47,533 nt of DNA from a virus. The notes under the pieces are model-generated. The model ran no database searches and was not told where the DNA came from. It saw only the letters and a program-made list of their open reading frames with translations. The DNA is taken from positions 1-47,533 of the IMG/VR virus record IMGVR_UViG_3300027963_004927. The stretch is one strand, 5' to 3'. The translations under genes and the position numbers were made by a program. Positions 1-47,533 of the stretch are shown here, piece after piece. Within the stretch, counting starts at the first letter, position 1. The number at the start of each line of letters is the position of its first letter.

Positions 1-402
1 AGTGTTGACAGCACTGGCAGGATGTGCCACCAAGGCCAAGGGACTTTTGCCCATGGTCAACACATCCACAAACGAGTCGTAGTTGTATTTTTTGATGTTC
101 TTTTCCCAGATGTCATTGGTCACATAGCTGCTCATGTGACTGGGAAGGTTGATGGTGTGGCCATCGGGTGTGGCTTCTAAAAATCTGTTGTTGGCCACTA
201 CAGAGTCTGCACCTGGTATGTTTTGTACCACATACACAAACTTGGGTGCCGAAGTTTTTTGCACAATTTCGGCCAGTTTTCTAAACGCAATTTCGTTGCC
301 GGCACCGGGTGTGTTGCCCACATAAACTGTGACAGGTCGACTGGGTTCCCAAGCAAACACAGACGCAGACGCAAAAGCCAAGCAGGCTAGTATTTTTTTC
401 AT
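1..402 (-). CDS. Bug/TctC-like periplasmic solute-binding protein, partial
   Basis: The first 134 codons of a secreted protein; the rest lies beyond the window edge. It begins with a signal peptide (MKKILACLAFASASVFA) and continues with WEPSRPVTVYVGNTPGAGNE, which resembles the start of mature Bug/TctC proteins (W-P-x-R-P-I followed by a glycine-rich binding loop). These proteins bind carboxylates in the periplasm for tripartite tricarboxylate transporters and are very numerous in Comamonadaceae and other betaproteobacteria. An AAAGGA Shine-Dalgarno sits 7 nt before the ATG. In a phage this would be an auxiliary metabolic gene. I am fairly sure of the family; the ligand cannot be told. Confidence 0.7.
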   Translation of the reverse strand, partial: MKKILACLAFASASVFAWEPSRPVTVYVGNTPGAGNEIAFRKLAEIVQKTSAPKFVYVVQNIPGADSVVANNRFLEATPDGHTINLPSHMSSYVTNDIWEKNIKKYNYDSFVDVLTMGKSPLALVAHPASAVNT

Positions 403-499
403 AGATAATCCTTTGTGTTAAATAGTTATGAAAAATAACGCCAGAAACTAAAATTTCTGTATATTTCAAAAAATATTTATCAAATAGGAAAAATTTTCA

Positions 500-1234
500 A
501 TGAATACGCTAATTTTTGACTTAGTTCACAAAAATTTACAACAGGCCTTTGATTTAGACAAGTATCAAGATGTCAAACACAGCATTGGAGCCGATACCTT
601 GGTGGATCAACTGCCCTGGACTCCAGCACGCTATCGCAAGTTTTGCGAAGCCGTGGACGCTGAACTGAGCCTGCCTTGTGACTATGTGGGCACTGTGCGC
701 AGTATTGTGGACGATCTCAGCGAGCGTTATATCTTGAGATTTTTCAGCGAAATCTGGAAACCCAGAACCGGTGACTATGACTACACTGGCTGGCAACTGG
801 CAGACGAAATCAATGCTCTCAATCCCGAATCTGTGCTGGATGTGGGCTGTGGGTATCATCCGTTCAAGGGCAGGATCAACAATTTAGTGGGCATCGATCC
901 CTACAACAACTGTGCTGACTTTGAAGTTGACATCTTGGACTACAAGGTAAAACCTGCCAGCCATGATGTGATCATGGCCTTGGGATCCATCAACTTCAAC
1001 AGCCGAGAGGACATTGAACAAAGATTTGCGCACTGTGTGAACCTGCTGAAAACTGGTGGTCGATTTTATTTGCGAGCCAATCCAGGCATCCCGCATCGCA
1101 CTGGTCCCTATGTGCAGATATTTCCCTGGACGTTCGAAGTGGTATCAGAATTTGCAGAAACGTACAATCTCAGACTGGAAACATTCAAACGCGACGCCAA
1201 CGATCGCTTGTACTTTGTTTACACCAAGTTGTGA
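500..1234 (+). CDS. Class I SAM-dependent methyltransferase
   Basis: A 244-aa protein. The C-terminal half is a Rossmann methyltransferase: motif I SVLDVGCGYHPF at about residues 111-122, the acidic loop GIDPYNN at 131-137, then a motif IV-like DVIMALGSINF and the late strand LKTGGRFYLRANPG. The first 100 residues are helical and not recognised. It is one of the few plus-strand genes, divergent from the TctC-like gene and convergent with the 193-aa gene that ends 4 nt away. An AGGAAAAA Shine-Dalgarno precedes the ATG. The substrate is unknown; nucleotide, glycan or small-molecule methylation are all possible. Confidence 0.75.
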   Translation: MNTLIFDLVHKNLQQAFDLDKYQDVKHSIGADTLVDQLPWTPARYRKFCEAVDAELSLPCDYVGTVRSIVDDLSERYILRFFSEIWKPRTGDYDYTGWQLADEINALNPESVLDVGCGYHPFKGRINNLVGIDPYNNCADFEVDILDYKVKPASHDVIMALGSINFNSREDIEQRFAHCVNLLKTGGRFYLRANPGIPHRTGPYVQIFPWTFEVVSEFAETYNLRLETFKRDANDRLYFVYTKL

Positions 1235-1238
1235 TTTG

Positions 1239-1820
1239 TCACAGTATGCCGGCTGCTGATTGCATGGCACGAATATCAGCATCAGATTCGTAAGTGGCCT
1301 TGATGGGCAGGCCAGCTGCGGTTCTCACTTCGTTGAGTTCGCCTTCGTATTTGAGTCGATATTGTCTGGGACTGGTAGGAACCAGTCTGGCAAAATCTTC
1401 CTCGGAAAACGGCAATGCCTGGTCACGATAGTGCATGGTCCAGTCTGAGTCAGAGTCATGTTCGGTCAAGGTACCGAGATCACTCAACAGGGCAGCCACA
1501 TTGGCAGGTGCGCTGCTGCGGCGACGAATTTCCACGTACACCAAGTAGCGTCCGGGACGGATTTCGCCCGGAGAGCGATCAGCATCCAACACAAAGTCAT
1601 AGCCTTTTTCAAACCATGACACTAGGTCTCGTGCTGCCAGTTTATCACGCACAAAAAAGCTGATCACAATCACATCATCGTTGTCGCCCATTTTGGAGTC
1701 AAACTCGTCCACATGGATTGTGGGCTTGACCAAGCCCTCCATGTCCTTGTACTCCAGGCCCTCAGTGAGAGGCCTAGGCAGGTTGTTGTAGTGATTGTTG
1801 TGCATTTTGAGATTGTTCAT
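1239..1820 (-). CDS. Conserved T4-type phage protein (193 aa)
   Basis: Unknown function. The middle contains an ordered stretch with VISFFVRDKLAARDLVSWFE, then VLDADRSPGE and RYLVYVEIRRRSSAPANVA, a pattern I associate with a protein conserved in T4-type cyanophages. No catalytic motif is visible. The start is uncertain: ATG at 1820 or 1805, neither with a strong Shine-Dalgarno, both inside the end of the preceding 188-aa gene, which suggests translational coupling. It is probably co-expressed with that gene from the TAAATA motif at 2345. Confidence 0.7.
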   Translation of the reverse strand: MNNLKMHNNHYNNLPRPLTEGLEYKDMEGLVKPTIHVDEFDSKMGDNDDVIVISFFVRDKLAARDLVSWFEKGYDFVLDADRSPGEIRPGRYLVYVEIRRRSSAPANVAALLSDLGTLTEHDSDSDWTMHYRDQALPFSEEDFARLVPTSPRQYRLKYEGELNEVRTAAGLPIKATYESDADIRAMQSAAGIL

Positions 1821-2340
1821 CGCTTTGAAAGGCTTCTTGGTCCAGATCCTGCTCGTAGGCTGTGTCAAGATCAGCCAGGTCAATGTCTTCGCCTTCCAGT
1901 TCCACGGATCCAGTACGGATGTCGCTCATGAGAGCCTTGGGCATGACAATTTCCACTAGCCATACTCGTTGTTCCATGATGCGTGCTTTTTTGGTTCCCG
2001 GACGATAGTCACTGGGATCTTCAATTCGCATGGGAATCTGTATGGTGGTTTTTTTGTAGCGCACTTCGCAGTCAAACGGCAACAGGCGCTGACCGCCACG
2101 TGGATCGGGCATGAGTTTCTCGGGCCACATGAACACACAGCTCACGCGATATCTACCAAGATCGGGTCCGCTTACTAGCTCACCACGTGCCCAGTTGCGA
2201 AATGCATAGATGTCCAAGTCATCCAACACACGCTCAAAATCCATGAGCGCAGTGAGGCTGCCCTCGCTGGTGTAGATGTTTTGAATGTTCTTGGCCACCT
2301 GCCAGTAGTCTTCGTGGGATTTAAACAGCTCTTGATCCAT
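1774..2340 (-). CDS. Conserved phage protein with leaderless late start (188 aa)
   Basis: Unknown function. It begins MDQELFKSHEDYWQVAKNIQ and has a central mixed alpha/beta part and a very acidic, glutamine-rich tail from about residue 145. It looks like a conserved structural-neighbourhood protein of T4-type phages, but I cannot name it. The ATG follows a TAAATA late-promoter motif by only 4 nt and there is no Shine-Dalgarno, so the transcript should be leaderless or nearly so. The tail overlaps the next gene by about 47 nt. Confidence 0.7.
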   Translation of the reverse strand: MDQELFKSHEDYWQVAKNIQNIYTSEGSLTALMDFERVLDDLDIYAFRNWARGELVSGPDLGRYRVSCVFMWPEKLMPDPRGGQRLLPFDCEVRYKKTTIQIPMRIEDPSDYRPGTKKARIMEQRVWLVEIVMPKALMSDIRTGSVELEGEDIDLADLDTAYEQDLDQEAFQSDEQSQNAQQSLQQPA

Positions 2341-2344
2341 GCTG

Positions 2345-2350
2345 TATTTA
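2345..2350 (-). promoter_or_regulatory. T4-type late promoter motif, leaderless
   Basis: Minus strand CATAAATACAGCATGG: TAAATA ends 4 nt before the ATG at 2340. T4 late promoters (TATAAATA) start transcription about 6 nt downstream of the motif, which puts the mRNA end at the start codon. No Shine-Dalgarno is present. Confidence 0.5.
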
Positions 2351-2459
2351 TGCTGGTGACACGGTAAGTCAGAGAATGACTTTGTCACCCGCCTAGAGAA
2401 ATACTTAGCTGAGATATTGAAAATATCAACACCCACTGAACTTTTGGCCGCCAGCCACC

Positions 2460-2465
2460 TAAATA
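2460..2465 (+). promoter_or_regulatory. T4-type late promoter motif for phoH
   Basis: Plus strand CCTAAATACTTTGG lies about 33 nt before the Shine-Dalgarno of the PhoH gene. It matches the TAAATAC motif found before many structural genes in the window. Confidence 0.45.
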
Positions 2466-2512
2466 CTTTGGACAGCAATCGGCTGTTGTTTCACTCAAAG
2501 GGAGAATTGCAA

Positions 2513-3247
2513 TTGAGCAAAAATCGCGCAGTAAAGGCAAATCGCCGTGTGAGTCCAGTAGAAAACACCATTAGTTTTGATCAAGCACAACCCCGAATTT
2601 CGCAACGAAGAGTCGAACTGATTCCTCGCACGCGAAACCAGGAACGCTTGGTGCTGGCCTTGCAAGACGAAGCACAACATATCGTAGTCACAGTGGGACC
2701 CGCAGGCACAGGTAAAACTTACTTGGCCATGCTGGCTGCTGTTCAAGCACTCAAAAAAGGAGCATGTGAACGCATAGTATTGACCCGCCCGGCAGTGGGC
2801 GTGGAAGGTGAGAGTCACGGATTTCTCCCGGGAAATCTTGTGGCCAAAATGGAACCCTGGACCAGACCTTTGTTGGATGTGTTACGTGAGTATTATCGAC
2901 CACAAGACATTGTGGCCATGATCGAAGACCAAGTGGTAGAAATTTCTCCCTTGGCATTCATGCGTGGACGCACATTCAAAAATTCCTGGATCATAGCAGA
3001 CGAAATGCAAAATGCAACCCCGGCCCAGTGCAAGATGCTGATGACCCGTATTGGTCAAGACAGCCGTATTGTGATAACTGGAGACATCGAACAAGCCGAC
3101 CGTAGCACCGGCGACAATGGTTTACTAGACCTGTGTCAAAGACTGGAGAGGGGGGGTGTATCAGGTATAGCAGTTTGTGAATTAACTGCTCGTGACGTTC
3201 AACGGCATGCCATTATTGGCAGCGTTTTGAAACTATACGGTGACTGA
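2513..3247 (+). CDS. phoH: PhoH-like P-loop ATPase
   Basis: A 244-aa ATPase of the PhoH family, common in marine and freshwater phages; its role in infection is not settled (RNA metabolism or phosphate-stress links have been proposed). Walker A is GPAGTGKT at residues 62-69; the PhoH signature TRPAVGVEGESHGFLPG lies at 91-107; Walker B is ADEMQN at 162-167; VITGDIEQ follows. The start is TTG at 2513, chosen because AAAGGGAG lies 8 nt upstream and there is no ATG before the P-loop; an in-frame TTG at 2417 would add 32 residues without a ribosome site. It converges on the HAD gene. Confidence 0.9.
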   Translation: MSKNRAVKANRRVSPVENTISFDQAQPRISQRRVELIPRTRNQERLVLALQDEAQHIVVTVGPAGTGKTYLAMLAAVQALKKGACERIVLTRPAVGVEGESHGFLPGNLVAKMEPWTRPLLDVLREYYRPQDIVAMIEDQVVEISPLAFMRGRTFKNSWIIADEMQNATPAQCKMLMTRIGQDSRIVITGDIEQADRSTGDNGLLDLCQRLERGGVSGIAVCELTARDVQRHAIIGSVLKLYGD

Positions 3248-3252
3248 CGCAC

Positions 3253-3275
3253 AGTGGGCAGAAATCCTGCCCACT
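3253..3275. terminator. Hairpin between convergent phoH and HAD genes
   Basis: A perfect 9-bp stem (AGTGGGCAG / CTGCCCACT) with a 5-nt loop sits between the phoH stop and the HAD stop codon. There is no long T-run, so it may be a weak bidirectional terminator or an RNA-stabilising hairpin. Confidence 0.5.
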
Positions 3276-3876
3276 ATTCAGCGGTAACTGTGTCGTAGAT
3301 TTCGCGCCAGTTGCGCACCTTGGGTATTTTTACATGTTCAAAATCCAAGGAGTGACCATGCTCCATCAACAGGGGTTTTAGGCCCACTTCAAGTCCTGCT
3401 CGAGCATTGTCAATTTTATCTTCCACCCACCACAAACCAGTGTCCTGATATTTTTTTAACACCTTGTCTTTTTCAGCACCGGTGTCCAAAAACACAAATT
3501 TTTCAAACACAGTTTTGCCAAACAATTTGCGCAGATTCATCTTGCGCAGTTCCTGTGCATTCTTGTCTCGACTGAGGCTGGTGATAGCATGGAACACATA
3601 GCCATGTTCTTCATGCAGGCGTTTGATGTAGTACATGGCATCACGCAAGGGCGGCAAGAAACCAATGGCAGCCGATTCATTAAAGATCTTGATCAGCTTG
3701 CGACCCTGTTCCTGATCTATACCGTATCGCTTGCCGATGTCGTATTTGAGTTCGCCCCCGGGCTTTTTGTCATGTCCGTGTTGTCCCATCCACACATCAA
3801 AAGCGTATTCCCAGTCCAAGACCACACCGTCGATGTCGGTTAAGATTAATTTGTCAGATTTGATATTTTTTGGCAT
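3274..3876 (-). CDS. HAD-superfamily phosphatase
   Basis: A 200-aa soluble HAD-type hydrolase. Motif I is LTDIDGVVLDW with the nucleophile D14 and acid D16; a motif II-like ITSLS occurs near residue 98; motif IV is WWVEDKIDNA near residue 150. Phage proteins of this type are often called 5'-nucleotidase-like, and a nucleotide-salvage role would fit, but the substrate is not evident. The ATG lies only 5 nt behind the -10 box of a strong promoter and there is no other start before the catalytic aspartates, so the mRNA is predicted to be leaderless. Confidence 0.8.
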   Translation of the reverse strand: MPKNIKSDKLILTDIDGVVLDWEYAFDVWMGQHGHDKKPGGELKYDIGKRYGIDQEQGRKLIKIFNESAAIGFLPPLRDAMYYIKRLHEEHGYVFHAITSLSRDKNAQELRKMNLRKLFGKTVFEKFVFLDTGAEKDKVLKKYQDTGLWWVEDKIDNARAGLEVGLKPLLMEHGHSLDFEHVKIPKVRNWREIYDTVTAE

Positions 3877-3881
3877 GCTGT

Positions 3882-3911
3882 ATTATAACACAACACAGGC
3901 AAAGGTGTCAA
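3882..3911 (-). promoter_or_regulatory. Sigma70-like promoter, leaderless, for HAD gene
   Basis: Minus strand TTGACA (3911-3906), 18-nt spacer, TATAAT (3887-3882), then ACAGC and the ATG. Transcription 6-8 nt after the -10 starts on the start codon. The TGA stop of the upstream 94-aa gene is part of the TTGACA box. Confidence 0.8.
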
Positions 3912-4192
3912 GCAGGGGGTTTGTCAGCTGTGATGCTCACTGGGTGTCCGTTGTCTTCAAACAGTCGTTCTATTGTGGCGGTGTAATGTTGGTAATAATA
4001 GCTGACCACATGATCCCAGTCTTGTGATGCTGATTGTCCGTCAATCATGCATCTGCGCACACGTTGTTCTCGAAAATCCAGGATCACATTGGCTGTTTGC
4101 AAGTCTCTGGGTTTGAGATTGCGTGATATTGCCATGACTTCGTCGATTTTGCCATCAGCTTTGCGATAATAGGTTAGTATTAGATATCTCAT
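3908..4192 (-). CDS. Conserved T4-type phage protein (94 aa)
   Basis: Unknown function. MRYLILTYYRKADGKIDEVM, then ANVILDFREQRV and QDWDHVVSYYYQHY, form a small alpha/beta protein that I recognise as a pattern conserved in T4-type cyanophages. It is the last gene of the long operon that starts near 10546; its ATG overlaps the stop of the upstream 175-aa gene (ATGA at 4192-4189). Its base composition matches the normal phage genes rather than the AT-rich genes just upstream. Confidence 0.75.
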   Translation of the reverse strand: MRYLILTYYRKADGKIDEVMAISRNLKPRDLQTANVILDFREQRVRRCMIDGQSASQDWDHVVSYYYQHYTATIERLFEDNGHPVSITADKPPA

Positions 4193-4716
4193 AATTTGTC
4201 AAAGATTAAAGTGCAATCACCATTTAATGCTGCAGTTTTAAATGGTTTTATAATTTGATTTTTCAATACCAGTTGATGTTGTGACAGAATATTTTTAAAT
4301 CGATCAATTTCGTGATCAATATCATAGGCCACTCTGTTCCAATGTAAAAAACTTGAATTGAATCCAATTTGCATTCTGCCCGATTTTGACAATAAGTGAC
4401 TCAGCGGTATTATTTTCTCACAATATTCATCAACGGTGATATATCTGAGCTGTAATGCATTCAATACCAAGATATTGTTGAATTTTTTATTGTTGTAATT
4501 TTCAGTCTGGTCCAGTAATTCATCATAAATGGTTAAATTATCTATATGATTGTGATATCGTATACCCAATGAATTCCAGGCCAGTGTGCTTCCTGGAATT
4601 AATAATTTTTTTACCAGTTTATCTTTATTCAGTAGATTGTTGGGCGAATTTCGATAGTGCCACCACACTTCGTTCCAATGACTTATCAATACTCGAATAT
4701 TTTCTTTTTTTAACAT
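4189..4716 (-). CDS. AT-rich hypothetical, possibly methyltransferase-like (175 aa)
   Basis: Not recognised. MLKKENIRVLISHWNEVWWH begins the protein; FNNILVLNALQLRYIT followed by LSHLLSKSGRMQIGF looks weakly like the second half of a Rossmann methyltransferase, but no SAM-binding glycine loop is visible. It is clearly more AT-rich than its flanks and uses many AAT/AAA/TTA codons. It overlaps the gene on each side. An upstream in-frame start at 4728 is possible. Confidence 0.6.
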   Translation of the reverse strand: MLKKENIRVLISHWNEVWWHYRNSPNNLLNKDKLVKKLLIPGSTLAWNSLGIRYHNHIDNLTIYDELLDQTENYNNKKFNNILVLNALQLRYITVDEYCEKIIPLSHLLSKSGRMQIGFNSSFLHWNRVAYDIDHEIDRFKNILSQHQLVLKNQIIKPFKTAALNGDCTLIFDKL

Positions 4717-5210
4717 TTGGTCAACCAAAATCGATTGTTACCATGTACCCAATTTCCCATACCGCCAAGATCGTTTGGAATATATTTATAATCCATGATT
4801 TTATAATTTTTAAGTTTGTTTTTTACATATGGCAACAAAGCATCATCAAATATTAATTCTTTGTACTGTGGGTCTGGTTCTGGTATCTGAATACACCATT
4901 TGTTTAATGCACAGTAAATGTAACCGTTGTCGGTCAATGAATCTACGAGACTGTCAAGGTATGCTAGTTTATCAGCTAAATTCACAATCAATGTGTTGTT
5001 AAAATACAATATCAAGTCCCAAGGGCCGGAACCTTTTTGGTATTTCAAAGTTTGTGTTTTTTTATAAACATCATAATCGGCATATTCGCTGATTTCGAGA
5101 ATGTTTTGAAAATTATTTTTTTCTAACCAATCTTCAAATTCCACAGTCTGCACCGGTCTAGCGCCACAAATAGTTTTGATTTGTGTTAGTGTTCTGAATT
5201 TTTGTTCCAT
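4710..5210 (-). CDS. AT-rich hypothetical protein (166 aa)
   Basis: Not recognised. MEQKFRTLTQIKTICGARPV leads into a fold with WDLILYFNNTLIVNLADKLA and LVDSLTDNGYIYCALNKWC, a spacing reminiscent of a degenerate methyltransferase, without a clear cofactor motif. It is one of three consecutive AT-rich genes in the middle of the replication operon, overlapping the 289-aa gene by 25 nt and the 175-aa gene by 7 nt. Confidence 0.6.
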   Translation of the reverse strand: MEQKFRTLTQIKTICGARPVQTVEFEDWLEKNNFQNILEISEYADYDVYKKTQTLKYQKGSGPWDLILYFNNTLIVNLADKLAYLDSLVDSLTDNGYIYCALNKWCIQIPEPDPQYKELIFDDALLPYVKNKLKNYKIMDYKYIPNDLGGMGNWVHGNNRFWLTKC

Positions 5211-6055
5211 GTCAATTGATAGTATTTTACCAAGGCACGACCTATTAAATCGTCATCATCAGCACAGGTATTTTTGTCAAATGAATAATATTTCAAATTG
5301 TGCTGATGTGATACAAAAGACCTATAACAATTTTCCAGTAAACTCACGTCAGTAATGTGTGCTCCTAGAAATTCACAACAACCTTTGATTGTTTTATAAA
5401 ATATATCCCAATTCTCTAAATTTCTGACAGAAAAATTATATACTCTAGCATGGTCCACGTGCTTGACAAATGTTTTTCCATAAATGTCAAAATTTTTCTG
5501 AAATGTCTCAACCATTGCATCCACCAGATTTTCTTCAAAGTCGCCCGGCAGAGATCGGATTCGCTCGACTGTGGGTGGGTCAAACAAACAATTTTTATAC
5601 AATGAAAATTTTTCTATTGCAGATTTGTGCATTAAATTGGAAAATATCACCAGTCTATCTATAAATTCTGGCTGATGCATTCGAATCATTTGGGCATTTT
5701 GCCATTGGGATAACAGATATTTGTAGTTGTCAACAACCGAGGTATCACACCGTATTAAAAATTTTTTACCTTGTTTGATTTGATCAACTGCATCGTGGTC
5801 TGTTATCTCGGGAGAATATTTATAATCCGAATAACTTTGTAAAGTTTTTTTTTCTATTTCGCCTGCCAGGTTGTACGTTTCTATATATGTTTTTGTATTA
5901 TGAGAATTACCAGTTGAACTAAAATTGAAACTACGGTTATCAACTTTTACTGTATTTGAAAAAAATTCGCTTAGAATGTGAAAAATAAAATTTCCATAAG
6001 CACCGCCACGATAGTGAATTAATACTGCATTTTGAGAATTTTGATCAACAATCAT
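5186..6055 (-). CDS. Sulfotransferase-like P-loop phage protein
   Basis: A 289-aa protein. The N-terminus AVLIHYRGGAYGNFIFHIL (about residues 10-28) resembles the phosphosulfate-binding loop of a sulfotransferase-like family found in T4-type cyanophages, followed by FSSTGNSHNT. No second PAPS-binding motif is certain, so the activity is inferred. The gene is AT-rich, begins the island 6055-4189, and its ATG overlaps the clamp-loader stop (ATGA), so it is translated from the same mRNA. Confidence 0.55.
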   Translation of the reverse strand: MIVDQNSQNAVLIHYRGGAYGNFIFHILSEFFSNTVKVDNRSFNFSSTGNSHNTKTYIETYNLAGEIEKKTLQSYSDYKYSPEITDHDAVDQIKQGKKFLIRCDTSVVDNYKYLLSQWQNAQMIRMHQPEFIDRLVIFSNLMHKSAIEKFSLYKNCLFDPPTVERIRSLPGDFEENLVDAMVETFQKNFDIYGKTFVKHVDHARVYNFSVRNLENWDIFYKTIKGCCEFLGAHITDVSLLENCYRSFVSHQHNLKYYSFDKNTCADDDDLIGRALVKYYQLTWNKNSEH

Positions 6056-6975
6056 GCAATATTACTCAGTTCAATCAAGGTGGCACTGAGATTGATTTCA
6101 GCATCGGCCACAGAACTGTGATTCACATAGCCATTGCGAATAATGATAATGGCTTGATCCTGCCGCTCGGGTGTGTTTCCCCACAGTTCCAAGTTGTCAA
6201 ACATCCAGCGAAAGATGTCTTCGGCTTCTTCGGGAGTGCTCTGTTGGCACAGCACAGTTCTGGCATCTCGCACTCGGCCCTGCTTGAACAGGTTCACACA
6301 TTCCAAGCGCCAGTCTTGGCTGCTCTTGTCACTGCCTTGTGGCACTGTGAGCGTGCCTGACTGACTGTTGCGTTGCACTGAATTCAAACACTTGCGCAGG
6401 TCAGGATAAGTGGCCTTGACATAGGTGTCCAGCACATCTAGATCAAACGCCACACCTTCTTCCACCAGCACAGTGGCCACTCGCGCTGTGAATTCGGTGT
6501 GATCAGCTCGTGCAATTTCAAATCCTTGACAACGACTGTGAAGTGGGGCAATGATCTTGTGGGGATAGTTGCAGGTGAATATGAATCTCACGGTGCTGCT
6601 GTAGTCCTCCATGAGATTGCGCAGAGCTGGCTGTACTGACTCTTTGTTCATGTAGTCGGCTTCGTCGATCAACACCACCTTGAACGCACCAAACGGCATG
6701 GTCTGACAGAATCCGATCAAGCGATCCACCCACTCAATCTTGCGACCTTCTTTGGATCCGTTCACATACATCACATCATACTCGTCCACACCCAGCTCGT
6801 TGAGCAACAGTTTGGCCAGAGTGGTTTTGCCAGTGCCAGGCCCACCACTCAACAACAAGTGTGGTATGGATCCTGACCGAATCCAACTGGTCACTTGCTC
6901 ACGCTGTGTGTCGTCCACAAACACATAGCCGTCCACGGTTTTGGGACGATATTTTTCTACCCAGAGATCTTTCAC
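6052..6975 (-). CDS. 44: Sliding-clamp loader large subunit (gp44-like AAA+ ATPase)
   Basis: A 307-aa AAA+ protein that loads the phage sliding clamp onto primed DNA with gp62. It starts KDLWVEKYRPKTVDGYVF, typical of RFC-type loaders; Walker A GGPGTGKT at residues 44-51; Walker B LIDEADYM at 102-109; the sensor region FIFTCNYP; and the arginine-finger SRC motif at 147-149. The length is close to T4 gp44 (319 aa). The start is GTG, its GTGA overlapping the stop of the 67-aa gene. The small clamp-loader subunit is not obvious nearby. Confidence 0.92.
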   Translation of the reverse strand: MKDLWVEKYRPKTVDGYVFVDDTQREQVTSWIRSGSIPHLLLSGGPGTGKTTLAKLLLNELGVDEYDVMYVNGSKEGRKIEWVDRLIGFCQTMPFGAFKVVLIDEADYMNKESVQPALRNLMEDYSSTVRFIFTCNYPHKIIAPLHSRCQGFEIARADHTEFTARVATVLVEEGVAFDLDVLDTYVKATYPDLRKCLNSVQRNSQSGTLTVPQGSDKSSQDWRLECVNLFKQGRVRDARTVLCQQSTPEEAEDIFRWMFDNLELWGNTPERQDQAIIIIRNGYVNHSSVADAEINLSATLIELSNIA

Positions 6976-7175
6976 GATTTTCCTTTAGTGTTGAGTTGAT
7001 TGATAATGTTTGTGGCCTCTCGGTCGGCTTGGCCCTGTTCCACTGACAGCAGGTGCAAGCGATCTGCGCACTCACGAATGGCATTGTGCAGGTCTGTGTG
7101 TTCGGTTTCTTCCTGCACCATTCTTGCAATTTCGTGCAAGGCCACAACACCATCTATCAGTTTGATATTTCTCAT
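6972..7175 (-). CDS. Small conserved phage protein (67 aa)
   Basis: Unknown function. An all-helical, mostly polar protein (MRNIKLIDGVVALHEIARMV start) that could form a short coiled coil. It is coupled on both sides: its ATG overlaps the stop of the nucleotidyltransferase gene and its stop overlaps the clamp-loader GTG. Its place suggests a replication accessory role, but that is only by position; it could also be the missing partner of a loader subunit. Confidence 0.65.
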   Translation of the reverse strand: MRNIKLIDGVVALHEIARMVQEETEHTDLHNAIRECADRLHLLSVEQGQADREATNIINQLNTKGKS

Positions 7176-7639
7176 GTGGCCTTGGATTTTTCTGCCTCCA
7201 CCACTCGTTTGCGCAGGCCACTGGAACTGAATGAGTGATCTCTACCGTTGAACACAATTTCCACACCACGGTTTTTGCACTCGGCACGACCGGTGTATTC
7301 CTTGTCTTGATACTCCACACCCAGTATTCTAACATCAACAGGCAAAATAAGCAAGAGATCCACGAGATCTTTTTCGGTCTGGTACACCACAACTTCGTCC
7401 ACATAGCGGCAGGCAGCTAACTGAATCTGTCGCTCCACTATGCTCTGTACCGGCTTGTTTTTGGTATCCGGACGATCGATTGTGGGATCGGTTTGCAATG
7501 CAGCAATGAGATAGTCACAGTGATTGCGGGCTTCGCTCAACATGGCAATGTGGCCGGCATGCAGCATGTCAAAGGTGCTGAAGGTTATGCCAATTTTTTT
7601 GCCCTGGGCCTTGAGTTCTTTCACATGGTTGAATATCAT
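7172..7639 (-). CDS. Cytidylyltransferase-like nucleotidyltransferase
   Basis: A 155-aa HIGH-type nucleotidyltransferase of the TagD/RfaE class, which joins a nucleotide to a phosphorylated sugar or polyol. The signature GITFSTFDMLHAGHIAML contains HAGH at residues 27-30; the second motif is SSSGLRKRV near residue 140, equivalent to the I-S-T-T-x-x-x-x-R of the family. The length is slightly above the usual 130-140. The likely substrates are sugar phosphates for cell-surface or nucleotide-sugar metabolism. It overlaps the neighbouring genes by ATGA on both sides. Confidence 0.85.
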   Translation of the reverse strand: MIFNHVKELKAQGKKIGITFSTFDMLHAGHIAMLSEARNHCDYLIAALQTDPTIDRPDTKNKPVQSIVERQIQLAACRYVDEVVVYQTEKDLVDLLLILPVDVRILGVEYQDKEYTGRAECKNRGVEIVFNGRDHSFSSSGLRKRVVEAEKSKAT

Positions 7640-7824
7640 ACCAGTTCCTGAAACATGAGTTTGCGACCCTGTTCGCCCAGTTCAGCGTCAAAGATTTCTT
7701 GAGTGCGCTGCAACATGGCACAGGCCATCATCAGCATGTCGCGGCGATCGTCGCACATCATGATCTGCTGATCAATGGGTTCCATGAGTTCACTCATGCG
7801 TTCAACGGTTTTATTTTTGTCCAT
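7636..7824 (-). CDS. Small helical phage protein (62 aa)
   Basis: Unknown function. MDKNKTVERMSELMEPIDQQ begins a methionine-rich helical protein. The start at 7824 lies inside the end of the 44-aa zinc-ribbon gene and has no good Shine-Dalgarno, so it probably depends on coupled translation. The stop overlaps the nucleotidyltransferase ATG. Confidence 0.6.
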   Translation of the reverse strand: MDKNKTVERMSELMEPIDQQIMMCDDRRDMLMMACAMLQRTQEIFDAELGEQGRKLMFQELV

Positions 7825-7945
7825 TGTTGTTTGTCTTGGTGAAAAATTTGAGAATGCGATCGAACAAGGCCGGGTGCCCTGGGCAGCGACCCTGCCGGTA
7901 ATCACAAGTGGCGGTATATGTTTGATGACAAGTGCTGCATTTCAT
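7811..7945 (-). CDS. Zinc-ribbon-like microprotein (44 aa)
   Basis: A 44-aa protein, MKCSTCHQTYTATCDYRQGR followed by CPGHP, with four cysteines in a C-x2-C-x7-C-x6-C arrangement that could hold a zinc ion. The basic tail LKFFTKTNNNGQK would suit nucleic-acid binding. The start is fixed by an ATGA overlap with the stop of the 76-aa gene; a longer reading from 7993 would lack any start signal. The function is not known. Confidence 0.6.
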   Translation of the reverse strand: MKCSTCHQTYTATCDYRQGRCPGHPALFDRILKFFTKTNNNGQK

Positions 7946-8172
7946 TTGATCAAGGCCTTCCACATTCTTTGTTTTTCCTGGTCTTCCAACCACTCATCTT
8001 CGGGTGTAAATTTACCAGTATTCTTCAACATTTCATCCACGGCAAATTTCACACGATAGAGATCTTGTTTGGCAGGCCAATTGTTCCAACCGGTCATGTA
8101 GGGATCATTTGCGGCTGTGTACATTTTTTTGCACTCAGCAATGATCTGGTCCACCGTCCAGTCTCGTATCAT
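7942..8172 (-). CDS. Small conserved phage protein (76 aa)
   Basis: Unknown function. MIRDWTVDQIIAECKKMYTA, then WPAKQDLYRVKFAVDEML and EWLEDQEKQRMWKAL, form a helical, charged protein. It is translationally coupled to the GroES-like gene (ATGA 8172-8169) and to the zinc-ribbon microprotein. Confidence 0.65.
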   Translation of the reverse strand: MIRDWTVDQIIAECKKMYTAANDPYMTGWNNWPAKQDLYRVKFAVDEMLKNTGKFTPEDEWLEDQEKQRMWKALIK

Positions 8173-8555
8173 CTGGATTGTGGTTCCACATGAACTGCGT
8201 CGCTCATGGTGTCGTCAGCTGGTTCAGTGTCACTGACCATGAGAATGTCGGCAGGATCAACTCTGCGCAGGGTCTTGGCACCAGTTTCGTCTTGTACATC
8301 AATGCCACGAGTCCAACGACCATGTGCCACAAAGATCCACTGACCCACTTGCACATCTGTTTGCTCTGGGCCCACTGCATACACGCAACCCCAGCGTGGG
8401 CGAATCCCAGTGCCCTTGCCGTTGTCGTTGAGCAAGATGATGCCACTTGAAGTGATACGTTGGTCAAAGGTCATGTCACTCACAATCACCGAGTCCTTTA
8501 AAGGACGCAGTTGGTGTGATTTGATTTCATGTGGTGCAAAAGCTGATTTGGTCAT
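8169..8555 (-). CDS. GroES-like co-chaperonin (gp31-type)
   Basis: A 128-aa protein with a 10-kDa chaperonin fold. LRPLKDSVIVSDMTFDQRIT is the first strand of GroES (with PL-D-V); TSSGIILLNDNGKGTGIRPR is the mobile-loop region, and RWGCVYAVGPEQTDVQVGQW is the central barrel. T4 gp31 replaces host GroES so that GroEL can fold the capsid protein; this protein probably does the same. The start at 8555 has GGAG 6 nt upstream; the ATG at 8567 overlaps the previous stop and is a weaker choice. It is longer than host GroES (about 97) because of N- and C-terminal extensions. Confidence 0.85.
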   Translation of the reverse strand: MTKSAFAPHEIKSHQLRPLKDSVIVSDMTFDQRITSSGIILLNDNGKGTGIRPRWGCVYAVGPEQTDVQVGQWIFVAHGRWTRGIDVQDETGAKTLRRVDPADILMVSDTEPADDTMSDAVHVEPQSR

Positions 8556-8566
8556 TGAGTTCTCCA

Positions 8567-9166
8567 TTAAATTCGTTTGACTCCTGCAGAGGTTTGAGAA
8601 ATCTGTCTTGGTGTTTTGATTTTTTCTTGTTGTACTGTGCGTGATTTGGCCAAGGCCGCTGCCAAGCCACCTGCAGAGGCTGTGGCAGAGGGTGGTACTA
8701 CAGGTGCGGGCGTTTCCAATACTACAGGTTCAGGCTCAGCTGGTGCTGTGGGTTCGATCACCGAAGGCGCAACTTCTGCCACCTCTTGGACTACGGCAGG
8801 ATCTTGTTGTTCCACTGCAGGTGCCTGTGCCACAAATTCTGGCACGGGTTCTGTTGGCACAGAACTGTCAATCACGGTCTCACCCCCAAATGAAATGGAT
8901 TCTACAGCACTGGTGGTGGCCTTCTGAGATCGTGCAGCACGAGTTCCTGTGCTTACTGGGATTGGTGTGGGACGAGCTGCTTGTTTTTGATACTGACGCT
9001 GAACCTGGCGTGGTTTGGGATCAATCACACGATTGCTGCTGTCCAGCAAGTCTCCGCGAGCGTTGACATTCATGTTGCCCACAGCACGAACCTGTTCGTT
9101 TTCCAGCATGAGCTGGCCCATGTCCACGGTCTTGCCCATGGCAGTTTTGTAAACTTTTTGTGTCAT
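8567..9166 (-). CDS. Conserved T4-type phage protein with Pro/Ala-rich tail
   Basis: A 199-aa protein of unknown function. The first 65 residues (MTQKVYKTAMGKTVDMGQLM, then NMNVNARGDLLDSSN) form a block conserved in T4-type cyanophages; from about residue 85 the sequence is a disordered, proline-, alanine-, glutamate- and valine-rich linker of about 85 residues, ending in a basic segment. The conserved N-terminus suggests a virion-associated or assembly role, but I cannot be specific. It has its own late motif at 9191 and a good AAAGGGTGAT ribosome site. Confidence 0.75.
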   Translation of the reverse strand: MTQKVYKTAMGKTVDMGQLMLENEQVRAVGNMNVNARGDLLDSSNRVIDPKPRQVQRQYQKQAARPTPIPVSTGTRAARSQKATTSAVESISFGGETVIDSSVPTEPVPEFVAQAPAVEQQDPAVVQEVAEVAPSVIEPTAPAEPEPVVLETPAPVVPPSATASAGGLAAALAKSRTVQQEKIKTPRQISQTSAGVKRI

Positions 9167-9190
9167 AATATCACCCTTTGGTATGTGCAG

Positions 9191-9196
9191 TATTTA
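9191..9196 (-). promoter_or_regulatory. T4-type late promoter motif
   Basis: Minus strand GCGTTAAATACTG, whose TAA is also the stop codon of the DnaE-like gene. It stands 24 nt before the ATG at 9166, with a normal Shine-Dalgarno in between. Confidence 0.45.
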
Positions 9197-9718
9197 ACGC
9201 AAAAATTCTGCAACATCTAAATCATAGAACAAGCTGTCCACTCGGTGCACACCAAGTTTGTACAGCACATGACTGGCCACACTAGATCCACGACCCACAC
9301 CCCAGATCACGTGATTTTGCTGCATCACATCCACCAAGTACTTGAGATATCTCAAGAGATTGAACAAGTTGCGCTCTTGATACAGCAGCAATTCACTGCC
9401 ACATCGTTGCAGTTCTGCATCTGTGGCACACAGACTCAACACATGAGCAGCAATGTCCAGGCTCTGGTATTCTGGGGGCATGTGCCAGGTTTCCTGCTGT
9501 ATCGTGTCCCAGTCTGGCACCAAAACATCCTTTTGGTCGTCAAATCTCCAGTACTCAACAAAGTCGGGAAAGTAATCCAAAAATTCCACAGCTGATTCCA
9601 AGTTCACAGACTCATCCACCAGCATGCCGTCAAAGGTGTCTGCCCCGTGCCCCTGCATGATCAAGTCACACACATCACTTTCTGAAAAAATCATCTGCCC
9701 AAATTTATCTTGTGTCAT
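9194..9718 (-). CDS. DNA polymerase III alpha-like fragment
   Basis: A 174-aa protein. Its C-terminal WGVGRGSSVASHVLYKLGVH, followed by RVDSLFYDLDVAEFLR, corresponds to the palm segment G-x-GRGS-x-x-S-x-x-x-Y-x-L-G-I-T-x-V-D-P-L-x-x-x-L-x-x-E-R-F-L of bacterial C-family polymerases. The PHP domain, the catalytic aspartates and the thumb are absent, so it cannot be an active polymerase; similar stand-alone fragments occur in T4-type cyanophages. The start at 9718 overlaps the preceding gene by 14 nt; 9742 is an alternative. Confidence 0.7.
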   Translation of the reverse strand: MTQDKFGQMIFSESDVCDLIMQGHGADTFDGMLVDESVNLESAVEFLDYFPDFVEYWRFDDQKDVLVPDWDTIQQETWHMPPEYQSLDIAAHVLSLCATDAELQRCGSELLLYQERNLFNLLRYLKYLVDVMQQNHVIWGVGRGSSVASHVLYKLGVHRVDSLFYDLDVAEFLR

Positions 9719-10316
9719 CTCGGCCAAAGTCTGCAAACACAATTGTATTACCGGTATCGGTTTCTGTCAACACTTCAGGCACAGGCCAAGTCATGTCCAA
9801 GGCCGACCATGCAGCTGAATTTTTCAGGGACCACACAGTTTTCTTGCCGGAGGGTTTGACATTCTGGGTGGCAGGATCCGGGGATGACCACCAGCCGGGC
9901 TCTTCAAACGGGCCCAGAGTTTCATGATCGTTGTGCAGGTATATCACTTGGTTGCCCAGTTCACTGCCCACCGACACCTCGGTCACGGTCACACGATCTT
10001 CCATGATGGTGTTGAGTTTGGCAAACAGCATCATGCCCACAATTTGATCCACCGGAACCTCGGGCATGGCCACCACTCGAATTCCAGCAGCGGTTAGCAG
10101 TTTTATCTGAGTGGTATTGGATTCTTCGATCAATACCGAGCTGTCCAGGACTTCGTGCAAGAAGTACTTGAGTCGATCAAACGCCACAGCAGTGCTTTCC
10201 TCGTCCATGGTTTGAGTGGTCATGTCCACTCTAATGGTCCAGGTGTTCATGCTCAAGTGATCATCTAGCCAGACACCGGCAGAAAAAGCCGCAGGATATT
10301 GCAATCTCACATTCAT
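9705..10316 (-). CDS. Conserved phage protein (203 aa)
   Basis: Unknown function. Visible blocks are FDRLKYFLHEVLDSSVLIEE, MPEVPVDQIVGMMLFAKL and a C-terminal SDP/W-rich part. It looks like an alpha/beta protein that accompanies the DnaE-like fragment in related phages. It overlaps the DnaE-like gene by 14 nt and the 77-aa gene by 4 nt (ATGA). Confidence 0.65.
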   Translation of the reverse strand: MNVRLQYPAAFSAGVWLDDHLSMNTWTIRVDMTTQTMDEESTAVAFDRLKYFLHEVLDSSVLIEESNTTQIKLLTAAGIRVVAMPEVPVDQIVGMMLFAKLNTIMEDRVTVTEVSVGSELGNQVIYLHNDHETLGPFEEPGWWSSPDPATQNVKPSGKKTVWSLKNSAAWSALDMTWPVPEVLTETDTGNTIVFADFGRDDTR

Positions 10317-10546
10317 GATATGTCTATTATTTCGTCAAAGTTGTTGTTGCTGCTGCCACGCAGGGCTTCATCACTGCGCTCACGCAAGCGATTTTGATAG
10401 GCTTCGATGGCCATGCGTATTTGCTCGCACACCCAACCGTTGCCGGTTCGTTGTGCAATGCCCAATTTTTTGTTGAGTTCGGATATTTTGGCACTCAGCT
10501 CGTCTATTGAAAGCGAGCTGTCTACCATGACCAAGGGATGTTCCAT
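10313..10546 (-). CDS. Coiled-coil phage protein with leaderless start (77 aa)
   Basis: Unknown function. SIDELSAKISELNKKLGIAQ and IRMAIEAYQNRLRERSDEAL form two amphipathic helices, likely a small coiled coil, of a type conserved in T4-type phages. It heads the operon that runs to 3908. The ATG at 10546 lies 6 nt behind the -10 box of a TTGACA promoter and there is no Shine-Dalgarno, so a leaderless mRNA is predicted. Confidence 0.7.
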   Translation of the reverse strand: MEHPLVMVDSSLSIDELSAKISELNKKLGIAQRTGNGWVCEQIRMAIEAYQNRLRERSDEALRGSSNNNFDEIIDIS

Positions 10547-10552
10547 GTGCTT

Positions 10553-10581
10553 AGTTTACAGCACCCCGGGGACAATGTCAA
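10553..10581 (-). promoter_or_regulatory. Sigma70-like promoter, leaderless, operon head
   Basis: Minus strand TTGACA (10581-10576), 17-nt spacer containing CCCCGGGG, TAAACT (10558-10553), AAGCAC, ATG. The start codon is at the expected +1. Confidence 0.7.
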
Positions 10582-10590
10582 CTGTTTTGG

Positions 10591-11514
10591 TCAGGCAAAC
10601 GCCGCGCCATTGTTGCCAATGCAGAACCAATATCCAGCAGTGAATTGCAAGGTACAGGCTTGACCACGTGTGGTAAATGTCACTGTGCCAGAAGAACCAG
10701 GAGATTTCCACCCAGCCTGGGCCACTGTGATCGTCATTGAACCGCCTGCAGTGTTGTTCATGATCAAGGTCTTGATCTGTCCATCTACACCAGCAGCCAA
10801 GGTAGCTGTTTCGCCCAGTGCACCAGTGGTAAAATAACTGGTGGTTTTGATCAAACTGACAGCAGCACTGGCCGCCAAATCTTCGCTGGAGTTGTTGAAT
10901 GGTTGCATGGCAGAGTTGACTTGATTCACTGTGTAACTGCTGCCACCGTCGCTGGTGATGAATTGAAATGCATAAACACCCACAGTGGAACTGCCACTGG
11001 GTGCAAATGCAATGGTGTTGGTGCTGACATTAAACCCTTGAATTCCTGCCGTGTTGACCGAAACTGTCCCAGGTAATGTAAGAGTATAAGGAGTAGTGTA
11101 AGGTGAAGGTGCGGTTACAGTGATTTGTACTGTGAATACTGCTGCTACGCCCGATGGTGGTAAGTTGCTGAATGCCAGGCTCACATTACCGCCTAGAGTC
11201 AGGGTTTGATAGTGACCTGCGGTATAGTTGATAGTGGTGCTGCCGCTCACTGTGCCCAGGGCCACACGAGTCAGGCCAAAATTCTGTGCCACACCATTGC
11301 TCACAATGCTGCCCAACATGTTGTTGTTGAGTGTGGTACCAGTCAACGGGGCCTTGAGAACCACCTTGCTCTGAAGATCAGAAATTTCGTCAGCTGCATA
11401 CTGAAAATTGGTCTTGGTGTTGGTAAAGTTGTCGCGAAAGCCTTGCGAATTGTTGTCTTGACCGGCCACGGGATATGCACCGTTGATGTTGTTGGGGTTG
11501 ATTGCACTTGTCAT
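10591..11514 (-). CDS. Virion fibre-like structural protein (307 aa)
   Basis: A glycine/serine/threonine-rich, beta-structured protein. Its N-terminus (INPNNINGAYPVAGQDNN, then FRDNFTNTKTNF) carries the F-T-x-T-x-x-N-F element shared with the 559-aa and 760-aa fibre proteins in this window, probably the baseplate- or fibre-attachment segment. The C-terminal 70 residues form a compact, cysteine-containing beta domain ending YWFCIGNNGAAFA. It is preceded by a late motif (11552) and an AGGATAA ribosome site. The fold family is likely; the exact position in the virion is unknown. Confidence 0.75.
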   Translation of the reverse strand: MTSAINPNNINGAYPVAGQDNNSQGFRDNFTNTKTNFQYAADEISDLQSKVVLKAPLTGTTLNNNMLGSIVSNGVAQNFGLTRVALGTVSGSTTINYTAGHYQTLTLGGNVSLAFSNLPPSGVAAVFTVQITVTAPSPYTTPYTLTLPGTVSVNTAGIQGFNVSTNTIAFAPSGSSTVGVYAFQFITSDGGSSYTVNQVNSAMQPFNNSSEDLAASAAVSLIKTTSYFTTGALGETATLAAGVDGQIKTLIMNNTAGGSMTITVAQAGWKSPGSSGTVTFTTRGQACTLQFTAGYWFCIGNNGAAFA

Positions 11515-11517
11515 AAT

Positions 11518-13917
11518 TTATCCTAAAATTGTTGTCTTGGGAAACACAAGATATTTATCGAAGTCGTTGCGTGTGGTTTCATTAACTGGCATGTCCACAG
11601 GCGCAATAAATCTCAAGCTGTTGCCATCAAACACTGTGGAGGGACCAGGAGAGATATCAAATGTTGTGGCAGCAGGGGTGGGCTCCCAACTCTGTAATAC
11701 GGAATTCCAATGCACGCTCAAAAGTCGATCAAGTTCATAGCGATCCACTTCAAAATCTACCCGATTCAATTGTGAGCCGAACTGTTGCTGTATGTTGTAG
11801 GCAATTTGTCTGCTGGCACCCGGAATGGTATATGCAATCACCCAAGCAGGTACAAAACCCAGCACCTGACCATTGGCTTGTTTGCTCAACATCCAGCGCG
11901 GTAACACGTTGCTGATCTGACCCACAGTGTCGATCACTTGATTTCTCATGTTGATCAAGCTGTTGGGGTACACTATACCATTAGTTTCCTCGCCATAGGT
12001 GACAGAATAGGGCAACACCACTTCGCGGCCGACACTTTCCCCGGCGTCATTTACCAAGTTGTCAACAATTCTGCTGTATACCACTTCGTACATGACGTTA
12101 CCCGCGTCATCTCGCGCCTGAGCCGTTTCAATCTCACCTAGCACAAGATTTTTCCAGTAGTGGTTGCGTTGCAGACCATCCACATACTGTGCAATAGTGG
12201 CGCTGGTGAGCCCAAATGCATGATCATACACCACTCGAGCGGCACGCCCAAAATACATATCATCGGCACGATACAACAAGTCATTGGGTATGATGTTTTG
12301 ATTTTGTACCAGGCTATTGACCAAATTTCTACTGCTCTCCGGGGGCATGGCCTGGATGTAGAGATTTTCATAGGGTTGGTCATACACTCGGTCAATAGTG
12401 ATTGAGAACTCTCTAAACACATCAATTTGACTGGTGCTACTAAACGCCTCCACGGTGAATTGGAATGTTCGGTCAAACGTGGTTTGAGGTTGAACGCCAG
12501 TTAGCAGCACATCCTGTGCCGACATATCAAATGTGGTGGTGTTGCCGTCCAAGGCAAATGTGTTGAAACTCACACGACCAACGATATTGCCCGACGGTAA
12601 CAAGGTCAGGCCCTGTGGCAAGGCACTGGCACTGCCGGGTTTGAGTTGATATTGCAGTTGTGCACCTGTGACCACTTGAGCTTGAATGCTGAGAGTGCTG
12701 ATACTGCCTGTGGCAATGTAACCAACGTGTGCGGGAGTAATCCAGGTTACTTGGGTATCCACAGCACCCACAATGGTTATGGAATAGTAATAGTAGTTGC
12801 TGATAATTTCAGGTGCATCTGCTTGGGAAACTTGAACAGCAAATTCATAGGTGTATTCGGTCAAGCCAGAATCTGGAATATATCCCCAAAGCCAACCAGT
12901 TCCTGTATCCAAGCTCAAGCCAGGAGGCAAGATAAATGCCTGTTGATCAAACCCTTCCCGATCAAAGCTGCCGGGAGCAAAGTTCACTATAGCTGGAGAA
13001 AAACCAATACCTTCTCCAAGGTTGATGTGATATCGTATGTCAGCGCCAGCACAGTCATAAGCATCAAATTTGAATGCATAAAAGTTGTCGCTGCGTACTC
13101 TGCCAATGCTGCCTTGTGGAGTCAATAATATGGGGGGTACCACAGGCGAACCATCGGCAGTGACAAAGGTGTTGTCGGCTGTGAATTCTATAGTGTCGGC
13201 TGTGAGACTGGCTCGATTCAGTATGGTGATACTGTAACTTCTGAGATTGCTGGCTTTGCCGTCAGTTACTCTCAGCACAAACTCATAGGTCTGGTTGATA
13301 TCATTGGCACCAAAGTCAAAGGCAAATTGATCAAACCCTTGGCCATCTCGAGAGAACCCTGGTTGCTCCGCATTGGGAGTAATGCTTTCGGTAAATCCCG
13401 AAATCAACCCCCGGTGTGTCATGGCCAAACCCGGAGGCAAACTGCCAGCAGCCACAACAACCATGACTGAGTCATCGGGATCAGTGTCGGAAATTTCAAC
13501 CTGTATACCCTCGACCACTGTGCAGTCATAGAAGGTGCCTAGACTGCCTGCTGGAGTCACAAACTCAGGTGCATCTTGTCCAGTCACAGTGAGAGAGAAT
13601 GTACGATCAGCCAGACGATTAATCACCCGAATGCCGCCAACTTCTCGTTCGGTATAGGCACGCACGGCAAATTTGCTGGTTACATCTCTGCTGACCTGAT
13701 CTGGAACACCTTGTACGGTGACCACTGCTTGTGGAATGCCAGTAATGGTTCCATTAGGGGCGCACTGAACTCCTGCAGGCAGTTGGCCCGCAATCACTTG
13801 GTAATAAACTTCTGCACCCACTTCGGGCTCCACAGCAATTAGCGGAACCTGAAAGAACACACCCTCGGCCACTGTGCCTAGGCTGCCCGCAGGAGTTACC
13901 CAGACCGGTTGTGCCAT
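11518..13917 (-). CDS. Large virion protein with Ig-like repeats
   Basis: A 799-aa protein. Five or so repeats follow the putative-Ig/cadherin-like pattern: TPAGSLGT, then LPAGVQCAPNGTITGIP-type turns (LPPGLAMTHRGLISGF, LPPGLSLDTGTGWLWGYIP, LPQGLTLLPSGNIVGRVSF). The last 230 residues are different, mixed alpha/beta, rich in N, Q and Y. Proteins like this are tail or baseplate decorations in T4-type cyanophages. The start is ATG right after the repeat-fibre stop. No enzymatic motif is seen. Confidence 0.75.
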   Translation of the reverse strand: MAQPVWVTPAGSLGTVAEGVFFQVPLIAVEPEVGAEVYYQVIAGQLPAGVQCAPNGTITGIPQAVVTVQGVPDQVSRDVTSKFAVRAYTEREVGGIRVINRLADRTFSLTVTGQDAPEFVTPAGSLGTFYDCTVVEGIQVEISDTDPDDSVMVVVAAGSLPPGLAMTHRGLISGFTESITPNAEQPGFSRDGQGFDQFAFDFGANDINQTYEFVLRVTDGKASNLRSYSITILNRASLTADTIEFTADNTFVTADGSPVVPPILLTPQGSIGRVRSDNFYAFKFDAYDCAGADIRYHINLGEGIGFSPAIVNFAPGSFDREGFDQQAFILPPGLSLDTGTGWLWGYIPDSGLTEYTYEFAVQVSQADAPEIISNYYYYSITIVGAVDTQVTWITPAHVGYIATGSISTLSIQAQVVTGAQLQYQLKPGSASALPQGLTLLPSGNIVGRVSFNTFALDGNTTTFDMSAQDVLLTGVQPQTTFDRTFQFTVEAFSSTSQIDVFREFSITIDRVYDQPYENLYIQAMPPESSRNLVNSLVQNQNIIPNDLLYRADDMYFGRAARVVYDHAFGLTSATIAQYVDGLQRNHYWKNLVLGEIETAQARDDAGNVMYEVVYSRIVDNLVNDAGESVGREVVLPYSVTYGEETNGIVYPNSLINMRNQVIDTVGQISNVLPRWMLSKQANGQVLGFVPAWVIAYTIPGASRQIAYNIQQQFGSQLNRVDFEVDRYELDRLLSVHWNSVLQSWEPTPAATTFDISPGPSTVFDGNSLRFIAPVDMPVNETTRNDFDKYLVFPKTTILG
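11552..11557 (-). promoter_or_regulatory. T4-type late promoter motif
   Basis: Minus strand CGATAAATATC, within the end of the Ig-like gene and about 37 nt before the ATG of the 307-aa fibre protein. Confidence 0.4.
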
Positions 13918-13920
13918 GGT

Positions 13921-16900
13921 TTAGAGTCTTCCCACAACCACTTCAATCATGCCCGGAACGCTGCTGTTGTAGTTGGCCAAGGCCTTGCCAATCACGGTGC
14001 CCATGGCAGGATCATGTGCTCGAGTGGCCACGCCCGGTATGTGGCTGGTTGACAACAAGTCGCCACGGCGTATGGTGCCCACCACTTGACAAGGCACACG
14101 ACCCACCAAGGCCACAGACACGCCATCCACTAGTCCAGCGTTCATGATGTAAGCAGGTGCAGTTGTGACTACACCTGCTACTCGGGCATCTGCCTCTGTT
14201 GTACTGATGGTGATTTCTGTGTCATCACCAAACACTACCACAGTACCAGGGGGATAGTCTCGATCACTTTGATATTTTTCTGCCAAGTCAGCGTATTGAG
14301 CACTTGTGGCCTGAGCAAACACAGTATTGAAGTAGGTACTTGCACTACCGATGTTGCCAACCCCGTTGCCTTGACCGTTTACAATGCCGCCGCCGGCTGT
14401 GATGGCACCACTTACTGTCAAAGCAGTCAATGTACCTACGCTGGTGATATTGCCTTGAGCTGCTGTGGTCACTGTACCAGCTGTTGTAGCTGTTGTAGCT
14501 GTTGTAGCCGATGTAGCACTTGGCACAGTACCTGTCACGTTAGCACCAGTGATGCTTGACAATCCAGCACCAGAACCTGTGTGCGAACCACTCAATGTAC
14601 CAGCAGTTACAGTGCCACTTACACTCAAACTGGTCAAGGTACCAACGCTGGTGATATTGCCCTGTGCAGCAGTTGTCACTGTGCCAGCTGTGGTAGCTGA
14701 TGTAGCACTAGCCACTGCGCCTGTGACGTTAGCACCAGGAATTGAGGTCAAGCCAGCACCTGAACCATAATGCGTGGCAGTGATGTTGCCAGCAGTTATG
14801 TTGCCACTCACACTCAAATTTGTGAGTGTTCCTACTGTGGTCAAACTGGAGTTGACCACGTTGTTGGCCATGGTGGTACCAGTCAGTGTAGATGCTTGTA
14901 CGCTAGATGCAGCAACACCAGTCAACTGTGAACCATTGCCCAGGAAATAACTACCAGTAATATTGCCAGTGGTGCTGACAGTGTTACTGCCAAAACTAGC
15001 CAACAGCGTAACCACATTGGAGTTGGTGTAACCAGCTGGCAATCCTGTGAGTTGTGAACCATTGCCAATGATGTAGCCGCCAGTGATGTTGCCCACAGCA
15101 CTCACAGTGCCCGATGTGGCTACATTGCCAGCGGTGAGTGTTCGAACAACTGTGACAGCATCTGGCAATCCAAATGTGACTTGATCTTGATCGGTAATGG
15201 CAACTGTGACTTCGTTGGCTGTGCCCAACAACTGCAGCGTGCCATTCAGATCCAATGATGTGGTATTGGCAGAAGTATCTTGAATTGTGATACCTGAACT
15301 CACAAATCCATCAACATAGCCCTTTGTGGCTGCATCAGTGCTGGCAGCAGGTGTGGCAACATTGGTGATCTTGTTGCTGCCAGCGTCAATGATTTTGCTG
15401 TTACCAATGGTTAAATTACCTATAGTGGTATTGCCACTGACAGACAATGACGTCAATGTGCCCACAGTGGTCAAACTGGAATTGACCACATTGTTGGCTA
15501 TAGTGGTACCAGTCAATGTAGATGCCTGTACGCTAGAAGCAGCAACGCCAGTCAATTGTGAACCATTGCCCAGGAAATAACTACCAGTAATATTGCCGGC
15601 AGCACTAATAACACCCGAAGTTGCCAAACTACCGCCTGTGACATTGCCCAGAGCCACAACTTGACCACCAGTGCTGATGTTTCCGCCATTTACGTTACCT
15701 GCTGCCACAACTTGTGCACCAGTATTGATGTTACCTCCGATGATGTTGCCCGCCGCCGATATCACTCCACCGGCTGTGACATTGCCGGTAGCACTGACAT
15801 TGATGTTGCTAACCCAGGCATTGGCTGTGTTGTTGTAACGCCATGTGACCAAGCTGTTGTTGCCTATGTCGATACCAGCGCCATCCAAGGCAGCACCGGA
15901 AGATTGGTTGTTGCCTAGTGTAATAGATTTATCGTTTGTGGTAATTGTGTTGGCGTTGATGGTAACTGTGGTACCATTCACAGTCAAGTTGCCAGTGATC
16001 ACAGCATCAGCAGAGACATTCAAATTGCCACCAGTGATGTTGCCCGCAGCCGAGATTACACCTGTTGTTCTCAAATTGCCACCTTGCACATTGCCTGTGG
16101 TTGATACCACGCCTGTCATGCTCACCAAATTGCCAGTGTATGTGGGCAAGAAAGCTGTAACGTCTGAGTTGCCGTAAGTTGAAGCAGAGATTCCGGTCAA
16201 CAATGCACCATTGCCTAAGATGTAGTTGCCCGAAATATTAGCAGTGGTGGTGATATTGCCGGCCAAGCTCACCAAGTTGCCGGTGTATGTGGGCAAAAAT
16301 GCAGTGACATTGGCATCTGAGTAAGTGGCTGGTAATCCAGTCAGTTGTGAGCCATTGCCTAGGACATAGTTACCTGTGATATTACCAGCAGCACTTACGA
16401 CCCCAGCAGCGACGATATTGCCACCTGTGACGTTACCTGCAGCCGAGATCACACCAGTTGTTCTCAAATTGCCACTTTGCACATTGCCTGTGGCACTGAC
16501 CACACCACCTGTGATCAAGTTGCCGCCGATGACGTTGGCTGTGACGTTTACTGTGGTACCGGTGTGTGTGACTGCATTGACGTTAGCACCACCCAGGATA
16601 TTGCCACCGGTGATGTTGCCTGCAGCAGAAATCACTCCCCCGGTCAAGATATTGCCACCGGTGATGTTGGCTGTTGTGGTTACCACACCTGTCAGGCTCA
16701 CCAAGTTGCCAGTATAGGTAGGCATGAATGCAGCAACCTCGGCATTGCCATAGTTGGCAGTGATACCAGTCAACAATGCGCCATTGCCCACAAAGTAGTT
16801 GCCTGACACATTGCCAGTGGCGCTCACAGTTCCTGTAACAACATTTCCAGAAGTGGCATTGCCAGTTACTGATATCAATGCCCCATTCAAGCTACCGGTC

Positions 16901-17082
16901 ACATTGCCGATCAGGTTGGCAGTGATGTTGCCGCTGCCGCCCACAGAAATGTTGATACCACCTGCAGTGACACCGTCACCTACAAATACCGCTTTGGTGT
17001 CTGTGGTGTATATCAATTCTCCAGATGCGGGAGTGATACCCGACAATTGTGATGCAGTTCCTCTTCTGATTTGTAAACTCAT
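13921..17082 (-). CDS. Long repeat tail fibre with Mtd-like N-terminus
   Basis: A 1053-aa fibre. The N-terminus LQIRRGTASQLSGITPASGE and YTTDTKAVFVGDGVTAGG match the N-terminal domain of the phage major tropism determinant. About 800 residues of beta-repeats follow, with recurrent GNYxLGNGSQLTGLPA, VTAFLPTYTGNLVS and SAAGNITGGN units. The last 120 residues (ADLAEKYQSDRDYPPGTVVV onward) resemble a self-cleaving or chaperone-type C-terminal domain of cyanophage fibres. It probably contacts the host. The repeats are near-identical at the DNA level and are prone to recombination. Confidence 0.85.
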   Translation of the reverse strand: MSLQIRRGTASQLSGITPASGELIYTTDTKAVFVGDGVTAGGINISVGGSGNITANLIGNVTGSLNGALISVTGNATSGNVVTGTVSATGNVSGNYFVGNGALLTGITANYGNAEVAAFMPTYTGNLVSLTGVVTTTANITGGNILTGGVISAAGNITGGNILGGANVNAVTHTGTTVNVTANVIGGNLITGGVVSATGNVQSGNLRTTGVISAAGNVTGGNIVAAGVVSAAGNITGNYVLGNGSQLTGLPATYSDANVTAFLPTYTGNLVSLAGNITTTANISGNYILGNGALLTGISASTYGNSDVTAFLPTYTGNLVSMTGVVSTTGNVQGGNLRTTGVISAAGNITGGNLNVSADAVITGNLTVNGTTVTINANTITTNDKSITLGNNQSSGAALDGAGIDIGNNSLVTWRYNNTANAWVSNINVSATGNVTAGGVISAAGNIIGGNINTGAQVVAAGNVNGGNISTGGQVVALGNVTGGSLATSGVISAAGNITGSYFLGNGSQLTGVAASSVQASTLTGTTIANNVVNSSLTTVGTLTSLSVSGNTTIGNLTIGNSKIIDAGSNKITNVATPAASTDAATKGYVDGFVSSGITIQDTSANTTSLDLNGTLQLLGTANEVTVAITDQDQVTFGLPDAVTVVRTLTAGNVATSGTVSAVGNITGGYIIGNGSQLTGLPAGYTNSNVVTLLASFGSNTVSTTGNITGSYFLGNGSQLTGVAASSVQASTLTGTTMANNVVNSSLTTVGTLTNLSVSGNITAGNITATHYGSGAGLTSIPGANVTGAVASATSATTAGTVTTAAQGNITSVGTLTSLSVSGTVTAGTLSGSHTGSGAGLSSITGANVTGTVPSATSATTATTATTAGTVTTAAQGNITSVGTLTALTVSGAITAGGGIVNGQGNGVGNIGSASTYFNTVFAQATSAQYADLAEKYQSDRDYPPGTVVVFGDDTEITISTTEADARVAGVVTTAPAYIMNAGLVDGVSVALVGRVPCQVVGTIRRGDLLSTSHIPGVATRAHDPAMGTVIGKALANYNSSVPGMIEVVVGRL
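14479..14505. repeat. 9-bp tandem repeat in fibre gene
   Basis: Three exact copies of AGCTGTTGT in a row, followed by a decayed unit. They encode alternating Ala/Thr codons on the minus strand. In-frame slippage would change fibre length by three residues per unit. Confidence 0.7.
14870..15600. repeat. Long near-identical fibre repeats
   Basis: The block around 14870-14965 (coding GSQLTGVAASSVQASTLTG and NNVVNSSLTTVGTL) recurs almost unchanged around 15470-15600, inside the 1053-aa fibre. Shorter units of about 70 bp (GNYILGNGSQLTGLPATY, then AFLPTYTGN) recur from 16130 through 18260 across this fibre and the next. They are substrates for homologous recombination between and within fibre genes. 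Confidence 0.7.
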
Positions 17083-17097
17083 TGTTTTCTCCGATTG

Positions 17098-18777
17098 TTA
17101 CATAGCTCCGCCGGCATCTATGTTCAATGCCGCCGGAGCTGAAATGGTTCCCATGTCTATGTTGCCGGCACCAGTGTAGGCCAACAAATACTGTATGGGA
17201 TTGGTATAAGGTGTTGTGGTATCCACAAAACCAAAATCAAATGACAAGTAGCGAATGTCCAGGCCATTTACTAGGCCTGTTAAATTTCCAGCAATGACAC
17301 CAGCAACCGAAACAGAACTGGCAACTGATATGTTGTTGGCTCCAAGATTGCCCGAGTATGTGGGCAGGAAAGCAGACACATTGGCATTGGTATATGTGCT
17401 AGCTAGTCCAGTCAGTTGCGATCCATCACCAATGAAATATCGTCCAGCTACATTGCCAAATGCACTTATTTGATTGTTAATGGCCAAGTTACCACCAGTG
17501 ATGTTGGCTGACGTTCTAACAGGCCCTGTCAGGGAATTTAAATTGCCAGTGTATGTGGGCAAGAATGCAGTGACATTGGCATTTGAGTAAGTAGCCGGCA
17601 ATCCAATCAACAGTGCACCATTGCCCAAGATATAATTGCCGGCAATGTTGCCAACTGTGCTGACATCCCCGCCCAGGCTCACCAGGTTACCCGAATACGT
17701 GGGCAAAAACTCAGCCACGTTGGCATTGGCATAGGTAGCCGGTAATCCAGTTAACTGAGATCCATTGCCCAGGACATAGTTACCCGTGATATTGCCAGCG
17801 GCGCTGACTTGACCAACCGTGCGCAAGTTACCACCAGTGATATTGGCTGTGGTCGATACCACACCTGTCATGCTCGCCAAATTGCCAGTGTATGTGGGCA
17901 AGAATGCAGTGACATTGGCATTTGAGTAAGTAGACGGTAATCCAGTTAACTGAGATCCATTGCCCAGGACATAGTTACCCGTGATATTGCCAGTGGCGCT
18001 GACGGCTCCTTGGGTGCGAACATCGCCGCCTAGGCTCACCAGGTTACCTGAATACGTGGGCAAAAACTCAGCCACGTTGGCATTGGTATATGTAGCCGGC
18101 AAGCCAGTTAACTGGGAACCATTGCCCAGTACATAGTTGCCTGTGATGTTGCCTGTAGCTGTTATTTCATCGGCTGCAATATTGCCGCCATATACAGGCA
18201 AGAATGCAGACACGTTGGCGTTGCCGTAATCGGCTGAAACACCAGTTAATAAAGAGCCATTGCCCAGGATGTAGTTGCCGGCAATGTTGCCCACAGCAGA
18301 AATGTCTCCCGATGATGTAATTGCTGCTGCACTAACAGTTGATATGGCCGTGATGTTGGCACCAGACACATTGCCGGTTGCTGTAACCCGTCCCAGGACA
18401 TCAAGTCCGGCAGTGCCAAATACACCAATGTCTGGGATACCGGCGACGCCAACAGACACATTGCCCGATGGTGATACCACCACATTGCTGGTACCGTTGC
18501 TGATGGAGGGCAAGGTAACATTTCCCACTTGAGCAATCTGTGCCCAGATTGTGCTGGTTCCATCAAAATTGGCAAAACAGTAATAGAAGTAGTTGGCATC
18601 GTTGGCAATCATGCCAGCGTGATCTCCCACACTGCCTCGCAGCGAGGGCGGTGGGCTAGCTTGAAAATAACTGTAAAGATCGGAAAAGTTTGTGTTGGTT
18701 TTGGTAAAGGACGTGCGAATGGGGTCCCCTAAACCGTCGTTGGGGGCAGTACCTACATTGATAATTTGCTGGGCCAT
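17098..18777 (-). CDS. Repeat tail fibre (559 aa)
   Basis: The N-terminus MAQQIINVGTAPNDGLGDPI, then RTSFTKTNTNFSDLY, is the T4-type fibre attachment motif shared with the plus-strand fibre at 37058. From about residue 150 the protein consists of units NGSLLTGVSADYGNANVSAF / LPTYSGNLVSLGGDV that are shared almost word for word with the 1053-aa fibre. It ends with a short unique domain (LDIRYLSFDFGFVDTTTPY). A late motif (18796) and an AGAAGGATTG ribosome site precede the ATG. Confidence 0.8.
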   Translation of the reverse strand: MAQQIINVGTAPNDGLGDPIRTSFTKTNTNFSDLYSYFQASPPPSLRGSVGDHAGMIANDANYFYYCFANFDGTSTIWAQIAQVGNVTLPSISNGTSNVVVSPSGNVSVGVAGIPDIGVFGTAGLDVLGRVTATGNVSGANITAISTVSAAAITSSGDISAVGNIAGNYILGNGSLLTGVSADYGNANVSAFLPVYGGNIAADEITATGNITGNYVLGNGSQLTGLPATYTNANVAEFLPTYSGNLVSLGGDVRTQGAVSATGNITGNYVLGNGSQLTGLPSTYSNANVTAFLPTYTGNLASMTGVVSTTANITGGNLRTVGQVSAAGNITGNYVLGNGSQLTGLPATYANANVAEFLPTYSGNLVSLGGDVSTVGNIAGNYILGNGALLIGLPATYSNANVTAFLPTYTGNLNSLTGPVRTSANITGGNLAINNQISAFGNVAGRYFIGDGSQLTGLASTYTNANVSAFLPTYSGNLGANNISVASSVSVAGVIAGNLTGLVNGLDIRYLSFDFGFVDTTTPYTNPIQYLLAYTGAGNIDMGTISAPAALNIDAGGAM

Positions 18778-18795
18778 AGAGTCAATCCTTCTGGT

Positions 18796-18801
18796 GTATT
18801 T
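18796..18801 (-). promoter_or_regulatory. T4-type late promoter motif
   Basis: Minus strand GGTAAATACACC lies 18 nt before the ATG of the 559-aa fibre, followed by a normal ribosome site. A second, weaker motif CTAAATAGG lies about 30 nt further upstream. Confidence 0.45.
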
Positions 18802-18841
18802 ACCAGAGTTTGACTGTTAGCCTATTTAGATATTTCGAGTG

Positions 18842-19168
18842 TTAGTACGGATTAAAGCTGGATCCGCAGCCGCAAGTGGTTTGGGCTTGTGGATTGTCGA
18901 TCACAAAGCTGGCACCTGATAGATCATCACGATAGTCAATGCGAGCATTTTCCAAGTACTGTGCACTGACAGAATCTACTAATACTTTGACTGTGCCGAA
19001 TTCGTGCACAAAGTCATCTTCGTTTTGAGTTTCATCCAAAGTAAATCCATACTGCATGCCCGAACAACCTCCCCCCTGCACAAATACTCGCAGTCGAGCA
19101 GCAGGGTTATTTTCTTCAGCCAAGATTTCTTGAATTTTGGCAACAGCACCGGGTTCTAGAGTTATCAT
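18842..19168 (-). CDS. erpA: Iron-sulfur cluster insertion protein (ErpA/IscA type)
   Basis: A 108-aa A-type carrier that delivers Fe-S clusters to apoproteins in the cytoplasm. The signature cysteines are complete: [11 protein letters not shown] (C35) and TTCGCGSSF (C99, C101). The length and end match bacterial ErpA. A-type carriers are known as auxiliary genes of aquatic phages. It lies directly behind the superoxide dismutase and IF-1 genes, so the three are likely co-expressed late in infection, which would support damaged Fe-S enzymes under oxidative stress. Confidence 0.92.
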
Positions 19169-19171
19169 GTA

Positions 19172-19732
19172 TTAGAGTCTTTCGTTACAAACGTCCCAGT
19201 TGATGATTTTCCAGATATTATCAAAATACTTTTCTTTATCGCTTTGGTAGTCCAGTGCCCACGCATGCTCCCAGGCATCAATTAACACGCAAATATCTGT
19301 ACGAACAGCATGGTTGGGGATGGTCTTGATTGCGCCACCGGTGCTCAAATAAACCCAACCTGAGCCTTGGATGCCCATGAAAGATTTCTTCATTTCCTCG
19401 CGAAAATCATCATAGGTTTTAAAGTTGCTTTCAATTAGTTCCAGCACAGCACCTCTAGGACGATTTGCGCCTTTGGGGGCTTTTAATTGTGGGAAAAATT
19501 TGTTGTGCAAAAAGCTACCAGCACGATTAAAGTCGGCATTGCCTTCGCCAGCATTGTATCTTTTTGCATAGCCCCGGGCCAGGTGTTCATAGTGATAGTC
19601 AATGGTGGCCGCACTCATTACAAGCTCAAGATCCTTGACACCATACGGCAAGGGCGTGGTTTCCAACTTGGTGGGCTGTGTTCTAGCTTCCACAATGGAG
19701 ATAAAATCAGAGATGGCAGTCATGGTTTCCAT
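19172..19732 (-). CDS. sodB: Iron/manganese superoxide dismutase
   Basis: A 186-aa superoxide dismutase that converts superoxide to peroxide and oxygen. All four metal ligands are present: H47 in IDYHYEHL, H76 in SFLHNKFF, D152 and H156 in LIDAWEHAW; the GSGWVYLS turn is at 123-130. The second-sphere water ligand is unusual: Gly72 where Fe-SODs have Gln, and His141 (IPNHAVR) where Mn-SODs have Gln. The ATG at 19732 follows a TAAATA motif by 4 nt; a start at 19723 behind TGGAAACC is the alternative. No signal peptide, so cytoplasmic. Confidence 0.9.
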   Translation of the reverse strand: METMTAISDFISIVEARTQPTKLETTPLPYGVKDLELVMSAATIDYHYEHLARGYAKRYNAGEGNADFNRAGSFLHNKFFPQLKAPKGANRPRGAVLELIESNFKTYDDFREEMKKSFMGIQGSGWVYLSTGGAIKTIPNHAVRTDICVLIDAWEHAWALDYQSDKEKYFDNIWKIINWDVCNERL

Positions 19733-19736
19733 GGTG

Positions 19737-19742
19737 TATTTA
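19737..19742 (-). promoter_or_regulatory. T4-type late promoter motif, leaderless, for SOD
   Basis: Minus strand ATTAAATACACCATGG: TAAATA ends 4 nt before the ATG at 19732, with no ribosome site between. If the ATG at 19723 is used instead, the leader would still be under 10 nt. Confidence 0.45.
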
Positions 19743-19958
19743 ATTTCTTCTGGTGATGCGACCACGAGTGAGATCATAGGGAGAAAATTCCAGTTCCACT
19801 GCGTCCCCGGCCAAGACCTTGATGTTGTGTTGTCGCATGCGTCCGCTGATGGTGGCCAGCACAGGGTTTTCGAAATTTTCTATCTTCACACGGAACATGG
19901 TGTTGGGCAGGATTTCGTCTACTACTCCGTTCATTTTAACTGTTTCTTCTTTGGCCAT
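19740..19958 (-). CDS. infA: Translation initiation factor IF-1
   Basis: A 72-aa OB-fold protein matching bacterial IF-1 over its whole length: [20 protein letters not shown], then [30 protein letters not shown] and [15 protein letters not shown]-1 binds the A site of the 30S subunit and helps IF-2 and IF-3 during initiation. The VDEILP and GRMR-H variants look more like the Burkholderiales copies than E. coli. There is no Shine-Dalgarno; a TAAATA motif lies 5 nt before the ATG, so the IF-1 mRNA itself should be leaderless. Confidence 0.93.
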
Positions 19959-19963
19959 TGAAG

Positions 19964-19969
19964 TATTTA
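19964..19969 (-). promoter_or_regulatory. T4-type late promoter motif, leaderless, for IF-1
   Basis: Minus strand GAATAAATACTTCAATGG. TAAATA shares its TAA with the stop codon of the 117-aa gene and ends 5 nt before the ATG at 19958, so the start codon is the expected first base. Confidence 0.5.
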
Positions 19970-20320
19970 TTCAAAATTGACTTCGGCAGTGACTTTCCGC
20001 AGCCGGTCATATCTAAAGCTGCGCCACTGCTGCAGATCCAGATCAAACACACGCTGAGTTTCGGAATCCCGACTTTCAGTGGATTCGTGCACCTGAATGT
20101 TCTGCAAGGGCATGCGACCAATGTCAAGTGTGCAGCGCATGTTTCTCACAGTGCCATCGGCCTTGACAAAGGTCACTTGAACTTCAGTGGCCTGTAACAG
20201 ACTGCGCACCCAGTCGCGAATGATGGCTCGATTGGCTTCGGTGGCCTCTTGATACTGACTGCCAGCTTGACCTTTCAGCAGCCTGACTATTTCCTGTTGT
20301 TCCCAAAGGGTGTTGTTCAT
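19967..20320 (-). CDS. SH3-like beta-barrel phage protein (117 aa)
   Basis: Blocks [20 protein letters not shown] and [16 protein letters not shown] match a small beta-barrel family widespread in T4-type phages (SH3 fold, ending with the W-R-S-F-R strand). The role is unknown; several such proteins bind nucleic acid. The start at 20320 has GGGGAT 5 nt upstream; ATG at 20332 is a poorer choice. It closes the operon of FxLKW genes. Confidence 0.75.
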
Positions 20321-20322
20321 GC

Positions 20323-20517
20323 TTATCCCCATTTCAACGCAAACATAATGGCCATCTGCTCATTGTCGAGATCAATATATCTCTGGTTCCTATTAGAAAC
20401 CGAAATTCCCCGAAATTCAAATCTCCAATTGCCTTTTCCAACATTTTTGTCAAGCCAATGCTTCATTTCCCGCCAACTGTCAGCATCACGCCAAGTTACC
20501 ATAATTCTGTATCTCAT
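20323..20517 (-). CDS. FxLKW-family small phage protein, copy 1 (64 aa)
   Basis: MRYRIMVTWRDADSWREMKH, then YIDLDNEQMAIMFALKWG at the C-terminus. It shows the family layout: first strand, helix with a central tryptophan (REMKHWLDKNV), then hairpin ending in F-A-L-K-W just before the stop. The start is fixed by ATGA overlap with copy 2. Function unknown; fold may be a small beta-alpha-beta-beta. Confidence 0.7.
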   Translation of the reverse strand: MRYRIMVTWRDADSWREMKHWLDKNVGKGNWRFEFRGISVSNRNQRYIDLDNEQMAIMFALKWG

Positions 20518-20741
20518 GCCCACTTTAACAAAAAACAAGTGCGATCTTGTTCACGTTCAAACTCAAACACACCTTCGCCTACATAACGCCAGGCCCAGGC
20601 ACGAGTGGAACCAGTGCCAAACTGTTCAATACACCAGTCTATACAAGGTTGCCATCCACGATAGGCTTCCACTGCTCCACCAAGACTGGGTCCGGGCGCC
20701 ATTACCGAGGCCACATATCGGCCCGACAGAGTGTTCTTCAT
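20514..20741 (-). CDS. FxLKW-family small phage protein, copy 2 (75 aa)
   Basis: MKNTLSGRYVASVMAPGPSL leads to a helix GWQPCIDWCIEQFG and a C-terminal hairpin YVGEGVFEFEREQDRTCFLL-KWA. Compared with copy 1 it has an extra glycine-rich loop after the first strand. ATGA overlap at both ends. Function unknown. Confidence 0.7.
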   Translation of the reverse strand: MKNTLSGRYVASVMAPGPSLGGAVEAYRGWQPCIDWCIEQFGTGSTRAWAWRYVGEGVFEFEREQDRTCFLLKWA

Positions 20742-20920
20742 CGCCATTTCAGTGCAAAAAATTCAGCATCCTGCGCCGCTACAAATTCAAAGTCCATGTG
20801 GTCCGAACTAGCGTGAGTCATGTATCGATCTCCCGGTAACCCAAACTGTTCCACAGCCCAGATGCATATACGATTCCAATCTCGCTGATTGTTCCAGGGT
20901 ATTCTCACTCGATGTGTCAT
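20738..20920 (-). CDS. FxLKW-family small phage protein, copy 3 (60 aa)
   Basis: MTHRVRIPWNNQRDWNRICI leads into WAVEQFGLPGDRYM and the hairpin DFEFVAAQDAEFFALKWR. The pieces WxxEQFG and F-x-F-x(6)-D-x-x-F-F-A-L-K-W align well with copies 1 and 2. The start is fixed by ATGA overlap with copy 4. Confidence 0.7.
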   Translation of the reverse strand: MTHRVRIPWNNQRDWNRICIWAVEQFGLPGDRYMTHASSDHMDFEFVAAQDAEFFALKWR

Positions 20921-21132
20921 GACCACCTCAATATAAACAAATCCAGCACACGCGGATCAGGAAAACTCACAGTCATGCCCTGATGCCAAGCATGATGAGT
21001 CAGGCACCACTCGGCTAATTCTGCTTCGTGCTGACCCCAGAATTCGTAGTCACTCAATATGACCACAGCACCTAGGTCAGGATCATGGCTGCCCGGAGTC
21101 GACACGATGAACTTCTGTGTTTGAGTTTTCAT
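20917..21132 (-). CDS. FxLKW-family small phage protein, copy 4 (71 aa)
   Basis: MKTQTQKFIVSTPGSHDPDL begins the protein; helix HEAELAEWCLTHHAWHQG and C-terminal MTVSFPDPRVLDLFILRWS follow the family plan. More diverged than copies 1-3. ATGA overlap with copy 5 upstream. Confidence 0.65.
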   Translation of the reverse strand: MKTQTQKFIVSTPGSHDPDLGAVVILSDYEFWGQHEAELAEWCLTHHAWHQGMTVSFPDPRVLDLFILRWS

Positions 21133-21332
21133 TGGCTCCAGGTCAGCAGGAAAAGAGTTCGAGTAGCCATGTCGGGCATGAGAATCATGTCGGGTTCATG
21201 GGGGTGTATTTGGGCACCATGTCGTTCACACCACACAGTCAAGGCTTCAAGATTGTCCCGAAACCAACGATCATTGTTGATCATGCACAGCAGGGGCTTG
21301 CCACGATTGTCGCAAAATTCAAAATGCGTCAT
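21129..21332 (-). CDS. FxLKW-family small phage protein, copy 5 (67 aa)
   Basis: MTHFEFCDNRGKPLLCMINN, helix NLEALTVWCERHGAQ, end PDMATRTLFLLTWSQ. Threonine replaces the K/R before the final tryptophan. The start at 21332 is set by ATGA overlap with copy 6. Confidence 0.65.
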   Translation of the reverse strand: MTHFEFCDNRGKPLLCMINNDRWFRDNLEALTVWCERHGAQIHPHEPDMILMPDMATRTLFLLTWSQ

Positions 21333-21583
21333 GTTCTTCCCCACCGCAACACAAACCAAGTGTGATCTCTATGGTATCTGAATTTCACATGCATGACCGA
21401 GTCCAAGTGAATCCATCTGGCATGGCGCTCACACAATTCAATGTTGTGATAGATCCACTCCAGAATTTCTGCTCTTTTTTGATGGGCATGATCTGTGCCC
21501 ACTCTCACTGCACATTCATACCAGCCGGGTTGGGTGTTCTCCCAGCCACGATCTGGATGTCCGTCATAGTGGAGCCAGCGCAT
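21329..21583 (-). CDS. FxLKW-family small phage protein, copy 6 (84 aa)
   Basis: MRWLHYDGHPDRGWENTQPG begins the protein; helix RAEILEWIYHNIELC and end VKFRYHRDHTWFVLRWGRT. Three residues follow the signature tryptophan. It is the first gene of the tandem array, 13 nt behind the 132-aa gene, and shares its sigma70-like promoter at 22027-22055. Confidence 0.65.
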   Translation of the reverse strand: MRWLHYDGHPDRGWENTQPGWYECAVRVGTDHAHQKRAEILEWIYHNIELCERHARWIHLDSVMHVKFRYHRDHTWFVLRWGRT

Positions 21584-21595
21584 GTGATCTTCAAT

Positions 21596-21994
21596 TCAAC
21601 CTCGACGCATGCGGCTGATTTCCACAGCTTCTTGGTCTGAAAAAATAGGCACAGAATTGCTCTTGTGCATGACCCCCACGCCAATCATGGCAGTGCCGGT
21701 GTACTGTGGCACTGGCTTGCTGGCGACTGCACCCGAGTGTCCGGTGTCTCTAGAGGGAATGTGAGCAGTATTGGTTCTGCCCACAGGAGTGGTCAGCCGA
21801 TAGCTCAAGGGCTCGGCCTTCATGGCACGTCGACGTCGTTTGTCTTCCGCATCCACGTTCCACTTGTTTTGCAGTTCTTGCCAGTCAGCTGCCAGTTCTC
21901 TGGCTCGGCGTGCTTCTTCGGCGTTGCGAAATTTCTGCCGACCTTTTTTCTTACCATTTAGGCTCAAAGCTGGCCCACAAAGATGCATGGTCAT
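21596..21994 (-). CDS. Conserved phage protein (132 aa)
   Basis: MHLCGPALSLNGKKKGRQKF, a basic helical part (NAEEARRARELAADWQ), then AEPLSYRLTTPVGR and SKPVPQYTGTAMIGVGVMHK, SNSVPIFSDQEAVEISRMRR. This is a protein conserved across many phages (T4-type and T7-type) of unknown function; the SNSVPIFS...ISRMRR end is typical. The start at 21994 has AGGAT about 10 nt upstream and follows promoter 22027-22055. Confidence 0.8.
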   Translation of the reverse strand: MTMHLCGPALSLNGKKKGRQKFRNAEEARRARELAADWQELQNKWNVDAEDKRRRRAMKAEPLSYRLTTPVGRTNTAHIPSRDTGHSGAVASKPVPQYTGTAMIGVGVMHKSNSVPIFSDQEAVEISRMRRG

Positions 21995-22026
21995 GATTGC
22001 AATATCCTGTAATGATTCATGCGTTT

Positions 22027-22055
22027 ATTATAACAAATTGGGATTTTGGTGTCAA
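22027..22055 (-). promoter_or_regulatory. Sigma70-like promoter for the FxLKW operon
   Basis: Minus strand TTGACA (22055-22050), 17-nt spacer, TATAAT (22032-22027), about 30 nt before the ATG at 21994. Near consensus. Confidence 0.85.
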
Positions 22056-22059
22056 CACA

Positions 22060-22371
22060 TTATTTGAACAAGATTGCAGCCATAATCCCGGCCTGCACCA
22101 TGAATCCCACGCCAATTGTAATGATGTTGAGATTGTCCTTGAGCACCACAGCACGACCAAACATCAACACCAGACCAGCCCAGGCAAACAACACTATGTC
22201 CAAGTTGGGTGTGTTGTCACTGAGTCCGGTCAGCAAGGCCAAGAGAGTGGGAATAGTAGCACAGTGAATCACTACCGCAGCCAACCAGCCCAGAGTATCT
22301 GCCGAGATCTTTGGCAGGTGTGTGTTCAAAAACTCATTCATGATGTCGGTGGCGTTGTTCCAGAATTTCAT
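22060..22371 (-). CDS. Membrane protein next to lysin, candidate holin (103 aa)
   Basis: Three hydrophobic stretches: LGWLAAVVIHCATIPTLLAL, LDIVLFAWAGLVLMFG and IITIGVGFMVQAGIMAAILF. Charged residues are at the N-terminus and in the short loops. Its ATG overlaps the stop of the cell-wall hydrolase (ATGA 22371-22368). Size, topology and coupling to the lysin suggest a holin that releases or activates it, although holins have no shared sequence signature; a pinholin or another inner-membrane role is possible. Confidence 0.6.
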   Translation of the reverse strand: MKFWNNATDIMNEFLNTHLPKISADTLGWLAAVVIHCATIPTLLALLTGLSDNTPNLDIVLFAWAGLVLMFGRAVVLKDNLNIITIGVGFMVQAGIMAAILFK

Positions 22372-22946
22372 TTGCGTTCTCCATAAAAAATATGTTGTCC
22401 AATTTGAGCAATCTTGGGTTTGCCCCAGGCGGGATTCACGTAGGTAGCATGATAGTACAGCGCCGTCTTCATGCTGGGCAAGCGAAGACCCTCAAACAGC
22501 ACACGCTTGGCCACTTCTTCACTTTCACGCCACATGGGTGCATGAACCGGTTTGACTCTGTGAGTTCCTTCGCAGTACCATGAGAACTGGCAGACCACTC
22601 GTTCGTAAAAAACATTTTTCTGATAAACTACGCCGCACACAGAATCAGCAAAGCGACCTGACTCCACTCGATTCATGGTGACCTGTGCCACGGCCACTTT
22701 GCCTTCAAAGGGCTCAGAAGCTGCTTCCCAGTAGATGTTTCTGGTGAGACATTCCAATTGTTGCATGCGGTCTTGTGCCGATGCATGCTGTGGCAGTGGT
22801 TCGTTGCCGGTGCTTTTGAGATGACCAAAACGAGCTGTCACCACAGAAAAAATTATTCCGGCTGCCATGATCAAGATCAAGACTTTGAGTGCAAGTCCTA
22901 TCCAGACGGCAATTCTTGCAGGGTTGAATTGTTGATATTGTGACAT
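22368..22946 (-). CDS. Membrane-anchored cell-wall hydrolase (SleB type)
   Basis: A 192-aa endolysin candidate. Residues 11-36 form one transmembrane or signal-anchor helix (IAVWIGLALKVLILIMAAGI). Residues 62-190 are a SleB/CwlJ-type peptidoglycan hydrolase: CLTRNIYWEAASEPFEGKVA with likely catalytic E74, AVAQVTMNRVESGRFADSVC, CQFSWYCEG and the final AQIGQHIFYGE. A signal-anchor lysin would be exported by the host and released when the membrane depolarises. The start has AGGAGG 7 nt upstream; an in-frame ATG at 23039 is probably leader. Confidence 0.85.
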   Translation of the reverse strand: MSQYQQFNPARIAVWIGLALKVLILIMAAGIIFSVVTARFGHLKSTGNEPLPQHASAQDRMQQLECLTRNIYWEAASEPFEGKVAVAQVTMNRVESGRFADSVCGVVYQKNVFYERVVCQFSWYCEGTHRVKPVHAPMWRESEEVAKRVLFEGLRLPSMKTALYYHATYVNPAWGKPKIAQIGQHIFYGERK

Positions 22947-23053
22947 GTTTATCCTCCTGTGTCTTTTCAGACGGTTAATACACAACCGACGGCGCAGTGA
23001 CACACGGAGTTCGCTCGGGCCTGATTGGCCAACTCGCATGAGCCAGGCTGAAT

Positions 23054-23083
23054 ATTATCCAACCCTGCCACGTCAGTTGTCAA
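23054..23083 (-). promoter_or_regulatory. Sigma70-like promoter for lysis genes
   Basis: Minus strand TTGACA (23083-23078), 18-nt spacer, GATAAT (23059-23054), about 105 nt before the hydrolase ATG. The -35 follows the hairpin 23086-23108 almost without a gap. Confidence 0.65.
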
Positions 23084-23085
23084 CA

Positions 23086-23108
23086 AAGAAGCCTCACCCG
23101 AGCTTCTT
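23086..23108 (-). terminator. Weak terminator hairpin before lysis promoter
   Basis: AAGAAGC / GCTTCTT stem of 7 bp with a 9-nt loop, followed on the minus strand by TGTTG. The T-run is poor. It lies just after the stop of the 42-codon ORF and just before the lysis promoter. Confidence 0.4.
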
Positions 23109-23222
23109 GCAAACACGCCGCTTCCTTTCAGAAACGGCAAACAATTCTGCTGCTGATTTGTATGCCGGTTGCAGCCCCGACTGGGGTGTAGCCTTTGATT
23201 TGAAATCATCCACTAAACGCAT
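23094..23222 (-). CDS. Possible 42-aa microprotein
   Basis: An open frame of 42 codons, MRLVDDFKSKATPQSGLQPA, then YKSAAELFAVSERKRRVCKK-LG, with sensible amino acid use, in an otherwise gene-free gap of 420 bp. There is no clear Shine-Dalgarno, so expression is doubtful. It ends in the hairpin 23086-23108. No known family. Confidence 0.35.
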   Translation of the reverse strand: MRLVDDFKSKATPQSGLQPAYKSAAELFAVSERKRRVCKKLG

Positions 23223-23369
23223 TGTTAGCCAGATTGTTGTTGCTACACTCAATTTTACTTAGCAAGTGATGCCGATTTGAGTTTTAGATACATCAATTTG
23301 GCTGGTTTTTGACCATTAACTCAGTAGTTAACTCTCTAGCTGTTATTGTAACAGCACGGAAGATATTTG
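23223..23369. other. Gap without recognised gene
   Basis: Between the 42-codon ORF and the 148-aa gene. It holds a perfect 7-bp hairpin (GCTGTTA-TTG-TAACAGC, 23339-23355) 15 nt after the stop of the 148-aa gene, without a T-run, and a GTTAACTACTGAGTTAA inverted element. No tRNA or known ncRNA was recognised. Confidence 0.5.
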
Positions 23370-23816
23370 TCAATCTGGTTTGGGGCGGCGGGCACTCAGC
23401 TGTGACCACATGTGTTGTTTTTCCAACAACTCGGCCTCCAGCTTTCGGTACTGGTCGCCCAATTCCTGCAGTTGATGCCATTCTGCTTCAAGTGTGCGAT
23501 TTGGCTGCAAAATGTTCAATCGTTCTTGAATACCCTGCAACACTGTCATGAGACTGACACCGTTGATTTCAATGTCGGCCTCCCGGCCCTGGAGGGTCAA
23601 GGTGCCGGCTTTTACACTACTGAAGGTGGGATGCACGGTGTAGCTACCGGTACCAAGGGTATAGTTACCAGTAGCAGACAAACTAGTACTGACCGCAGAG
23701 TTGGCATAGACTGCCCCCACTGCTGGATGCCCAGAGCCTTGAGGCCAACTGGGACTCAAGGACTGACCAAGTGACTCGTAGTAGTCAGAGACAGATGGTA
23801 TCGTGGTCGAGCTCAT
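23370..23816 (-). CDS. Conserved phage protein with coiled-coil end (148 aa)
   Basis: The middle, TLTLQGREADIEINGVSLMT, followed by LQGIQERLNILQPNRTLEAE and QLQELGDQYRKLEAELLEKQ, is a block found in many T4-type cyanophages and pelagiphages. The first 70 residues are Ser/Thr/Gly-rich. Role unknown; perhaps a virion protein. Its ATG overlaps the stop of the 64-aa gene (ATGA). Confidence 0.75.
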   Translation of the reverse strand: MSSTTIPSVSDYYESLGQSLSPSWPQGSGHPAVGAVYANSAVSTSLSATGNYTLGTGSYTVHPTFSSVKAGTLTLQGREADIEINGVSLMTVLQGIQERLNILQPNRTLEAEWHQLQELGDQYRKLEAELLEKQHMWSQLSARRPKPD

Positions 23817-24007
23817 TCAGCCTTGACAGCAGCTAAAGCTTCTTTCTCGGCTGTGATTTCCTTGCGGCGCTCTTTGATGCCTTTGCTCATTTCCTGCAGA
23901 GCTTTGCGGGCACGGGCAGCAGCGGCTTTGACACCTTTGGTAGTGAATTTTTCGTTTGCAGCGATGTAGGCTTCGTAGGCAGCCACAATGGTTTCGTGTT
24001 GTGTCAT
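23813..24007 (-). CDS. Basic helical protein, histone-like (64 aa)
   Basis: MTQHETIVAAYEAYIAANEK, then GVKAAAARARKALQEMSKGI and KERRKEI: a lysine/alanine/arginine-rich helical protein resembling small histone-like or nucleoid-binding phage proteins conserved in T4-type phages. DNA binding is plausible from charge, not shown. ATGA overlaps with both neighbours. Confidence 0.65.
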   Translation of the reverse strand: MTQHETIVAAYEAYIAANEKFTTKGVKAAAARARKALQEMSKGIKERRKEITAEKEALAAVKAE

Positions 24008-24246
24008 GGGTTTTCCTTTTTTACTATTAAAACTTCCACACCCTGTGCCACGGCTGACTTCAAATCATTGTCATAGGTGTCGGGGTTCCGCACAAGATGT
24101 TGAACCTGGCGATTCCCAAAAAATGATTCCATGGCTTGATCTTGATGCAGTGGTGATTCCAGCTCGCTGGTGCCGGCTGCAATCAAGGCCTCGTGATAGT
24201 CGTAAATTAGCAAATCTCGACCAGGTGTGATACGATATGTCAGCAT
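24004..24246 (-). CDS. Operon-head protein with leaderless start (80 aa)
   Basis: MLTYRITPGRDLLIYDYHEA, then FFGNRQVQHLVRNPDTYDND and AQGVEVLIVKK. Unknown function. It heads a three-gene operon (80, 64 and 148 aa) joined by ATGA overlaps. The ATG lies 8 nt behind a TATAAT box, so the mRNA should start within about two bases of it; no ribosome site fits in the space. Confidence 0.65.
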   Translation of the reverse strand: MLTYRITPGRDLLIYDYHEALIAAGTSELESPLHQDQAMESFFGNRQVQHLVRNPDTYDNDLKSAVAQGVEVLIVKKENP

Positions 24247-24254
24247 GTAAATTA

Positions 24255-24282
24255 ATTATACTGCAACAAATCATGAAGTCAA
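24255..24282 (-). promoter_or_regulatory. Sigma70-like promoter, leaderless
   Basis: Minus strand TTGACT (24282-24277), 16-nt spacer, TATAAT (24260-24255), then TAATTTAC and ATG at 24246. Confidence 0.7.
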
Positions 24283-24302
24283 ATTAGCATTGGCCAAAAT
24301 GA

Positions 24303-24536
24303 CTAGATATGGCGACGCAGCCAAGTGTCCCAGATCACAACATCATCCCAGCCATGTGTCCAGGTCACTGTAAAAAGGTTCAGGGTATTTTGATCCATGA
24401 TCTGCAGTCGGTGATCTTCGATTCGTGCGTGTGCATTGCGATTGGCTGCTAACCATTCACCAAATTGAACACGAATTTGTGGCACCCGGGATATGACCAA
24501 GAATAACGGTTCCCCGGAGCGGACGGCGTTGGACAT
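24303..24536 (-). CDS. Diverged FxLKW-like protein (77 aa)
   Basis: MSNAVRSGEPLFLVISRVPQ, helix VQFGEWLAANRN, then HRLQIMDQNTLNLFTVTW matches the plan strand / Trp-containing helix / hairpin with F-x-V-T-W, followed here by an extra 19 residues (THGWDDVVIWDTWLRRHI). Probably an outlying paralog of the 20.3-21.6 kb array; the extra tail may be a readthrough extension. No ribosome site is evident. Confidence 0.5.
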   Translation of the reverse strand: MSNAVRSGEPLFLVISRVPQIRVQFGEWLAANRNAHARIEDHRLQIMDQNTLNLFTVTWTHGWDDVVIWDTWLRRHI

Positions 24537-24563
24537 GTATTAGTTATGCCAAAACGTCAGGCC

Positions 24564-24588
24564 AAAAAAAAGTGGCCCGAGGGCCACT
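24564..24588 (-). terminator. Rho-independent terminator
   Basis: Minus strand AGTGGCCC-TC-GGGCCACT followed by eight T, 23 nt after the stop of the 111-aa gene. A strong intrinsic terminator. Confidence 0.85.
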
Positions 24589-24610
24589 GTTGCTGTTGCC
24601 AAGTCAAGTG

Positions 24611-24946
24611 TTAGACTTCGACCTTGGACCAGTTGCGCTCTTCGGTAGCTGCAATTTTTGAACCTGCCACCTTGACTTCACCGCGCTTGGCAATGCGAGT
24701 CTTTTCGGCCAGTTTATTGGCCACAGCATAGCCAGCATCACCTGAAGTCATGCCCAAGCTCTGCAGGTGCTTGAGTGCCTCCAGCTTGGTCATGGCCTGG
24801 GGCAGTTCCACCAAGTTGATGTCGGTACAGCCGGCCTTGTTCAAGATCTTGATACGTGCTACCAAGTCATTGGCAAAGCGAGCTTTCACAGTACCATCTG
24901 CGTTTTTAGCGGTACCAGCCACGGTGAACATTTTTTCGGTTGTCAT
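24611..24946 (-). CDS. Conserved early phage protein (111 aa)
   Basis: MFTVAGTAKNADGTVKARFA, then NDLVARIKILNKAGCTDINL and LPQAMTKLEALKHLQ. I recognise this as a protein common in T4-type cyanophages; function unknown. The start at 24946 has AAAGG about 8 nt upstream. It is transcribed from 25019-25047 and ends at a strong terminator, so it is a single-gene unit, which suggests abundant early expression. Confidence 0.75.
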   Translation of the reverse strand: MTTEKMFTVAGTAKNADGTVKARFANDLVARIKILNKAGCTDINLVELPQAMTKLEALKHLQSLGMTSGDAGYAVANKLAEKTRIAKRGEVKVAGSKIAATEERNWSKVEV

Positions 24947-25018
24947 ATAAAGTTGCCTTTCAAAGTTGCCTATTAAAGTTAAGTTAAAAACACATGCTGC
25001 AATTTGCAACATATCTAC

Positions 25019-25047
25019 AGTTTAGTAGAAATTGGGTTTGGTGTCAA
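25019..25047 (-). promoter_or_regulatory. Sigma70-like promoter inside an inverted repeat
   Basis: Minus strand TTGACA (25047-25042), 17-nt spacer, TAAACT (25024-25019). An exact 12-bp inverted repeat AGTAGAAATTGG / CCAATTTCTACT spans the -35 and spacer and could be an operator. The mRNA leader is about 65 nt. Confidence 0.7.
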
Positions 25048-25059
25048 CCAATTTCTACT
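25025..25059. repeat. 12-bp inverted repeat over a promoter
   Basis: AGTAGAAATTGG, about 12-nt centre with the -35 box, CCAATTTCTACT. The left arm alone recurs at the promoter 25570-25598. Confidence 0.7.
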
Positions 25060-25149
25060 CAACGAGATTCTGGGATTTGTCCATTTCGGCTGAGATTTTG
25101 GCTCTGGGTCTTGATGGCCTCAATGCCCGAATCTGCAATTTGTGCAATT
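25043..25149. repeat. 107-bp exact direct repeat, copy 1
   Basis: Identical over 107 bp to 25594-25700. It contains the last 30 codons of the 50-aa protein gene and the -35 region of the downstream promoter. Here it lies at the 3' end of the 138-aa gene, which runs into it in another reading frame. Confidence 0.9.
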
Positions 25150-25536
25150 TGACTCTTCTTCTGCGTACTCAGGGCTGGTATCGATATTGATCGTACCTAT
25201 GCTAATGACACCACCTGAACTAAACGTAGTAAAGTCCCGCACAAACTCTACAACACATCCGCCTGCCACTGAGTTGCTTGGGTCTGTGAAGTCAATGTCC
25301 TCTACAGCCACGCAACCAATAAGACCTGCGTCTACATCATAGCTTTTACCTGTTTCATCAAAGTAATTGCCATCACCGTACATGGTGGTGTAAGTGGCAA
25401 AGCGAGTGCCATCCTTGAGATTAAACTCACCATCTAGCACACTATTTCCGTTGATGGTCAAAGCGCAAAATTCTTCCCAACGATCGTGTAGCACATAGCA
25501 CAGATCACCCACATAATACTTGCCAGCTTTCATCAT
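25120..25536 (-). CDS. Conserved phage protein with replaced C-terminus (138 aa)
   Basis: MMKAGKYYVGDLCYVLHDRW begins a small beta-rich protein of a kind common in large phages (MKAGKYYVGDPCYV start); further blocks are TRFATYTTMYGDGNYFDETG and GLIGCVAVEDIDF. Function unknown. The last nine residues, NCTNCRFGH, are encoded inside repeat copy 1 in a frame different from the one used in copy 2, so the original end of the protein has been lost. GGAG precedes the ATG. Confidence 0.75.
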   Translation of the reverse strand: MMKAGKYYVGDLCYVLHDRWEEFCALTINGNSVLDGEFNLKDGTRFATYTTMYGDGNYFDETGKSYDVDAGLIGCVAVEDIDFTDPSNSVAGGCVVEFVRDFTTFSSGGVISIGTINIDTSPEYAEEESNCTNCRFGH

Positions 25537-25569
25537 ATCAAACTCCGCTAATTAACTCACTATACATAT

Positions 25570-25598
25570 ATTATACCAGAAATGCCGTTTTTAGTCAA
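25570..25598 (-). promoter_or_regulatory. Sigma70-like promoter
   Basis: Minus strand TTGACT (25598-25593), 17-nt spacer, TATAAT (25575-25570), about 27 nt before the mRNA's ATG at 25536. Confidence 0.85.
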
Positions 25599-25700
25599 CC
25601 AATTTCTACTCAACGAGATTCTGGGATTTGTCCATTTCGGCTGAGATTTTGGCTCTGGGTCTTGATGGCCTCAATGCCCGAATCTGCAATTTGTGCAATT
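25594..25700. repeat. 107-bp exact direct repeat, copy 2
   Basis: The copy that encodes the true C-terminal part of the 50-aa protein (from AQIADSGIEAIKTQ to the stop) and continues into the -35 of the next promoter. Likely the original copy. Confidence 0.9.
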
Positions 25701-25762
25701 CCAGACAGGCCCACTGTGGCTACCACAATGCCCATAACAAAAGCCGCTACAAGTTTGATCAT
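25610..25762 (-). CDS. Small exported or membrane protein (50 aa)
   Basis: MIKLVAAFVMGIVVATVGLS followed by GIAQIADSGIEAIKTQSQ: one hydrophobic N-terminal helix, then a short amphipathic tail. Related peptides are common in T4-type cyanophages. It may be inserted in the inner membrane; function unknown. AGGAG lies 8 nt before the ATG. Its last 30 codons are duplicated at 25059-25149. Confidence 0.7.
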   Translation of the reverse strand: MIKLVAAFVMGIVVATVGLSGIAQIADSGIEAIKTQSQNLSRNGQIPESR

Positions 25763-25782
25763 GATATACTCCTGGTTAAAAA

Positions 25783-26208
25783 TTATTTCACAAGTGCGTA
25801 AGGTTGGTTCCAACGACCAATGTTGACATCCACATACCAGCCCACATCAAAGTAATCGGTTTGAATGTCACTACGGTCATGATTGCCTGCGTTCATGGCT
25901 GTCATGATTTCTGTCAAGAATGCCCGGGCTTGACCTGAGAAGTGTTCGTGAAACCAGTAAGGGTTCACATCCACTGAACGATTTCGGCGGATGTAGTCGA
26001 TTTGGTCCTGGGACATTTTTCGACCATGTGCGACCCGGCTGTCAGTTTCGATGAAGTTTTCAACAAAGTCAATCTCGCCTTGACGAATGTTGAGCACCAG
26101 GGTCATGTGATTTCGAACTGCCAGCGTGGCCTTGATGTTGTATTTTTTTAGAATACTCTTGACCACTGGGGCAATCTTTGCCTTCTTTTCCTGACTCATG
26201 TACGCCAT
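25783..26208 (-). CDS. Conserved phage protein, LPD29-like (141 aa)
   Basis: MAYMSQEKKAKIAPVVKSIL, KKYNIKATLAVRNHMTLVLN, VNPYWFHEHFSGQARAFLTE and DYFDVGWYVDVNIGRWNQPY. The same protein is found in many unrelated phages and in some bacteria, and resembles the LPD29 domain of antirestriction-type and mobile-element proteins. The role is not established. AAGGAG precedes the ATG; promoter 26240-26269. Confidence 0.75.
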   Translation of the reverse strand: MAYMSQEKKAKIAPVVKSILKKYNIKATLAVRNHMTLVLNIRQGEIDFVENFIETDSRVAHGRKMSQDQIDYIRRNRSVDVNPYWFHEHFSGQARAFLTEIMTAMNAGNHDRSDIQTDYFDVGWYVDVNIGRWNQPYALVK

Positions 26209-26230
26209 TTAACTACTCCTTTTTGTTCGC

Positions 26231-26242
26231 AATACTAGTATT
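26231..26242. promoter_or_regulatory. 12-bp palindrome at early promoter
   Basis: AATACTAGTATT, a perfect palindrome overlapping the -10 and transcription start. The same word recurs at 26569-26580 and 27313-27324, and with one change at 26919-26930. Confidence 0.6.
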
Positions 26243-26269
26243 ATAACCGAAACGACCAATTCGAGTCAA
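26240..26269 (-). promoter_or_regulatory. Early cassette promoter 1
   Basis: Minus strand TTGACT, 18-nt spacer, TATAAT, 5 nt after the TAA of the 90-aa gene (TAAAACGGTTGAC junction). First of five closely related copies. Confidence 0.85.
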
Positions 26270-26274
26270 CCGTT

Positions 26275-26547
26275 TTACACCAGATCGACCTGAATATGTT
26301 TACCACGGATAGTAGTACCAAGACCTGTTGGGATTTCTTTGCAATGTGCTTTAGCCAAGAGCCGACTGGCAGCTAGCATTTCCATTGCTTCCCAGCACAG
26401 GCTGCGGGCATTGACTGTGGCAAACATTTCGGTCATTTGCTGAATAGTCATGTACATGCCAATGTCATTTTCGGACCCGCCGCCCCTAAAAATCACACGG
26501 AATTTTTGAGAATTTTTCAAGCCTTCGATGACAGTCTTTTTACGCAT
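26275..26547 (-). CDS. Small early protein (90 aa)
   Basis: MRKKTVIEGLKNSQKFRVIF, a strand R-G-G-G-S, then MTIQQMTEMFATVNARSLCW and LGTTIRGKHIQVDLV. Not recognised. AAGGGAG lies 8 nt before the ATG. It forms its own cassette between two promoters. Confidence 0.65.
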   Translation of the reverse strand: MRKKTVIEGLKNSQKFRVIFRGGGSENDIGMYMTIQQMTEMFATVNARSLCWEAMEMLAASRLLAKAHCKEIPTGLGTTIRGKHIQVDLV

Positions 26548-26577
26548 TTGGAACTCCCTTTTGTTCGCAATACTAGT

Positions 26578-26607
26578 ATTATAACCGAATTTGTGTTTTT
26601 TGGTCAA
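26578..26607 (-). promoter_or_regulatory. Early cassette promoter 2
   Basis: Minus strand TTGACC, 18-nt spacer, TATAAT, 5 nt after the TAA of the 94-aa gene. Shares the AATACTAGTATT palindrome and the GCGAACAAAA leader with promoter 1. Confidence 0.85.
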
Positions 26608-26612
26608 CCGTT

Positions 26613-26897
26613 TTATGCGGCTTCCAACATGTTGGCTGGCACGTTATACATGCCAGCATTGGTGCGAACCAAGACAAATTTCTGTTTGACTTTGTTCACA
26701 ACACCAGTGTAGGTAACACCGTCACGGTTGCTGGTAAACTTGACAGAGTCGCCAACATGCAGACTACGGGTCTGTCGTTTGGTAATTTGAGCACGAGCAA
26801 ATTTGACGGCATCAATGATACTGGACAATTCAGTGTTGGTCAGATTACCAAACATGATAGCAGAATTGATTTGCTGAATAGTGCTGAGCTGTTCCAT
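26613..26897 (-). CDS. Small early protein, SH3/KOW-like end (94 aa)
   Basis: MEQLSTIQQINSAIMFGNLT, then ARAQITKRQTRSLHVGDSVK, FTSNRDGVTYTGVVNKVKQK and NVPANMLEAA. The last 50 residues look like a small beta-barrel (KOW or SH3-like), which often binds RNA or ribosomal parts. Similar proteins occur in cyanophages. No proven function. Confidence 0.7.
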   Translation of the reverse strand: MEQLSTIQQINSAIMFGNLTNTELSSIIDAVKFARAQITKRQTRSLHVGDSVKFTSNRDGVTYTGVVNKVKQKFVLVRTNAGMYNVPANMLEAA

Positions 26898-26927
26898 TTC
26901 CCACTCCTTTTTGTTTACAATACTATT

Positions 26928-26957
26928 ATTATAACCGAAATCGCCAATTCGGGTCAA
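26928..26957 (-). promoter_or_regulatory. Early cassette promoter 3
   Basis: Minus strand TTGACC, 18-nt spacer, TATAAT; the palindrome is AATACTATTATT (one change). 5 nt after the TAA of the 109-aa gene. Confidence 0.85.
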
Positions 26958-26962
26958 CCAAT

Positions 26963-27292
26963 TTACACAAAAATTCGAAAATTAAGCCCTTGAGCTGTGC
27001 GGGTTTTTTGGTAATTTCTTTCCGCAACAATGGCATCAATTTCGCGAGCCATTTTGTGGTCACGCACCTCACCGTGCTCGACTTTGATCACAATAAATTT
27101 TTTGCGATACGTGGGCTCGGCACGAACATTGGTGTATGCCATTTCTACTAGATCCCGAAAAGTTTCAGCACGAGCACGTTGAGACGGTGTGTATGCCATG
27201 CGACATTCGTCACTGTAACGATTTGCATCACATGCAGCCGCCCAGGCAAAATAACCTGCACTTTTTGTTTTGAGCTCTTTTTCCTGTATCAT
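26963..27292 (-). CDS. Small early protein (109 aa)
   Basis: MIQEKELKTKSAGYFAWAAA, YTPSQRARAETFRDLVEMAY and KKFIVIKVEHGEVRDHKMAR. Not recognised; charged and helical with one beta strand. AAAAGG is about 7 nt before the ATG. Own cassette with promoter 27322-27351. Confidence 0.65.
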   Translation of the reverse strand: MIQEKELKTKSAGYFAWAAACDANRYSDECRMAYTPSQRARAETFRDLVEMAYTNVRAEPTYRKKFIVIKVEHGEVRDHKMAREIDAIVAERNYQKTRTAQGLNFRIFV

Positions 27293-27321
27293 GTCAAATC
27301 CTTTTTGTTTACAATACTAGT

Positions 27322-27351
27322 ATTATAACCGAAATCGTGTTTTTTGGTCAA
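27322..27351 (-). promoter_or_regulatory. Early cassette promoter 4
   Basis: Minus strand TTGACC, 18-nt spacer, TATAAT, with the AATACTAGTATT palindrome (27313-27324). 5 nt after the TAA of the GIY-YIG gene. Confidence 0.85.
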
Positions 27352-27356
27352 CCGTT

Positions 27357-27671
27357 TTAGTGCGAATTCAGCGCCGGAGAATAGGCACGAATCAGCTCGC
27401 GTTCGCGAGCATGCGCAGGTTTGCGTCCGCGCACAAATTCCAATACACCGTAGGTGTGTGATTCCACACCATGCTCGCGAATACTGTTGCACAAAGCCCA
27501 CACTTTGTTTTCGGTAAGTGCTCGGCGCACATGCTTCTGAATGCGAATTTTCAGTGCTCGGCGCACCTGCTGTCCGCATACAGTGATGCCAATGTACTGA
27601 TCACCGGTCACTGAGTTGGTGATGCAGTACACCGCATGTCGTGTGTCTTGTCGTCTTTTGCGTTTCATCAT
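27357..27671 (-). CDS. GIY-YIG endonuclease with leaderless start (104 aa)
   Basis: A 104-aa single-domain nuclease: RHAVYCITNSVTGDQYIGIT holds the GIY-YIG pair (VYC at 14-16, YIG at 26-28), the basic helix ALKIRIQKHVRRALTEN the catalytic arginine, and ARERELIRAY the metal-binding glutamate. Such free-standing enzymes in T4-type phages nick DNA and act as homing or segment-spreading nucleases. It is expressed from cassette promoter 5, but without the leader and ribosome site of the other cassettes; the ATG is at +1. Confidence 0.85.
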   Translation of the reverse strand: MMKRKRRQDTRHAVYCITNSVTGDQYIGITVCGQQVRRALKIRIQKHVRRALTENKVWALCNSIREHGVESHTYGVLEFVRGRKPAHARERELIRAYSPALNSH

Positions 27672-27677
27672 GTTAGT

Positions 27678-27707
27678 ATTATAACCGAAAACGCCAATTT
27701 TGGTCAA
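27678..27707 (-). promoter_or_regulatory. Early cassette promoter 5, leaderless
   Basis: Minus strand TTGACC (27707-27702), 18-nt spacer, TATAAT (27683-27678), ACTAAC, ATG. Same core as promoters 1-4 but joined directly to the GIY-YIG start codon; the palindrome and leader are missing. Confidence 0.8.
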
Positions 27708-27754
27708 GTGATTTGTTGTAATAAAACTGTCACAAAAGTGTAGCAAAAAGTCAC

Positions 27755-27780
27755 AAAAAAGCCCTGAAATTTCAGGGCTT
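27755..27780 (-). terminator. Rho-independent terminator
   Basis: Minus strand AAGCCCTGAAATTTCAGGGC followed by six T: 10-bp stem with essentially no loop beyond ATTT. It lies 25 nt after the stop of the HNH-like gene and separates it from the early cassettes. Confidence 0.85.
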
Positions 27781-27804
27781 GCAGTGTTGTTTTTGTGCAA
27801 CACG

Positions 27805-28344
27805 TTATTTCACGAAATACTCATAATGAGTGTCCAGATTCCAAGTGGTTGTGTCAACCTTGACGCCATCATGTGTTTCAAGCTCAATACCCAGATCTTG
27901 GTATCGTTGCCAAAACCAATAGATGTCCGGGGTAGTCGATCCCAATTTTGTAGAGTTCAGCTTTTTGTGCTTGGCAGCACTTAACTTGCAGGTGGGAATG
28001 TTGAGTGCTTCCGCCACAGTGAGTCGGCCAAACAACAACAAATCACGAGCCACTGAGGCCGGAATCACATGCTCGAACTCGGTCTTGGTTTTGTGAGCCA
28101 GGCCTTTTTCACAATAGTGGGCACCGATGTTTTCCTTGATTGCATAGTTGTGATATCTGCGCAACAACACATCAATCATGTCTCGGATAAGACGTGCAGT
28201 TTGGTCTTCCATCTTGAGCTGTTTATACATTTCCACATAACGCTCAATTTCACTTTGGCAAAATTGATATGTAGCATCATAGCTGGCACCGCCACGCTTG
28301 ACTGGTGTGGGTTTCTTTTGTGCATACCCACTCACACGTTCCAT
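27805..28344 (-). CDS. HNH-like endonuclease protein (179 aa)
   Basis: Residues around KTEFEHVIPASVARDLLLFG followed by ALNIPTCKLSAAKHKKLN form an H-x(n)-N/H pattern like HNH nucleases, with HYCEKG before it; the rest is helical. The end TTTWNLDTHYEYFVK is also seen in phage relatives. The start at 28344 lies after the previous stop; in-frame ATGs at 28434 and 28464 would overlap the T5orf172-like gene. Third gene of the ParB-like / T5orf172-like / HNH-like operon. Confidence 0.6.
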   Translation of the reverse strand: MERVSGYAQKKPTPVKRGGASYDATYQFCQSEIERYVEMYKQLKMEDQTARLIRDMIDVLLRRYHNYAIKENIGAHYCEKGLAHKTKTEFEHVIPASVARDLLLFGRLTVAEALNIPTCKLSAAKHKKLNSTKLGSTTPDIYWFWQRYQDLGIELETHDGVKVDTTTWNLDTHYEYFVK

Positions 28345-28351
28345 CAATGGT

Positions 28352-28849
28352 TTATGTGACTTCAAACAGATCTCCCAACAAAATTTGTTTTCCAGCTGAT
28401 TCAAGTCTGCGTGGTGAATTGCCAAACATTTCATTAACACGGCGGTTGAGATAAAAATCGGCATCTTGTTCTGCCGGAATTCCAAAAGGACATTGACCAC
28501 TTGAACTTGCAGTATAAGATTGCTTCATGACCACTGGTTTAACATCAAGTTTTTGATTGTGGATTTTTATAGCAATATACTTGCGCACAAGATTGACATC
28601 GACCTTGAACAATTCGGTACCATATCCTTGCAGAGTTTTACCCGAGCAGTAGGAAAAGTAATCTTTGATCATTTTTTCCAAGCAACTGATGTCATCGGGC
28701 CGACCAAAATACAAGTATTCAAGACCAAATTTGTTCCAGGTGTACCTTTGTCGAGCTCGCACTGCCGAGTACGGTGTTTTGGAGACTCCCACTTTCCACA
28801 CACCCGGGGTTCCTGACATGCAGGGATGAATATATAAAAAGTGACTCAT
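28352..28849 (-). CDS. T5orf172/GIY-YIG-like protein (165 aa)
   Basis: MSHFLYIHPCMSGTPGVWKV leads to VGVSKTPYSAVRARQRYTWN and EYLYFGRPDDISCLEKMIKD: the core of the T5orf172 branch of the GIY-YIG superfamily (Y-I, K-V-G-V-S, R-x-R-x-R, E-x-x-I). The C-terminal 70 residues are helical with a conserved-looking end (MFGNSPRRLESAGKQILLGD). It probably cuts or binds DNA. It begins 2 nt after the ParB-like stop. Confidence 0.7.
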   Translation of the reverse strand: MSHFLYIHPCMSGTPGVWKVGVSKTPYSAVRARQRYTWNKFGLEYLYFGRPDDISCLEKMIKDYFSYCSGKTLQGYGTELFKVDVNLVRKYIAIKIHNQKLDVKPVVMKQSYTASSSGQCPFGIPAEQDADFYLNRRVNEMFGNSPRRLESAGKQILLGDLFEVT

Positions 28850-28850
28850 G

Positions 28851-30035
28851 TTAGAACAAGTCCTTTGCATCGGGTGTGTACACCGAGAATGGCTGTTTGG
28901 GGAACCTAAAGCCCGGAGCCTGTTTTGGAACCCATGACTTTTGCAGTTGATGCCAGAAAAATGCAATACCTTGTGGCACATTCTTGCTGTTACGTGGAGG
29001 ATCAGTCCAGTCGCGTGTGTCTTTGCCTTTGTTGTGTTTGTTCCAGGCATTTACGCTGGCTTGGTGAGCCACGTCCCAGAATGGACCTTTGGCATCAAAG
29101 TTTGCATCAAACAAGTCAACACAATGCTGAGCCAGATCTTGAATCTCGGCATCGGTGTACGCAATGTCTTGCTGTTCACACAGGTTGAAAAATTCCATGA
29201 TGATGGGAATTTCCTTGGTGTTGATGGGACGCTTTTGCAATTCCACCACATACTGGCCGTAAACAGCAAACTTCTTTACCACTGCAACACTGGAGTCGTT
29301 GACTTCATTGAGACGACTGATGGCACCAATTTGGTCAACATCGTTGAACTTGTCAGCAGTCAGGAACATGCCAGCATCAGCAAGAGCCTTCCACTTGGCA
29401 TGTGCATCTACCCACTCGGGTTCGGTGACACCGTCGACCTCGACACCATAGATCATTTGCTGAATGATGTCAATGATGTCCAAGGGCTTCTTGCCTGCGT
29501 TTTTGCCCACAGTGGTATTGTTGTTGATGAAATTGCCACGAAGTTCGCCGCGGCTCACAATGTCGTAGATGTTGACGGGAACTTCGATGTCTTCAAAATT
29601 CATGCCCAGGGCCTGTGTGGCAATCAAGTACAGGGCCAGGCTGGTATGTTGTCCATCCCAAGCACCATACCCTGTGGCAGTGGCATACACCTGAATGGGC
29701 TGTGCTTGATATGCGCGGAAATTCTCAATGATGGTGATGATCCAGTGCAAGTTGGGTTCACGTTGCATGGTGGTGTCAATTTGAATGTCTTGCAGCTTGC
29801 CCATCAGGCTCTTGCACAAACGAAACTTGGGATCGTTGATGCTTTTGAGCCCGGGGTTGTTTCGCTTGAATGTTGACAAGGCCTTGGCCAGTTTGGACTG
29901 CCAATTGCGTTGTGCTTGCAGAGGCATGGCAGCAACGGTGTCATTGAGACGTTGCACCAGGTCAACCAGGTTGGAGGAAGAGTTCAGATAAACGGCGTTG
30001 CGTTTTGCCGCGTAAGATGGATTGGCCGTGGCCAT
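28851..30035 (-). CDS. ParB/sulfiredoxin-fold protein (394 aa)
   Basis: The motif YGAWDGQHTSLALYLIA near residue 125 matches the D-G-x-H-R/T box of ParB-like nucleases and sulfiredoxin-fold NTP-binding proteins. The rest is mainly helical, ending in an aromatic, proline-rich segment. Such proteins appear in phages and in defence and plasmid loci. AAAGG precedes the ATG at 30035. It opens the nuclease operon from promoter 30131-30160. Confidence 0.65.
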   Translation of the reverse strand: MATANPSYAAKRNAVYLNSSSNLVDLVQRLNDTVAAMPLQAQRNWQSKLAKALSTFKRNNPGLKSINDPKFRLCKSLMGKLQDIQIDTTMQREPNLHWIITIIENFRAYQAQPIQVYATATGYGAWDGQHTSLALYLIATQALGMNFEDIEVPVNIYDIVSRGELRGNFINNNTTVGKNAGKKPLDIIDIIQQMIYGVEVDGVTEPEWVDAHAKWKALADAGMFLTADKFNDVDQIGAISRLNEVNDSSVAVVKKFAVYGQYVVELQKRPINTKEIPIIMEFFNLCEQQDIAYTDAEIQDLAQHCVDLFDANFDAKGPFWDVAHQASVNAWNKHNKGKDTRDWTDPPRNSKNVPQGIAFFWHQLQKSWVPKQAPGFRFPKQPFSVYTPDAKDLF

Positions 30036-30130
30036 AATAAAGTACCTTTCGTTCGTAACCACTCAAATCTGTGACCCCATGCCACGTCATTGTTATTGGG
30101 TTAGCAGGTAGAAATCACTACCATGTGCGT

Positions 30131-30160
30131 ATTATATGTGAAAAACCCAGTTGTTGTCAA
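30131..30160 (-). promoter_or_regulatory. Sigma70-like promoter in a terminator stem
   Basis: Minus strand TTGACA (30160-30155), 18-nt spacer, TATAAT (30136-30131). The -35 and half of the spacer lie in the terminator 30142-30169, so one element stops the TylF gene and starts the ParB-like operon. Confidence 0.75.
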
Positions 30161-30169
30161 CTGGGTTTT
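30142..30169. terminator. Terminator hairpin (TylF-like gene)
   Basis: A perfect 12-bp stem, AAAACCCAGTTG / CAACTGGGTTTT, with a 4-nt loop, 23 nt after the stop of the TylF-like gene; A- and T-runs on both sides make it able to work in both directions. Confidence 0.85.
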
Positions 30170-30191
30170 GGAAAAGTCCAGTGTTGTGTTT

Positions 30192-30929
30192 TTACAACAC
30201 TCTCACAGCCACTTTCTGATGTCGACTCACGCGACCAATGTACTCGTAACGAATACCATATGCCGACACATGTTCTTGCCAAGCCCGGAATTCATCCAGT
30301 TCCCAACCCGGGTAGTTGATGTACTCATCAAATATGATGACTGTGCCGGGCACAATGTTGTCTCGTAATGCAGTCAATATTGTCACTGCACTAGAATACA
30401 GATCACTGTCAATGTGTAGTAACTGTAATGGCGTATCACCATGCGTGGCCTTGAAGTCGGGCAAGGTGATGTTGAACCAATCCACATGCAATTTGACATT
30501 TTTACGTACCCTGGGTAGTGCCGTACGTTTAAAGAAGCCCTTGGGCATACGACCGGTCCAGTCCTCGGGCAATCCTTCAAAACTGTCAAAACCGTGTACA
30601 ATATCTTCGGGTCGTAGTCGTGCAATATGATTGATTGTGCGACCTGTTGCAACACCAAATTCTGCAATTAGTCCAGACCCTAGTGTGTTATCAAGTTGTG
30701 TTCTCACGATCCAATCATGCAAGTCATAATCAACTGCAAAATTAGGCACCGTTCGCATGTTTGCAATCACATAACGTGCTGAACTTTCACTGGCCAATCT
30801 CACAGCAGTGAAATCTGTGTCAATGACATCAGTGTACATGCCCAACAGTTGTTTTTGCAAACGTGTGGGCTGTGGGTATCGAAGCCATTCTTCGATGCGA
30901 TCTTTGATACGATAGAATTTTTTAAACAT
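30192..30929 (-). CDS. TylF/MycF-type O-methyltransferase
   Basis: A 245-aa SAM-dependent methyltransferase of the macrocin-O-methyltransferase (TylF) family. The SAM loop is LIAEFGVATGRTINHIA, then VHGFDSFEGLPEDW, the metal/acid strand LLHIDSDLYSSAVTIL and IIFDEYINYPGWELDEF, typical of TylF. These enzymes methylate sugar hydroxyls; a role in modifying a glycan or a surface sugar nucleotide is plausible. AAGGAAC lies 7 nt before the ATG, which overlaps the 90-aa gene by 8 nt. Confidence 0.88.
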   Translation of the reverse strand: MFKKFYRIKDRIEEWLRYPQPTRLQKQLLGMYTDVIDTDFTAVRLASESSARYVIANMRTVPNFAVDYDLHDWIVRTQLDNTLGSGLIAEFGVATGRTINHIARLRPEDIVHGFDSFEGLPEDWTGRMPKGFFKRTALPRVRKNVKLHVDWFNITLPDFKATHGDTPLQLLHIDSDLYSSAVTILTALRDNIVPGTVIIFDEYINYPGWELDEFRAWQEHVSAYGIRYEYIGRVSRHQKVAVRVL

Positions 30930-31194
30930 TGTCAGTTCCTTCAGTTTTCACAAGTCCGCGCTTTACGCCCACTACCGAGTAAGCGGCCGCTACCACATGA
31001 GCAAATTTTTCTGCTTCTGTTTGCGAGCCTTCAAACATAATTGTGAACATCTTAGGTTCAGGTTGAGTTGAGTCGTAGATGCAGTTGGGGTTACCAGCAT
31101 TGTACTTGAAGTGCTTGTTGCGAGCAAGACAACGAACGGTCATGCTATAGGAAGTTTCGTCTTTGAAAACTGCAACGGTGTAAGTATCGCTCAT
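30922..31194 (-). CDS. Small conserved phage protein (90 aa)
   Basis: MSDTYTVAVFKDETSYSMTV, RCLARNKHFKYNAGNPNCIY and FTIMFEGSQTEAEKFAHVVA. Resembles a small protein conserved in T4-type cyanophages; function unknown. It is translated from promoter 31284-31312 together with the TylF-like gene. Confidence 0.65.
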   Translation of the reverse strand: MSDTYTVAVFKDETSYSMTVRCLARNKHFKYNAGNPNCIYDSTQPEPKMFTIMFEGSQTEAEKFAHVVAAAYSVVGVKRGLVKTEGTDNV

Positions 31195-31283
31195 AGTAGT
31201 CTTTCTGGCCTAGGCCGATAAAGTTAAAAAATGTGTTATCTCTAACACGGGCTAAAAAGTTGATTGCTTCTTAACTTGTTTCT

Positions 31284-31312
31284 ATTGTAGTAAAAACTGA
31301 TTTATTGGTCAA
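31284..31312 (-). promoter_or_regulatory. Sigma70-like promoter
   Basis: Minus strand TTGACC (31312-31307), 17-nt spacer, TACAAT (31289-31284), about 85 nt before the ATG at 31194. Confidence 0.75.
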
Positions 31313-31326
31313 CCAGCTGATTGTTG

Positions 31327-31569
31327 TTAATTTGCCACAGTTTCCTGGGATTCTTCCACTTGTTTGAATTCACGGCTCAAATAATAGTTCAACAAGCGAC
31401 TGCTCACCATGTTGGGCACATCTAGGTATGGTGTTTCCAACAAAAATCTCATGGGTGTGGTACCCCATCCACCAGTACGGATATAGGTGTTGACTGCACG
31501 ACGATGTGCAGAGTTTGCAGGATCAAACGGCACCACGGGCCGAGTATGCATAAAAAGTCTATCAAGCAT
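31327..31569 (-). CDS. Small early protein (80 aa)
   Basis: MLDRLFMHTRPVVPFDPANS, then AHRRAVNTYIRTGGWGTTPM and YLSREFKQVEESQ. Not recognised. GAGG precedes the ATG; promoter 31593-31622. Confidence 0.65.
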   Translation of the reverse strand: MLDRLFMHTRPVVPFDPANSAHRRAVNTYIRTGGWGTTPMRFLLETPYLDVPNMVSSRLLNYYLSREFKQVEESQETVAN

Positions 31570-31592
31570 GATGCTACCTCACTAAAATCACA

Positions 31593-31622
31593 AGTTTAAC
31601 AAAAACCACCCAGTGTTGTCAA
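31593..31622 (-). promoter_or_regulatory. Sigma70-like promoter with embedded stop codon
   Basis: Minus strand TTGACA (31622-31617), 18-nt spacer, TAAACT (31598-31593). The TGA stop of the upstream FxLRW gene is inside the -35 box. Confidence 0.7.
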
Positions 31623-31855
31623 CGCCAACGCAAGGCAAAGGTCATGTAATCGCGTTCGCTGTCGAAATAAAAAATATACCTGCCCAAGCGATCAGGTGCA
31701 CTGGATTCCACCAGCTGCCAACGCCAGTCTTCGCTGAGTGCCATTTTGCACCAGTCCAGCACCTGTTCGATCATGCCCCAGGGTTTGGCAATTTCCATGG
31801 CATGTGAAAAACTCACAGCATCACGCAAGTATTCCAGTGGTGGGTCAAGCAACAT
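31619..31855 (-). CDS. FxLRW-family small phage protein (78 aa)
   Basis: MLLDPPLEYLRDAVSFSHAM, helix MIEQVLDWCKMALSED and end YIFYFDSERDYMTFALRWR. This is a clear relative of the six-gene array at 20.3-21.6 kb, with the same Trp-centred helix and F-x-L-R-W end, but 10 kb away. It overlaps the 86-aa gene by 11 nt. Confidence 0.65.
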   Translation of the reverse strand: MLLDPPLEYLRDAVSFSHAMEIAKPWGMIEQVLDWCKMALSEDWRWQLVESSAPDRLGRYIFYFDSERDYMTFALRWR

Positions 31856-32105
31856 AGGTTTTGATATAGGTTTTCTTTATGTATTGTTCCGTCCAGGCAG
31901 CAGATCTCTTTTGATGCAGCAACAAATAGTCCGTGGTACAAAAATAATTGCAAAAACTTTCGCCCATGCTCTGGCCCTTGAGCATGTCAAAAATGCACTG
32001 CTTCTGCCAAGCATCGTAACCACGCTGATTGATTGTGAGCTGAGGCTTTTCAAGCGACCAATCAGGCCAAGCCGAGGGTGAGAACACAGAATAGCCCGGG
32101 GTCAT
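31845..32105 (-). CDS. Small phage protein (86 aa)
   Basis: MTPGYSVFSPSAWPDWSLEK, then YDAWQKQCIFDMLKGQSMGE and LLHQKRSAAWTEQYIKKTY. Not recognised. ATGA overlap with the DUF2452-like gene. Confidence 0.6.
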   Translation of the reverse strand: MTPGYSVFSPSAWPDWSLEKPQLTINQRGYDAWQKQCIFDMLKGQSMGESFCNYFCTTDYLLLHQKRSAAWTEQYIKKTYIKTYVA

Positions 32106-32626
32106 GGTACAGGATTTCCTAAGTTGTCAACTTCGATCCAGGTGTGGTCTCCCAACCAACGAACCTGAGCCAGGTAATTGTAATCCTCAGGCGGGCCAGC
32201 ACTCCAGTCCGCAGGACCGTTCATGACCAGTCTGGTGATGTTTTTTCTGGTGTCATACACCAACCAGTAGGTGTTGCCGTGGGCAATTTGAAAACTGTAT
32301 TGGGCCCCATGCACCGCATCTGTTATGGTGAGTCTGCGTTGTATGCTGGCTGCTTGGGCCTGCAGCACTGACACCAACTGCATGATTCGGTCGTATTCCT
32401 GTTGAGCATGCAGCCGTGCCACATTCAGCATGACGTCTTTTTGCTTTTCTACTGGCACCAGGTCAAACTTGTGCCCGCCTGCTTCGGTAGCATAGGGCGT
32501 GACATTGCGATTGAAAAAGTGCACCAGATCATTGCCCACAGAGATATCAAAGCTGTTGCGGCCCTTGGCCGAGTTGCTGACAGGCGGCTGAGTGGAATCT
32601 TCAGAGTCCGTCAAGATCAATCCCAC
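32102..32626 (-). CDS. DUF2452-like phage protein (174 aa)
   Basis: The pattern VTPYATEAGGHKFDLVPVEK, then ARLHAQQEYDRIMQLVSVLQ, RRLTITDAVHGAQYSFQ and WLVYDTRKNITRLVMNGPAD matches DUF2452, a protein family present in bacteria and phages without known function. The start is GTG at 32626, overlapping the stop of the 223-aa gene. Confidence 0.75.
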   Translation of the reverse strand: MGLILTDSEDSTQPPVSNSAKGRNSFDISVGNDLVHFFNRNVTPYATEAGGHKFDLVPVEKQKDVMLNVARLHAQQEYDRIMQLVSVLQAQAASIQRRLTITDAVHGAQYSFQIAHGNTYWLVYDTRKNITRLVMNGPADWSAGPPEDYNYLAQVRWLGDHTWIEVDNLGNPVP

Positions 32627-33288
32627 AATGATTGAAAATACACACCAAACAGCCTAAATCCATTTTGTATGCGATCTTCGACCTTTTTCATACCTTCATA
32701 ATCACATTTGTAAGTATGGTTGGGTCCGTCCACTGACTGGTACAGGGTGGCCTTACCGTTTTCATCCCAGGCGCAGGCCTTGGTTTTCCAGTCAATTTCG
32801 CCCGAACGGAAAGCATCCTGCCAGGAGTCATCCAACTTGCACTCGAACGCAAAGATCATTTCGTTCAAGACCCAATCCCAACGAGCAAAGTGATTGCTGT
32901 CGGTGTCCCACTCGTTTTCTTTGGTAGGGGCACTGGTACTGCGCAGATGTTCAGGAACATCCTCGTCCGCCACACAAGGTGCACCATGTTTGGTTTTTTG
33001 CAACTGCTTGAGCATGGGCAATGCAATGGCACCCAGTGTATGGTCCATTGACCAGGTGTCATATTCGTCAATTTTCACATAATCGATCTTGGGATGCACC
33101 CGGTCCAAAAACTTCATTAATGCACCACATATGGGTTTCAGACGATCGACCCATTTGGTGTACTTGTGATTGGGCAGGTCTTCAAGGTTGTAAAAAACAT
33201 CGTCGTCCTTTTCCCAAAAACACACAGTTTTGAGAATGGTATACGGACTCAGCCAATGGCTGCGGTAGCGGTTGATGTAAACTTTCAT
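32617..33288 (-). CDS. Conserved T4-type phage protein (223 aa)
   Basis: MKVYINRYRSHWLSPYTILK, then YVKIDEYDTWSMDHTLGAIA, LPMLKQLQKTKHGAP, WDWVLNEMIFAFECKLDDSW. A large conserved block seen in many T4-type cyanophages and pelagiphages; function unknown. ATGA overlap with the 64-aa gene. Confidence 0.8.
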   Translation of the reverse strand: MKVYINRYRSHWLSPYTILKTVCFWEKDDDVFYNLEDLPNHKYTKWVDRLKPICGALMKFLDRVHPKIDYVKIDEYDTWSMDHTLGAIALPMLKQLQKTKHGAPCVADEDVPEHLRSTSAPTKENEWDTDSNHFARWDWVLNEMIFAFECKLDDSWQDAFRSGEIDWKTKACAWDENGKATLYQSVDGPNHTYKCDYEGMKKVEDRIQNGFRLFGVYFQSLWD

Positions 33289-33479
33289 TTTTTTTCCTTT
33301 ATCTTGCCCCAGGGCTGATCATTGCCGGCCCAGTCTTGAACGTTGCTGCTGGCAATCATGAGCCAACTGTACACCGGATACAGCCAAGCCCAGTCAAAAC
33401 GACTCATGGGTCTGCTGACCCAATCACCCACACAGTATAGCACTTCACTGACTGCTCGTGCAAGAAATTTTTTTATCAT
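33285..33479 (-). CDS. Small membrane-associated phage protein (64 aa)
   Basis: MIKKFLARAVSEVLYCVGDW followed by SRFDWAWLYPVYSWLMIAS: a hydrophobic, tryptophan-rich peptide likely to associate with the membrane. Related peptides accompany the 223-aa protein in cyanophages. Confidence 0.65.
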   Translation of the reverse strand: MIKKFLARAVSEVLYCVGDWVSRPMSRFDWAWLYPVYSWLMIASSNVQDWAGNDQPWGKIKEKK

Positions 33480-33485
33480 GCGATA

Positions 33486-34352
33486 CTAGATGTCAACATA
33501 TTTCAACTGCCACTCATCCGCACGGGCCTCGTAGCCTACATAGCCCCGGGGGTTGCACACCACTCGAGTGGCACCAATCATGTAGTCAAAGTCATGGTGG
33601 GTGTGACCATGACACCACAGTCGAATCTGGGGGCGTTGCTGAATGAACGAGTCCAGGTTGGATCGATAGCCACCATTGATAGCATATTGGCCAGCATACT
33701 GTGAGTGCACACTGAGTGTACTGGGTGCATGGTGTCCCACGATCACATGAGTGGCCGTGGGCTGCGAATCCACCACTGACTCAAAGTACTCCAGGCAGGC
33801 TGTGTGATCAACCACCACATCGGTGGGCGTGAGCCTGCCAGGTCGGTTGCGAGTCTCCATGCCCTGAACGGCTTGAACACGATAGCTCACCACACGATTG
33901 CTGTTTTCGATCTGTCGGAAGTCATTCATGGCATCTGCAATCTGTATCATGGTGTCAGGATCACTGCGGTTCATGTCGGTCCACAGTGTACCTCCCGAAA
34001 ATACCACGCCCTTGATTGTTACCGAAGACTTTTCCAAGAGATGCACACGATTCAGGCCTTCTTGAGTCAACATGGTTTGCAGTCGGCTCTGAGTGGTAGC
34101 AAAGTCACCGTGATAGTGTTCGTGGTTGCCCATGATCAAGATCACATCCTGAAATTCATGAGCACAGCGGTTGAAAAATTCGCGAATTCTGGTGGCGCGA
34201 CCCAGCCCCATGAATCCTGGTGAGTTGAGATCCAAGATGTCTGCAGCCACGCAGATGTCGCCGGCCAAGATCAACACATCAGCTGATTCCGAGTTGATGA
34301 TGTCAAGGTCAGCAAATTCAAGGTGTACGTCAGACGTTAATGCAATTTTCAT
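33486..34352 (-). CDS. Calcineurin-like metallophosphoesterase
   Basis: A 288-aa phosphoesterase with the complete metal motifs: SDVHLEF (D8, H10), LAGDICV (GD at 31-32), MGNHEHYHG (GNHE at 75-78), VGHHAPS and CHGHTHHDFD near 250. The enzymes of this family hydrolyse phosphodiesters of nucleotides or nucleic acids. The start at 34352 overlaps the radical SAM stop (ATGA), so the two proteins are translated together. Confidence 0.9.
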   Translation of the reverse strand: MKIALTSDVHLEFADLDIINSESADVLILAGDICVAADILDLNSPGFMGLGRATRIREFFNRCAHEFQDVILIMGNHEHYHGDFATTQSRLQTMLTQEGLNRVHLLEKSSVTIKGVVFSGGTLWTDMNRSDPDTMIQIADAMNDFRQIENSNRVVSYRVQAVQGMETRNRPGRLTPTDVVVDHTACLEYFESVVDSQPTATHVIVGHHAPSTLSVHSQYAGQYAINGGYRSNLDSFIQQRPQIRLWCHGHTHHDFDYMIGATRVVCNPRGYVGYEARADEWQLKYVDI

Positions 34353-35491
34353 GAGAATTTCCGTTTCAACCAATTCCAGTACTGTACAAACAAGTCATTG
34401 TCGACCACAACAGGATCTATTCCAGTTCTTGCAAAGTACTGCTCAAGATAATTATACTGCTCAAACAATTTCAAGTCAACACCAGGTGTTGGTTCAGTCA
34501 AGATTTTCAGAACATTTTCGGGCAAGAGAGTGGGATCAGTTGACTCGAGTATTCGAGATCGAAATTCAAGTGGCACAACCACAGGATCCAGCATTGCCGG
34601 ATTGTTGATTCTAAAAAAATCCGGAGCAAAAAAATTGTTGTGTCGAATCCAGGGCAAAAAATTACATAGATCAAATATGCTCAAGGCACTGACCACAGGC
34701 AAAAATTCAAAATCCACACCGTGGCGTTTCAACAGATCCAGATTTTGATGGAATTTGACATGATCAAATCCGGCTCGGGGCACATGATTAAACTCCGGAG
34801 CGGCGTCTAAGCTGATACTGAATTTCAACTTTGACACATTGTAGTGTTCCAATAACCAGGTTAAAAACTTGTTGCTGGGAGGATTGAGATTGGTGATAAT
34901 TCTCAGCTGTTGAATTTTGGGATTTTGTAGCTGTAGAAATTTTTCAAGATTGACCTGTTGCATGAGAGGCTCGCCTCCCAACAATGTCAACAATACTGAA
35001 TTGTCTTCACAACTCAAAATGTAGTTTTGAATTTTGTCCAACCATTTTTCAGCATCAAAATCATGATGTTGAGCGATAGCGAGATTTGCATTTGTTGATA
35101 CACTCACGCGATCAAACAATCCCTGTGTGCGAATAGATTCCTGCCAGGTGGTACTGTATTTCGGCGAACAATAGCTGCACATCTGATTGCATGCGTTGCT
35201 GAATATTAGTTCAACATGATTGGGATGATCACTTGATCCCAATTGTTGGCGATAAGATTGGATACCTTGATTTTCGTGCTTCCAGCAATGATCACATCCG
35301 GATATTTGTTCACCTTGCTCTAGTGACTTTTTTTCCTGATCCCATTTGGCAATCAGTTGAGACACAGAACCCGAGTCAGACAATGGTTCGGGGTAGGCCC
35401 TGCAACAAGAATTCACCCGGTTGGTGTAGAGATTGAAAACTTTTTGCTGTCCCTTGAGAGAGCAGGCTCGAGACAGTGACTCAAGATCCAT
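34349..35491 (-). CDS. Twitch-domain radical SAM protein (380 aa)
   Basis: The N-terminal KVFNLYTNRVNSCCRAYPEP and the cluster GCDHCWKHE come before the radical SAM core ELIFSNACNQMCSYCSPKYS, with C101-x3-C105-x2-C108 holding the 4Fe-4S cluster; TLLGGEPLM is the SAM-binding GGE motif. The 'twitch' type is common in T4-type phages and cyanophages, but the substrate is unknown. The start at 35491 is inferred from the overlap with the 111-aa gene. Confidence 0.85.
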   Translation of the reverse strand: MDLESLSRACSLKGQQKVFNLYTNRVNSCCRAYPEPLSDSGSVSQLIAKWDQEKKSLEQGEQISGCDHCWKHENQGIQSYRQQLGSSDHPNHVELIFSNACNQMCSYCSPKYSTTWQESIRTQGLFDRVSVSTNANLAIAQHHDFDAEKWLDKIQNYILSCEDNSVLLTLLGGEPLMQQVNLEKFLQLQNPKIQQLRIITNLNPPSNKFLTWLLEHYNVSKLKFSISLDAAPEFNHVPRAGFDHVKFHQNLDLLKRHGVDFEFLPVVSALSIFDLCNFLPWIRHNNFFAPDFFRINNPAMLDPVVVPLEFRSRILESTDPTLLPENVLKILTEPTPGVDLKLFEQYNYLEQYFARTGIDPVVVDNDLFVQYWNWLKRKFS

Positions 35492-35816
35492 GTTGTGCCT
35501 GTGACAATTGTGCCCATTGTTGAATAATGCCAGCATCGCCACTGTGCACTATGCCCCAGCATTCGGGATATCTGGTCTGAAATGCTGCTTGTGCCTGTTC
35601 AACTGTGGCGCCTTGACAGAGAAATTCCTGTGTTTGTGTGTTGTAGCAGTAAATCACGTTGCCGTCGACTTCTATATGTATAGGAATCGTGTGTTGTTGC
35701 AAAAAATCCAATCGGGCCTGCACATGATCATGAACCTGGCGCATGATCCGCCAAAACAACCAGTGTGCCACGGCCAAGCCCAGAAAAAATACCACCACCA
35801 AGTCTAGAGAATTCAT
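35481..35816 (-). CDS. Conserved membrane-anchored phage protein (111 aa)
   Basis: MNSLDLVVVFFLGLAVAHWL is a transmembrane segment, followed by a charged helix and VDGNVIYCYNTQTQEFLCQG, a small beta domain conserved in T4-type phages. Function unknown. Confidence 0.7.
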   Translation of the reverse strand: MNSLDLVVVFFLGLAVAHWLFWRIMRQVHDHVQARLDFLQQHTIPIHIEVDGNVIYCYNTQTQEFLCQGATVEQAQAAFQTRYPECWGIVHSGDAGIIQQWAQLSQAQHGS

Positions 35817-35818
35817 GT

Positions 35819-36061
35819 TTACTGTAGATTCCTGGGAGTTGGAGTGCCAGTCACAATGTCGGCCAAGCGACGAGCCAGTTGGGGATCTTCTTCGATCAGC
35901 TCATCAATGTCCACAGGCTCACTCATGAGTTCCAGTTCTCCGGATTCGGCCAACTGTGTGAGATGTGCAATGATTTCTGCCATTTCTTCCTGGGTACCTT
36001 CAAAGTCATCAAAGCAGCCGGGAGCAAATTCGATTTTTTTAGAGTTGGATTGGTCTGACAC
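35819..36061 (-). CDS. Acidic conserved phage protein (80 aa)
   Basis: MSDQSNSKKIEFAPGCFDDF, EGTQEEMAEIIAHLTQLAES, then an acidic tail. The FAPGCFD-(N/D)F-(E/D)GTQEE block is conserved in cyanophages. The start is GTG at 36061 behind AAAGG; TAAATA motif at 36083. Confidence 0.7.
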   Translation of the reverse strand: MSDQSNSKKIEFAPGCFDDFEGTQEEMAEIIAHLTQLAESGELELMSEPVDIDELIEEDPQLARRLADIVTGTPTPRNLQ

Positions 36062-36081
36062 GATGTTCCTTTGTTGTTTGA

Positions 36082-36534
36082 TTATTTAACTGATTTGGAT
36101 TCCAAATACTGCTGCCACTGCATCCACTCGCCGCGCACCAGGAATCCCCAGTCCTTGCGATGTGGCCCGGGCATAAACAGGCTCCAGCATTCCACTGCAG
36201 GATCCAGTTCAATTCTGTGATAGCTGGCAGCTGGACTGAATCTCCAGTGACCTGGGCCGCGCCATTTGGCCACTTCACTGATGCGTTTTCCCTGGCGGTC
36301 AAATATGGGAATCCACTCCCAGTACCCGCCACGCAGAATCAGGGTAAAGTAACTCCAGGGATGATCATGCACATCTGTAGGGTCACTCTTGAGAAAGCGA
36401 TGCACAAAGACATTGAACGGAAACCAGGTTCGATCTTTCAAGAACACATAATACCGTTCCAGATAAGGTTCATCGTTTACCCTATCCATGATCACACGGC
36501 GTCGGCCCAGGCGTTCAAACAGTTGTTTCAACAT
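36082..36534 (-). CDS. Cupin-like phage protein (150 aa)
   Basis: VHRFLKSDPTDVHDHPWSYF contains an H-x-H pair and E/H placement of a cupin metal site; LILRGGYWEWIP, WRFSPAASYHRIEL and WSLFMPGPHRKDWGFL complete the double-stranded beta-helix. Metal-dependent oxygenase or epimerase activity is possible; the substrate is unknown. Its promoter is 36567-36595. Confidence 0.75.
   Translation of the reverse strand: MLKQLFERLGRRRVIMDRVNDEPYLERYYVFLKDRTWFPFNVFVHRFLKSDPTDVHDHPWSYFTLILRGGYWEWIPIFDRQGKRISEVAKWRGPGHWRFSPAASYHRIELDPAVECWSLFMPGPHRKDWGFLVRGEWMQWQQYLESKSVK
36083..36088 (-). promoter_or_regulatory. T4-type late promoter motif
   Basis: Minus strand GTTAAATAATC, sharing its TAA with the cupin stop codon, 21 nt before the GTG of the 80-aa gene. 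Confidence 0.4.
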
Positions 36535-36566
36535 AGCACTCTTTCACACAATGTTTAGATGTATAT

Positions 36567-36595
36567 ATTGTACAGTCAACAGATTTTGAGGTCAA
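36567..36595 (-). promoter_or_regulatory. Sigma70-like promoter for cupin operon
   Basis: Minus strand TTGACC (36595-36590), 17-nt spacer, TACAAT (36572-36567). It begins 1 nt after the hairpin 36597-36623. Confidence 0.75.
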
Positions 36596-36596
36596 C

Positions 36597-36623
36597 AAAA
36601 ACCCTACGCGGAGTAGGGTTTTT
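36597..36623. terminator. Bidirectional terminator
   Basis: AAAAACCCTAC / GTAGGGTTTTT, an 11-bp stem with a GCGGA loop; T-runs on both strands. It ends the HTH gene and sits directly before the next promoter. Confidence 0.85.
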
Positions 36624-36661
36624 GAACATGTGCCCGGGTTGAAACGGGCAGCGAAGGGGAT

Positions 36662-36928
36662 TTAGGCGATGCCTAACGCCATGGCTTTGTAGCCAGCAGC
36701 GATCAGCTTGCGGCTGGGAGTACCAATTGAGTACTCAGTAACAGTAACACCATTACCAGCCTTGCGAGTATTGGCATACACACAGTAACCAGCGTGACGC
36801 ACACGGCTTACTTCAGCCGACAGGTTTTTGACACCAAACCGCTTGGCAGCAGTGGCAGGAGTCAATGTTTCGCCATTGTAGAGAGCATTAAAGACTTTGA
36901 AAGTCTTGGTTTCAGGATTAAAACGCAT
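36662..36928 (-). CDS. HTH DNA-binding protein (88 aa)
   Basis: MRFNPETKTFKVFNALYNGE leads to a helix-turn-helix LTPATAAKRFGVKNLSAEVS and RVRHAGYCVYANTR, then a wing TVTEYSIGTP. A family of small phage DNA-binding proteins conserved in T4-type cyanophages. It could repress or activate the sigma70-type early promoters. AAAGG precedes the ATG; it is transcribed alone from 36973-37001, so it is probably made in high amounts early. Confidence 0.75.
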   Translation of the reverse strand: MRFNPETKTFKVFNALYNGETLTPATAAKRFGVKNLSAEVSRVRHAGYCVYANTRKAGNGVTVTEYSIGTPSRKLIAAGYKAMALGIA

Positions 36929-36972
36929 GATATTTCCTTTCATAAAATAGCTGACATCAGCAGCATGAGTTG

Positions 36973-37001
36973 ATTGTAGCGCAATTGTAATGGGTTTGCA
37001 A
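36973..37001 (-). promoter_or_regulatory. Sigma70-like promoter for HTH gene
   Basis: Minus strand TTGCAA (37001-36996), 17-nt spacer, TACAAT (36978-36973), about 40 nt before the ATG at 36928. Confidence 0.65.
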
Positions 37002-37025
37002 TGTGTTTTGGCACCAAGTTTGCCA

Positions 37026-37031
37026 TAAATA
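37026..37031 (+). promoter_or_regulatory. T4-type late promoter motif for plus-strand fibre
   Basis: Plus strand CCATAAATAACAC lies 26 nt before the ATG at 37058, with AAGGAT in between. Divergent from the HTH promoter. Confidence 0.5.
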
Positions 37032-37057
37032 ACACAAAAGGTTATCAAGGATCCCAC

Positions 37058-39340
37058 ATGACCCAACAAGTTATCAACACCGGTCTAGCACCCAACGACG
37101 GCACAGGCGCTCCACTACGCACCGCCTTTACCGAAACCAATGTCAACTTTGACCAAATTTGGACAGCAGGTCCTGTGGGCAGCAATGTACGCATTTCAGA
37201 CAATCGCATACTCACCCTCAATACCAATGGCAATCTGACCCTGGCTCCCAATGGCACAGGTCGTGTGGTGGCCAATGTGGATGTGGTGCCAAATCTCAGT
37301 AACACTAGAAATCTTGGTAGTGCCACCCAGCGTTGGGATACAGTTTATACCCAGTATCTTGACATCACTGGTGAGCTGTCATTGAGCAGCATCGAAGTAG
37401 ATGACCTCACTGTGAACGGTAACCTCACAGTGAATGGTACCACTACCACCATCAACACAGCCAACCTGGATGTGACTGACAAGCTGATAACCATTGCATC
37501 GGGTTCACCCAATGCTGCTGTGGCCAACGGCGCCGGAATTCTGGTAGACGGGGCCGATGCCACCATAACCTATGACCATGACAACATGTCATGGGTGGTA
37601 AACTTACCACTGGTTGTGGATGGCAATATCACGGCCACCACATTCGTGGGCGATCTAACAGGCACTGCTGACTTTGCCAACACAGCCAATTCGGTCACAG
37701 CAGCCAATGTGTCGGGCCTGTCCCAAGTGGCCACATCAGGCAGCTATACAGACTTGAGCAACACACCCACTGATGTTAGTGCATTTGACAATGATGCTGG
37801 GTACATTACCGAATCTGCTATCCCAACACAAGTGAGTGCATTTGAAAACGATGCCAATTATATCACAAGTGCTGCTATCCCCACTGATGTTAGTGCATTT
37901 GAAAATGACTCGGGTTATATCACCGAATCTGCTATCCCAACACAAGTGAGTGCATTTGAAAACGATGCCAATTACATCACGTCAGCTGTGGCCAATGTGA
38001 TTTCAGTCAACGGTGCCACTGGTGTGGTCAGTTTGGAAATACCCACTGCCACTAGTGACCTAAGCAATGATTCTGGATTCATCACTTTGGCCGCTATCCC
38101 AACACAAGTGAGTGCATTTGAAAATGACTCTGGATATATTACTGAATCTGCTATACCTACCCAAGTGAGTGCATTTGAGAATGATGCCAATTATATCACT
38201 AGTGCTGTGGCCAATGTGATTTCGGTCAATGGAGCTACTGGTGTGGTCAGTTTGGAAATACCCACTGCCACTAGTGACCTAAGCAATGATTCTGGATTCA
38301 TCACAGCCAATGTCGTGGGCAACTTGTCGGCAACGGGCAACATCACCGGTGTTTACATCAAAGGCAACGGAAGTGAATTGACCAACTTACCAGCACCCTC
38401 AGTTGCACAAGATATCACCTCCACCGGTGATATGAGCATAATGACCTATGATGGTAACCTAAAATATGTAAACAATGCCACCGTTGAACCCTCTACTGGC
38501 AGTATAAAAACTGCTGGAAATATCAGTGCTACAGGCAACATCACCGGCAACTACATCTTGGGCAATGGTAGCCAACTCACCGGACTACCGGCAACTTACG
38601 GCAATGCCAATGTTGCAACATTCATGGCCGGGTTTGGCAGCAACGCCATTAGCACCACTGGCAATATCACAGCCGGCTATCTGTTTGGTAACGGATCACA
38701 ACTCACTGGCCTGCCAGCCACATATGGCAATTCAAATGTGGCCACATTCTTGAGTGCGTTTGGCAGCAACGCCATTAGCACCACAGGCAACATCACGGCC
38801 AGCAACTTTGTGGGCAACATTTCGATCACCGGCAACGTGGTCGGCACCAGTCCAAATGTAACTTTGATGGCTGGCAGTTATAGCACAGTGTTTGACAACA
38901 CAGGTAACTTGACCTTGCCCGGCAATACATTTGCTGTGAACTATGCCAACAACACACCAGTGGATGTTGTCACAAGATTTGAGAGTTCCTGGACCGTGCC
39001 TGTGGGCCCCAGCATTCAAAGCTTCACAGTAGACCAGAACAACACCTATCACATGTGGGTTGATTGTAATATCCCCCAAGGTATCTTGACCTGGAATGCC
39101 ACTGCCACAGTGACTAACAACAACGTACCTGTAGTGGGTGTTCAGTATGCTTGGGTCTACGACGGTGGCGGTACGCCCATTGACTTTATCAGCATACCCG
39201 ATCAGTTCGTAGGCACTGCCAACACCATAGTTCGCAGCAATACCGCTCCCAGTGCAACTACCAATAGATTTGACTTTGGCATCAACAACGCCAGTGGCCG
39301 CGGTCAGACTGTGCGTTACGGTTGGATCAAAATAAGTTGA
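37058..39340 (+). CDS. Repeat tail fibre (760 aa)
   Basis: The N-terminus MTQQVINTGLAPNDGTGAPL, then RTAFTETNVNFDQIW, is the attachment motif also seen in the 559-aa fibre. A collagen- or beta-repeat region follows with many PTQVSAFENDANYIT / TDVSAFENDSGYIT units (37740-38310), then GNGSQLTGLPATYGNANVAT repeats shared with the minus-strand fibres, and a compact C-terminal domain. Two copies of about 135 bp inside the gene are near identical. It is a late gene and is probably part of the adsorption apparatus. Confidence 0.85.
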   Translation: MTQQVINTGLAPNDGTGAPLRTAFTETNVNFDQIWTAGPVGSNVRISDNRILTLNTNGNLTLAPNGTGRVVANVDVVPNLSNTRNLGSATQRWDTVYTQYLDITGELSLSSIEVDDLTVNGNLTVNGTTTTINTANLDVTDKLITIASGSPNAAVANGAGILVDGADATITYDHDNMSWVVNLPLVVDGNITATTFVGDLTGTADFANTANSVTAANVSGLSQVATSGSYTDLSNTPTDVSAFDNDAGYITESAIPTQVSAFENDANYITSAAIPTDVSAFENDSGYITESAIPTQVSAFENDANYITSAVANVISVNGATGVVSLEIPTATSDLSNDSGFITLAAIPTQVSAFENDSGYITESAIPTQVSAFENDANYITSAVANVISVNGATGVVSLEIPTATSDLSNDSGFITANVVGNLSATGNITGVYIKGNGSELTNLPAPSVAQDITSTGDMSIMTYDGNLKYVNNATVEPSTGSIKTAGNISATGNITGNYILGNGSQLTGLPATYGNANVATFMAGFGSNAISTTGNITAGYLFGNGSQLTGLPATYGNSNVATFLSAFGSNAISTTGNITASNFVGNISITGNVVGTSPNVTLMAGSYSTVFDNTGNLTLPGNTFAVNYANNTPVDVVTRFESSWTVPVGPSIQSFTVDQNNTYHMWVDCNIPQGILTWNATATVTNNNVPVVGVQYAWVYDGGGTPIDFISIPDQFVGTANTIVRSNTAPSATTNRFDFGINNASGRGQTVRYGWIKIS
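37744..38310. repeat. Fibre repeat block
   Basis: About nine units coding for IPT(Q/D)VSAFEND(A/S)(N/G)YIT and two long near-copies (37960-38090 and 38175-38305, both containing VISVNGATGVVSLEIPTATS). Likely recombination sites. Confidence 0.75.
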
Positions 39341-39352
39341 TAGGTTAAACTA

Positions 39353-40057
39353 ATGATCATATCAGGTGTTACACTTAGGGGAACCAGAGTGCTAGATGGT
39401 GGCGTCATGCCCACCAACTTGATGTTGTATCTCGATGCCAACAATGCTGCCAGTTACTCAGGCTCTGGAACTACCTTGAACGACTTGTCTGGCAATGGCT
39501 ATACTCATACTCTAAGCAACAGCAACCTCTATACCACGCTGAGTGGGGTTAAGTGTTTTAACTGCGGCGCCGTGGGGCAGGTTATTACCTCTGTTTCGAC
39601 CACCATACAGATACCCACCAACTTTACCTACATCAGTTGGGTACGAGTAAGGGCATCTACAGCAGGTTTTAGAACGCTACTTAGGTCTTATGGTACAGGC
39701 GGTCACGCAATACTCGTCAATACAGGAACCAACTTTTTAGGCATGTGGGAAAATCTTCCTGGTAACACTGGATTTAATAGTTCGGGCTACAACATGGCGG
39801 CCTATGGCGATGTCTGGGCACAATTTGCCACTGTGGGTGATGCCGCAGGTCAGACATTTTACATCAACGGACAACAGGTGGGATCCGGTGTGGCAAAGTC
39901 AGTGGCAGGACAATATCACTATGCGTGGGGCAATATTCAGTCAGCCAATGACCAGCCTTGGGGTTATGTGGCCAACTTGGAATTGTACAATATCAAACTT
40001 ACCCCGGAACAGCTACAGCAGAACTACTGGGGATTAAAGAGCCGATTCGGTCTTTAA
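39353..40057 (+). CDS. LamG/concanavalin-like tail adhesin
   Basis: A 234-aa protein. NLMLYLDANNAASYSGSGTT, then NDLSGNGYTHTLSN, FTYISWVRVRASTAGFRTLL and FYINGQQVGSG, LELYNIKLTPEQLQQNYWGL follow the LamG / concanavalin-A-like lectin pattern. It lies 12 nt after the fibre gene and may be a tip adhesin that binds host glycans. AGG lies about 9 nt before the ATG. The glycan is unknown. Confidence 0.75.
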   Translation: MIISGVTLRGTRVLDGGVMPTNLMLYLDANNAASYSGSGTTLNDLSGNGYTHTLSNSNLYTTLSGVKCFNCGAVGQVITSVSTTIQIPTNFTYISWVRVRASTAGFRTLLRSYGTGGHAILVNTGTNFLGMWENLPGNTGFNSSGYNMAAYGDVWAQFATVGDAAGQTFYINGQQVGSGVAKSVAGQYHYAWGNIQSANDQPWGYVANLELYNIKLTPEQLQQNYWGLKSRFGL

Positions 40058-40087
40058 TGTCAGAATATATTTGCATTTATCTGTGAT

Positions 40088-40525
40088 CTAGTCAATCAGC
40101 CAGCCTTGGCCAGTTGCACGATGCAGCCATCTGTAAACGGGCTCGGGAATTGACAGTGACCAAACACCATTGAATCCCAGATAGTTGGTGGGCTGTGTGT
40201 TGCCATGATCATTGGCATACTCAAACAAATGAGTGTGGTCGGGCACAAATTCAAAGTCGTCGATCTTGAAAGATTCCACAACCACAGCAGTTTCCCGGTC
40301 GGCACTGTAATTTTTGTTGCTCATGGTCAACTTGATCAACAGCGGCTCCAGTAGATCGAGTTCTGTGGCTGTCAGTGTTGCTGGTTGATCCAGCACGCCC
40401 GAAAACAACACCTGTTGATTCACTTCCACCAACAAGTCTGGTGCACCATTGTGCATGATGGGCCGCACAGTTATGTCAACTGTGATACAGGGTTTAGAGG
40501 CCAGCAGATCTGAGAAACGATTCAT
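40088..40525 (-). CDS. Beta-sandwich protein, possibly carbohydrate-binding (145 aa)
   Basis: [20 protein letters not shown], then NGAPDLLVEVNQQVLFSGVL, LTMSNKNYSADRETAVVVES and FKIDDFEFVPDHTH. The pattern N-x-x-Y-x-x-D-R-x-x-x-V-x-x-x-x-I-x resembles calcium-dependent xylan-binding modules (CBM36/60 type), but without a proven match. It is the last gene of the ClpP - radical SAM operon and overlaps the radical SAM stop by 32 nt. It could be the substrate of the radical SAM enzyme. Start could also be 40534 or 40558. Confidence 0.5.
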   Translation of the reverse strand: MNRFSDLLASKPCITVDITVRPIMHNGAPDLLVEVNQQVLFSGVLDQPATLTATELDLLEPLLIKLTMSNKNYSADRETAVVVESFKIDDFEFVPDHTHLFEYANDHGNTQPTNYLGFNGVWSLSIPEPVYRWLHRATGQGWLID

Positions 40526-41801
40526 ATTCGGGTACATAATCCAGCACAGAGTTGCCACGACTGGCTTCCAGCCGTTTCAAGTAGTTGACTAGGTCAGGCA
40601 GTCGGTGGCTCTCGTCTTCCACATGAGTCAACAGGTGCACATAGCTGGCAGCATCTTGAACAATTTGTGCTTGAGCAAGATGCGGATCTCGTGTGTTGAT
40701 CACTTGACTGCCACTGTACACAGAGTGGTAATCAATCCAGGCCTGCAGTTGATCTCTGATGATATCACGCTGATCTTTGGGCAGCACCGAAATCCTTAAG
40801 AATTCTGGATCGGTCAAAAAGTTACAGCTTTCTACTGCCAAGTTGTGCTGCCAGGCATAATCATACACCGTGGTCAATCGATGTATGGTCAAACAGGTGG
40901 GAGTGATTCTCAACTGAATCAACCAGTCATGGGCTTGAGCCACAGCCACCCACCGATCCAACAACTCACAAGTGGTTGAGAGAACGCCAGGCCAGCGCAC
41001 ATAGTCATTGACGGGATCCAGAGCCTCCACGCTCATGCCCAAGTTCACTTGATGAAACTGTGTCAACAGATCTATCACATGATCGTCCCACACTGTGAGA
41101 TTGGTAGTAAATCCCACTGTGATGTCTTGAGCCAGTCCTGCAGCAATCACAGCCTCCAGTATTTTCGCAAAGCCCGGGGTGATCAAGGTTTCACCGCCGA
41201 TGAAATGCAAGTAGCGAATATCTTGACATTGCACAAGATCATCAACAAATCTTGCCAACAACTCAGGATCTTCACACCAGTTGGCCGCGGGCACTTGATC
41301 AATCATGCCAATGCGTTTGAACTCAGACGCCAGGCGACTGCTGGATTCCGGATTGCAAAACACACAGGCACTGTTGCAGAAGTTGCCCAGGTCAATCTGC
41401 CAGTCACTCACGGTTCTCTCAGTGCTGCCTTGAGAATTTTCACTGTGCTCAAAATCTGGCAACATGGGAGAACTCAGCATGGTCTTGGCAAACTGAGATT
41501 GCTGAATACCAACTTTCAACAACTGTCGCTGACGACCACTGGTTTTGTGATGCTGCTCCATGACATGACAATCTGAACAGGCGCTGGGAGGAGTGCCTTG
41601 CAACATGGCCTCCCGGATGGGGCTCATGACCTGCCGAAAATACTGCAAGGGAGACTTACTTCTGATGTTGTGATCAAAATCAATGCGAGTTTCAGTTGAA
41701 CCAGATTTTGCCTGCCAGCGACAGTACTCGTAGGAACCCGAGTTGTTGATTCGCATGTGGAACCATGGGCTGGGGCAAAATGTGTTTTCGAACGACATCA
41801 T
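40494..41801 (-). CDS. Twitch-domain radical SAM protein (435 aa)
   Basis: The N-terminus [20 protein letters not shown] with EYCRW and [13 protein letters not shown] is the twitch extension; the radical SAM core is [16 protein letters not shown] with C142-x3-C146-x2-C149, and [13 protein letters not shown] holds the SAM-binding GGE. Different in sequence from the radical SAM protein at 34349, so not a recent duplicate. It overlaps clpP by ATGA and the binding-protein gene by 32 nt. Confidence 0.85.
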
Positions 41802-42388
41802 GCAGTGCGTTTGTGAATCACTTGATCAGCCAAGCCATAGGCCACAGATTGTTCGGCACTCATGAAACAGTCACGAGACATGTCTTTTTCCAACTGTTGA
41901 TAATCTTTCCCGGTATTTTTGACATAAATTTCAGTTAGCATTGTGTTCAACTTCAATGTTTCTTCCAGCGCAATTTTCATATCAATTGCGGTGCCCCGGG
42001 TGCCAGACGATACCTGATGTATCATGTGTCGAGCATAGGGCAATATAAGGCGTTTGCCAGGTGTGCCGGAGCTGGCCAACAAACTGCCCATACTTGCTGC
42101 TTGGCCTACCACAATGGTGGAAATGTCTGGACGAATAAAATTCATGGTGTCTAGAATCGAGAGTCCGTCGGTGACTGATCCCCCTGGGCTATTGATGTAA
42201 AAACTGATGTCCTTGTCGGGATTTTCACTTTCCAAAAACAACAGCTGAGCCACGATCAGGCTGGCACTGTGACTGTTGACTTCGCCATCCAGCATGATGA
42301 TTCGATCGCGTAACAGTCTGCTGTAGATGTCGTAGCTGCGTTCACCACGCGAGGTGTTTTCCAACACCATGGGCACTAGATTTGGCAT
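41798..42388 (-). CDS. clpP: ClpP-type serine protease
   Basis: A 196-aa peptidase with the complete catalytic triad: Ser99 in [11 protein letters not shown], His124 in [10 protein letters not shown], Asp173 in [11 protein letters not shown]. The length and motifs match host ClpP. It forms a heptameric barrel and needs a ClpX/A-type partner, which must be host-supplied here. In phages, ClpP-like enzymes often process head proteins, but this one looks like the bacterial enzyme, so a role in host proteolysis is also possible. AAGGAAA precedes the ATG. Confidence 0.92.
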
Positions 42389-42449
42389 GTTTTTCCTTGT
42401 TGAGAGTTTGCGTCAGTTGATAAGTATTATACTACTTACACCAACTGCC

Positions 42450-43982
42450 ATGCGAGACTTACTTAATCTTATTGACAACATCGTGACCGAAAGCGTGGGT
42501 CTAGCCAACCGAAAACCTGGTACTGTGTTTGCCAACCCCCAAGGCAATCAATTGGTATTTCAGGGGGTGAGTTTTTACCCACCCGGTGGCGGCGAATACG
42601 AGACTCCGGAACAGTGGCAACAGGCCCTGGCAGAGGTTTGTAAACAATCCAACATTGACCCTGACTTGATACAGTGGACCGACAGCAATGGCAATCCTGT
42701 GCCTGCACCCAAGAACCAAAAAGGTGGATTTGGCATTGCACATTTTGTTGGCGATAAAGGTAAACAACATTTTTTGGCCAGATACCTCAAAAAGGTATCC
42801 CCTATATTGACGCAAAATGAGTTCTCTAACAAATTGCCAGGTGGATATAGACTGCAAACTGCTGTGGCACAAAAAGAAGCTGTTGGATACAAGCCCACTG
42901 ATGTGTTAGGTAGCAATCTTGACAATCTCAGTCCTGCAGACATACTTGGAGGTATACAGGCAAAATTTGGTGTCAACAGCAACGAAGCAAATGCCACAGA
43001 GATATTCATGAACAGCAAAAGTTACCCTATTCGTATTCCCTTGGGCAATATGAATTTCACTGCATTTACCAATTACTTCTGCGAAATGCTGCAACCCATG
43101 GCTCTGGTACTGGGGCACAAGACCACAGGCCAAGGTAAAAAGGCCGAACAAGACTGGTTGAGCCAAGGTGGTTATGCCAGTTGTCGTATCACTTTTGGTG
43201 GCAGCAAAATTGGCGGACTCACTGACAGCACTCTAATCAATCCTGCAGGGCAAACCATGGGACTGTCATCCAAGGCCGAGGGGGGTGCCAAAGCATCAGC
43301 CAAAAATCTCTTGGACAAAATCAATGAAATGCGCCAGGACCCAGATGGTGTCAAGCTGCTTGAAAAGTACAAAAAAGAAGTCAGTTTGTTGGAGGTTGTC
43401 ACAGCTGGCTCGACTCCGGGTGCACTGAACACCGCGGTGTTGGCCAATATCATAACACCCCAAGAGCGTGATCAAATCATGAGCTTGCAAAATTTACCAG
43501 CTGGCACACCGGTAGTGGGTCAGCAACTGTTGAGCCCTGCTCTTGAAAAACGATATCAAGAAAGAAAAGCACAAGACCCATCAAAAATTATCCCATTTTA
43601 TCACATTCGAGCTGCCATTGCCATCGAAGTGGCCGATTGGGTAAACACCACCACCAACTTTGGCAAGGCCGCAGCAGAAATACTGAACTGGGGATCTTTC
43701 ATACAGGTTGAAACTCATGCCTCCCTGCAGGGCAATGAAATAGTGATGCAGCCATTTTTTGTCAAATATCCCACTCAGGCCACAACTGATGTTTTGCTGA
43801 GTGCGGGCAAAACATTCTACAGCACAGGCAGCAAGGGCAATTTTACATTCAAAATTTTAATGAATGGTGCCAGTGATGTTGATGATGTTGCCGAGGACCA
43901 GGATACCGAGATTGCAACTCCCGCTATTCCTGCCGAAAAATACGGAACCAAAGCAACCCTGGGACGCGGTCGCCAGCGGTGA
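42450..43982 (+). CDS. Probable capsid-internal protein (510 aa)
   Basis: MRDLLNLIDNIVTESVGLAN begins with a short amphipathic helix of the type that T4-type phages use as a capsid-targeting signal. KPGTVFANPQGNQLVFQGVS, ALVLGHKTTGQGKKAEQDWL and FKILMNGASDVDDVAEDQDT follow. Related proteins are found in T4-type cyanophages; an internal head or injected protein is likely, but the activity is not known. The start at 42450 has no ribosome site; upstream in-frame starts lie inside the clpP start region. Confidence 0.6.
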   Translation: MRDLLNLIDNIVTESVGLANRKPGTVFANPQGNQLVFQGVSFYPPGGGEYETPEQWQQALAEVCKQSNIDPDLIQWTDSNGNPVPAPKNQKGGFGIAHFVGDKGKQHFLARYLKKVSPILTQNEFSNKLPGGYRLQTAVAQKEAVGYKPTDVLGSNLDNLSPADILGGIQAKFGVNSNEANATEIFMNSKSYPIRIPLGNMNFTAFTNYFCEMLQPMALVLGHKTTGQGKKAEQDWLSQGGYASCRITFGGSKIGGLTDSTLINPAGQTMGLSSKAEGGAKASAKNLLDKINEMRQDPDGVKLLEKYKKEVSLLEVVTAGSTPGALNTAVLANIITPQERDQIMSLQNLPAGTPVVGQQLLSPALEKRYQERKAQDPSKIIPFYHIRAAIAIEVADWVNTTTNFGKAAAEILNWGSFIQVETHASLQGNEIVMQPFFVKYPTQATTDVLLSAGKTFYSTGSKGNFTFKILMNGASDVDDVAEDQDTEIATPAIPAEKYGTKATLGRGRQR

Positions 43983-43986
43983 AGAA

Positions 43987-43992
43987 TAAATA
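43987..43992 (+). promoter_or_regulatory. T4-type late promoter motif, leaderless
   Basis: Plus strand AATAAATAATACTATG: TAAATA ends 5 nt before the ATG at 43998, 4 nt after the stop of the previous gene. Confidence 0.5.
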
Positions 43993-43997
43993 ATACT

Positions 43998-45161
43998 ATG
44001 AAAACTTTCAAACAATATATCGAAATTCTAGAAGCTCTGGACCAACCAAGTCGCAGAGGATTCCTTAAAGGTCTGGCAAGTTTTGCGGCCGCTGCGGCTG
44101 TGCCAGCTCCTGTAGTCAAACTGTTATCAACACCTGCTGGTGTTGCAGGTCTTTCTGTATCAGACGGGTTGGCATTGATGAAAGGTATTCAAAATCATCT
44201 TGATCAATGGGGCGCCGAAGACGATGATGACTACTACGAATCCAGAGAAGACATGGCCGATATTTTGGGTTTTGAAGATATAGAGAGTGATGACGGAGAT
44301 GACAAATCTGCTTCAGACCAAATGTATGATTTGTTAGATCTGTATGATCAAAATCCCGAAATGGCAGCAGCTCAGTTGATCAAGCATCTACAAAACACAG
44401 AAGTGAGTCCTGCTGATGTAACAAAATCTTTTGTGTCACGAGCTGACAATCCAGACGACTGGCGATATCAAGCCAAAAACAAAAAGAACAAACCTAAACC
44501 TTATGGGTATGGTTATGATTCTTGGGAAGCGGAGAATACCCCAGAACAAAACAAAATTGTGGTTTACAAAACCGACTTTGATGGAAACATTGCAAGTATC
44601 AATGTCAGCGACAATCGCAAAACTGATCCAATTACAGAACTCAATCGTATAATGCTTACTGACAGACATTATAATAGACACTACAACTATTACAAATACA
44701 CAGTGACCAATGGCGGCAAACCTGTACAGGTATCCACCACTAGCCCCAAATACATTGATCCAAGCAAGTTGTCAAACAAACTGACTCCGGCACAGGTGTC
44801 TGACAAAATAGAAAAAATAATAGATGACGGCGGCGATGCCTGGAACGGTCGTGACGCTGATCCCAGCGTTGCCGCCGACAATATCTCTCCAGTGAATGCA
44901 GCCCGTTTGGCTGGCCTGGCTGGTGGCACCGCCGCATCATCGACCAATCAAGCATCTGCTCCTGCTGCCACAGTCAAAAATATGGGCCCTGTTCAATACG
45001 CAAAAGACACACCTGCACTGCCTGCACCCACCAAACCCGAGTTTGACCTAACACCAGACTTGAAATCAAAACAAAAAGTTCCAGCTGCTGGCAAAAATCC
45101 AAATCTCAAAGAATCTGTTGAACTGTACAGTATATTAAAAAATGCTGGGTTAAAAAAGTAA
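43998..45161 (+). CDS. Probable capsid-internal protein with Tat-like motif (387 aa)
   Basis: MKTFKQYIEILEALDQPSRR, then GFLKGLASFAAAAAVPAPVV. The first 12 residues match the capsid-targeting sequence of T4 internal proteins (MKTYQEFIAEA); directly after comes a twin-arginine export motif, SRRGFLKG, and an alanine-rich hydrophobic stretch, as in Tat signal peptides. The rest is acidic and asparagine-rich with a QSNQASAPAATVKNM-like low-complexity linker and a C-terminal helix ESVELYSILKNAGLKK. Likely packaged in the head; an exported fate after injection is speculation. Leaderless late start. Confidence 0.6.
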   Translation: MKTFKQYIEILEALDQPSRRGFLKGLASFAAAAAVPAPVVKLLSTPAGVAGLSVSDGLALMKGIQNHLDQWGAEDDDDYYESREDMADILGFEDIESDDGDDKSASDQMYDLLDLYDQNPEMAAAQLIKHLQNTEVSPADVTKSFVSRADNPDDWRYQAKNKKNKPKPYGYGYDSWEAENTPEQNKIVVYKTDFDGNIASINVSDNRKTDPITELNRIMLTDRHYNRHYNYYKYTVTNGGKPVQVSTTSPKYIDPSKLSNKLTPAQVSDKIEKIIDDGGDAWNGRDADPSVAADNISPVNAARLAGLAGGTAASSTNQASAPAATVKNMGPVQYAKDTPALPAPTKPEFDLTPDLKSKQKVPAAGKNPNLKESVELYSILKNAGLKK

Positions 45162-45175
45162 CAATTTGGCAGTGA

Positions 45176-45384
45176 TCAAGATTTCAAATCACTGATGTAG
45201 TTGCAGATGCCCAGTTCCAGGGCTTCTTCAGAACTAAGCCACATGTCGGTGGGCGGCAACAAGCGTGTGCGAATGGTTTCTAGATCCAGGCCAGTGGCCA
45301 GTTGATAGTGCCGAATCATGCGATCATGCACCAGGCCTCTGAAAAACTCGGCACTGAAAAAGCACTGGGACGAAAACGCCAGCG
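45176..45384 (-). pseudogene. C-terminal remnant of a second ClpP-like protease
   Basis: An open frame without start codon in its first half. FFRGLVHDRMIRHYQLATGL, then DLETIRTRLLPPTDMWLSSE and EALELGICNYISDLKS matches the last 60 residues of ClpP (helix, H-x-T-G, D-R-D-x-x-M-S-x-x-E-A-x-x-x-G-L-x-D), including the acidic residue position (P-T-D-M). The catalytic Ser and His parts are absent. The only in-frame ATG would give 47 residues. It lies at the end of the zincin gene, overlapping its last codons in another frame. Confidence 0.6.
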
Positions 45385-46110
45385 TTAATAGGTCAAGTGT
45401 GTGGTGGTCTTGAACGGGCGACCAATGGCAGCATATTCCAACTGTTTGAGTATTTTCTGCTTCATTTGACGAACCTTGACGTGATTGTGATTCCAGTCAA
45501 ACGCGGCTAGGAATTTGTGATAACAGGAATGCCGGTGGCGTTTGGCCTGCATGCCGTCCATGTAGCGACATATCACTGCAGGATTGTGGCCAAATCGTCC
45601 CACCATGTCGCAGGCAATGTTGAAACTGAATGCACCCATTTCATCTCGATGCCCGTAGTATTCTTGGTCCATTCGTTGTTTATGATAGTGGGCAGTGCTT
45701 TCATAGCCGGGAATCAATTTGAAATTTCTACTGCGATACTGACGCATGTGAATTATTTCATGCAGCATGGTGTCGGCAAACAGGGCACAAATTCTACGCC
45801 AACGGTGCTCAGTTATCTTGATTTCTTCAGTTGACGGATGATAGCTTAAAACAATTTCAATAAAACGTTTTTTGTTTGCCCGGTCGAGGTCACTGTAGTA
45901 AGTGCCACCTAGATAAACAAACTTGGGATCATGTGTGAAATCTCGTTGAACTCGGACCACTTTGACTGGCAAAAAGCATTTGATGTGCGAGCTTAACTTT
46001 TTTTGCAGTCGATCAACTGAGATTTTTTTGCCAACAATGTCGCGTCCAGCTGTATAAAGCATGCCGTACAGATTGCTGCGATCTAGTTGACTCCAGTTAA
46101 AACTCTCACG
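45385..46110 (-). CDS. Zinc metallopeptidase-like protein (HExxH)
   Basis: A 241-aa protein. MLHEIIHMRQYRSRNF (residues about 116-131) contains the HEIIH zinc-binding motif of zincins; a possible third ligand is H146 or later in YESTAHYHKQRMDQEYYGHR. The N- and C-terminal parts are basic. Function may be a SprT-like protease acting on DNA-bound proteins, or a processing peptidase. The late motif at 46136 and GAGG before the ATG support the start at 46110. Confidence 0.7.
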   Translation of the reverse strand, partial: RESFNWSQLDRSNLYGMLYTAGRDIVGKKISVDRLQKKLSSHIKCFLPVKVVRVQRDFTHDPKFVYLGGTYYSDLDRANKKRFIEIVLSYHPSTEEIKITEHRWRRICALFADTMLHEIIHMRQYRSRNFKLIPGYESTAHYHKQRMDQEYYGHRDEMGAFSFNIACDMVGRFGHNPAVICRYMDGMQAKRHRHSCYHKFLAAFDWNHNHVKVRQMKQKILKQLEYAAIGRPFKTTTHLTY

Positions 46111-46135
46111 CATAAGAGACCTCGGTTGTATCAAG

Positions 46136-46141
46136 TATTTA
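46136..46141 (-). promoter_or_regulatory. T4-type late promoter motif for zincin gene
   Basis: Minus strand CACTAAATACTTG, 25 nt before the ATG at 46110; a Shine-Dalgarno lies in between. Confidence 0.45.
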
Positions 46142-46170
46142 GTGGGAAAATAGACGAACTTTTAAATCAT

Positions 46171-46198
46171 AAAAAAGCTCCGGTTAAGGAGCTTTTTG
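46171..46198. terminator. Bidirectional terminator
   Basis: AAAAAAGCTCC-GGTTAA-GGAGCTTTTT, 10-11 bp stem with T-runs on both strands, 15 nt after the stop of the 91-aa gene. Confidence 0.85.
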
Positions 46199-46212
46199 TG
46201 CGTTACAACCAA

Positions 46213-46488
46213 TTACTTGGTTTTGTTTTGTGCTGTGTAGGCCTTCATAACGCCTTCACCAAATTTGGCATAGTCAATTTTGGCAGCTTCTTGAGCATGC
46301 TTTACAGTTTCATGCATCACTGTGGTAGCTGCATCCATAGTGGCTTTGACAGCTTTTTTGGTGTACTCAGTTTGATTGTCGACAAACTGGTTGAGTGCTT
46401 CTGCAATTTTTTCGTCTGTTACGAAAGTTTTTACAAATTGCTTCTTGCCTGTTTGTACTGCGTCGATTGTGGCGTCTAATGCGAACAT
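46213..46488 (-). CDS. Phasin-like helical protein (91 aa)
   Basis: MFALDATIDAVQTGKKQFVK, then TFVTDEKIAEALNQFVDNQT, YTKKAVKATMDAATTVMHET and IDYAKFGEGVMKAYTAQNK: long amphipathic, Ala/Lys/Thr-rich helices like the phasins that coat polyhydroxyalkanoate granules in betaproteobacteria. Similarity is in style and pattern, not a certain match; a nucleoid-like protein is another possibility. AAGGAG precedes the ATG. Confidence 0.45.
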   Translation of the reverse strand: MFALDATIDAVQTGKKQFVKTFVTDEKIAEALNQFVDNQTEYTKKAVKATMDAATTVMHETVKHAQEAAKIDYAKFGEGVMKAYTAQNKTK

Positions 46489-46559
46489 TGTGTTTCTCCT
46501 TGGATAAAGCGAGGGTTTGTGTTGGCCCGACCATCGGCACCAACTTGTTTTCTCAACTG

Positions 46560-46565
46560 TATTTA
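46560..46565 (-). promoter_or_regulatory. T4-type late promoter motif
   Basis: Minus strand GCTAAATACAG, about 71 nt before the ATG of the phasin-like gene. Confidence 0.4.
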
Positions 46566-46612
46566 GCAATTATGTGCGGTCGCAGCATTTTTTGCAACCA
46601 GTTTGGCGAGTT

Positions 46613-47317
46613 TTATACTTTTAATTTTGCCAAACCCAAGGTTCGAAGAATGGTTATGTACAACCAACCTATGTCAAATTCCCACCAATTTTTAGAAAGA
46701 CGTGCGCTGGCCGGTGCCAGATGATGATTGTTGTGCAACTCTTCCCCGCCAATCACAATGCCCCAAGGCACAAGATTGCGACTTGAGTCTCGAGTTGAAC
46801 CATTTGTGTATCCGCACCAGTGTGCTAGCCCGTTGACAACACCTGCAGCCCAGAACGGAATCCAGATCATTTGTACACCCCAGACCAACGGGCCCCACCA
46901 GCCAAATATCAAGGTGTCGAGCACAAAGAGAATGCCAATGCCAAGTCTACTGTAAGGCTGGTATAGGTGAAGCTCCACCCAATCAGCAGGAGTGCCACGA
47001 CCGTATGCGTCAACCATGATTTTATCTTTTGCGGCTTCATGATACAACACTGCTCCTTTGAAAAAAACTCGTCCAAGACCATACACATGCGGACTGTGCG
47101 GGTCGCCTGGCTGGTCACTGAATCTGTGATGCTTGCGGTGTATCGCTACCCATTGTTGTGTGACCATGCCTGTTGTGAGCCACAACCAGAATCGCATGGC
47201 ATGTGCAAGTACAGGATGAAATTCTACCGATCGATGTGCTTGACTGCGGTGCAGATAAAGGGTAACACAGGCTATGGTAATGTGTGTCATTACCAAGGTA
47301 GCAACAAATGGACTCAT
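46613..47317 (-). CDS. Membrane fatty-acid desaturase
   Basis: A 234-aa desaturase of the delta-9 acyl-CoA/acyl-lipid type. The three histidine boxes are intact: HRSQAH (23-28), HRKHH (60-64), HNNHH (195-199). Four membrane segments are visible. These di-iron enzymes introduce a double bond into membrane fatty acids using oxygen and electrons from ferredoxin or a desaturase reductase. It is somewhat shorter than usual (about 300) but complete in motifs. It may adjust membrane fluidity in infected cells. The start is ATG at 47317, 3 nt after the upstream stop; a TTG at 47320 is possible. Confidence 0.9.
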   Translation of the reverse strand: MSPFVATLVMTHITIACVTLYLHRSQAHRSVEFHPVLAHAMRFWLWLTTGMVTQQWVAIHRKHHRFSDQPGDPHSPHVYGLGRVFFKGAVLYHEAAKDKIMVDAYGRGTPADWVELHLYQPYSRLGIGILFVLDTLIFGWWGPLVWGVQMIWIPFWAAGVVNGLAHWCGYTNGSTRDSSRNLVPWGIVIGGEELHNNHHLAPASARLSKNWWEFDIGWLYITILRTLGLAKLKV

Positions 47318-47320
47318 CAA

Positions 47321-47419
47321 TTACTTATGAGGATCTGCAGGTTTTGGCCGATTCAATTGGTCCCATTCTTCGTCTGTGACCGGCCACCAATGGGTATCAA
47401 TAGTAGTTGTGGCGCACAT
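47321..47419 (-). CDS. 32-aa microprotein before desaturase
   Basis: MCATTTIDTHWWPVTDEEWD, then QLNRPKPADPHK. A plausible coding frame between the 30-aa microprotein, which it overlaps by 23 nt, and the desaturase, whose ATG is 3 nt after its stop. No known family; the acidic, tryptophan-rich part might bind a partner. The short size makes this uncertain. Confidence 0.45.
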   Translation of the reverse strand: MCATTTIDTHWWPVTDEEWDQLNRPKPADPHK

Positions 47420-47489
47420 TTTTGTATTCGTTCCAGACCTCAGCCCAGGCAACAAAAAATTCACAAATTGCGTTAAATACTTTTTTCAT
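47397..47489 (-). CDS. 30-aa microprotein
   Basis: MKKVFNAICEFFVAWAEVWN followed by EYKNVRHNYY: an amphipathic, aromatic-rich helix likely to lie on a membrane. AAAAGGA is 5-6 nt before the ATG, so translation is likely. It leads the desaturase operon and could be a small membrane regulator of it. No known family. Confidence 0.5.
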   Translation of the reverse strand: MKKVFNAICEFFVAWAEVWNEYKNVRHNYY

Positions 47490-47533
47490 ACGATTCCTTT
47501 TGTAGTTCGATAATGGTACTCACGTGTGAGTCG

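Follow-up and report, generated by a model that had tools for sequence, protein, structure and literature searches.

A family of small phage proteins ending in FxLxW, with members in a tandem overlapping array and in cultivated jumbo phages

Introduction

The jumbo phage Bacillus phage G is an example of a lineage in which a single small domain has multiplied: its zinc-ribbon family has expanded to about 35 copies (PMC7824862). Genes packed closely together have also been linked to joint expression and assembly: short gene overlaps couple translation (PMC6728339), and overlapping gene pairs are enriched among the subunits of heteromeric complexes (PMC10666635). Here we analyse the 47,533-base virus record IMGVR_UViG_3300027963_004927 (the window, meaning the whole stretch of DNA at that length), in which a small domain is likewise multiplied. 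The phage G family is a zinc ribbon with metal ligands, whereas the family described here has a different fold, carries no conserved Cys/His set and finds no match in phage G.

Closer comparisons are few. The ferredoxin-like domains of PII, ACT, KH and EF-G domain III present elements 1 to 5 in the same order and arrangement, but the array family lacks their final strand and shows neither a sequence relation nor a significant structure match to them. Proteins of uncultured Caudovirales in BFVD (for example, A0A6J7WFP6) have the same fold, with identity of up to 40%, and are bare database entries without description. By profile, EST35_0247, EST35_0274 and EST35_0275 of Pseudomonas phage PA5oct, together with unnamed proteins of Sinorhizobium phage Phosso and Agrobacterium phage Atu_ph07, belong to the same superfamily; these copies lie mostly outside long coupled arrays and have no assigned function. 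No model common to the members exists in PHROGs, Pfam, NCBIfam or PADLOC, where matches are scattered and confined to single members, and a search of open-licence papers found no description of an FxLxW family, which is apparently undescribed. Two candidate relatives were rejected. NDUFS4 (PF04800) was reached at E 0.3-0.4 in one direction, and a search in the reverse direction found nothing in four phages that carry members; the Csx3/Crn3 ring nuclease was matched by 1 of 71 members at E 0.007 and by at most one, at 0.09, in another scan, which is about chance level.

Array genes and homology of the copies

Six short minus-strand genes run head to tail between 20323 and 21583, each overlapping the next by 4 nt (ATGA), with the overall span and the lengths given in an earlier note made from the sequence. 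They are gene f (21329-21583; 84 aa, ending FVLRWGRT), e (21129-21332; 67 aa, FLLTWSQ), d (20917-21132; 71 aa, FILRWS), c (20738-20920; 60 aa, FALKWR), b (20514-20741; 75 aa, FLLKWA, with orthologues in 34 viral loci) and a (20323-20517; 64 aa, FALKWG), so that FxLxW is followed by 1-3 residues before the stop codon. A seventh minus-strand gene, uncoupled to other copies, encodes 78 aa ending FALRWR (31619-31855). Among the 608 stop-to-stop open reading frames (ORFs) of at least 40 aa in the window, exactly these seven end in FxLxW; the rate in shuffled ORFs is 0.0004.

A shared ending and a common origin had been proposed in the earlier note, and both are borne out for the seven genes. A profile of relatives from IMG/VR contigs, from which window sequences and the orthologues of 20514-20741 were held out, recovered 7/7 window copies at E values of 3.4e-8 to 1.3e-4 (31619-31855, 3.5e-7; gene f, 6.7e-6; gene e, 7.9e-6; gene c, 4.6e-5; gene d, 1.3e-4; genes a and b likewise recovered), compared with 0.046 for the next window ORF and 0.53 for the best of 10x shuffles. 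Run against 2,128 frames of other loci, a window-only profile gave 59 matches at E<=0.01, of which 53 were motif-bearing seeds. BLAST links only the closest window pair (20514-20741 and 20738-20920, E 4.6e-5), and tblastn with single members against named phages found Phosso alone, weakly; BLAST fails because the sequences have diverged, and profiles are needed.

In nearly all of the 190 copies collected, the domain extends to the stop codon. Near-invariant positions are the hydrophobic F, L and W/F/Y, the Trp of helix 1 and one K/R, and the alignments contain no conserved catalytic set and no conserved Cys/His set. Because profiles and predicted fold (the latter from separate alignments, below) both make the copies homologous paralogues, repeated duplication and divergence is the correct description, and the copies almost certainly constitute one real, so far unnamed family.

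The family does not extend to the minus-strand gene at 24303-24536, which had been read as a diverged copy. The held-out profile connecting the seven copies misses it, a 190-member profile scores it at 0.6 bits with an alignment misplaced off the motif, and its FTVTW is internal, followed by 17 further residues. Encoding 77 aa, it is nonetheless a real conserved gene (96% identity and dN/dS 0.12 against a close relative).

Upstream, the minus-strand sequence at 22027-22055 matches the sigma-70 consensus TTGACA-17-TATAAT at 12/12 positions, with TG before the -10 element, and is kept in L121, a relative with 92.7% DNA identity. Contrary to the earlier note, this promoter-like site is not the array's own: it first precedes a non-member gene for a 132-aa protein (21596-21994, minus strand; MTMHLCGP...; dN/dS 0.15) that opens the operon, with the array downstream. 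From these promoter matches we infer that the array may act early. Homologues of the 132-aa protein are encoded close to IF-1 and superoxide dismutase (SOD) genes in contigs L012 and L016. Further near-consensus sigma-70 sites (11/12) stand ahead of small genes on the minus strand at 23083-25598, so that this entire stretch may be an early region made up of small genes.

Directly after the array lies a minus-strand WYL_2 gene (19967-20332; Pfam PF10902, E 4e-13), and WYL_2 is also the next gene after single family members in contigs L057 and L064. Beyond it in the window are adjacent genes for an IF-1 homologue (19740-19958, by Pfam), a SOD-like protein (19172-19777, by eye) and an Fe-S assembly protein (18842-19168, by Pfam). 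Homologues of IF-1 and SOD recur in L012 and L016, of IF-1 in Phosso and of SOD in PA5oct.

Predicted fold

AlphaFold2 models were obtained for two array proteins from separate alignments. For gene b, an alignment of 59 family rows, with Phosso rows left out, gave a model with pLDDT 86.9 and pTM 0.74 (strand 9-12, helix 31-41, strands 51-55 and 58-61, helix 64-74); for gene a, an alignment without the orthologues of 20514-20741 gave pLDDT 88.7 and pTM 0.72 (strand 3-7, helix 12-25, strands 31-36 and 45-50, helix 53-63). The two predictions share one topology instead of unrelated ones, and the family fold is predicted to be beta-alpha-beta-beta-alpha, a ferredoxin-like sandwich minus its fourth and last strand, modelled for genes a and b and extended to the others by alignment. 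In these models the conserved Trp lies in helix 1, as had been drawn from the sequence. The FxLxW motif, which the same sketch placed at the end of a hairpin, falls elsewhere: both models put the beta hairpin earlier and, given their topology, the motif sits in the C-terminal helix.

Searches of the PDB with the two models gave no significant match (best Foldseek E 0.23 and 1.3; highest VIA Z 6.6 and 4.3). Matches to KH, RRM and other ferredoxin-like domains (VIA Z <=6.6, Foldseek E >=0.2) are generic for the topology, and we therefore claim no fold family beyond ferredoxin-like. In BFVD, the closest models (E 2.6e-5 at best) are of uncharacterised proteins from uncultured phages.

The predicted fold is a common one and would also fit nucleic-acid binding. 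Each copy could use a sheet face like that of KH or RRM domains to recognise its own RNA or DNA site, and the copies together would form a set of small post-transcriptional regulators. The appearance of KH, RRM and translation-factor domains among the weak structural neighbours points this way, as does the location of members near genes for tRNA, RNA ligase and peptidyl-tRNA hydrolase in Phosso and Atu_ph07. Against this, those structural matches are all generic for the topology, and the alignments reveal neither a conserved positive patch, the Lys/Arg of the last helix aside, nor a KH GxxG loop; we regard such regulators as rather unlikely.

Distribution in phages

Family matches occurred in 13/13 records first collected, and uncultivated large-phage contigs of up to 345 kb carry 2 to 14 copies at E 0.01. 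The largest set is that of Phosso (469 kb): a profile without Phosso rows made 46 matches at E<=10, about 30 of them at E<=0.01, and one with Phosso rows found 48 copies at E<=0.01, to be set against 735 annotated features. At their ends, Phosso copies carry a longer version of the motif, AMLFKLxW; many of them stand alone or in groups of a few. With the rows of the phage concerned left out, profiles also found about 7 copies in Atu_ph07 (best E 5.4e-7) and 3 in PA5oct (best E 1.2e-6). Some Phosso copies (L118, 23357-23800 and 24044-24526) appear to have extra N-terminal hydrophobic segments, membrane-spanning in appearance, hinting at membrane-tethered versions.

Profile searches of T4, phiKZ, P-SSM2, S-TIM5, HTVC008M, phiM12, RaK2, XaC1, phage G and SCTP-2 returned nothing credible. 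Matches in T4 and SCTP-2 at E 0.065 were dismissed as chance; that in T4 contains internal stop codons and falls within the long reading frame of another gene. Two orthologous groups were also scanned against 84,980 bacterial and archaeal genomes, and since these scans returned no relatives, no host or cellular source is identified. The family is thus wide but patchy in its occurrence among large phages, with copy numbers from 2 to about 50, and is best explained as an ancient protein superfamily, its members about 60-110 aa long, known so far from phages only.

More than ten related contigs, mostly from one clade, have the array flanked by the gene for a MoxR ATPase on one side and that for its vWA partner on the other. 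This arrangement is seen between MoxR AAA+ ATPase and vWA-metallopeptidase genes in L006, L007, L009-L011, L013, L015, L017-L019, L085 and L087, where the interval often includes a gene for a 504-aa radical SAM protein. The pair has been proposed to act in virion assembly (PMC7824862), and members in Phosso and Atu_ph07 lie a few kb or less from it, which would be consistent with the family proteins being clients, adaptors or regulators of the chaperone pair in virion assembly or protein quality control. We nevertheless consider this quite improbable: the linked contigs come mostly from that single clade, the surroundings of the array in the window yielded no MoxR gene, the copies of Phosso are distributed across its genome, and PA5oct members lie at least 50 kb from the pair and are absent from the proteins marked as mass-spectrometry-detected.

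Selection and age of the copies

Across seven orthologous groups, median dN/dS ranged from 0.08 to 0.26, and the highest single pair reached 0.63. Comparison of the window with a 92.7%-identical contig over 4 kb gave 0.24 for gene e, 0.18 for gene f and 0.03 for 31619-31855, with neighbouring genes in a similar range. Positive selection was not found in the orthologous groups or in the window-versus-relative pairs by pairwise dN/dS, a simple estimate that could miss a few selected sites. Paralogues within one phage share about 20-30% identity, well below the 50-85% between orthologues of different phages, and the duplications are therefore old. Each copy also seems to be maintained by selection in its own right. 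In contig G022 (L121, L124), which matches window 21126-25149 at 92.7% identity, the dS of gene e is 0.60 against mostly 0.02-0.34 for its neighbours, possibly reflecting local allele exchange at gene e.

These values bear on the arms race suggested in the earlier note. In such a contest with the host, the proteins would be anti-defence decoys or inhibitors, one defence system being blocked by each copy, as might suit small proteins behind a strong early-type promoter whose copy number differs between phages and for which the prokaryote scans with two orthologous groups found no cellular relatives. A fast race is not supported, given the purifying selection in every group tested (dN/dS of 0.03-0.26 across group medians and window pairs) and the age of the paralogues. 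No member convincingly matches a PADLOC defence protein or a known anti-defence family, and about 50 copies are retained in one genome. Taken together, these observations make an anti-defence role unlikely.

Motif codons as a putative ribosome-binding site

Coupling by ATGA or TAATG is frequent among the copies, and many others are uncoupled. In coupled copies, AGG serves as the codon for the Arg preceding the last Trp/Phe in 29/41 cases, as against 77 of 927 Arg codons (8%) elsewhere in the same frames. When copies are clustered at 45% identity, AGG is preferred in 21/27 coupled clusters versus 3/16 uncoupled ones. The codons TTG-AGG-TGG include GAGGTGG, a Shine-Dalgarno sequence about 5 bases ahead of the next ATG, and at the junction of genes d and c the candidate GAGGTGG lies within the Leu-Arg-Trp codons of gene d (20923-20929, minus strand), with GAGG 5 nt ahead of the ATG of gene c at 20920. 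Codon statistics thus lead us to infer that TTG-AGG-TGG probably acts as the ribosome-binding site for the next gene.

We reject the idea that the motif arose by convergence solely to serve as a Shine-Dalgarno site, as F, L, K/R and W/F/Y are all kept in uncoupled copies. K/R occupies the motif position in 90% of these, encoded by other codons; the motif is therefore retained for the protein, with its codons tuned for the next gene.

A gene whose end supplies the next ribosome-binding site could also behave as a self-spreading cassette, duplicates being expressed at once and persisting by a ratchet with little individual function. TTG-AGG-TGG does precede ATGA in most coupled copies, as this would predict. 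Many copies are uncoupled, however, and the low dN/dS in all groups tested, which indicates that individual copies matter, already weakens an account that we hold to be very improbable.

Discussion

The reading that we favour, at a probability of roughly 0.4, is that the family proteins are small modules that bind other proteins, act early and are not enzymes, being produced in coupled sets and probably serving as hetero-oligomeric adaptors. That they are protein-binding and not enzymatic is suggested because no conserved catalytic set is present. The C-terminal helix would pack the core and maintain the fold, leaving the choice of partner to the variable N-terminal half and the loops, and an open edge strand may let unlike copies pair. 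Coupling through ATGA overlaps would yield the copies in sets, probably early in infection, and the sets might then assemble as hetero-oligomers or act in parallel on the machinery of host or phage. The scattered copies of Phosso speak against this favoured reading, as they would be unexpected for one fixed complex.

A bolder version is also conceivable, and we think it a long shot. Here, a phage-only superfamily in which the motif also gives the following gene its ribosome-binding site would provide plug-in cassettes, made as a set in fixed ratio and joining into mixed oligomers, and thereby a combinatorial host-takeover complex in giant phages.

Because PA5oct, Atu_ph07 and Phosso are cultivable carriers, the role of the family is directly testable. 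At about 6% of the annotated features of Phosso, kept by selection and without a Pfam, PHROGs or NCBIfam entry, it is a substantial item in the dark matter of jumbo phages. Last codons in dual use, as protein motif and as putative ribosome-binding site, would offer a simple mechanism by which tandem arrays of small genes may grow and stay expressed.
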